Source of the DNA: an uncultured Methylibium sp.
GTDB taxonomy: Bacteria > Pseudomonadota > Gammaproteobacteria > Burkholderiales > Burkholderiaceae_C
Direction of reading: 5' to 3'
Length of the DNA stretch: 36,334 nt
Assembly (NCBI GenBank): GCA_903889735.1
Contig: CAISYQ010000145.1
Span: 1-36,334 of the forward strand
Position 1 is the first letter of the stretch. Every line of letters starts with the position of its first letter. This document shows, one piece after another, positions 1 to 36,334 of the stretch. The position numbers and the translations under genes are program-made. Under the pieces are notes generated by a model. It searched no databases. It was not told where the DNA came from and saw nothing but the letters and a program-made list of their open reading frames with translations.

Positions 1-1
1 G

Positions 2-319
2 ATCGACCGGCGCATCCGTTTCCTGACCAAGCGGCTCGAGATCGCCGAGATCGCGGACCCGAGCGTCCACCATGGCCGCGACCAGGTCTTCTTCGGCGCC
101 ACCGTCACCTGCGCGACCGCCGACGGCAGCGAGCGCACCATCACCATCAAGGGCATCGACGAGGCCGACAGCCTGGCGGGCGAGGTGAGTTGGATCTCGC
201 CCATCGCCCGCGCCCTCCTCAAGGCCCGGGAGGGCGACCAGGTCACGCTGATGACGCCCGGAGGCCTGCAAACGCTCGAGGTGCTCGAGGTCCGCTACCC
301 CGCGCCGGCTGGCGCCTGA
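2..319 (+). CDS. greB: Transcription elongation factor GreB, C-terminal part (5' end outside window)
   Basis: The reading frame is open from the first bases and ends at TGA 317-319, giving 106 residues of the C-terminal part. GreB enters the secondary channel of RNA polymerase and stimulates transcript cleavage to rescue backtracked complexes. The visible part is the FKBP-like C-terminal domain. The run GEVSWISPIARALLKAREGD and the ending TLEVLEVRY are typical of GreB; the SWISP form favours GreB over GreA. The N-terminal coiled coil lies upstream of the window. The last 25 bases overlap the 3' end of the convergent pseudouridine synthase gene. Confidence 0.93.
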   Translation: MDRRIRFLTKRLEIAEIADPSVHHGRDQVFFGATVTCATADGSERTITIKGIDEADSLAGEVSWISPIARALLKAREGDQVTLMTPGGLQTLEVLEVRYPAPAGA

Positions 320-1128
320 TTGACGCCGACCCCGGCGGGCGCCTCAGTCACACCGGGTGCCGTGATGGCGGCTCCGGGCTGGGTACCGGCCGGCGCCACC
401 AGCAGTGCCCGCTCCGCCGCCCCCAGCCAGCGCCACTGACCGGGCGCCAGATCCTCGGGCAGGCGCAGCAGGCCGAAGCTGCTTCGGTGCAGTGCCTCCA
501 CATGGTTGCCCACGGCGGCCACCATGCGCTTGACCTGGTGGTACTTGCCTTCAGTCAGCGTGAGCCGCAGCGAGCGCTCGCCGCTGGCCTCGCAGGCGGC
601 GGCGCGCACCGGTACCGGGTCGTCCTTCAGCGTCACGCCGGCCAGCAGCCGCTCGATCTGCCCAGGCGTCACCGGTTCAGCGGTGCGGATCTCGTAGACC
701 TTGGGCAGATGGTGCCGGGGGTGGGTGAGCCTGTGCAGCAGGGGGCCGTCGTCGGTGAGCAGCAGCAGGCCAGTCGTGTCCTGGTCCAGCCGCCCGACCG
801 GCTGCACGTCGCGGCGGCGCAGCGGCGTGGGCAGCAGGCTCAGCACGCTGGGCCAGGCGCCCGGTTTGCGCGAGCATTCATGGCCAACCGGCTTGTGCAG
901 CATCAGCAGCGCCTGCGCGTGGAAGGGCCAGGGCTGGCCGGCGACCTCGAACACCAGGCCCTGCACCGGCACCTCGGCGTCGGGGTCCTCCACCACCTGC
1001 CCGGCGTGCCGCACCCGCCCGGCCAGCAGCAGGGCCTCGCAGTCGCGGCGCGTGCCGAAGCCCTGGCTGAACAGCACCTGGGACCAGCGCACCGGGCGGG
1101 CCCCTCGCTCCATGGGGGGGGTGCTCAC
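295..1128 (-). CDS. rsuA: RsuA-like 16S rRNA pseudouridine synthase
   Basis: Encodes about 277 residues. RsuA converts U516 of 16S rRNA to pseudouridine. An S4-like RNA-binding domain occupies roughly residues 14-60 (WSQVLFSQGFGTRRDCEALL), followed by the catalytic domain with the GRLDQDTTGLLLLTDDG motif; the catalytic Asp is about residue 115. KYHQVKRM and the GNHVEALHR region also fit the RsuA/RluB/E/F family. The chosen start is GTG 1128, which overlaps the TGA of the upstream acyl-CoA dehydrogenase (GTGA) and so suggests translational coupling; ATG 1113 is the alternative (272 residues). A longer frame upstream lies inside the dehydrogenase gene and is unlikely. The C-terminal tail after about residue 245 is low-complexity Ala/Gly/Pro. 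Assignment to RsuA rather than RluE or RluF is less certain than the family. Confidence 0.88.
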   Translation of the reverse strand: MSTPPMERGARPVRWSQVLFSQGFGTRRDCEALLLAGRVRHAGQVVEDPDAEVPVQGLVFEVAGQPWPFHAQALLMLHKPVGHECSRKPGAWPSVLSLLPTPLRRRDVQPVGRLDQDTTGLLLLTDDGPLLHRLTHPRHHLPKVYEIRTAEPVTPGQIERLLAGVTLKDDPVPVRAAACEASGERSLRLTLTEGKYHQVKRMVAAVGNHVEALHRSSFGLLRLPEDLAPGQWRWLGAAERALLVAPAGTQPGAAITAPGVTEAPAGVGVNQAPAGAG

Positions 1129-2267
1129 GCGAACACGCCGGCGGTGTCCTGCATTCCTGCCGAGACCTCGCCCAGGTGGTGCAGGGTGTCGCCGAAGGCC
1201 AGCTCCAGCATCGTCAAGCGCTTGAAGACATGGCTGGCGAGACAGGCGTCGGTCACGCCGATACCGCCGTGCAGCTGGATGCATTCCTGGCCGACGAAGC
1301 GCATGCTGCGGCCCAGCTGCACCTTGGCCTGCGAGAGCGCGTGGCGGCGGGCGTCGCGCGGCGCACCGAGCTTGAGCGTGGCGTAGTAGCTCATCGAGCG
1401 GGCCAGCTCCAGCTGCATCTTCACGTCGGCGATGCGGTGGCGCAGCGCCTGGAAGCTGGCGATCGGCGCGCCGAACTGGCGCCGGGTCTTCAGGTAGTCC
1501 ACCGTCACCGCCAGCAGCCGGTCCATCAGGCCGGTGGCCTCGGCGCAGGTGGCGGCGATGCCGATGTCCAGGGCCTGCTCCAGGACCGCATGGCCGGCCA
1601 AGGTGATCAGGGTCGCCGGGGCGCCGCTCAGCGTCAGCTCGGCGGCGCGGGCGCCATCCTGCGTGGGGTAGCCCCGCACCCCCACGCTCGCCATGCCCGA
1701 GGCGGCGCGGGCGAACAAAAAGAGGGCGAGGCCCTCCGGGTCGTCGACCGCGCCGGATACGCGGGCCGGCACGATGAAGGCATCCGCCTCGTCGCCGGCC
1801 GCGACGATGCTCTTGGCGCCGTCCAGAAGCCAGCCGCCACCCGTCGCCGTGGCACGGGTCGCCACATGGCGGCTTCGGTAGCGCGCGGCGCGCTCCTGCA
1901 GCGCCGGCACGACGAGCGCCGAGCCATCGGCCACCCGCGGCAGCCAGTCGGCCTGCAGCGCGTCCGGCCCCGCGGCCAGCATGGCGGGGGCCATCAGCGC
2001 GGCCTGTGCGTAGGGGGCGTGGACCAGGCCACGGCCCAGTTCCTCCATCACGACCATGGCCTCGACCGGGCCGAAACCCAGCCCCCCCTGGGCCTCGGGC
2101 ACGGCCAGCGCGGTCAGGCCCAGGCCCGCCAGCTCGGCATGCAGCTCCCGGCAGTGGCCGCCAGCGCGGGCGAGGGCGTGGCGGCGCTCGAAGCCGAAGC
2201 CCTTGGTCACCCAGCGCTGCACGGCCTCGCGCAGCGCGTTCTGGTCGTCGGTGAAATCGAAGTCCAT
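1125..2267 (-). CDS. Acyl-CoA dehydrogenase, PimD-like small subunit
   Basis: A 380-residue flavoprotein of the acyl-CoA dehydrogenase family, which introduces a 2,3-double bond into acyl-CoA with FAD as acceptor. It begins DFDFTDDQNALREAVQRW, a typical N-terminal helix. The C-terminal QCIQLHGGIGVTD motif contributes to FAD binding across the dimer. The sequence resembles the small subunit annotated as pimeloyl-CoA dehydrogenase (PimD) in Rhodopseudomonas. ATG 2267 is preceded by a strong ribosome binding site (AAAGGAGC). The gene starts 11 bases after the stop of a second, different dehydrogenase, so the two are probably made together and may form a heterotetramer, as known for paired dehydrogenases. 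The substrate cannot be read from sequence; dicarboxylic or medium-chain acyl-CoA is a guess from the PimC/PimD resemblance. Confidence 0.88.
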   Translation of the reverse strand: MDFDFTDDQNALREAVQRWVTKGFGFERRHALARAGGHCRELHAELAGLGLTALAVPEAQGGLGFGPVEAMVVMEELGRGLVHAPYAQAALMAPAMLAAGPDALQADWLPRVADGSALVVPALQERAARYRSRHVATRATATGGGWLLDGAKSIVAAGDEADAFIVPARVSGAVDDPEGLALFLFARAASGMASVGVRGYPTQDGARAAELTLSGAPATLITLAGHAVLEQALDIGIAATCAEATGLMDRLLAVTVDYLKTRRQFGAPIASFQALRHRIADVKMQLELARSMSYYATLKLGAPRDARRHALSQAKVQLGRSMRFVGQECIQLHGGIGVTDACLASHVFKRLTMLELAFGDTLHHLGEVSAGMQDTAGVFA

Positions 2268-2278
2268 GTCCGCTCCTT

Positions 2279-3457
<1,179 letters not shown>

Positions 3458-3463
3458 GGATCC

Positions 3464-4195
3464 CTATCGCTTTTCAAGGGTGAGCGTGTCGTTCTCGCGT
3501 TTCATCTGGAAACGCATCAGGAAGCTGTTGCCGAGCAGGATGTGGGGCATGGCCTCGGGCTGCACGACCGCCTGCACGTTGAAGGCATCCACATCGCCGA
3601 GCCGCACCACCCCGAGCGAGATGCGGTAGGCGCTCACCATGCCGTTGGCCGTGCTCAGCGCCACACGGGGCGACTCCTTGTAGACGAGGCCCAGACGGTC
3701 GGCCTCGGCTTGGCCGATCGACACCAGGGTCGCGCCGGTATCGACCAGGAAAGACGCGCCTCGTCCGTTGATCTGCCCGTTGGCCAGGAAATGCCCTTGG
3801 GCGTCGCTGCTGAGCTGGATCACACGCCCGCTGCCTGGGCTCGCGCTGCCACCGAGGTTGACCGCCGCCGCGCCGAGCCGCAGCACGCTGCGCTGGCCGT
3901 CCATCTCGATCAGGGCCTCGGCGTCGTCCAGGGACAGCAGCCTCACACCCCGCCAGGCATCACCCACGGCCAGGGCCCGCGGCGCGCCACCGTCGATCAC
4001 CAACAGCGCCTTCTGCCCCATGCTGCCCGCCAGGACCACCCGCAGCGCGGTGACCGGCACCACCGCCGAGGGCGCTGAGGCCATGGGGGCGGGCGCTGGC
4101 GCCTTGAGGATGGGCACGAAATTCGTCTGCGCCGCGGCCGCCCCAGCGAGCAGGCCGAGACTGGCCGCCCAGACGGCGGCGACCGGCGCGCGCAT
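3464..4195 (-). CDS. Secreted retropepsin-like aspartic protease (clan AA, TIGR02281 type)
   Basis: A 243-residue protein with a signal peptide (hydrophobic stretch at residues 4-22, likely cleavage after AAAA before QT), so probably periplasmic. Residues about 140-240 form a single-lobe retropepsin-like domain: SFLVDTGATLVSI carries the catalytic DTGA (D152), and ILLGNSFLMRF is the matching C-terminal hydrophobic-Gly motif. Such proteins act as homodimers. Residues about 48-108 (ALLVIDGGAPRALAVGD...VLRLG) resemble the homology region of GspC-type secretion proteins, a small beta domain. The substrate is unknown. It ends 6 bases before the dehydrogenase pair and begins 8 bases after the stop of yajQ, so it may share their transcript. 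Confidence 0.85.
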   Translation of the reverse strand: MRAPVAAVWAASLGLLAGAAAAQTNFVPILKAPAPAPMASAPSAVVPVTALRVVLAGSMGQKALLVIDGGAPRALAVGDAWRGVRLLSLDDAEALIEMDGQRSVLRLGAAAVNLGGSASPGSGRVIQLSSDAQGHFLANGQINGRGASFLVDTGATLVSIGQAEADRLGLVYKESPRVALSTANGMVSAYRISLGVVRLGDVDAFNVQAVVQPEAMPHILLGNSFLMRFQMKRENDTLTLEKR

Positions 4196-4203
4196 GCGGG
4201 CCG

Positions 4204-4692
4204 TCAGTCGCGGAAGTTGTCGAAGGACAGCGGCACGTCGGCCACGTCCTTGCGGATCAGCGCCATCGCAGCCTGCAGATCATCACGCTTGGTGCCGGTC
4301 ACACGCACCGTGTCGCCCTGGATGGCCGCCTGGACCTTGATCTTGCTGCCCTTGATCAGCAGCTGGATCTTCTTGGCGGTCTCGCTGTCGATGCCCGCCT
4401 TGACCTTGATCAGTTGCTTGACCTTGTCGCCGCCGATCTTCTCGACCTTGGCGCTGCGGTCGAGGAAGCGTGCATCGACGCTGCGCTTGGTCAGCTTGGC
4501 GGTCAGGACGTCCATCACCTGGCCGAGCTGGAAATCGCTGTCGCCATAGAGGGTGATGTCCTTGTCCTTGAGATCGACCTTGGCACTCGACCCCTTGAAA
4601 TCGAAGCGGGTCCCGATCTCCTTGCTGGTCTGGTCGATGGCATTGCGCACCTCGACGAGGTTGGGTTCGAGCACGGTATCGAAGCTGGGCAT
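4204..4692 (-). CDS. yajQ: YajQ family nucleotide-binding protein
   Basis: Encodes 162 residues, the normal length for YajQ. The start [20 protein letters not shown] and the segments [14 protein letters not shown] and [18 protein letters not shown] are diagnostic of the family, which has two ferredoxin-like domains. Members bind nucleotides, and in Xanthomonas a YajQ protein is a c-di-GMP effector affecting transcription; whether that role applies here is inference. The start ATG 4692 matches the conserved N-terminus. It is divergent from murB with only 42 bases between the two start codons. A c-di-GMP phosphodiesterase of the HD-GYP type lies 1.6 kb away, which may be coincidence. Confidence 0.95.
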
Positions 4693-4734
4693 GAGGGTTC
4701 CGATGCGCGAGGTGGGATCGGTCAAAATTCTGCC

Positions 4735-5772
4735 ATGCCCGCCCCTTGCATCGAGCGCCGTGTCAGCCTGCGCCCCCACAACAGTTTCGGGCTGCCCGCG
4801 TTGGCCGAGCGGCTGTTGCGCGTGCGGCAGGAATCCGACCTGCGCGACGCACTCGCCGACCCGGCGCTGGCGGCCCTGCCCAAGTTCGTGCTGGGCGGTG
4901 GCAGCAACATCGTGCTCACCCACGATCTCCAGGCGCTGGTGCTGAAGGTGGAGATCGCCGGCCGCCGGGTGGTGTCGCGCAGCGAGTCGGGCGGGGTGGT
5001 CGAGGCCGGGGCCGGCGAGAACTGGCACGACTTCGTGGCTTGGACGCTGGACCAGGGCCTGCCGGGGCTGGAGAACCTGGCGCTCATCCCTGGCAGCGTG
5101 GGAGCCTCGCCGGTGCAGAACATCGGCGCCTACGGCGTGGAGCTGCAGGACCGTTTCGACTCGCTCGATGCCATCGATCTGCAGACCGGCGAGCCCATGA
5201 CGCTGGATGGCGCGGCCTGCCGCTTCGGTTATCGCGACAGCATCTTCAAGCGCCCCGGCCCGGGCGGTCTGGCGGGGCGCTGCCTGATCACGCGGGTGCG
5301 TTTCTCGCTGCCGCAGCCGCCCGTCGCGTCGCTGGGCTACCTGGACCTGGAGCGCCGCATCGCCGAGACCGGCATCAGCCACCCCAGTCCGCAGCAGGTG
5401 TTCGACTGGGTTTGCGCGATCCGCCGCGCCAAGCTGCCCGACCCCGCCGTGATCGGCAACGCCGGCAGCTTCTTCAAGAACCCGGTGGTGTCGCCCGAGC
5501 AATGCCGCGACATCATCGCCCGCGATCCGGAGATCGTGCACTACCCGCTGCCCGATGGCAGCTTCAAGCTCGCGGCCGGGTGGCTGATCGATGCCTGCGG
5601 CTGGAAGGGCAAGTCCATCGGCCAGGCTGGGGTCTACGAGAAGCAGGCGCTGGTGCTGGTCAACCGCGGCCAGGCCATCGGCGGCGAGATCATGACCCTG
5701 GCGCGGGCCATTCAGGAGAGCGTCTACGGCCGCTTCGGCATCCGGCTCGAGCCGGAGCCGGTGCTGCTGTAG
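4735..5772 (+). CDS. murB: UDP-N-acetylmuramate dehydrogenase MurB
   Basis: A 345-residue FAD enzyme that reduces UDP-GlcNAc-enolpyruvate to UDP-MurNAc with NADPH in cytoplasmic peptidoglycan precursor synthesis. The FAD-binding part shows [12 protein letters not shown] (about 53-64) and [20 protein letters not shown] (about 117-136). YRDSIFK supplies the active-site Arg (about 167), [10 protein letters not shown] the proton-donor Ser (S245), and the C-terminal RLEPEPVLL the active-site Glu. Length and motifs match the type I (E. coli-like) enzyme. The start ATG 4735 gives a protein beginning MPAPCIE; the open frame extends further upstream but over yajQ. No Shine-Dalgarno is visible, and a -10-like AT-rich hexamer lies just 6 bases before the ATG. 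Confidence 0.96.
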
Positions 5773-5864
5773 CAGCGGCGACGGGCGCTTTTTGTGCTCC
5801 TCCGCCGGTGGTTCGATCCACTCCCACCCAGCGACACCCATTGACTTTCACCGAGGGTTTTCCG

Positions 5865-6260
5865 ATGAGCACATGGCAACGCAAGGGGCCGAATGAGGCC
5901 TACACCCCCGAGGAGACCCAGGCCCGCCTCGAGGCCGAGCTTCCTCACTGGTACCTGGAGAACGGCTGGATCCGGCGGAAATACCGCACCAGCAGCTGGA
6001 AGTCCTCGCTGATCGTGGTGAGCACCGTTGGTCACCTGGCCGAGGCCGCCTGGCACCACCCCGACCTCGCGATCAGCTACGGCTTCGTGATCGTCAAGCT
6101 GATGACGCACGATGCCAAGGGCATCACCGAGAAGGACTTTGCGCTCGCGAAGAAGATCGAGGAGGTGATCCAGTGGCAACCGGCCCGGGAGCCCGACGCC
6201 GTGCTCGAGGGCACGCCGAACGACGATGTGCGCTTCAAGTACGTCAAGTACGACAACTGA
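5865..6260 (+). CDS. Pterin-4a-carbinolamine dehydratase family protein
   Basis: A 131-residue protein of the PCD/DCoH family, which dehydrates 4a-hydroxy-tetrahydropterin during cofactor recycling. The family motif is intact: EAAWHHPDLAISYGF (H64, H65) and THDAKGITEKD (H82), matching the E-x3-H-H-P...H...D pattern. The N-terminal half (residues 1-55) is longer than in PhhB and has the W/Y-rich run YLENGWIRRKYRTSSWK. ATG 5865 has an ACCGAGGG ribosome binding site about 8 bases upstream. It lies 92 bases after murB on the same strand. No phenylalanine hydroxylase gene is present here, so its partner reaction is unknown; a role in molybdopterin or another pterin pathway is possible. Confidence 0.88.
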   Translation: MSTWQRKGPNEAYTPEETQARLEAELPHWYLENGWIRRKYRTSSWKSSLIVVSTVGHLAEAAWHHPDLAISYGFVIVKLMTHDAKGITEKDFALAKKIEEVIQWQPAREPDAVLEGTPNDDVRFKYVKYDN

Positions 6261-6311
6261 GGTCTCCTCACCGAGCCTCTCTATCGCCCACGCGATCGAA
6301 CCACGGCCAAA

Positions 6312-7589
6312 TCAGCTTTGGCTGAAGTGCTTCAGAACCAGCTGCCTCAGAAGCTCGCGCGCTTCGGCTTCGCTGCACTGCGCCAGACGCTCAAAAATCG
6401 GCCGCGCCATTGGCCGGAACCGGGCCACGATCGATGGGTCGAAGTGACTGCCAGCGTCTCGCTCCACGATCACCATCGTGGCGTCAAACCCCAGGGGTTC
6501 CTTGTACGGCCGGCGCGAGCAGAGGGCGTCAAAGACATCCGCCACGGCAAAGATTCTGGCGGCCAGCGGAATGCTTTCTCCAGCAATTTGGCAGGGGTAG
6601 CCGCTGCCATCCCACTTTTCGTGATGCGCCGCCACCACCGCTTGGGCACCATCCAGCCAGCCCATTCCCATGACAATTTCCGAGCCCTGGGTCACGTGCG
6701 TGCGCATGACATCCCATTCGGCCGCGTCCAGCTTGCCAGGCTTGAGCAGGATGGAATCTGGAATGCCAATCTTGCCGACGTCGTGAAGAAAGCTGCCTGC
6801 AATCAGCGCCTGCATGGCGTTGCCTTTGATGCCCATGCTTTCCGCGATTCTGGCGCTGATCCAGGCGACCCGGTAGTTGTGGGCTCCCGTGTCGGAGTCG
6901 CGTTTGGCAATTGCCCGACCGAGTGCCTCCATCATGGAAATGTGGGAGTCCAGGATCTCGCGCGCCTTCTTTTCATTTTCAGTGGCCAGGGACACGACCA
7001 CAGGATAGAGCGCCAGCCCGCACAGCAGTGAAGCCAGGCAGACCATCAGCGCCACCGTCAGCGAGCTTGCATACAGCTGCTCGTGTTGCCAGGCGGGCAC
7101 CACGCGCACGCCCTCGAAGTAGCCGGTGATCGGCGGATCGGATGCCACGCCAGCGCCTTGGGTGGCGGCGTGGAGGGGTACAAACACACGAAGCAGCCAG
7201 CTCCCGCCCGCCAGCCTCAGGCTTTCGTAGGACTCCGTGGTGTAGGTCGGCGTGCCGTGCTTGGGCAACGAGGGTTCGACGGCTTGGCCCTGCGCGGTGA
7301 AGGCTTCTGCCAGCTTGCGGCCCCGGCTGTCATAGATCTCGGCGATGTCGAACAAACCGCCAACGATCATCTTTGCGGCGGCTGTCGCATGCTGGTCCGC
7401 CGAAGGGCCATTGAGGTCGATGGCGTCGAAATGATGCAGCAGCCGCCCCGACTCCTCCACAGCAAGAGACACGGTGCCCGCCTCCGCGTTCTCTCTTGCC
7501 ACCCACCAGGCCAGCGGGCTGGCCAGCGAGGCGAGCAGGATACTCACGGCCGCAATGCGCCATGCGGCTCGCCTCTTGGAAGCATTCAT
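6312..7589 (-). CDS. Membrane HD-GYP domain cyclic-di-GMP phosphodiesterase
   Basis: A 425-residue inner-membrane protein. Two membrane segments (about 11-31 and 173-200) enclose a periplasmic sensor region of about 140 residues. A short linker leads to the HD-GYP domain (about 215-425) with SFLHDVGKIGIPD (HD at 269-270) and HHEKWDGSGYP (GYP about 330-332), all metal ligands apparently present. HD-GYP proteins hydrolyse c-di-GMP to pGpG or GMP. ATG 7589 is preceded by AGGGAGAC; upstream open frame is out of context with the next gene. GC content is visibly lower than in its neighbours (55-60% in sampled lines against about 70%), hinting at transfer. It is convergent with the pterin dehydratase gene. 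Confidence 0.92.
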   Translation of the reverse strand: MNASKRRAAWRIAAVSILLASLASPLAWWVARENAEAGTVSLAVEESGRLLHHFDAIDLNGPSADQHATAAAKMIVGGLFDIAEIYDSRGRKLAEAFTAQGQAVEPSLPKHGTPTYTTESYESLRLAGGSWLLRVFVPLHAATQGAGVASDPPITGYFEGVRVVPAWQHEQLYASSLTVALMVCLASLLCGLALYPVVVSLATENEKKAREILDSHISMMEALGRAIAKRDSDTGAHNYRVAWISARIAESMGIKGNAMQALIAGSFLHDVGKIGIPDSILLKPGKLDAAEWDVMRTHVTQGSEIVMGMGWLDGAQAVVAAHHEKWDGSGYPCQIAGESIPLAARIFAVADVFDALCSRRPYKEPLGFDATMVIVERDAGSHFDPSIVARFRPMARPIFERLAQCSEAEARELLRQLVLKHFSQS

Positions 7590-7729
7590 GGGGAGATTGT
7601 CTCCCTGGCGGCTCCACGGATTCCGCGTCGCGGCCCCATGCTGCACCTGCCGCAGCGCCGCCGGTGCCCCAGTGAAGCGGCCCCAGGCCCATCCACTTCG
7701 TCGCGGACCCGGCGCAGCGGCCGAGGGAG

Positions 7730-8347
7730 TCAGCGCAGGCCGCGGCTGTTGTCGCCAGGGGCCTCGCCGGGGCGCTGCTGCCAGCCGAAGGCGTGCGAGC
7801 GCCAGAGGTCTCGGTAGTCGTAATCGGTGCCCAGTGCGAGGTTGAGGCGGTTGTAGGAGGCGAAGTCGCTCACCAGGTGCACCAGCTGCAGGATGCCCTT
7901 GTCGCCCAGGCCCTGCGTGCGCAGCGCCGCCATGTCGGTGTCGCCGACGGAGGCCGGATCGGCATTGACCTTCAGCGCAAAGTCCAGCAGTGTGCGCAGG
8001 CGCACATCGGCGACCGCGCCGACCCCCTTCTCGGCGACCTCGGCCACATAGCTCTCGGCGGTGCCCAGGCCGTAGTTGAGGACGGTGCAGAAGGCGGCCG
8101 TGCAGTAGGCGCAGCCGTTTGCTCGCGAGACCAGGATCCCGACATGCTGGATCTCCGGCATCGACAGCTCGCCCTGCTGCCACAGCACCTGCGTGGCGCC
8201 GAGCTTGGCCTTCAGGAACTCCGGGAAGTTCAGCTCCAGCAGGAAGTGGTTGGGCACGGCGCCCTCGACGGAGATGACCCAATCGAAGATCGCGCGGATG
8301 ACCGGGTCCTGGATGGACTCGGGCTGGATCAGTGGAAGGCGTGCCAT
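7730..8347 (-). CDS. AhpD-like / carboxymuconolactone decarboxylase family protein
   Basis: A 205-residue all-helical protein of the AhpD/CMD superfamily, most members of which are peroxidase-related redox proteins. The redox motif region reads ANGCAYCTAAFCTVL, giving CxxC at C79/C82. In AhpD a His follows the second Cys by four residues; here that position is Phe86, with an extra Cys at 87. The disulphide chemistry may therefore differ. The rest (LLELNFPEFLKAKLGAT; VRLRTLLDFALKVNADP) matches the uncharacterised peroxidase-related group. Start ATG 8347 has only a weak AAGAGA site. It is 63 bases downstream of the argG stop on the same strand, separated by a strong hairpin. Confidence 0.82.
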   Translation of the reverse strand: MARLPLIQPESIQDPVIRAIFDWVISVEGAVPNHFLLELNFPEFLKAKLGATQVLWQQGELSMPEIQHVGILVSRANGCAYCTAAFCTVLNYGLGTAESYVAEVAEKGVGAVADVRLRTLLDFALKVNADPASVGDTDMAALRTQGLGDKGILQLVHLVSDFASYNRLNLALGTDYDYRDLWRSHAFGWQQRPGEAPGDNSRGLR

Positions 8348-8383
8348 GGCGATCTCTTGTGTTCAGGGGGTGAGAAGGGGTGG

Positions 8384-8403
8384 CCTGCCGGCAAGCCGGC
8401 AGG
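8384..8403 (-). terminator. Hairpin after argG, candidate terminator
   Basis: A near-perfect 9-base inverted repeat (CCTGCCGGC, AA, GCCGGCAGG) starts 7 bases beyond the argG stop. The minus strand then reads CCACCCCTTCTC, pyrimidine-rich but not a true U-run, so intrinsic termination may be partial. Confidence 0.5.
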
Positions 8404-8410
8404 GAGCGGT

Positions 8411-10219
<1,809 letters not shown>

Positions 10220-11629
10220 CTACGCCGTGGCGTCGATGGCCTCGCGCAGGCCTTCCACCGCATCCCAGACATCGACGAAGCGGTTGTAGAGCGGCGCAAA
10301 TCCGAAGCGCAGGATGCCGGGCGAGGCTTGTGCCACGGCCCGCGGGGATCCCGCCCCCGCCACCGAAGGCGCGGCAGGGGCGGTGTCCTCGCCGGGGCGG
10401 AAATCGCCGATCACGCCGCGTGCGGTCAGGGCCTGCATCAGGGCCTGACCGTCTGAAGCCGGGCTCAGGCAGATCTGGCTGCCCCGCTGCAGCGCCTCAA
10501 GTGGCGAGGTGAGCGTCAGGCCCCGCCCGGCGCAGCGGGATTCGAGCTGGTGCATGAACAGCTCGCCGAGCACCACCGACTTCGCGCGCAGCGCGGCCAG
10601 ACCCCCCAGGGGCTCGGCAGCCAGCACGGTGTCGACGCCGCAGTCCAGCGCCGCCATCGCCAGCACGGCCGGGGTGCCGCACAGGAAGCGGCCCACGCCG
10701 GGCGCCGGCGCGTAGCGGGCGCTGAAATCGAAGGGCGCCCCATGCCCCATCCAACCGGCCAGCGGTTGCTGTGCCCGATCGGCATGGCGCGGGTGAACCC
10801 AGACGAAGGCCGGCGCGCCGGGTCCGCCGTTGAGGAACTTGTAGCCGCAGCCCACCGCGAAATCGGCCTCGCTCGCGCCCAGGTCCACCGGCAGCGCCCC
10901 AGCCGAATGGGCCAGGTCCCAGACCGTCAGCGCGCCGGCCGCCCGGGCGGCCTCGCACAGCGCGCCCATGTCCAGCAGGCGGCCGGTGCGGTAGTTCACC
11001 TGGGTCAGCAGCAGCACCGCCACGCGCTCATCCAGCGAGCCCGCGAGGGCGTCCGGTTCGACCCGCCGCAGCTCCAGCCCGCGCTCCCGCGCCAGGCTCT
11101 CGGCGATATAGAGGTCGGTGGGAAAGTTGCCGCGCTCGGTGAGGATCACGCGGCGCCGTGGCGCCTCCTGCCGGGCGATGTCGAGCGCGGCGCTCAGCAC
11201 CTTGTAGAGGTTCACCGAGGTCGAATCGGCCGCCACGACCTCACCCGGCCCGGCGCCCACCAGCCGGGCGATCTTGTCGCCCACCCGCTGAGGCAGGTCC
11301 ATCCAGCCGGCCGCGCCCCAGCTGGAGATGAGCCCGCGGCCCCATTCCTCCCGGGTCACCCGGGCCAGGCGGTCCGCGGTGGCCCGGGGCAGGGCACCCA
11401 GCGAATTGCCGTCGAGGTAGACCACCCCCGCGGGCAGGTCGAACAGCTCGCGCAGCGGCGCCAGCGGATCGGCGCGGTCGAGCGTGAGGCAGTCGTCGCG
11501 GGTCAAGGCCGGCCCCAGGGCGGCACGCAGCGTGGGGCCGTCTGGGGGGTGTTCGCCGCTGGGGGCCGGGTTCGCCTTGCCCTCGAGCGCGGCACCCATG
11601 AGCGGGGAGATCAAGGCCGGGGGTCTCAT
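10220..11629 (-). CDS. kynU: Kynureninase KynU
   Basis: A 469-residue PLP enzyme that cleaves kynurenine to anthranilate and alanine. Conserved blocks: YLDGNSLGALPRAT, ADSTSVNLYK, ERGNFPTDLYIA, VWDLAHSAGALPVDL (D238 for the pyridine nitrogen) and GCGYKFLNGGPGAPAF (PLP Lys K264). It is about 50 residues longer than typical (about 416), because of a 30-40-residue N-terminal extension and an Ala/Pro-rich insert around FRPGEDTAPAAPSVAGAGSP near the C-terminus. Start ATG 11629 overlaps the kynB stop (ATGA) with GAGGG upstream, so the two are translationally coupled. Because of the extension, the functional start could be further inside. Confidence 0.94.
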   Translation of the reverse strand: MRPPALISPLMGAALEGKANPAPSGEHPPDGPTLRAALGPALTRDDCLTLDRADPLAPLRELFDLPAGVVYLDGNSLGALPRATADRLARVTREEWGRGLISSWGAAGWMDLPQRVGDKIARLVGAGPGEVVAADSTSVNLYKVLSAALDIARQEAPRRRVILTERGNFPTDLYIAESLARERGLELRRVEPDALAGSLDERVAVLLLTQVNYRTGRLLDMGALCEAARAAGALTVWDLAHSAGALPVDLGASEADFAVGCGYKFLNGGPGAPAFVWVHPRHADRAQQPLAGWMGHGAPFDFSARYAPAPGVGRFLCGTPAVLAMAALDCGVDTVLAAEPLGGLAALRAKSVVLGELFMHQLESRCAGRGLTLTSPLEALQRGSQICLSPASDGQALMQALTARGVIGDFRPGEDTAPAAPSVAGAGSPRAVAQASPGILRFGFAPLYNRFVDVWDAVEGLREAIDATA

Positions 11630-12270
11630 GCCAGTGCCCTCAGCACCGCCCGCACGGGGCTGGCGTCGGCGGTCATCCATTTCAGTGGCAGCGCGATGAG
11701 TTCGTAGTCGCCCTCGGGCACGGCGTCGAGCAGCAGGTTCTCCAGCACGCGCAGGCCGCGCCGTCGGATGACCTGGTGGCTGGGCAGCTGCTGGCTGTCG
11801 GACGGGTCGATGCTGGCGCTGTCGATGCCGATCAGCTGTACGCCGAGATCGGCGAGCTTCTCGATGGTTTCAGGGTCGAAGGCCGCAAGATCGGCATCAA
11901 AGAGGTCGGTTGGCGCTCTTGGGTAGGTGCGCACCAGCACCCGGGGCGGCAGACCGGCACCGATGCGGTGGGCCAGGTGCTCCCAGCGGACCAAGCGGCC
12001 TTGCGGGCCCCCAGGCAGCGCCATGGCGTGGATCACCCGGCAGGGGCCGAGGAAGGGCGCCAGGTCCAGGTGGCCCACCGCGGCGCCGGTGTTCTCGTAG
12101 TGGAGGGGCGCGTCGGCATGGGCGCCCACATGTGGGCTGAGGGTGACCGCCGCCACGTTGACCGGGCAGCCCGGGCCCAGGGAGGCGGTCCACTCCTGCC
12201 GGTAGGCGGTGTCGCCGGGAAAGACCGGCGAGCGCGCATCGACCGGCGGCGAGATGTCCCAGAGTTCCAC
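11626..12270 (-). CDS. kynB: Arylformamidase (kynurenine formamidase) KynB
   Basis: A 214-residue metal-dependent hydrolase of the cyclase family that converts N-formylkynurenine to kynurenine. ELWDISPPVDARSPVFPGDT is the classic KynB N-terminus and LSPHVGAHADAPLHY supplies the metal-binding HxxxHxD. IGIDSASIDPSDSQQLPSH is also typical. The open frame extends upstream, but GTG 12270 matches the usual family start and avoids overlap with argF. It begins 26 bases after the argF stop and overlaps kynU by 4 bases. The first pathway gene, kynA (tryptophan 2,3-dioxygenase), is not beside it, unlike the usual kynBUA arrangement. Confidence 0.93.
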   Translation of the reverse strand: MELWDISPPVDARSPVFPGDTAYRQEWTASLGPGCPVNVAAVTLSPHVGAHADAPLHYENTGAAVGHLDLAPFLGPCRVIHAMALPGGPQGRLVRWEHLAHRIGAGLPPRVLVRTYPRAPTDLFDADLAAFDPETIEKLADLGVQLIGIDSASIDPSDSQQLPSHQVIRRRGLRVLENLLLDAVPEGDYELIALPLKWMTADASPVRAVLRALA

Positions 12271-12296
12271 GGCGGGATAGCGCGGCGGCCCGAGGC

Positions 12297-13229
12297 TCAG
12301 CCGATCCGGCCGAGCAGCAGGTACTCCATGAGTGCCTTCTGGACGTGCAAGCGGTTTTCCGCCTCGTCCCAGACCACCGACTGGGGGCCGTCGATCACAT
12401 CGGCCGTGACCTCCTCGCCGCGGTGGGCGGGGAGGCAGTGCATGAAGAGGGCGTCGGGGCGTGCCGCGGCCATCAGGTCGGCATCGACGCACCAGTCGGT
12501 GAAGGCCTGCACCCGGGCGGCGTTCTCGGCCTCGAAACCCATGCTGGTCCAGACGTCGGTGGTCACCAGGTGGGCATCGCGGCAGGCGTCCAGCGGGTCC
12601 TTGAAGATCTGGTAGCAGCGGGTGTCGGTGATGCCGGCGACCGCCGGGTCCACCTCGTAGCCGCTGGGCGTGCTCAGGTGGACGGTGAAGCCCAGGATCT
12701 CGGCCGCCTGCAGCCAGGTGTTGGCCATGTTGTTGCCGTCGCCGACCCAGGCAACCACCTTGCCCTGGATGCTGCCGCGGTGCTCGATGAAGGTGAAGAT
12801 ATCGGCCAGGATCTGGCAGGGGTGGTATTCGTTGGTCAGGCCGTTGATGACCGGCACCCGCGAATGCGCGGCAAAGCCCTCGATCTTGGCCTGCTCGTAG
12901 GTGCGGATCATCACCAGGTCGACCATGCGGCTGATGACGCGCGCGCTGTCCGCCACCGGCTCGGCGCGGCCGAGCTGGCTGTCGCCGGTGGTGAGGTGCA
13001 CCACCGAGCCACCCATCTGGTACATGCCCGCCTCGAAGCTCACCCGGGTGCGCGTGCTGGCTTTCTCGAAGATCATGGCCAGGGTGCGGTCGACCAGGGG
13101 CTGGTACTTCTCGTAGTGCTTGAAGCGCTTCTTGATGGTGGCGGCCCGCTCGAAGAGGTAGGCGTACTCCTCGGCGCGGAAGTCCTTGAACTGGAGGTAG
13201 TGCCGGAGCAGGCTGGGGCCGGGTTTCAT
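12297..13229 (-). CDS. argF: Ornithine carbamoyltransferase ArgF
   Basis: A 310-residue enzyme that makes citrulline from ornithine and carbamoyl phosphate. The carbamoyl-phosphate site FEKASTRTRVSFE, HPCQILAD and the catalytic-Cys motif FMHCLPAHRGEE are intact; WVGDGNNMANTW fits the ornithine-binding domain. Start ATG 13229 gives MKPGPSLLRHYLQFKDF, standard for betaproteobacteria. The ribosome binding site is poor. It lies 59 bases after argD on the same strand and immediately before kynBU, forming an apparent argD-argF-kynB-kynU transcription unit. Confidence 0.97.
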   Translation of the reverse strand: MKPGPSLLRHYLQFKDFRAEEYAYLFERAATIKKRFKHYEKYQPLVDRTLAMIFEKASTRTRVSFEAGMYQMGGSVVHLTTGDSQLGRAEPVADSARVISRMVDLVMIRTYEQAKIEGFAAHSRVPVINGLTNEYHPCQILADIFTFIEHRGSIQGKVVAWVGDGNNMANTWLQAAEILGFTVHLSTPSGYEVDPAVAGITDTRCYQIFKDPLDACRDAHLVTTDVWTSMGFEAENAARVQAFTDWCVDADLMAAARPDALFMHCLPAHRGEEVTADVIDGPQSVVWDEAENRLHVQKALMEYLLLGRIG

Positions 13230-13288
13230 GGCGGGGGCTTGGTGGGGTCTGGCAGGCGGGGTGGGCCGGCGGAGGTCAGTCCACCAGA

Positions 13289-14509
13289 TCAGGCCGCGGC
13301 GGGCGCCGGGGCCAGGAAGTCGCGGATCAGCGGAACGAGGCGCTCCACCAGCTCGGCGGCCTCGGCCAGGCTCAGGATCAGCGGCGGCACGAGGCGGATC
13401 ACGCGGTCGGCGGTGACGCTGATCAGCAGGCCCGCGGCGGCCGCGCGCCCCAGCAGTTCGCCGCAGGGGCGGTCGAGCTCGATGCCGATCATCAGGCCCT
13501 GGCCGCGGATCTCCGTCACGCCCGCCAGTCCGGCGAGCTCGCGTGCCAGGCCGGCCTGGAGCGCGGCCCCCACTGTGGCGGCGTTCTCCAACAGACCGTC
13601 CTCGGCCATGATGCGCAGGGTCTCGACGCCGGCCCGCATGGCCAGCGGGTTGCCGCCGAAGGTGCTGCCATGGTTGCCCGGGCCGAGCACCTGGGCGGCA
13701 CGCGGCCCGCAGACCACGGCGCCGATCGGCACGCCCGAGCCCAGGCCCTTGGCCAGCGGCATCACGTCGGGCAGGATGCCGGCCCATTGGTGCGCGAACC
13801 ACCGGCCGGTGCGGCCGATGCCGCACTGCACCTCGTCGAGCATCAGCAGCCAGTCGTTTTCGTCGCAGAGGCGCCGCACCGCCTGCAGGTAGGCGGTGGT
13901 GGCCGGGTGGACGCCACCCTCGCCCTGGATCACCTCCAGGAAGACGGCGGTCACGTTCGGGCGGGTGTTGGCCACCTCCTCGATCGCGGCCACGTCATTC
14001 AGCGGCACCCGCACGAAGCCCTCCACCAGCGGCCCGAAACCGGCCTGCACCTTGGGGTTGCCGGTGGCCGAGAGGGTGGCGATCGAGCGGCCATGGAAGG
14101 CCTTCTCGTAGACGATCACCTCGGGCCGGTCGATGCCCTTGTCATGCCCGAACTTGCGCGCGATCTTGAGCGCCGCCTCGTTGGCCTCCAGGCCCGAGTT
14201 GCAGAAAAAGGCGTTCTCCAGGCCCGACAGCCGGCACAGTGTGTCGGCAAGCTGCTCTTGCAGCGGGATGCGGTAGTAGTTGGAGCAGTGGATCAGCCGG
14301 GCGACCTGCTCCTGCAGCGCCGGCACCAGCTTGGGGTGGGCGTGACCCAGGGTGTTGACGGCGATGCCGCCCAGGGCGTCGAGGTACTCGCGGCCCTCGG
14401 TGTCCCAGACGCGGCAGCCGCGGCCGTGCGACAGCGCCAACGGCAGGCGGCCGTAGGTGTTCATCACATGCGAGGCGGCGGGTGCCGGCGGGGTTTCGGG
14501 GGCGGTCAT
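13289..14509 (-). CDS. argD: Acetylornithine aminotransferase ArgD
   Basis: A 406-residue class III PLP aminotransferase that converts N-acetylglutamate semialdehyde to N-acetylornithine. Seen: FFCNSGLEANEAALKIAR (phosphate and pyridine contacts), EKAFHGRSIATLSATGNPK, LDEVQCGIGRTG (D225) and PLAKGLGSGVPIGA (Schiff-base Lys K254). The protein may also act on succinyl-diaminopimelate, as many ArgD enzymes do. Start ATG 14509 has a good AGGAG site. The 3' end carries a short Ala/Pro tail. It is the first gene of the leftward arg-kyn run; a TACAAT hexamer lies about 70 bases upstream. Confidence 0.95.
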   Translation of the reverse strand: MTAPETPPAPAASHVMNTYGRLPLALSHGRGCRVWDTEGREYLDALGGIAVNTLGHAHPKLVPALQEQVARLIHCSNYYRIPLQEQLADTLCRLSGLENAFFCNSGLEANEAALKIARKFGHDKGIDRPEVIVYEKAFHGRSIATLSATGNPKVQAGFGPLVEGFVRVPLNDVAAIEEVANTRPNVTAVFLEVIQGEGGVHPATTAYLQAVRRLCDENDWLLMLDEVQCGIGRTGRWFAHQWAGILPDVMPLAKGLGSGVPIGAVVCGPRAAQVLGPGNHGSTFGGNPLAMRAGVETLRIMAEDGLLENAATVGAALQAGLARELAGLAGVTEIRGQGLMIGIELDRPCGELLGRAAAAGLLISVTADRVIRLVPPLILSLAEAAELVERLVPLIRDFLAPAPAAA

Positions 14510-14575
14510 CGGCGGGCTCCTGGGGGCAGGCCGTCAAGGCGGGTCGGCGCCGCGAAGCGCGGCCTGGGAGCGTGG

Positions 14576-14581
14576 ATTGTA
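14576..14581 (-). promoter_or_regulatory. Candidate -10 element of argD
   Basis: The minus strand reads CCCTACAATCCACGC, with TACAAT matching the sigma-70 -10 consensus at 5 of 6 positions. It shares CTA-N-AATCC-N-CG with elements before panB and the DUF3460 gene. No convincing -35 is seen. The predicted leader of about 60 bases contains a GCCGCG-AAG-CGCGGC hairpin at 14549-14563. Confidence 0.45.
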
Positions 14582-14778
14582 GGGAGCCCCCGGCTGAGCG
14601 CGGTGATGGAGCAAGCCAGTCCCCGGCCCCTTGCCAGACGCCCTCGCACGGCCGTGCCGATAACCCATGCTGCGCCGCAGCACAATAGGAGCTTGGCGTC
14701 GTACTTGCTTGGTGATCCGGGCGGGCGCACCGCCGAGGTTCACCCCCGCTGCATTGCCCACCTGATCCGCCATCCACC

Positions 14779-15129
14779 GTGCCCAGTCCGCATTCCCCGT
14801 CGCGCGAAGTGTTCATCCAGGGGGTCACCCTGGACGGTCGCACCTTCCGGCCCAGCGACTGGGCGGAGCGTCTGGCGGGTGCGATGTCGAGTTTTCGGCC
14901 GGGCGGCGCGCAGATGGGACGGGCCGCCCACATCGGCTACTCGCCCTACTGTGTGCCCAACTTGATCCATGGCGTTCGCTGCGTGGTGGTCAACGAGGCC
15001 CTGCGCGAGCTCGAGCCCATGGCCTGGGATTTCGTGATGAATTTCGCCCGCGACAACCAGTTGCAGGTGGCCGATGCCTGCCTGTTGCCTGAGCTGCCAG
15101 CGACGGTCCCGGCCACCCAGTCAGGCTGA
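14779..15129 (+). CDS. DUF3579 domain protein
   Basis: A 116-residue protein of DUF3579, a family of unknown function common in Burkholderiales and usually found next to argF/argD and rpsT, as here. The core FIQGVTLDGRTFRPSDWAERLAG, HIGYSPYCVPNLIHGVRCVVVN and WDFVMNFARDNQLQVADACLLPE is typical. No membrane segment or signal peptide. The start is GTG 14779; a second GTG sits at residue 10, just before the conserved core, and could also be used. It is divergent from argD across 269 bases in which no other gene is seen. Confidence 0.85.
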   Translation: MPSPHSPSREVFIQGVTLDGRTFRPSDWAERLAGAMSSFRPGGAQMGRAAHIGYSPYCVPNLIHGVRCVVVNEALRELEPMAWDFVMNFARDNQLQVADACLLPELPATVPATQSG

Positions 15130-15184
15130 AAGATCCGTCCACCGCCCCGACCGTGCGGCCAGGAAGCGCAGCGGAGCGCCATTG

Positions 15185-15206
15185 AAAAGGGCTCCCGAAG
15201 GAGCCC
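15185..15206 (-). terminator. Rho-independent terminator of rpsT
   Basis: On the minus strand, GGGCTCC-TTCG-GGAGCCC followed by TTTTCAAT: a 7-base GC-rich stem with a UUCG tetraloop and a short U-run, 25 bases past the rpsT stop. The hairpin could also serve the convergent DUF3579 gene, though the plus-strand tail (CTGTTCTTCTC) is weaker. Confidence 0.85.
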
Positions 15207-15230
15207 CTGTTCTTCTCACCCGGATCGGCT

Positions 15231-15524
15231 TCAGGCGGCGAGCGCCTTGACCTTGGCGGCCAGGCGGCTCTTGTGCCGAGCGGCCTTGTTCTTGTGGAAG
15301 AGGCCCTTGTCGGCGATCGAGTCGATCACCTTCTGGGCGGTGCGGAAGGTCTCGGAGGCCTTGCCCTTGTCGCCGGCCAACACGGCCTTGAGCACGCCCT
15401 TGACGGCGGTGCGGAACTTGGAGCGAAGGGAGGTGTTCGCGGCGTTGATCAGGACGTCCTGGCGAACGCGCTTGCGGCCCGAGGCGATGCGGACCGATTT
15501 CTTGACTTTGGAAGAGGAAGGCAT
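15231..15524 (-). CDS. rpsT: 30S ribosomal protein S20
   Basis: A 97-residue basic protein of the small ribosomal subunit that binds 16S rRNA early in assembly. [35 protein letters not shown] and [20 protein letters not shown] are diagnostic. Start ATG 15524 gives [10 protein letters not shown]; only a poor ribosome binding site is seen (CTCC before ATG). It has its own terminator and a candidate extended -10 promoter, so it is probably a single-gene transcript. It is divergent from murJ, a common arrangement in this order. Confidence 0.97.
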
Positions 15525-15556
15525 GGAGGAGCGGTGTTTCGGATGAGAAGCCCGAG

Positions 15557-15562
15557 ACTATA
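15557..15562 (-). promoter_or_regulatory. Candidate extended -10 promoter of rpsT
   Basis: The minus strand reads GCTGATATAGTCTC, containing TGaTATAGT, an extended -10 form (TGn before the hexamer), 32 bases upstream of the rpsT ATG. A clear -35 is not seen, which is acceptable for extended -10 promoters. Confidence 0.5.
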
Positions 15563-15700
15563 TCAGCACTGGGCGGCAAGATCGATACCCGATGCAGCGA
15601 GCAGCCTCCAGGTGAGTGGCCACTTCTATACTCGTGGCCCACCGCTCAAGACCCGACCCGCCACCGCGCGCCTTTCTCGCGGCGCGCGAGTCCCCCACCC

Positions 15701-17266
15701 ATGAACCTGCTGCGCGCCGCCTCGGTCGTGTCCCTGCTGACGCTGGCATCCCGCGTCACGGGTTTGGTGCGCGAGCAGATGGTGGCGGCCGCCTTCGGTG
15801 CCAGCGCGATGACCGACGCCTTCAACGTCGCCTTCCGCATTCCCAACCTGCTGCGCCGTCTGTTCGCCGAGGGTGCGTTCTCGCAGGCCTTCGTGCCGCT
15901 GTTGGCCGAGAGCCGCACCCGCGACGGGGAGCCCGCCACGCGGGCGCTGATTGACGCCGTGGCCACCGTGCTGGCCTGGTCGCTGCTGGCCTTGTCCCTT
16001 CTGGGGGTGGCGGCCGCGCCCGCGCTGGTGTGGCTGATGGCCCAGGGCCTGCAGAAGACCGGCGGTTTCGACACCGCGGTCGTCCTGACGCGGCTGATGT
16101 TTCCCTACATCGGCTTCATGTCGATGGTGGCGCTGTCGGCGGGCATCCTCAACACCTGGAAGCGCTTCGCGGTGCCGGCGGCCACGCCGGTGCTGCTCAA
16201 CCTGGCCTTCATCGCCGCGGCCGCCTGGCTGGTGCCGCGTTTTCGTGCCTGGGGCATCGAGCCGATCTATGCGCTGGGTGTGGGCGTGATGGTCGGCGGG
16301 GTGCTGCAGCTCGCGGTGCAGATCCCTGCGCTCCAGCGCATCGGCGTCCTGCCCCGAATCGGTCTGGGCCTCACGGCATTGCGGGCCGCCTGGTCGCACC
16401 CTGGCCTCAAGCGCATGCTGGGCCGGATGGCGCCGGCGGTGCTGGGGGTGTCGGTGGCGCAGATCTCCTTGCTGATCAACACCCAGATCGCCACGCAGAT
16501 CGGTGTGGGCGCGGTTTCCTGGCTCAGCTATGCCGACCGGCTGATGGAGTTCCCGACCGCGCTGCTCGGCGTGGCGCTGGGCGTGGTGCTGCTGCCCCAG
16601 CTCTCGGCTGCGCAGGCCGGTGACCAACCCGATCGCTATGCACAGCTGCTCGACTGGGGCCTGCGGCTGGTGCTGCTGCTGGCCTTGCCCTGCGCTGTGG
16701 CGCTGCTGGTCTTTCCCGAGCCGCTGGTCGCCGTGCTCTACCACCGGGGCGCCTTTGGCGCGGTCGATGTGCAGCAGACCGTGAACGCGCTGATGGGCTA
16801 CGGCGCTGGCCTGCTGGGCTTGGTGGCCCTGAAGGTGCTGGCGCCGGGCTTCTATGCCCGGGGCGACATCCGCACGCCGGTCCGGATCGCGGTGGTGGTG
16901 CTGGTGCTGACGCAGGGGTTCAACCTGCTGTTCGTACCGCGATTCGGCCATGCGGGGCTGGCGCTGGCCATCGGCTGTGGCGCCCTCGTCAATGCGCTCT
17001 GGCTGCTGTGGGGCTTGCACCGGCGCGGCAGTTGGCGCCCGCAACCCGGCTGGGGGCCGTTCGGCCTCAAGTTGCTGTTCGCCGCGGCGCTGATGGGCCT
17101 CCTTCTGGCCTGGGCGGCACAGACCGTCGACTGGGTCGCGCTGGGACGCGAGGAATGGAAGCGCGCCGGCCTGCTGGCCGCTGTGCTGGCGGGTGCGGCG
17201 CTGATCTATTTCTCGGCGCTGGCGGCGCTGGGGCTGCGGCTTCGGCAGTTCACTCGGCGCTTCTGA
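15701..17266 (+). CDS. murJ: Lipid II flippase MurJ (MviN)
   Basis: A 521-residue integral inner-membrane protein of the MOP superfamily, expected to have 14 membrane helices, that flips lipid II for peptidoglycan synthesis. The N-terminus LASRVTGLVREQMVAAAFGAS followed by DAFNVAFRIPNLLRRLFAEGAFSQAFVP is the family hallmark, with the conserved Arg residues of the central cavity. YADRLMEFPTALLGVALGVVLLP and VLAPGFYARGDIRTPV are also typical. ATG 15701 gives the standard start. A TATACT hexamer (15627-15632) upstream may be its -10. Downstream, 200 bases are gene-free and hold a small CTGGGC-ATC-GCCCAG hairpin (17288-17302) without a T-run. Confidence 0.97.
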   Translation: MNLLRAASVVSLLTLASRVTGLVREQMVAAAFGASAMTDAFNVAFRIPNLLRRLFAEGAFSQAFVPLLAESRTRDGEPATRALIDAVATVLAWSLLALSLLGVAAAPALVWLMAQGLQKTGGFDTAVVLTRLMFPYIGFMSMVALSAGILNTWKRFAVPAATPVLLNLAFIAAAAWLVPRFRAWGIEPIYALGVGVMVGGVLQLAVQIPALQRIGVLPRIGLGLTALRAAWSHPGLKRMLGRMAPAVLGVSVAQISLLINTQIATQIGVGAVSWLSYADRLMEFPTALLGVALGVVLLPQLSAAQAGDQPDRYAQLLDWGLRLVLLLALPCAVALLVFPEPLVAVLYHRGAFGAVDVQQTVNALMGYGAGLLGLVALKVLAPGFYARGDIRTPVRIAVVVLVLTQGFNLLFVPRFGHAGLALAIGCGALVNALWLLWGLHRRGSWRPQPGWGPFGLKLLFAAALMGLLLAWAAQTVDWVALGREEWKRAGLLAAVLAGAALIYFSALAALGLRLRQFTRRF

Positions 17267-17467
17267 GCATCCGTTGACGCGCCCGGCCTGGGCATCGCCC
17301 AGCGCGACGGGGGCAAGACAAGTTGCTGCGGTCTGGCGATGCCTCCACGGAAAGCGACCTGGATTTCCGACGTGCCGCGCCGGGTCGTCTCCACCGGCTT
17401 GGAGGCACGCTTCCGACTGCCGGAAGTGCTCTGCAGCGTCTCGGCCCAACAACGCCTAAACTGAGCC

Positions 17468-18337
17468 ATGACATCGCAGTACCCTGTCACTGTGCCCAGC
17501 CCGCTCGAGCATTTCGCGGCGCTGGTGGCCGACGATGAGAGCTTTCCCCTCACGGAAGCAGCCGTCTCGCTCGCCCAGGACGAAGATCCTGGTCTGGACA
17601 TCCAATCGACGCTGGCGGAGATCGACACCCTGGCGCTGCGCCTGCGCGAACGCATCCCGGCCGATGTGGTGCCGCTGCAGAAGCTGCGCTTCCTGAACCG
17701 GTTTTTCTACCGGGACATGGGTTTCGCGGGCAATGTCAACGATTACTACGGCAGTGCCAACAGCTACCTGCACGCGCTGCTGCGCACCCGCCGCGGCATC
17801 CCGATCTCGCTGGCCGTGCTCTACATCGAGCTGGCCCAGCAGATCGGCCTGAGCGCCCAGGGCGTGGCCTTTCCCGGTCACTTCCTCGTCAAGGTGCGGA
17901 TGCCGCAGGGCGAGGTCATCATCGATCCCTTCACCGGCGAATCACTGACTCGCGACGAGTTGGAGGAACGGCTGGCACCCTACAAGCGGCGCCAGGGGCT
18001 GCTGGGCGAATTCGACATGCCGCTCGGCCTCTTCCTGCAGTCGGCGGCCCCCCGCGACATCATCGCGCGGATGCTGCGCAACCTGAAGGAGATCCACCGC
18101 GCAGCGGAGGACTGGGGTCGGCTGCTGTCGGTGCAGCAGCGCCTGGTGATGCTCTTGCCCCGCGACTGGTCCGAGCGGCGCGACCGTGGCCTGACCCATG
18201 CCGAACTCGGCGCTTGGGATGCCGCCGCCGCCGACCTCGACGCTTATCTTGATCAGTCCCCCCAGGCGGACGACCGCGGTCCGATCACCGAGCGCGTGGC
18301 CGAACTGCGTGCGCAGGGCCGGCCGCGGCAGCGCTGA
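17468..18337 (+). CDS. SirB1 family protein (transglutaminase-like plus TPR-like region)
   Basis: A 289-residue cytoplasmic protein of the SirB1 family (YchA in E. coli). Residues about 50-170 match the transglutaminase-like fold (LRFLNRFFYRDMGFAGNVNDYYGSANSYLHALLRTRRGIPISLAVLY; GVAFPGHFLVKVRMPQGEVIIDPF). The GHFLVK and DPFTGE blocks hold the family's conserved His and Asp, but a catalytic Cys is not obvious. The C-terminal part (about 195-285) looks like tetratricopeptide helices. The function is not established. Start ATG 17468 lies 5 bases after a TAAACT hexamer and lacks a ribosome binding site, so the message may be leaderless. Confidence 0.88.
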   Translation: MTSQYPVTVPSPLEHFAALVADDESFPLTEAAVSLAQDEDPGLDIQSTLAEIDTLALRLRERIPADVVPLQKLRFLNRFFYRDMGFAGNVNDYYGSANSYLHALLRTRRGIPISLAVLYIELAQQIGLSAQGVAFPGHFLVKVRMPQGEVIIDPFTGESLTRDELEERLAPYKRRQGLLGEFDMPLGLFLQSAAPRDIIARMLRNLKEIHRAAEDWGRLLSVQQRLVMLLPRDWSERRDRGLTHAELGAWDAAAADLDAYLDQSPQADDRGPITERVAELRAQGRPRQR

Positions 18338-18476
18338 ATCGCAGCCCACGCGCCACCACGGTCTGGCAGAAGCCCATCACGAAAAACACAGTCCCAGGCA
18401 CCGCAGGCCCGGCAATCGGCACCGGTCCACAAAGCGGCGTGGGGCTGAAATATGCGGGGCACCGCGGGTCGGCCGA

Positions 18477-18482
18477 TAAAAT
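18477..18482 (+). promoter_or_regulatory. Weak candidate -10 before the PerM-like gene
   Basis: TAAAAT (5 of 6 to consensus) in an otherwise GC-rich 239-base gap, 94 bases before the start codon. No -35 is recognised. The rest of the gap (18338-18576) shows no gene. Confidence 0.3.
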
Positions 18483-18576
18483 CACGGTAGTCACCTGGGA
18501 CGACAGCACGGAAACGGTCCCACGGGCCTGACCTCCGGCACCCCACTGCTGACGTTCACCATCTCCCGCTCCCACG

Positions 18577-19641
18577 ATGTCTTTGACCCCCGCACAGAAC
18601 CAAGCGCTCGCCTGGCTGGCGATCGCCGCGATCGCTGCGCTGCTGCTGTGGCTGCTCGGGCCGGTTCTCACCCCCTTCGTCGTGGCGCTGGTGCTGGGCT
18701 ACGCCCTGCACCCTCTGGTGGACGGCCTGGCGCGGCACGGCCTGTCCCGCGGGCTGGCGGTGGCCCTGGTCGAGGTGCTGGCGCTGCTGGTGGTTCTGGC
18801 CGTGGTGCTGCTGGTCGCGCCCATTCTCGGCAAGAACCTCCCGGCGCTGCGCGACCAGATTCCCGTGCTGATGGCGCGGGTCGATGACTGGCTCAAGCCG
18901 TTGGCGGCCCAGTTCGGGATCACGCTTTCGCTGGACATCGACAGCCTGCGGGCGTTCGTGCTGACGCACCTCTCGGACGGTACGCAGGCGTGGTGGGAGA
19001 CCGCGCTCAGCTCGCTGCGCATCGGCGGCAGCTTCGTGCTCGGGCTGGTGGGCACGGTGGTGCTGCTGCCGGTGGTGCTGTTCTATGTCCTGATGGATTG
19101 GCCGCAGATCGTGGCCCGCAGCCAGTCCCTGGTGCCGCCGCGCTTGCGTCCTGCCTTCGACAGCTTCATGGCCGAGTGCGACCACATGCTCGGGCAGTAT
19201 TTCCATGGCCAGTTGATGGTGATGGGCTTGCTGGCGGTGTTCTACAGCGCGGGGCTGGCGCTGTTCGGATTCGACCTTGCGGTGCCGGTGGGTGTCTTCA
19301 CCGGGCTGGCCATCTTCATTCCCTACATCGGCTACGGTCTGGGTTGCCTGCTGGCGCTGCTGGCCGGCTTGCTGGAGTTCGGCGGCCTGCATGGGCTGGT
19401 GGCGGTGGGGGTGGTCTATGGCCTCGGGCAACTGCTCGAGAGCTTCTACTTGACACCCCGGCTGGTGGGCGAGCGCATCGGCCTGCATCCGCTGACGGTG
19501 ATCTTCGCGTTGCTGGCCTTCGGGCAGCTGTTCGGCTTCATCGGCGTGTTGGTGGCGCTGCCGGTCAGCGCGGTGGGTGTCGTGGCGTTCCGGCGCGTCA
19601 GGGCGCTCTACCTCGGCAGTGCGCTCTACGGCGGCCGCTGA
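18577..19641 (+). CDS. AI-2E family / PerM-like membrane transporter
   Basis: A 354-residue polytopic membrane protein of the AI-2 exporter (PerM/YdiK/TqsA) superfamily. Helices are visible near the N-terminus (LAIAAIAALLLWLLGPVLTP), then a long soluble stretch (about 85-150) followed by the conserved block with FYVLMDWPQIVARSQSLVP, FHGQLMVMGLLAVFYSAGLALFG and IFIPYIGYGLG, then ESFYLTPRLVGERIGLHPL near the C-terminus. The transported substrate is not known; members have been linked to autoinducer export and to Na+/H+ exchange. It sits 18 bases before hda on the same strand, a neighbour pair common in this order. Confidence 0.88.
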   Translation: MSLTPAQNQALAWLAIAAIAALLLWLLGPVLTPFVVALVLGYALHPLVDGLARHGLSRGLAVALVEVLALLVVLAVVLLVAPILGKNLPALRDQIPVLMARVDDWLKPLAAQFGITLSLDIDSLRAFVLTHLSDGTQAWWETALSSLRIGGSFVLGLVGTVVLLPVVLFYVLMDWPQIVARSQSLVPPRLRPAFDSFMAECDHMLGQYFHGQLMVMGLLAVFYSAGLALFGFDLAVPVGVFTGLAIFIPYIGYGLGCLLALLAGLLEFGGLHGLVAVGVVYGLGQLLESFYLTPRLVGERIGLHPLTVIFALLAFGQLFGFIGVLVALPVSAVGVVAFRRVRALYLGSALYGGR

Positions 19642-19659
19642 AACCGCACCGATCCCCGG

Positions 19660-20379
19660 ATGAAGCAACTCCCGCTGCGCATCGCCCCCGGCCCCGCGCC
19701 GACGCTGGCCAATTTCATGCCGGGCGCCAACGCAGCGCTGCTGTCCGCTTTGCAGGAGCGTCCGCTGCCCGCCAGTCTGTATCTGTGGGGGCCGGCGGGT
19801 GTCGGCAAGACCCACCTGCTGGCCGCATTGGCGGCGGGGGCGCGTGAGCGGGGCGAGCCGGTGGTGGCGGCCGATGCGGCCACGCCCACCCCCTGGGAAT
19901 GGCCGGAGGCCGGCGCGCTGGTCCTGATCGACGACTGCGATTCGCTGGACGCCGCCGCCCAGCACGCCGCCTTCGCGCTTTATGTCGGGGCGGCTGGCTG
20001 CCGCGCACCGGTCGTGGCGGCGGGCCGCCTGCCGCCGGTGGATCTGCCGGTGCGCGAGGACTTGCGCACCCGCCTTGGCTCCGGTTTGGTGTTCCGGGTA
20101 CAGCCGCTCGGGGATCGTGAAGCGCTCGAGGTGCTGGTCCGCGAGGCCGACCGCCGCGGCATCGCCCTGTCCGACGAGGTGACCAGCTACCTGCTGACCC
20201 GCTTCGCCCGCGACCTCGGCTCGCTCATGGGCCTGCTGGATGCGCTCGACGAGTTCTCGCTTTCGCAGAAGCGATCGGTCACGGTGCCGCTGTTGCGGCG
20301 CATGCTCTCCGAGCGGGTGTCCGACGCCAGTCTGCCGGCGCCGGCGCTCTGGGTCGCCGCGCAAGGGGAGGCGCGTTGA
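19660..20379 (+). CDS. hda: DnaA regulatory inactivator Hda
   Basis: A 239-residue AAA+ protein homologous to DnaA domain III. Hda, bound to the DNA-loaded sliding clamp, stimulates ATP hydrolysis by DnaA and so prevents re-initiation. The N-terminal MKQLPLRI holds the clamp-binding motif (QLPLRI, residues 3-8). Walker A is GPAGVGKTHLL (about 44-54); ALVLIDDCDSLD is Walker B; LRTRLGSGLVFRVQPL and LTRFARDLGSLMGLLDALDEF are the sensor and helical-lid blocks. ATG 19660 places the clamp motif at the very N-terminus. The stop overlaps the TTG start of the next gene. Confidence 0.93.
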   Translation: MKQLPLRIAPGPAPTLANFMPGANAALLSALQERPLPASLYLWGPAGVGKTHLLAALAAGARERGEPVVAADAATPTPWEWPEAGALVLIDDCDSLDAAAQHAAFALYVGAAGCRAPVVAAGRLPPVDLPVREDLRTRLGSGLVFRVQPLGDREALEVLVREADRRGIALSDEVTSYLLTRFARDLGSLMGLLDALDEFSLSQKRSVTVPLLRRMLSERVSDASLPAPALWVAAQGEAR

Positions 20380-21044
20380 GGCTCTGCCTGTTCGACCTTG
20401 ACCACACCCTGCTGCCGCTGGATTCCGACCACGCCTGGGGCGAGTTTGTCGTCACGCTCGGTTGGGCCGAAGCCGCCGCGCAGCGGGCCGAGAACGACCG
20501 GTTCTACGCGCAATACCAGGACGGCAGCCTGGACATCGCCGCCTATGTGGAGTTCGCGACCCGCGCCTGGCGCGGGCGGCCCCCCGCCGAACAGGTGGCC
20601 GCCCAGCGCCGCTTCATGGACGAGGTCATCCGGCCCGCCCTGCGCGAGTCGGCGCTGGCGCTGGTGCGGCGCCACCAAGAAGAAGACGAGCTGGTGGCGA
20701 TCGTCACCGCCACCAACGAATTTGTCACCCGCCCGATCGCCGATGCCTTCGGCGTGGAGACGCTGATCGCCATCGAGCTCGAGCGAGATGCCGAGCAGCG
20801 CGTCACCGGCCGCATCCGCGGCGTGCCCTCGTTTCGAGAGGGCAAGACGCAGCGCGTGGACCAGTGGCTGGCCGGACTCGGCCGCCATGTGCAAGACTTC
20901 GAGCGCATCACCGTCTACAGCGACTCGCCCAACGACCTGCCGTTGCTGCAGATCGCCACCCACCCGGTCGCGACCAACCCGTCGCCGGCCCTCGAGGCCA
21001 CCGCTCGCGAGCGCGGCTGGCCTCTCCTGAACCTCTTCCCATGA
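20376..21044 (+). CDS. HAD-superfamily subfamily IB phosphatase
   Basis: A 222-residue haloacid-dehalogenase-type phosphatase of the SerB-like IB subfamily. Motif I is LCLFDLDHTLLPLDSD (nucleophile Asp and acid/base Asp), motif II is IVTATNEFV (Thr), motif III includes EGKTQRVDQW (Lys) and motif IV is YSDSPNDLPLL. The substrate is unknown; histidinol-phosphate or phosphoserine are possible by analogy. The start is TTG 20376, unusual, but supported by a very strong AAGGGGAGG site and by the FDLDHT block lying at residue 6. It overlaps hda by 4 bases (TTGA) and pcnB by 4 bases (ATGA), so the three are probably translationally coupled. Confidence 0.9.
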   Translation: MRLCLFDLDHTLLPLDSDHAWGEFVVTLGWAEAAAQRAENDRFYAQYQDGSLDIAAYVEFATRAWRGRPPAEQVAAQRRFMDEVIRPALRESALALVRRHQEEDELVAIVTATNEFVTRPIADAFGVETLIAIELERDAEQRVTGRIRGVPSFREGKTQRVDQWLAGLGRHVQDFERITVYSDSPNDLPLLQIATHPVATNPSPALEATARERGWPLLNLFP

Positions 21045-22780
21045 TCAAGAAATTCATCAACCGCTTGCTGGGCAAGGACGACGCTGCCCAAACCGGCAAG
21101 CCCCGTCCCCGCAAACGCGTCGAGGTGCCCCAGACCGAGCATGGCATCGACCCGGCGCTGGTCGACGAGCGGGCGCTGAAGGTCGTCTCCACGCTCCAGG
21201 AGGCCGGCTACCAGGCCTACATCGTCGGTGGCGCGGTGCGCGACATGCTGCTGGGCCTGCGCCCCAAGGATTTCGACGTCGCCACCGACGCCACACCCGA
21301 GCAGGTCAAGGCGCTGTTCCGCCGCGCCTTCATCATCGGGCGGCGCTTTCGGATCGTGCACGTGGTGTTCGGCCGGGGTCGCGAGCACGAGGTGATCGAG
21401 GTCTCGACCTTCCGCGCCTACCTTGACGCTGCCGCTGCCGAACAGGTGGCCGGCAACGAGAAGACCAGCAAGTCCGAGCTCGCTGGCAAGAGCCATGTGG
21501 TCGATGCCACGGGCCGGGTGCTGCGCGACAACGTCTGGGGCCCCCAGGACGAGGACGCCGCGCGGCGCGACTTCACGGTCAATGCGCTGTACTACGACCC
21601 ACGCACGCAGATCGTGGTCGATTACCACGGCGGCCTGGCCGACTCCAAGAAGCGTCTCCTGCGCATGATCGGCGACCCGGTCACCCGCTACCGCGAGGAC
21701 CCGGTGCGGATCATCCGCGTGATGCGCTTTGCCGCCAAGCTCGGCTTCGAGATCGAGCCCAAGACGCGCGCTCCTCTGCGCGAATGCGCGGCGCTGCTGG
21801 AGGCGGTGCCGATCTCGCGGCTGTTCGACGAGATGATCAAGCTGTTGCAGACCGGCCACGCGCTGCAGTCGATCGAGCAACTGCGCAAGCACGGCCTGCT
21901 GGGCGGGGCGCACCCGGGCCTCTTCCCGCTGCTCGACGCCGTGATGGCCGATGCGCAGAAGAACCCGGCCCGAGAGGCCTTCATCCGCGCGGCCCTGGCC
22001 GACACCGACCGCCGGGTCGGCGAGGACAAGCCGGTCGCACCGAGCTTCCTGCTTGCCTGTCTGCTGTGGCACGAGGTGCTGGCCGGCTGGGAGCAGCGCA
22101 AGGCCCGCGGCGCGCCGCCCTTCCCGGCGCTGCAGGAGGCGGTGGATGCGGTGTTCGATGCCCGCATCGGCGACATCTCCGGCCGCGGCAAGCTGGGTGC
22201 GGACATGCGCGAGATCTGGCTGATGCAGCCGCGCTTCGAGCGCCGCACCGGCAGCGGACCGATGGGCTTGATCGAGCAGCCGCGCTTTCGGGCCGGTTTC
22301 GATTTTCTGCGCCTGCGCGCCGACACCGGTGAGGTGCCGGAGGAACTGGCCGAGTGGTGGGAGGACTTCTCGCTCGGCACCGATGAGGAGCGCGTTGCGC
22401 TGCTCGAGGAGATGCGGGCGCGGCAGCATCCGCCGCGCCGGGTGGCGGGCGGTGCGCGCGCCGAGGGGGCGACGGGCGGGACGGTCCGGCGTGTGGTCCG
22501 CGAGACCCGCGATCCCGCCTTGGCGCCGACCGCGGACTCCGCGGCCTTGGCCGGCAGGGAGGACCCATCCCCGGAGCAGGGGTCGGAGGCCGACAGCGAC
22601 AGCGACACCGACATGGACACGGCCGGGACCGAGCCCGCTGCCCGCAAACGCCGACGCCGCCGCCGCAAGCCGGCCGGTTCGGAGGCTGGTAGTGGTGCGG
22701 GCGAAGGAAGCGCCGCTGAAGGATCCGGCGGCTCCGAGGCGAGCAGCCAGACCCCGCGGCCGGACCCCGACGGCGCCTGA
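21041..22780 (+). CDS. pcnB: Poly(A) polymerase I PcnB
   Basis: A 579-residue enzyme that adds poly(A) tails to RNA 3' ends, promoting decay. The nucleotidyltransferase core has [24 protein letters not shown] (catalytic D77 and D79) and [35 protein letters not shown] is the RNA-binding neck typical of bacterial PAP. The E. coli enzyme is about 465 residues; this one has a further disordered tail (about 465-579) with an acidic run ([11 protein letters not shown]) followed by a basic run (RKRRRRRRK) and Gly/Ser repeats. Basic tails occur in PcnB of this group and probably bind RNA. Start ATG 21041 overlaps the HAD gene stop (ATGA). The longer open frame upstream lies over the HAD gene and is not used. 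Confidence 0.95.
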
Positions 22781-22782
22781 GC

Positions 22783-23307
22783 ATGGGGGTGGCGCAGCGC
22801 GCCTGGATCGGCCTGGGCGCCAACCTCGGTGATGCCCTGGGCACGCTGCGCGATGCGGCCGATGCGCTGGGGCAGCTGCCGGATTCGCGGCGGGTGGCGC
22901 TGTCCTCGGTCTACCGCACGGCGCCCATCGATGCCGGTGGCCCGGACTACCTCAATGCGGTGGCCGCGATCGACACCGCGCTCGAGCCCCTGGCCTTGCT
23001 CGCCGCGCTGCAGGCCATCGAGCAGGCCCACGGCCGCGAGCGCCCCTATCGCAACGCGCCCCGCACGCTCGACCTCGACCTGCTGCTGCATGGCGAGCAG
23101 GTCCTGGACACGCCGACCCTGACCCTGCCGCACCCGCGCCTGCACGAGCGGGCCTTCGTGCTGCTGCCGCTGATCGAGGCCGATCCTTCGGCCTGCGACC
23201 CCCAGGGGCGACCTCTCGCGGATCACTTGTCGGCGGTGGCCGACCAGCGCATCGAGCGTCTTGCCTCCGAGGCCGGCTGGTCGCCAGAGCCGCTGGCGCA
23301 TCCTTGA
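22783..23307 (+). CDS. folK: Hydroxymethyldihydropteridine pyrophosphokinase FolK
   Basis: A 174-residue enzyme that transfers pyrophosphate from ATP to 6-hydroxymethyl-7,8-dihydropterin in folate synthesis. Diagnostic segments: [17 protein letters not shown] at the N-terminus, [21 protein letters not shown], and [18 protein letters not shown] with the Mg-binding [20 protein letters not shown] is also typical. The start ATG 22783 is 2 bases after the pcnB stop. It closes the hda-HAD-pcnB-folK run; a hairpin without a T-run follows. Confidence 0.96.
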
Positions 23308-23343
23308 ACGCGGCCTTCACCTGCGGGTCGGCTTGAAGGCGGT

Positions 23344-23387
23344 GCCGGGCTGATCGTGGTCGGAGGATCGCCTTGCGACAGCCCGGC
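23344..23387 (+). terminator. Long inverted repeat downstream of folK, possible terminator
   Basis: GCCGGGCTG (23344-23352) pairs with CAGCCCGGC (23379-23387); an inner TCG/CGA extends the stem to 12 pairs with one bulge. No T-run follows, so a factor-independent stop is uncertain. Confidence 0.35.
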
Positions 23388-23417
23388 GGCGGCGCTGACA
23401 CGCTCGTCATCAAAGCC

Positions 23418-23435
23418 GTGACAGTAGTGTGACAA
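23418..23435 (-). promoter_or_regulatory. Pho-box-like PhoB binding site before DUF47-pit
   Basis: The minus strand reads TTGTCAC-ACTA-CTGTCAC: two 7-base direct repeats 4 bases apart, close to the PhoB consensus CTGTCAT-N4-CTGTCAT. It ends 49 bases before the DUF47 start codon. The repeat is inverted relative to the usual orientation at activated promoters, which suits a repressor role; in Sinorhizobium meliloti the equivalent orfA-pit operon is reported to be repressed by PhoB. Confidence 0.6.
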
Positions 23436-23484
23436 TCCTGCTCGAACGGTGCTGCCTGGGCGCCGCATCCGATCGGGAGCGTCC

Positions 23485-24132
23485 ATGCTGTTCGGCAAGC
23501 TGCTGCCTCAAGAGGGCAATTTTTTCGAGCTGTTCAACCAGCATGCGGGCTTCATCGTCGAGGGCGCGCGAGCCTTCACCGCGATGATCGAGAACTATGC
23601 CGACCTGCCGGAGCGCGAGCGCCTCGGCGCGGCGGTGATCGATGCCGAGCGCAAGGCCGACAAGGTCACCGCCGAGGTCAACCGCCTGCTGCACAAGACC
23701 TTCATCACGCCGCTGGACCGAGAGCAGATCCACGGCCTGATCAACGCGATGGACGACATCCTCGATCTGCTGCAGGACACCACCGAGACCATGAGTCTCT
23801 ACGACGTGCGCCGCATGACCGAGGAGACGCTGGCACTCGGCCACCTGAGCGCGCGCTGCTGTGAGCGGGTGCAGCACGCCGTCTCGCTGCTGCCCAAGCT
23901 CAAGGACGCCAGCGTGGTCGAGGCCGCGGTCAAGACCTGCGAGGAGATTGATCACCTCGAGAGCGATGCCGACCGCGTGATGCGTTCGGCCATGAGCCAG
24001 CTGTTCCGCAACGAGCCCGATGTGCGCGAGCTCATCAAGCTCAAGGCCATCTACGAGATGCTGGAGTCCATCACCGACCGCTGCGAGGATGTCGCCAACC
24101 TCATCGAGGGCATCGTCCTCGAGAACTCCTGA
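23485..24132 (+). CDS. DUF47 / PhoU-like protein paired with Pit
   Basis: A 215-residue all-helical protein of the DUF47 family (TIGR00153; OrfA in Sinorhizobium, YkaA in other bacteria), related to PhoU. Regions such as MLFGKLLPQEGNFFELFNQH, ADKVTAEVNRLLHKTFITPLDREQIHGLINAMDDILD and the acidic stretch EEIDHLESDADRVMRSAM fit the PhoU-type metal-binding helices. It is thought to control the partner Pit transporter. The start ATG 23485 (GGGAG site, conserved MLFGK) is preferred over an upstream in-frame TTG or similar codon. Pit follows 16 bases later, so the pair is one operon. A Pho-box-like repeat lies just upstream. Confidence 0.9.
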   Translation: MLFGKLLPQEGNFFELFNQHAGFIVEGARAFTAMIENYADLPERERLGAAVIDAERKADKVTAEVNRLLHKTFITPLDREQIHGLINAMDDILDLLQDTTETMSLYDVRRMTEETLALGHLSARCCERVQHAVSLLPKLKDASVVEAAVKTCEEIDHLESDADRVMRSAMSQLFRNEPDVRELIKLKAIYEMLESITDRCEDVANLIEGIVLENS

Positions 24133-24148
24133 CGCTCCGGCGCTGACC

Positions 24149-25159
24149 ATGGCGTCGGTCGAGATCGGCTTCTGGGTGGTTGCGGGCCTCGTGCTCCTGG
24201 CGATCGTGTTCGACTTCATGAACGGCTTCCACGACGCGGCCAACTCCATCGCCACCGTCGTCTCCACCGGCGTGCTCAAGCCTCAGCAGGCGGTGTTGTT
24301 CGCGGCTTTCTTCAATTTCGTCGCGATCTTTGTGTTCCACCTGTCGGTGGCGGCCACCGTGGGCAAGGGCATCGTGCAGCCCGGCGTGGTGGATCCCCAT
24401 GTGGTGTTCGGCGCGCTGGTGGGGGCCGTGTCCTGGAACCTGATCACCTGGTACTACGGCATCCCTTCGTCGAGCTCGCACGCGCTGATCGGCGGGCTGG
24501 TGGGCGCGGTGCTGGCCAAGGCCGGCCCGGGTGCGTTGGTGGCCGCCGGGGTGGGCAAGACGGTGGCCTTCATCGTCGTGTCACCGGTGCTGGGCTTTCT
24601 GCTCGGCTCGCTCATGATGCTGCTGGTGGCCTGGACGCTGCGCGGCAAGACACCGCTGCGGGTCGACCGGTGGTTTCGCCGCGGGCAGCTGTTCTCGGCC
24701 GCGCTCTACAGCCTGGGCCATGGCGGCAACGACGCGCAGAAGACCATCGGCATCATCTGGCTGCTGCTGATCGCCTCGGGCTATGTCAGCGCGGCCGACA
24801 AGATGCCGCCCTGGTGGGTGATCTGGTCCTGCTACATCGCCATCGCGATGGGCACGATGTTCGGCGGCTGGCGCATCGTCAAGACCATGGGTCAGCGGAT
24901 CACCAAGCTCAAGCCGGTGGGGGGGTTCTGCGCCGAGACGGGCGGGGCGATCACGCTCTTCATGGCCAGCAGCCTGGGCATCCCGGTCTCGACCACCCAC
25001 ACCATCACCGGCGCCATCGTCGGTGTCGGCTCCACGCAGCGGATGTCGGGGGTGCGCTGGGGGGTGGCCGGCACCATCGTCTGGGCCTGGGTTTTCACGA
25101 TCCCGGCCTCGGCGCTGATCGCGGCGCTCTTCTACGGGCTGAGCCTCTGGGCGTTCTGA
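24149..25159 (+). CDS. pit: Low-affinity inorganic phosphate transporter, PiT family
   Basis: A 336-residue integral membrane protein, a PiT-family metal-phosphate/H+ symporter with about 10 helices. The two PiT signatures are present: FDFMNGFHDAANSIATVVSTGVL near the N-terminus and SLGHGGNDAQKTIGIIWLLL in the middle; PVSTTHTITGAIVGVGS follows in the C-terminal repeat. No hydrophilic central loop insertion is seen, in line with the shorter bacterial Pit group. Start ATG 24149 has no clear Shine-Dalgarno, and probably relies on coupling to the DUF47 gene upstream. It is convergent with the MxaD-like gene across a large inverted repeat. Confidence 0.95.
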   Translation: MASVEIGFWVVAGLVLLAIVFDFMNGFHDAANSIATVVSTGVLKPQQAVLFAAFFNFVAIFVFHLSVAATVGKGIVQPGVVDPHVVFGALVGAVSWNLITWYYGIPSSSSHALIGGLVGAVLAKAGPGALVAAGVGKTVAFIVVSPVLGFLLGSLMMLLVAWTLRGKTPLRVDRWFRRGQLFSAALYSLGHGGNDAQKTIGIIWLLLIASGYVSAADKMPPWWVIWSCYIAIAMGTMFGGWRIVKTMGQRITKLKPVGGFCAETGGAITLFMASSLGIPVSTTHTITGAIVGVGSTQRMSGVRWGVAGTIVWAWVFTIPASALIAALFYGLSLWAF

Positions 25160-25227
25160 GGACCTCCCGGTCCGGACGGGCTCGCAATGCCGCCGGTCGG
25201 CGCCGGGGTGATCAAGTTCACTGGGCT

Positions 25228-25265
25228 GCCCCGGCCTGTTCGGGTGAGCATCCCCAGGCCGGGGC
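25228..25265. terminator. Perfect 11-base inverted repeat between pit and the MxaD-like gene
   Basis: GCCCCGGCCTG (25228-25238) pairs with CAGGCCGGGGC (25255-25265), and the loop itself can pair GGG with CCC. It lies between two convergent genes, so it could stop transcription from both sides. No T-run on either strand. Confidence 0.45.
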
Positions 25266-25283
25266 CGAGCCCTCAGGCACAGG

Positions 25284-25808
25284 TCACTTCTTCTCGACCA
25301 GTTTCTTCAGATTCGCCAGGCCGGCCTGGTAGGCGCCGGTCACGGCCTTGACAGCCGCCTCGTCGTTCTGGTCGGGCGGCGGGTCGTTGTTCGGAAAGCC
25401 CCGGTAGAAGGCGCCGCGCCACTCGACGGTGGACTTGGCGCCGTCGCCGCTGACGCTGATCGTCGAGGTGTAGTTGGTGGCGGGCAGCGCGCCGCCGTCC
25501 TTGGCGCGGTAGCTGTAGCTGCGGCCGGCGGCGTTGTAGCGCTCCAGGGTCTCGATCACCGAGCCGGCGCCCTTGATCTTGACCTCGCGCACGGAGCCCT
25601 CGGTGTTGCCCTTGTCGGCGGCGCTGGACTCGATGGCCGGATGCCATTGGGCGAGCCCGTCGAAATCCTTGATCACCGCCCAGACGGCATCGGCCGGGGC
25701 ATCGATGGTGATCTTCTCCACCACCTTCTGGCGGGTCGGGCCGTGGGCCAGCGCGGGGCCGGCGGTAAAGCTGAGCAGCGCCAGGGCGGCGAGCCATCGT
25801 GAGAGCAT
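25284..25808 (-). CDS. MxaD-like periplasmic SRPBCC protein
   Basis: A 174-residue protein with a signal peptide (about 1-21, ending GPALA before HGPTRQ), so periplasmic. The mature part is a START/SRPBCC fold: ITIDAPADAVWAVIKDFDGLAQWHPAIESS and YSYRAKDGGALPATNYTSTI, ending AFYRGFPNNDPPP. This pattern, including AHGP at the mature end, is close to MxaD of methylotrophs, which assists methanol dehydrogenase with its cytochrome. No dehydrogenase gene is in this window, so the link is inference. An overlapping frame 11 bases away also looks open but has no such signals. ATG 25808 gives a clean signal peptide. Next upstream is a beta-propeller gene 72 bases away. Confidence 0.82.
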   Translation of the reverse strand: MLSRWLAALALLSFTAGPALAHGPTRQKVVEKITIDAPADAVWAVIKDFDGLAQWHPAIESSAADKGNTEGSVREVKIKGAGSVIETLERYNAAGRSYSYRAKDGGALPATNYTSTISVSGDGAKSTVEWRGAFYRGFPNNDPPPDQNDEAAVKAVTGAYQAGLANLKKLVEKK

Positions 25809-25880
25809 CGGATCGTCTCCAAGTGAAGGGGTTGTGGGGTGAGGGCGGAGCGGGGTGGGTCCTGCCTACTGCCGAGAGGT

Positions 25881-26885
25881 CTAGGGCGCCGCGGGATCAC
25901 CGACGAAGGCGCCAAAGCCGCGTGGGTTGCGGCCGAGGCCGACCTCCCGCAGACGTCGGCCGGTCGTGGCCTCGAGCTCGATGAGATTCTCGTCCATCCA
26001 GTTCACCACCCAGACCCGGTCGCCCTTTGAGGCCACGCCCTCGGGGTAGCCGAAACCGGTGAGCGTTTGGAGGACTTGGAGCGTGTCGGGATCGATCACC
26101 GTGACCGTGTCGTCCCGCTGGTTGGTGACATAGAGCCGGCTGCCGGCCGCCGCCAGCGCGGCCCCGTAGGGCGCTTTGCCGACCCCGACCCGGCCGAGCA
26201 GCCGGGGCGTGGCGGGATCCCGGACGTCGAGCACCGAGACGTCGTCGCTGTAGACGTTGAGCACGTAGAGGCGCTGCCGCGGGCCGTCGAAGAGCAGCGC
26301 GAAGGGGTGCTCGCCCACAGGGAAGCGCGAGCGCACCGTGGCGCTGGCGACATCCACCGCCGCCACATGGTTGTCATCGCGCTCGGCCACCCACACGGTC
26401 GCGCCGTCGGACCCGACCGCCACACCGGCCGGCGCCTTGCCCAGGGGCACGCGCAGGACCTGGCGGTGGCTGGCGGTGTCGAAGCCGAGCAGCTGCTGAC
26501 CGAACCAGTCGGCCACGTAGACGCGCCGACCGTCCGGCGAGGCGTCCAGGCCGACGGCGCCCTGGCCGGCCGGCAAGGTGGCCAGGGCCTGACCCGTCTT
26601 CATGTCGATCACCGTCAGGGCATTGGCGTCGGGCGCGGTGACACACACCGTGCCGGCCCGGGGCACCGCCACCACGCCGGCGGGTGACTTGGCCACCGGG
26701 ATTGTCGCTGTCACCGCGTGGGAGGCGAGATCGACCACGCTGACGCTGTGGTCGCCCTGGTTGGTGATCCAGCCCTGCGGCGCGGCGGGGGCCTGGCCGC
26801 ACGACAGGGCCCCAGCCATCAGGAGCGTGGCCCACCAGACCGGCCGGACCGGACGGAAGGAGCAGGGGCTGGTGGGGTGTTTCAT
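25881..26885 (-). CDS. YncE-like YVTN beta-propeller protein (periplasmic)
   Basis: A 334-residue protein with an N-terminal signal (hydrophobic WWATLLMAGALSCG; likely cleavage near APAAPQG) followed by about seven repeats of roughly 42 residues in the YVTN/NHL style, e.g. VSVVDLASHAVTATIPV, VYVADWFGQQLLGFDT, LYVLNVYSDDVSVLDV and LYVTNQRDDTVTVIDP, forming a beta-propeller. Such proteins occur beside PQQ-dependent dehydrogenase genes, among other places; the exact role is unknown. A lipobox-like ALSC is present but not a clean match. It is on the same strand as the MxaD-like gene downstream and the kinase/regulator pair upstream, separated from the kinase by 160 bases that contain a 10-base tandem repeat. 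Confidence 0.85.
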   Translation of the reverse strand: MKHPTSPCSFRPVRPVWWATLLMAGALSCGQAPAAPQGWITNQGDHSVSVVDLASHAVTATIPVAKSPAGVVAVPRAGTVCVTAPDANALTVIDMKTGQALATLPAGQGAVGLDASPDGRRVYVADWFGQQLLGFDTASHRQVLRVPLGKAPAGVAVGSDGATVWVAERDDNHVAAVDVASATVRSRFPVGEHPFALLFDGPRQRLYVLNVYSDDVSVLDVRDPATPRLLGRVGVGKAPYGAALAAAGSRLYVTNQRDDTVTVIDPDTLQVLQTLTGFGYPEGVASKGDRVWVVNWMDENLIELEATTGRRLREVGLGRNPRGFGAFVGDPAAP

Positions 26886-26997
26886 GAAGCGGGCTCGGTG
26901 GGGGCTGCGGACCTGGATGTTGCCCGAAGCCGCAGGCCGCTGCAGCCGGCCGGCCGGGGCGCCTTGGTCGCTGGCGACTCAGCGGCTTGGCGCCGCT

Positions 26998-27047
26998 TAC
27001 CGCCATCTACCGCCATCTACCGGCGTTTGCCGGCGTTTGCCGCCGCT
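26998..27047. repeat. Five-copy 10-base tandem repeat
   Basis: Units: TACCGCCATC, TACCGCCATC, TACCGGCGTT, TGCCGGCGTT, TGCCGCCGCT. The first two are identical, the third and fourth differ at one base, so the array looks like a drifting slippage product. Its last two bases fall in the stop codon of the histidine kinase gene, so the array is the immediate 3' flank of that gene. The 10-base period is about one DNA helix turn. Confidence 0.8.
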
Positions 27048-28917
27048 ATCGCAGGCCGAGCTTGAAGGCGATCATCGCCCGCAGCTTGTTGGGCGCCACT
27101 GGCTTGATGAGCAGATGGAAGTCGTGGCGCGAGGATTCATCCTCGTGGCCCGTCATGGTGCTGCCGGTCACGACGATGGCCGGCAGCGGGGCGCCGAAGG
27201 CCTGGCGCAGGACCTGGATCGCCTCGATGCCGGTGCGGCCTTCGGGCAGGCGGTAGTCGGCGATGGCGAGGTCGGGTGTTGCCGGGCCGGCGGCGATCCA
27301 GGCAGCCAGGCTGCCAAGGCTGTCGAAGGCTTCGACCGTGGCACCCCAGCCGCGCAGCAAGAGCAGCAGTCCCTCGCGCACCGCCGGCTCGTCCTCCACC
27401 ACGACGATGCGGCGGTGCTCCAGGGTCAGCCCGATCCGGGGCCGGGCGGCGCCGAGCATGGCCGGGGTCTTCTGGGGTGGCTTGCCCAGGGGCAGCTCCA
27501 GCGTGAAGACGCTGCCCCGGCCCGGCACGGAGCTCAGCCGCAGGGGGGCGGCCATCAGGCGCGCCAGCCGCTGCACGATCGACAGGCCCAGGCCCAGCCC
27601 CTTGGCCTGGTTCGGTGCCAGCGCCAGGCCCGCGTTGACTTGGTAGAACTCGTCGAAGATGCGGGCCTGTTCGGCCACCGGGATCCCCACGCCGGTGTCC
27701 CAGACCTGCACCCAGACCCGGCCGTCCCGCAGGCGGGCGCTCACCAGCACACCGCCGTCCGCGGTGTAGCGGATGGCGTTGGAGAGCAGGTTGCGCACCA
27801 CCCGGTCCACCAGCACCGGGTCGGCGTAGACGTCATGGCCGGCACCCCGCACGCTCATGGAGAGGCCCTTCTCGAAGGCCGTGGGTTCGTACTGCAGACG
27901 CAGGCGCTGGAACAGCTCGCGCAGCCTGAAATGCTCAGGCTGGGGTTCGACCCCGCCGGTGTCGATCTTGGTGATGTCGAGCAGCTCGCTGAACAGGCCC
28001 TCGAGGGCATCGACCGAGCTGTTGATGCTGTTCACCAGGTGGGTCACCTCGTCGTCGCCCCGGCTCTTGGCTCGCAGTGCCTCGGCGAACAGGCCCATGG
28101 CGTGCAGCGGCTGGCGCAGATCGTGGCTCGCCGCCGAGAAGAACTGCGTTTTGGCGCGGCTTGCCGCCTCCGCCACGCCCTGGGCGGCCTCGGCCACCGC
28201 CTTTTCGGCCTGGAGCTGCTCGGCCAGCTGCTCGGTGCGGAGCTTGAGATGGATGGCGTTCTCGAAGGCGTGGCGGTAGGTGCGCCCCAGCAGGGCCGTC
28301 ATCACGCTGGTGAGCGCCACCACCGCGGCCAGTACCAGCTCATCGGGCCCCCCCAGCGTGACCAGCCTCAGGATCGTCGGCACGAAGGCGAGGCTGATGA
28401 AGCCCAGGAAGATGCGGTACTGGTTGGCCAGCAGCGGGATGGCGCCAACGCAGTAGCCATAGGCGATGACCAGCAGCGCGGCCTGTTGATGGGCGCGGCC
28501 GTGGGGGTAGAGCAGCCAGACCGCGGCCCCCCAGGCGGCGCCGAAGACCAGCGCACCGAGGTTCCACCACAGCAGCCAGTTCTCGGCGTCCCGGCGGCTG
28601 TGCTCGCTGGCGTGGTAGCGCAGCAAGGTCGCCAGCCGCAGCAGCCAGAAGACGGCAAAGAGGCCGCCCCAGACCCCCAGCACCGCGGTGGGTGCGGTAC
28701 CCGCAAACAGCGCAATCAGCACCAGCGCACCCAGCAGGTGACCCGCCAGCGCCACCCCGGTCTGTCGGTACAGCGATTGCACGGTGTCGGGGAGCAGCTG
28801 GTCCCGGGTCAGCTCCCGGGGCGGTTCGCGGCGGCGGGTTGGGGCCGTTGGGGTCGGCGGCGTGGCGGTCGCGGTTGCCGCGACGGTCTCTGCCTGGGCC
28901 CCGGGGCCGATGCTCAT
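27046..28917 (-). CDS. Membrane hybrid sensor histidine kinase with C-terminal receiver
   Basis: A 623-residue protein. The first 45 residues are a Pro/Ala/Thr-rich cytoplasmic tail; about 6-7 membrane helices follow (about 55-210), then a coiled linker (about 220-255). The HisKA block FFSAASHDLRQPLHAMGLF holds the phosphorylated His (H265); the ATPase domain shows NLLSNAIRYT (N box), DTGVGIP (G1) and GLGLGLSI (G2). A receiver (about 502-620) has VVEDEP, phosphoacceptor Asp D554 in IADYRLPEG, VVTGS and LLIKPVAP (Lys 605). It is coupled to the LuxR-type regulator by a 4-base ATGA overlap. The signal sensed is unknown; the nearby MxaD-like and propeller genes suggest alcohol or PQQ metabolism (inference). 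Confidence 0.93.
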   Translation of the reverse strand: MSIGPGAQAETVAATATATPPTPTAPTRRREPPRELTRDQLLPDTVQSLYRQTGVALAGHLLGALVLIALFAGTAPTAVLGVWGGLFAVFWLLRLATLLRYHASEHSRRDAENWLLWWNLGALVFGAAWGAAVWLLYPHGRAHQQAALLVIAYGYCVGAIPLLANQYRIFLGFISLAFVPTILRLVTLGGPDELVLAAVVALTSVMTALLGRTYRHAFENAIHLKLRTEQLAEQLQAEKAVAEAAQGVAEAASRAKTQFFSAASHDLRQPLHAMGLFAEALRAKSRGDDEVTHLVNSINSSVDALEGLFSELLDITKIDTGGVEPQPEHFRLRELFQRLRLQYEPTAFEKGLSMSVRGAGHDVYADPVLVDRVVRNLLSNAIRYTADGGVLVSARLRDGRVWVQVWDTGVGIPVAEQARIFDEFYQVNAGLALAPNQAKGLGLGLSIVQRLARLMAAPLRLSSVPGRGSVFTLELPLGKPPQKTPAMLGAARPRIGLTLEHRRIVVVEDEPAVREGLLLLLRGWGATVEAFDSLGSLAAWIAAGPATPDLAIADYRLPEGRTGIEAIQVLRQAFGAPLPAIVVTGSTMTGHEDESSRHDFHLLIKPVAPNKLRAMIAFKLGLR

Positions 28918-29678
28918 TGCTGGCTGGGACGCCAGCGGCCGAGCTCGCCGCCCTTCTGGTTCAACTGGCTCACCGCCAGCACGGCTTGGGTGCGCGAGTT
29001 GACACCCAGCGAACGCAGGACTGCCGCCACATGGTCCTTGATGGTCTCGACCGAGAGGTTGAGGTCGCGGGCGATCATCTTGTTGGGCTTGCCCTGCAGC
29101 AGCAGCGCCAGGACCTCGTTCTGGCGCGGGGTCAGGCCCAGCGCGGCGACGGAGCCTAGGGGTTCTCGGCCGTCCAGCATCCCCAGGCCATCGCCCGGGA
29201 GGCGGGTGTCGCCGTTGTTGCTGGGCGAGGCAAAGCGCTCCAGCTCCGCCGGGCTGCCCATCTCCAGGGTGATCGGTGGCACATAGATGCCCCCGGACAT
29301 CACCAGCCTCAGCGCCTCGATGAGCACCTCGTTGCCGGTGTGCTTGTAGACAAAACCCATTGCACCCATGTCGATGGCGCGGATCACGTCGCTGGTGCGG
29401 TAACTGGCCGAGACCACCACCACCGGCAGGGCCGGGTAGCTGGCCCGGAATTCACCGAGCAGGTCAAAGCCGCTGATGTCGCCGAGCTGGAGGTCGAGCA
29501 GCACCAGGTCGTAGTCGTCGCCTTCTTCCAGGACCAGCCGCGCCTGCGCGGCGCTGCCCACGCCCACCACCTCGAGATCGTCCCCCAGCCCCTGGACGAC
29601 CAACTTCAGCGCCGAGAGGATCAGCGGGTGGTCATCGATCAGGAGGACTTTCATCGGCGGCTTGTCTCGTATGAACAT
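28914..29678 (-). CDS. LuxR/FixJ-type response regulator
   Basis: About 254 residues from ATG 29678; ATG 29654 (protein MKVLLIDDHP, 246 residues) is the more conserved N-terminus, and GTG 29681 is also in frame. The receiver has the acidic pair LIDDHPLI, phosphoacceptor LVLLDLQLGD, VVVSASY and GFVYKHT (Lys). The C-terminal LuxR HTH reads LTPRQNEVLALLLQGKPNKMIARDLNLSVETIKDHVAAVLRSLG. Between them is a linker of about 70 residues, longer than usual and rich in Gly, Pro and Asp. The stop overlaps the kinase start, so the two form a co-translated pair, probably regulating the propeller and MxaD-like genes downstream. A TAAGAT hexamer lies upstream. Confidence 0.92.
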   Translation of the reverse strand: MFIRDKPPMKVLLIDDHPLILSALKLVVQGLGDDLEVVGVGSAAQARLVLEEGDDYDLVLLDLQLGDISGFDLLGEFRASYPALPVVVVSASYRTSDVIRAIDMGAMGFVYKHTGNEVLIEALRLVMSGGIYVPPITLEMGSPAELERFASPSNNGDTRLPGDGLGMLDGREPLGSVAALGLTPRQNEVLALLLQGKPNKMIARDLNLSVETIKDHVAAVLRSLGVNSRTQAVLAVSQLNQKGGELGRWRPSQQ

Positions 29679-29705
29679 CACCCGCTCTGGCGACAGGTCA
29701 GTTAC

Positions 29706-29711
29706 ATCTTA
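29706..29711 (-). promoter_or_regulatory. Weak candidate -10 before the response regulator
   Basis: The minus strand shows TAAGAT (4 of 6 to consensus) 27 bases before ATG 29678. A GTGACC lies 19 bases further upstream, a poor -35. Weak support only. Confidence 0.25.
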
Positions 29712-29733
29712 GCCTTGGCCTCTTCGTGGCGGT

Positions 29734-29751
29734 CACCCCCTTTTGGGGGTG
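29734..29751 (-). terminator. Hairpin after the MaoC-like gene
   Basis: CACCCCC-TTTT-GGGGGTG, a 7-base perfect stem, 17 bases past the MaoC-like stop on the minus strand. No T-run follows on that strand, so it may be a weak terminator or protect the RNA end. It also lies in front of the response regulator. Confidence 0.4.
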
Positions 29752-29767
29752 TTGGCACCCGGTGCAA

Positions 29768-30211
29768 CTACGGGTAGCAACGCAGCAGCGACTCGGCAAT
29801 ACAGACCGGTTTGGCCATGCCCTCGCGCTCCACCGTGGCTTCCACGGTGAGCTGAACTCCCTCGTCCAGCGCCTCCCAGGCCAGCAGCTTGCAGTGCGCT
29901 CGCAGCCGGCTGCCCACCGGTACCGGCGCAGTGAAGCGCACCCGGTTCAGCCCGTAGTTGATCATCAGGCGGGCGTCGGCAAGACTGAAGGCGCTGCCGA
30001 TGAAGGCCGGCAAGAGGCTCAGCGTCAGGAAACCATGTCCGACCGTCGTGCCGAACGGACCGGTTGATGCACGCACAGGATCCGTGTGGATCCACTGGTG
30101 GTCGTCGGTGGCGGCGGCAAAGGCATCGATCCTCGCCTGATCAACCAGGACCCAATCGCTCAGGCCGAGGGACTGGCCGGTCAGCCCCTGCAGATCGATC
30201 ATCACTGGCAC
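29768..30211 (-). CDS. MaoC-like (R)-hydratase
   Basis: A 147-residue single hot-dog-fold protein of the MaoC family. The active-site region DDHQWIHTDPVRASTGPFGTTVGHGFLTLSLLP carries the D-x4-H pair of hydratase 2. Such proteins hydrate trans-2-enoyl-CoA to (R)-3-hydroxyacyl-CoA, feeding polyhydroxyalkanoate synthesis or other acyl-CoA routes. The start is GTG 30211, with AAGGA 9 bases upstream; ATG 30202 is the alternative. It begins 13 bases after the panC stop on the same strand and may share its transcript, although it has no obvious role in pantothenate synthesis. Confidence 0.87.
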   Translation of the reverse strand: MPVMIDLQGLTGQSLGLSDWVLVDQARIDAFAAATDDHQWIHTDPVRASTGPFGTTVGHGFLTLSLLPAFIGSAFSLADARLMINYGLNRVRFTAPVPVGSRLRAHCKLLAWEALDEGVQLTVEATVEREGMAKPVCIAESLLRCYP

Positions 30212-30224
30212 GGGCAGGTGTCCT

Positions 30225-31085
<861 letters not shown>

Positions 31086-31157
31086 TCAACGGTGGGGAGT
31101 GGAGGTGCGGGGCGATGGGTGCGGCCTGGCAACGGGCCCGCCCTCCCCGAGCGCGGG

Positions 31158-32036
31158 TCAGTAGGCGTGGATGCGCTCGTCCGGGAAGCTGCCGTCCTTC
31201 ACGGCGGCGACATAGCGGCGCACCGCGTCCTCGATGGAGCCACCACCCTCCATGAAGTTGCGCACGAAGCGCGGCAGCTTGCCGCGCGTGATGCCGAGCA
31301 TGTCGTGCAGCACCAGCACCTGGCCGGCGGTGGCGGCGCCGGCACCGATGCCGATCGTCATCAGGCCGGGGTTCTCGACCTGCACCTGGCGGGCGACCAC
31401 GGCCGGCATCAGCTCCAGGACCATCATGGCCGCGCCGGCGTCGGCAAGCTCCCGCGCGTGGCGGCGCAGTGTCTCGGCGCCGGCCGGGTCCTTGCCCTGG
31501 ATGCGGTAGCCGCCCAGCGCATGCACGCTCTGCGGCGTGAGGCCCAGGTGGGCGCAGACCGGGACGCCGCGCTCGACCAGGAAGTGCACCGTCTCCGGCG
31601 TCCAGCCGCCACCCTCGAGCTTGACCATCTGCGCGCCGGCGGCCATCAGGGTGCCGGCATTGCGCAGCGCCTGCACCGCGTTCTCCTGGTAGCTGCCGAA
31701 GGGCATGTCGGCGATCAGGAAGGCACTGCGAATGCCCCGCGAGGTGCTGCGCGTGTGGTACCCGATCTGCTCCATCGTGACCGACAGCGTGCTGGCCTGG
31801 CCCTTGAGGACCATGCCCAGCGAATCACCGACAAGGATGCAGTCCACGCCGGCCGCATCGACCAGCGCGGCGAAGCTGGCGTCGTAGGCGGTGATCATGG
31901 CGATCTTCTCGCCCTGCGCGTGCATCTCGCGCAGCTTGTGCAGCGTGACCGGCTTGCGCTCGGGCAGGCCACCGGGATCGGGGCGGGTGGCGGCGGGGGA
32001 TTGGTGGCTGCTCATCGGGGAGGGGAGGGTTCCCAT
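31158..32036 (-). CDS. panB: Ketopantoate hydroxymethyltransferase PanB
   Basis: Adds a hydroxymethyl group from methylene-tetrahydrofolate to 2-oxoisovalerate, the first step of pantothenate synthesis. [36 protein letters not shown] is the TIM-barrel N-terminus with the Mg-binding Asp; VKLEGG and [20 protein letters not shown] are also conserved. Two starts fit: ATG 32036 (292 residues) or ATG 32015 (285 residues, MSSHQSPA). A TAGAAT hexamer at 32055-32060 would leave only about 12 bases of leader for the first, which mildly favours 32015. The family is usually 263-280 residues. Confidence 0.96.
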
Positions 32037-32054
32037 GGAGTGCCTGGGCCGCGG

Positions 32055-32060
32055 ATTCTA
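32055..32060 (-). promoter_or_regulatory. Candidate -10 element of panB
   Basis: The minus strand reads GGCTAGAATCCGCGG; TAGAAT is 5 of 6 to consensus, 18 bases before ATG 32036. It shares CTAGAATCCGCG with the element upstream of the DUF3460 gene. No -35 is recognised. Confidence 0.5.
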
Positions 32061-32098
32061 GCCAGCAGCGCCTGGGCGTGAGGGGTCTGCAGGAGGGG

Positions 32099-32959
32099 TC
32101 AGGCCGGTTGGTAGGCGAGCCGGACGTAGATGGGCGCGAAGGCCTCGGCCTGGCTCATCTCGATCAGGTGCTCGCGCGCCAGCTCGAGCATGGCGATGAA
32201 GGTCACCACCAGCACCTGGGGGCGGGCCTCGGCGGCGAACAGGTCGCCCCATTCCACGAAGCGCCGCCCCTGCAGGCGGCGCAGCACCAGGCTCATGTGC
32301 TCGCGCACCGAGAGCTCCTCGCGGCGGATGCGGTGGTGCTGGGTGAGCCGGGCGCGCTGCAGGATGTCCAGCCAGGCCCCGCGCAGGTCGATCGCGGCCA
32401 TCTCGGGCCAGCGGGTCTCCAGGGACTGCTCGACATGCACCTGGGCGCGGAGGAAGTCGCGGCCCAGTTGGGGCAGCCGCTCCAGGCCCGCTGCGGCGAG
32501 CTTGATGCGCTCGTATTCCAGCAGCCGGCGCACCAGCTCGGCGCGTGGGTCCTGCACCTCCTTGCCCTCTTCACTGCGCTTGGGCGGCAGCAGCATGCGC
32601 GACTTGATCTCGATCAGCATCGCTGCCATCAGCAGATATTCAGCGGCCAGTTCCAGGTTGCGGCGACGGATCTGCTCGACATAGGCCAGGTACTGCCGGG
32701 TCACATCCGCCATGGGGATGTCGAGGATGTTGAAGTTCTGGCGCCGGATCAGGTAGAGCAGCAGGTCCAGCGGGCCCTCGAAGGTCTCGAGGAAGACCTC
32801 CAGCGCGTCCGGCGGGATGTAGAGGTCGGTCGGCAGGGCGAACAGGGGTTCACCGTACAGGCGTGCCAGCGCGATCTGGTCCACCACCTCGGGGTTGAGG
32901 TCGCCCGCCAAAGGCGGCAACGCAGTGCCCGCCGTCAGGGGGGCCGCGTGAGGGTTCAT
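32099..32959 (-). CDS. scpA: Segregation and condensation protein A ScpA
   Basis: A 286-residue kleisin of the SMC-ScpAB complex, which compacts and segregates the chromosome. The N-terminal helical part has LETFEGPLDLLLYLIRRQNFNILDIPMADVTRQYL and LAAEYLLMAAMLIEIKSRMLLPP, both hallmarks; the C-terminal winged-helix region ends VVTFIAMLELAREHLIEMSQ. There is an N-terminal extension of about 50 residues. ATG 32959 is used; a later start near PTDLYIPPDALEVF is possible. It lies between panB and the DUF3460 gene, as in other Burkholderiales. No smc or scpB is in this window. Confidence 0.95.
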   Translation of the reverse strand: MNPHAAPLTAGTALPPLAGDLNPEVVDQIALARLYGEPLFALPTDLYIPPDALEVFLETFEGPLDLLLYLIRRQNFNILDIPMADVTRQYLAYVEQIRRRNLELAAEYLLMAAMLIEIKSRMLLPPKRSEEGKEVQDPRAELVRRLLEYERIKLAAAGLERLPQLGRDFLRAQVHVEQSLETRWPEMAAIDLRGAWLDILQRARLTQHHRIRREELSVREHMSLVLRRLQGRRFVEWGDLFAAEARPQVLVVTFIAMLELAREHLIEMSQAEAFAPIYVRLAYQPA

Positions 32960-32995
32960 GACCGAAGCGGGGACGCGGCGCCGACCCGAGACCGG

Positions 32996-33196
32996 TCAGC
33001 CGCGGGTCTGGTAGACGTAGGGCTGCTGCGGCACGCGCTCCTCGCGCTGCTCGGCCTGGGCCTCGCGGTCCTGGGCGCGGTCCCACAAGAGGGCCCGGCC
33101 CTGGCGCTGGCGTGCCTCGAGCTGCGGGTCGCGGGCCTTGAGCGTCGCGATGAAATCGGTGACGTCGGAGCGGTAGGGCTTCCAGAACAGCGGCAT
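32996..33196 (-). CDS. DUF3460 family small protein
   Basis: A 66-residue protein matching DUF3460, a short family of unknown function found mainly in betaproteobacteria. The start MPLFWKPYRSDVTDFIATLKA and the end VPQQPYVYQTRG, with RQGRALLWDRAQ in the middle, are typical. It has no signal peptide or membrane segment, and is rich in Arg, Gln and Glu. It lies 36 bases upstream of scpA on the same strand, a conserved neighbour order, so they probably share a promoter. Confidence 0.88.
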   Translation of the reverse strand: MPLFWKPYRSDVTDFIATLKARDPQLEARQRQGRALLWDRAQDREAQAEQREERVPQQPYVYQTRG

Positions 33197-33224
33197 GGGT
33201 CGGTCACTTGATCGCGAAGCGCGG

Positions 33225-33230
33225 ATTCTA
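33225..33230 (-). promoter_or_regulatory. Candidate -10 element of the DUF3460-scpA unit
   Basis: The minus strand reads CCCTAGAATCCGCGC; TAGAAT lies 28 bases before ATG 33196. It is the same 12-base string (CTAGAATCCGCG) as in front of panB. No -35 is recognised. Confidence 0.5.
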
Positions 33231-33358
33231 GGGCGCCGGGCTGGCTCCGCCGTTCCCGATGGCCCCGTGACCGTGGGCCTGGTGCGCGGCTCTCGCGCCG
33301 AGTTGGACGTATGACCGGGGGCGCTCGGCGGGCCGGGGCTGCGTGAGATGATGGTTTG

Positions 33359-34996
33359 ATGGGTGAGATCGAACTCAAGCTGCAGGTGCCTCAGGGGGCA
33401 CTGCCGGCGGTCGAGCAGGCGGTGGCGGTCGGACAGGCCCGCCGCCAGCGGCTGCAGGCGGTCTATTTCGACACCGCCGACCGCCGGCTCGGCGCGGCGG
33501 GCCTGGCCCTGCGCCTGCGCAAGGAGGGGCGGCGCTGGGTGCAGACCCTCAAGCGCGGCTCGGCGCATGGCCTCGAGCGCGAGGAGCACAACGTCGTGCT
33601 GGCGCTGCCGCCCGGGCTGGAGCCCAGGGCCGATCCCGCCCTGCATGCGGACACGCCCGCCGGGCGCCGGCTGGCCGAGCTGCTGGCGGACGGGCCGGGG
33701 GGAGCGGGGGCCCGGCTCGTGGCGCTCTACCGCACCGACATCTGGCGCCGCACCCGCTGCTTGCGCGCGCGCCGGGGCGAGGTCGAGCTTGCGCTGGACT
33801 GCGGCGAAATCACCGCTGCCGGCCCCGATGGGCTGACGCGCCGCTGGCCGGTGTGCGAGCTGGAGGTGGAGCTCCGCCGGGGACCGCCCGGCGTGGTGAC
33901 CGAGGTCGCGGCGCGTTGGGCGGCTCGCCATGGGCTGTGGATCGACACCCGCAGCAAGGCCGAGCGCGGCGACCGCCTGTCGCGCGGACTGGCGCCGGTC
34001 GACCCGGTGCCGGCGGCCAAGGCGCAGCCGCTGCAGTGGCGCAAGGGCCTGGCCCCCGCCGAGGCTTGGCGGACCATCCTCGGCAGCGTGCTGGCCCAGG
34101 CGCTGCCGAACTGGAGCGAATTCACGGCGGACAGCCGCAGCCCCGAGTCGGTGCACCAGCTGCGTGTGGCGCTGCGGCGCTTGCGGTCCGCGCAACGCTT
34201 CGTCGAGGGCTGGCCGGGCGTCCCGCCCCAGGGTGGCGAGGCGGCGGTGGCGGCGGCGCTGTTCCGGCGTCTGGGCGCGGAGCGCGACCGCGATGTGCTG
34301 TCGCTCGGGCTGCAGCGCGAGATCGATGCGGCCCTGGCCACCATCGGCGAGCCGCCCTTGCCGCTGCCCGGCGGTGACCAGGCCCCGGCCTGGACCGATG
34401 CCGATCGGGCGCTGCACGGCCGGCTGTTTTTCGATTTGTTGGCGGACTTTGTGGGCCCTCCAGCCGCCAGCGATCAAATCCTGTCGGAGGCCGCCCGCAG
34501 TGCCTCTGGCCTGGCGGCTTGGGAGGCCGGCGAGCCGGGCAGTGACCAGCCCACCGATCCGGCCGCCCAGCATCCCGCGGGACTCCGCCACAAGCATCCC
34601 GCTGCGTTGAAGCTGCGACCGCTTTGCGCCCAGCGGCTGGCGGACTGGCACCGGGCACTGCGCAAGAGCGCCAAGGGCTTCGAGGGGCTCGATGACGAGG
34701 CCCGCCACCGGATCCGGCGGCGGCTGAAGCGTCTGCGCTATGGCGTCGAGTTCAGCGCCGCGCTGTTTGCGAAGGAACGCGTCGAGACCTATCTGGAGGT
34801 GCTGCGCGATGCGCAGGAGCAGCTGGGCGAATACAACGACCTGTGTGTCGCGATCGCGGCCTGGCAGCCTTGGGCCGCCCGGCATCCCCGGGCCTGGTTT
34901 GCGCTCGGCTGGCTGTCGGCGCGCCGAACGGCGGTGCTGCAGGACTGCGGCGTCGCTCTCAGGCGCTGGCGGCAGGCGCCCACGTTCTGGGATTGA
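33359..34996 (+). CDS. CYTH-CHAD domain protein (inorganic triphosphatase-like)
   Basis: A 545-residue protein. The N-terminal CYTH domain (about 1-200) starts with EIELKLQV, the ExExK metal/triphosphate motif; basic residues for triphosphate binding follow (LRLRKEGRRWVQTLKRG, KAERGDRLS). CYTH enzymes hydrolyse tripolyphosphate or other triphosphates. The C-terminal CHAD domain (about 225-545) shows the His-rich helices VHQLRVALRRLRSAQRFV and RHRIRRRLKRLRYGVEF; it binds polyphosphate. Between its two halves is a proline/alanine-rich insert of about 60 residues (about 360-420). Start is ATG 33359; TTG 33356 is also in frame. Convergent with metG, with 58 bases between. Confidence 0.9.
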   Translation: MGEIELKLQVPQGALPAVEQAVAVGQARRQRLQAVYFDTADRRLGAAGLALRLRKEGRRWVQTLKRGSAHGLEREEHNVVLALPPGLEPRADPALHADTPAGRRLAELLADGPGGAGARLVALYRTDIWRRTRCLRARRGEVELALDCGEITAAGPDGLTRRWPVCELEVELRRGPPGVVTEVAARWAARHGLWIDTRSKAERGDRLSRGLAPVDPVPAAKAQPLQWRKGLAPAEAWRTILGSVLAQALPNWSEFTADSRSPESVHQLRVALRRLRSAQRFVEGWPGVPPQGGEAAVAAALFRRLGAERDRDVLSLGLQREIDAALATIGEPPLPLPGGDQAPAWTDADRALHGRLFFDLLADFVGPPAASDQILSEAARSASGLAAWEAGEPGSDQPTDPAAQHPAGLRHKHPAALKLRPLCAQRLADWHRALRKSAKGFEGLDDEARHRIRRRLKRLRYGVEFSAALFAKERVETYLEVLRDAQEQLGEYNDLCVAIAAWQPWAARHPRAWFALGWLSARRTAVLQDCGVALRRWRQAPTFWD

Positions 34997-35054
34997 CGGC
35001 GCGGGTTCGAGCGACCCGGTTCGATCCGCTGCGCCCACGCACGGCGCGGGCCAC

Positions 35055-36334
35055 CTACCGGATGCGCAGGCCCGGCGATGCGCCCGGCCAGGGCTCCAGG
35101 ATGTAGAGACCCGGGTGGGCCTTCTCATCGGCGTGGCTGGCGGCGAGCACCATGCCCTCGGAGAGGCCGAACTTCATCTTGCGGGGCGCGAGATTGGCCA
35201 CCACCACCGTGAACTTGCCCGCCAGCTGCTCCGGCCGGTAGGCCGACTTGATGCCGCTGAAGACCTGGCGCACGACCGGTTGGCCTTGTGCGTCGTGGCC
35301 CTCGCCGACATCGAGCGTCAGGCGCAGCAGCTTGTCGCTGCCCTCCACCGCCTCGGCGGCCAGGATCTTCGCGATGCGCAGGTCGATCTTGGCGAAATCC
35401 TCGATGCCGATCTGGGGCGCGATGTCCTCGCCGCCCGGTTTCACCGCGGCCGGGGGCGGCGCGTCGAAGAGCTTCTCCACCTGGGCCAGCTCGGCCCGCT
35501 GCATCAGATGGCGGTAGGCATCGATGGTGTGGTGGCCGAGTGCGCGCTGCGCGTCGGGCCACGCGAGCGGCTCGATGTTGAGGAAGCGCTCCACCTGCGC
35601 GGCCAGCGCCGGCAGCACGGGCTTGAGGTAGACGGTGAGCACGCGGAAGGCCTCGATGCAGACGGTGCAGACATCATGCAGCACGGCGTCCTGCCCGGCC
35701 TGCTTGGCAATCTCCCAGGGCTTGTGCCGGTCCACGTACTCGTTCACGCGGTCGGCCAACAGCATGATCTCGCGCAGCGCCTTGCCGAACTCGCGCTCCT
35801 CGTAGAGCGTGGCCACCGCCTCCGCGTGGGCGCGCAGGCCGTCGAGCAGGATTCGGCCCTCCACCCCGACGTCGGCCGAGAGCGCGCCCGCGAACCGCTT
35901 GGTGATGAAGCCGGCGGCCCGGCTGGCGATGTTGATGTACTTGCCGACCAGGTCGCTGTTGACCCGGGCGACGAAGTCCTCGGGGTTGAAGTCGATGTCC
36001 TCGACGCGGGCGTTGAGCTTGGCGGCGATGTAATAGCGCAGCCACTCCGCATTGAGGCCCAGCTCCAGGTACTTGAGCGGCGAGATGCCGGTGCCGCGGC
36101 TCTTGCTCATCTTCTCGCCGCTGACGGTGATGAAGCCGTGGACGTAGATGTGGTTCGGTGTCTTGCGGCCGCTGAAGTGCAGCATCGCCGGCCAGAAGAG
36201 GGTGTGGAAGGTGACGATGTCCTTGCCGATGAAGTGCACCTGCTCCACCGCCGGATCGGCCAGGTAGCCATCGAAGGCCGCGCCCAGCAGCGCCTTCAGC
36301 GAGGCCAGGTAGCCCACCGGCGCGTCCAGCCAGA
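35055..36334 (-). CDS. metG: Methionyl-tRNA synthetase MetG, C-terminal part (5' end outside window)
   Basis: About 426 residues of the C-terminal part of MetRS, running off the right edge with the frame still open ([12 protein letters not shown] at the edge). Seen: [19 protein letters not shown] and the catalytic loop [14 protein letters not shown], then the anticodon-binding helical region, and a C-terminal tRNA-binding OB domain (about the last 110 residues; [50 protein letters not shown]). The OB domain makes this the long, dimer-forming form as in E. coli (about 677 residues). The N-terminal Rossmann half with the HIGH motif lies outside. The stop is TAG 35055-35057. Confidence 0.96.

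Follow-up and report, generated by a model that had tools for sequence, protein, structure and literature searches.

To our knowledge, the roles of MxaD and MxaE, which are encoded in the mxa operon of Methylorubrum extorquens, are still poorly known. One account gives the gene order mxaL-D-E-H-B (PMC6414531), and another reports that M. extorquens lacking the MxaD homologue META1p1771 grows more slowly on methanol only with La3+ (PMC7391723). YVTN propellers are placed in lanthanide gene clusters by two further reports (PMC9291206, PMC6839425). Our own literature search, which was non-exhaustive, returned no description of an SRPBCC-propeller pair in xox clusters.

The window, i.e. the whole stretch of 36,334 nucleotides of an uncultured Methylibium sp. 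that was analysed, contains such a pair within a group of four leftward ORFs, all on the minus strand, at 25284-29654 (Table 1). The initial annotation had described these as genes for an SRPBCC protein, a propeller, a kinase and a regulator, the latter two coupled by an ATGA overlap; all four ORFs and their domains were recovered, and the overlap is formed by the stop codon of the regulator and the ATG of the kinase. The regulator start was set at the ATG of 29654 because relatives begin with MKVLL or MRVLL; alternative starts at 29678 and 29681 are likewise open. Kinase and propeller are separated by a gap of 160 bp that contains a period-10 repeat, and therefore only the regulator-kinase junction is coupled in the window. 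The group consists of two modules, namely module A (SRPBCC and propeller) and module B (regulator and kinase). That no dehydrogenase, cytochrome or PQQ gene stands beside it, as had also been noted, is borne out by the called genes of the window, which gave no match to the references for XoxF, XoxG, XoxJ, four other PQQ dehydrogenases and PqqB/C/E.

Table 1. Features of the four-gene group and its flanks, in window coordinates
Feature	Position	Strand	Basis or remark
LuxR-family response regulator (receiver + GerE)	28914..29654	-	246 aa from chosen ATG; Response_reg + GerE (Pfam)
Hybrid histidine kinase	27046..28917	-	six hydrophobic helices, HisKA, HATPase_c, C-terminal Response_reg
Exported YVTN propeller, counterpart of the MxaE-position protein	25881..26885	-	YNCE/YVTN propeller match; AlphaFold2 model
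Exported SRPBCC protein, MxaD-like	25284..25808	-	Polyketide_cyc2 PF10604, 125 bits; AlphaFold2 model
Period-10 tandem repeat, 5.5 copies	26991..27045	.	inside the kinase-propeller intergenic gap
MaoC-like gene, typical neighbour upstream of regulator and kinase	29768..30202	-	domain search, run on 29768-30211
Phosphate permease gene (PHO4)	24149..25159	+	convergent landmark adjoining the pair in g1 and g81; domain search on 24122-25159

The SRPBCC protein carries an apparent export signal, read from its sequence as a hydrophobic leader ending in ALA before HGP, with HGPTR as the likely mature start. Its AlphaFold2 model (pLDDT 86.8) matches PYL/SRPBCC folds in the PDB, and the model of the propeller (pLDDT 96.2, 28 strands) has the YVTN propeller 1l0q as its best PDB match; both proteins are predicted to be periplasmic. 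Besides the window, the two genes adjoin each other in 28/28 loci of family relatives, in 28 of 32 loci from 22 genomes elsewhere in the phylum, and in both (2/2) alphaproteobacterial single-cell loci. The phylum-level homologue search matched 46 genomes, with 22 that gave weaker matches only (best E 4e-21 or worse) being left out. Propeller and SRPBCC form one conserved pair. With 131.4 bits to TIGR03866 (LutB/PedA2), the propeller remains under the curated cut-off of 287.3, and its identification as LutB/PedA2 was rejected on this score.

Within the family, the pair goes with the PQQ methanol dehydrogenase XoxF. The propeller is found in 29/299 family genomes and XoxF in 35/299, with an overlap of 29 (Fisher 9e-35, kinship ignored), and none of the 264 genomes without XoxF has the propeller. 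Six XoxF genomes are without it at E 1e-60, indicating that XoxF can do without the pair. XoxF lies inside the same fetched stretch as the pair (the xoxF cluster) in 16 of the 28 relatives' loci; elsewhere, the pair stands directly behind PqqB-PqqC-(135 aa)-PqqE (L090) or adjoins MBL and SoxYZ-like genes (L100, L101, L104). The search for PQQ dehydrogenase and pqq genes that the initial annotation had proposed yielded, on contigs other than the window, XoxF, four more PQQ-dehydrogenase genes (five in all) and pqqB/C/E. This XoxF has XoxF 6dam and 6oc5 as its best PDB matches; D-x-D is the mark of lanthanide enzymes. Two of the five genes (the first on contig C198 and that on C398) stay below the cut-off of TIGR03075. 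The pair itself is present in the window's genome in single copy, on a different contig from XoxF. All four genomes with the four-gene group have XoxF and PqqC, and the group was thus nowhere seen in a genome devoid of PQQ dehydrogenases. Taken together, the 29/29 co-occurrence with XoxF, the 16/28 loci within the xoxF cluster and the XoxF and PQQ genes of the window's own genome uphold two earlier claims, namely that the MxaD-like protein and propeller are tied to PQQ alcohol dehydrogenases and that they represent a split-off accessory module.

In nine mxa-type operons, assigned by gene order and size with a Pfam check on L246 only, an SRPBCC homologue occupies the mxaD place in 9/9 and a propeller the next place in 7/9. 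In the SRPBCC tree, a split of 100/99 sets the mxa rows (9/9) and L255 apart from all others, among which the window's protein is placed, the bootstrap being not fully settled. The start motif is HGPTP in all nine mxa-operon rows and HGPTR or HGPSR in all 29 family rows. The window's SRPBCC gene lies outside any mxa operon rather than after mxaL, the position of MxaD in the strict sense. Its product appears to be an MxaD-like protein of the xox/lut (non-mxa) part of the tree, and the description of this protein as close to MxaD is upheld by sequence, tree and gene position. The 23 non-mxa phylum loci, which bear the tree label "lutxox" in the sense of lying outside the mxa operon, include six with XoxF at >=60 %, eight with two or more lut-like genes and ten with either, "lut-like" being defined by BLAST to three L088 genes and their order, with an HMM test on the propeller only. 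Within about 19 kb, the other 13, of which 11 have the pair, show no XoxF at 60 % and fewer than two lut-like genes. It might be argued from these 11 loci, which have the pair with no xoxF or lut-like cluster nearby, from the commonness of both folds and from the sub-threshold TIGR03866 score (131 vs 287 bits) that the two proteins are generic exported proteins without any PQQ connection, but XoxF accompanies the propeller in 29/29 family genomes, and the pair holds a common place in xox, mxa and pqq clusters, which makes this highly improbable.

Module B, comprising a gene that we take from its sequence to be ParA-like, MaoC, the regulator and the kinase, is an independently conserved module of the family. 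The regulator is upstream of the kinase in all 44 regulator-kinase loci, with MaoC at most six genes away in 31 and the propeller in four; these derive in part from 40 of the 66 other kinase genomes, whose loci were fetched. The kinase is present in 70/299 family genomes, 37 of them without PqqC. It adjoins the propeller pair in only 4/70, so that of the co-occurrence of all four genes, put forward for checking earlier, the adjacency of the pair (28/28) held and that of the kinase to the pair did not. The earlier suggestion that this two-component system takes part in the response to alcohols or lanthanides is not upheld, given that the module has a wider distribution (MaoC in 31/44 loci, 37 genomes without PqqC, beside the pair in 4/70), and a role of the kinase as an alcohol or lanthanide sensor is unsupported. 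The kinase is nevertheless commoner with XoxF, occurring in 29/35 genomes with XoxF versus 41/264 without it and, among PqqC-positive genomes, in 29/34 versus 4/38 (kinship ignored in both comparisons); this enrichment would fit a functional link and counts against reading the two modules as independent.

The best NCBIfam model for the regulator is ErdR (NF041830; 141.9 bits, curated cut-off 390), and that for the kinase is the NahK/ErcS C-terminal model (NF041832; 335.9 bits, curated cut-off 400), both scores falling below the cut-off. Six hydrophobic helices precede the H-box of the kinase, and four kinase N-termini gave no Pfam match to a sensor domain at E 5. The presence of both an H and a receiver, noted at the outset, is confirmed by the HisKA, HATPase_c and Response_reg domains and by aligned kinases, in which the His is conserved in 43/43 and the receiver Asp in 42/43. 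In the multi-step relay raised as a possibility at the outset, an HPt domain would act between kinase receiver and regulator; a domain search of the four proteins found none within them. Two identifications of the regulator were rejected. Orthology to alphaproteobacterial xox-side regulators is contradicted by the span of the 43 and 40 % identity (L243, L244; L258 and L259 at the same places), which covers 60 to 77 residues only, and by the branch of length 10 that they received in the tree. Identity with MxaB is contradicted by a tree, computed without the L246 regulator that stayed below the BLAST cut-off, in which the window's regulator falls outside the clade of mxaB-place regulators (L247, L249) and that of pqq-side regulators.

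The four-gene order is common to two genera, being found in the window's genome, G250, G081 and G185, as far as gene orders derived from a codon-usage gene caller allow. Kinases of the window's genus (g1), g81 and g108 form one clade (100/100), and a clade of the g1 and g81 pairs is not rejected (p 0.41). The XoxF tree, with weak support, neither groups g81 with g1 nor keeps g1 itself together. In the joint propeller and SRPBCC tree, an 18-row clade (96/93) unites all 16 xoxF-cluster pairs with L090 and L097, while g1, g81, g53 and g133 fall outside it, and the pair of the window's lineage therefore may either have moved out of the xoxF cluster or never have been in it. A length filter excluded the L080 kinase (internal stop) and the split L098 propeller from the trees.

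One might suppose that the modules are mere independent neighbours, with a separate promoter within the 160-bp gap serving the pair and the proximity in g1 and g81 reflecting retained synteny beside pitA. The unrelated convergent pitA-DUF47 is indeed kept at the same place beside the pair, in 25 of the 28 relatives no regulator-kinase pair accompanies it in the stretch, and the width of the gap in the window, 160 bp, agrees with this view. We nonetheless regard this as doubtful, as kinase and propeller overlap by 4 bp in both g81 genomes; the promoter scan of the region, with 0 sigma-70-like sites versus 0.2 in shuffles, also points away from it, though it carries little weight in GC-rich DNA, and a terminator scan gave nothing informative. 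At the other extreme, the group could be one functional unit in which the two-component system governs the pair and also, either by way of the pair or directly, methanol or lanthanide genes, in the manner known from MxaY-MxaB or PedS2-PedR2, with the periplasmic pair possibly reporting to the kinase. The identical order in two genera, the ATGA overlaps (4 bp) at both the regulator-kinase and kinase-propeller junctions in g81, which suggest an operon there, the higher frequency of the kinase among XoxF genomes and the LuxR-type regulator at the mxaB place that ends the L246 mxa operon are consistent with this. It is rendered unlikely by the confinement of the arrangement to 4/70 kinase genomes and the lack of PqqC in 37/70, by the separation of the modules in G060 (presumably M. 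petroleiphilum PM1) and G172, by the different gene upstream of the pair in the third Methylibium locus (L025), by the G108 kinase that lies near pitA with the pair absent, by the position of the window's regulator outside the mxaB-place and pqq-side clades, and by an internal stop in the kinase frame of G250.

Given the above, we favour, with a probability of roughly 0.78, the reading that two modules were joined, namely a xox-type MxaD/MxaE-like helper pair and an independent two-component module that became neighbours, perhaps once, in the clade uniting Methylibium with g81. Gene order, co-occurrence, trees and overlaps provide its direct basis. The propeller and SRPBCC would be the xox-type counterparts of MxaE and MxaD, i.e. 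exported helpers of the lanthanide-dependent XoxF, and by analogy with the published role of MxaD they might act in the periplasm, either in the maturation of XoxF or in the passage of electrons from XoxF to its cytochrome, XoxG. In the window's lineage the pair stands outside the xoxF cluster, between the two-component system and pitA, and it may be transcribed together with the former; in g81 the modules very likely form one operon. With the helper pair placed apart from XoxF and following signalling genes of broader occurrence, the group resembles an accessory module joined from two parts more than an established sensor of alcohols or rare earths. A bolder extension, which we consider quite improbable, is that a general two-component system was recruited in this clade to control the function of XoxF, with the co-operonic exported pair reporting the state of XoxF to the six-helix kinase; if true, this would constitute a switch for lanthanides or methanol assembled from parts other than MxaY-MxaB, MxbDM and PedS2-PedR2.

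The treatment of MxaD and MxaE as one conserved pair, recurring both with mxa systems of the calcium type and with xox and lut systems of the lanthanide type, makes the question of their role testable in many strains, and HGPTP versus HGPTR/HGPSR offers a sequence mark distinguishing mxa-type from xox/lut-type proteins. As the Methylibium pair is apart from xoxF, its deletion can leave the dehydrogenase genes intact. Should the attached two-component system control the pair, it would represent a further lanthanide or methanol switch.

Among described systems, module B resembles the NahK/ErcS kinase and ErdR regulator of Pseudomonas, which supply the best NCBIfam models for its kinase C-terminus and regulator, but it differs in its scores under both cut-offs, in an input region of six helices without Pfam match and in its usual association with MaoC. 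LutB/PedA2 (TIGR03866) of lanthanide uptake is a YVTN propeller like that of the window, which in contrast scores under the cut-off of that family and coexists in its genome with a separate LutB-like propeller (contig C178, 81 % to a TIGR03866 member). In M. extorquens AM1, META1p1771 bears a locus number near those of lutA-lutH, and the non-mxa homologues of L227, L228, L230 and L231, loci that we infer to correspond to it, are likewise near lut-like genes. Compared with MxaD and MxaE of the M. extorquens mxa operon, the window's SRPBCC falls in the opposite part of the tree, starts with HGPTR instead of HGPTP, has no adjoining dehydrogenase genes and follows the propeller in gene order, whereas an SRPBCC protein with an HGP start encoded beside a propeller, and the tie to a PQQ methanol dehydrogenase, are shared by both.

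The four leftward genes of the initial annotation, namely those for a LuxR-type regulator, a six-helix hybrid kinase, an exported YVTN propeller and an MxaD-like SRPBCC protein, are all present on the minus strand (see table), with maoC, panC, panB and scpA upstream and the convergent pitA and DUF47 genes downstream. That annotation had noted no dehydrogenase, cytochrome or PQQ gene nearby, and comparison with reference proteins indeed reveals no dehydrogenase, xox cytochrome or pqq gene among the called genes of the window. The rest of the genome (3.37 Mb, 544 contigs) contains five PQQ-dehydrogenase genes on other contigs (two on C198 and one each on C398, C235 and C161), all matching TIGR03075 with two scoring below its cut-off, together with pqqE, pqqB and pqqC on C473 and lut-like genes detected by BLAST on C178 and C473. 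The C235 enzyme is XoxF, the lanthanide-dependent methanol dehydrogenase, given that among solved structures it is closest to XoxF 6dam and 6oc5, that the DEWDFDG stretch is aligned, and that it lies in a XoxF-XoxG-XoxJ-HtrA-like cluster, shortly past which the contig ends. The propeller and SRPBCC protein are encoded once each in this genome, both on the window's contig, C145.

Among the 299 genomes searched in the window's family, the propeller is found in 29 (E <= 1e-60) and XoxF in 35 (E <= 1e-250). All 29 propeller genomes have XoxF and none of the 264 genomes lacking XoxF has the propeller. The earlier interpretation is supported in part, as regards an accessory module of PQQ alcohol dehydrogenases; its sensing module stays putative. 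In each of the 28 relatives the SRPBCC gene adjoins that of the propeller, and in 16 of these loci the DNA fetched around the pair (at most about 19 kb) also includes XoxF. The fullest arrangement, seen in locus L088, is xoxF-xoxG-xoxJ-HtrA-X-Y-SoxYZ-propeller-SRPBCC-MBL-SoxYZ-Trx-cytochrome with adjoining pqq genes, and the other xoxF-cluster loci carry subsets of it. The pair follows pqq genes in L090, has MBL and SoxYZ-like neighbours in L100, L101 and L104, adjoins pitA in genera g1, that of the window (L078-L080), and g81 (L099, L103), and stands without XoxF, pqq, MBL or SoxYZ-like genes in L097, L098 and L105. We propose that the propeller and SRPBCC protein would act as periplasmic helpers of XoxF. 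MxaD reportedly enhances, directly or indirectly, the interaction between MxaFI and cytochrome cL, and loss of a MxaD homologue in M. extorquens is reported to slow growth on methanol only with La3+ (PMC7391723). The structure model of the SRPBCC protein matches PYL/SRPBCC folds, and that of the propeller has 28 strands, fitting seven blades; neither model alone indicates a cofactor.

The two-component system shows a different distribution. Kinase relatives (E <= 1e-110) occur in 70 of the 299 genomes, 37 of them without PqqC. Across 44 kinase loci (40 fetched and four with the pair, six genes on either side), the regulator is always upstream of the kinase, directly so in 39, while MaoC and a ParA-like gene are each found in 31 and the propeller downstream in four. 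Since all 29 propeller loci were examined, these four make up, at the thresholds used, the complete set among the 70 kinase genomes with the propeller alongside. Genomes with XoxF carry the kinase more often than those without (29/35 versus 41/264; by genus, 16/21 versus 17/120), an enrichment that may reflect kinship alone. Together with the ParA-like gene and MaoC, the LuxR regulator and six-helix hybrid kinase recur as a cluster within the family (L130-L169). Mean identity of the relatives to the window's kinase is 38 % in the input region and 68 % in the kinase core. The kinase retains its His and receiver Asp; no HPt domain was found in the four-gene group, so that a phosphorelay would need one from outside, direct transfer from kinase to regulator being the alternative. 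Elsewhere in the window's genome (C271; L033, L048), another hybrid kinase from the same broad family lies convergent with a LuxR regulator. A 451-residue UhpB/NarQ-like kinase lies near pqq genes in six other loci (L081, L088, L090, L092, L093 and L095), with the L088 copy scoring below NCBIfam cut-offs and a LuxR-type regulator beside it in L081, L090 and L095; within the family it is a likelier pqq-linked regulator than the window's system.

The four genes are side by side in the window's genome, G250, G081 and G185. In G060 and G172, which like G250 share genus label g1 with the window, the modules are far apart, one by panBC and the other by pitA; in G108, which lacks the pair, a single 371-residue gene separates maoC-regulator-kinase from pitA. 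The kinases of g1, g81 and g108 form one clade (100/100). The joint propeller and SRPBCC tree neither rejects (p 0.41) nor recovers a g1 + g81 clade, and in the XoxF tree these genera do not come together. The shortest account is a single joining in the common ancestor, followed by loss or rearrangement. The kinase-propeller junction is a 160-bp gap containing a short repeat in the window; in G081 and G185 this junction and the regulator-kinase junction are ATGA overlaps, the sole alternative start before the conserved propeller sequence in G185 being a TTG three codons downstream. The G250 kinase frame is interrupted by a stop codon that falls after its membrane part and before the H-box; the assembly has a coverage of only 4.8, and the stop may stem from decay or from error.

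Coordinates of features in the window, its genome and related loci
Feature	Position	Strand	Source	Remark
LuxR-type regulator	28914-29654	minus	window	
Hybrid kinase	27046-28917	minus	window	
Period-10 tandem repeat, 5.5 copies	26991-27045		window	immediately after kinase stop codon
Propeller	25881-26885	minus	window	
SRPBCC protein	25284-25808	minus	window	
Second hybrid kinase and LuxR regulator	8810-10613		C271	convergent
Kinase frame of G250	3101-5014		L080	in-frame stop
SRPBCC-propeller, reversed order	7472-8939		L030	single-cell genome
SRPBCC-propeller, reversed order	7411-8891		L031	single-cell genome

A profile of the SRPBCC protein finds matches in 46 genomes of a phylum sample of 398, and 32 loci were fetched from 22 genomes outside the family. 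In two single-cell genomes of Alphaproteobacteria the pair is in reversed order, directly before a 654-residue gene that is transketolase-like by its first residues; XoxF is present in G300 (1.3 Mb) and was not found in G299 (0.9 Mb, perhaps incomplete). An HGP start is present in 31 of the 32 phylum loci, and the first His, with which mature MxaD-like proteins probably begin, is invariant in 16 of 16 alignment rows. An acidic loop, NDPPPDxNDE, near the C-terminus of the window's SRPBCC protein is conserved in the family; this loop and the N-terminal His are possible metal ligands.

Nine of the 32 loci resemble mxa operons, which encode the calcium-type methanol dehydrogenase, with the SRPBCC gene after the place of MxaL and, in seven of the nine, immediately followed by a propeller gene closest to the window's. 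Pfam identifies in one of them, L246, a PQQ enzyme, cytochrome, MDH beta subunit, MoxR ATPase, DUF58, VWA, SRPBCC, propeller, an unknown gene and a LuxR regulator. The order given for M. extorquens in PMC6414531 is mxaL-D-E-H-B. As the SRPBCC protein and propeller hold the mxaD and mxaE places in these operons, the window's pair corresponds to MxaD and MxaE. In the SRPBCC tree (62 rows) the mxa type is split from the remainder at 100/99, with the window's protein on the non-mxa side in a family clade (100/100). The two types also differ after the leader, where MxaD of the mxa operons has HGPTP (9/9 rows) and the family proteins HGPTR or HGPSR (29/29), although G655 has P at this position in both of its rows, which fall one on each side of the tree.
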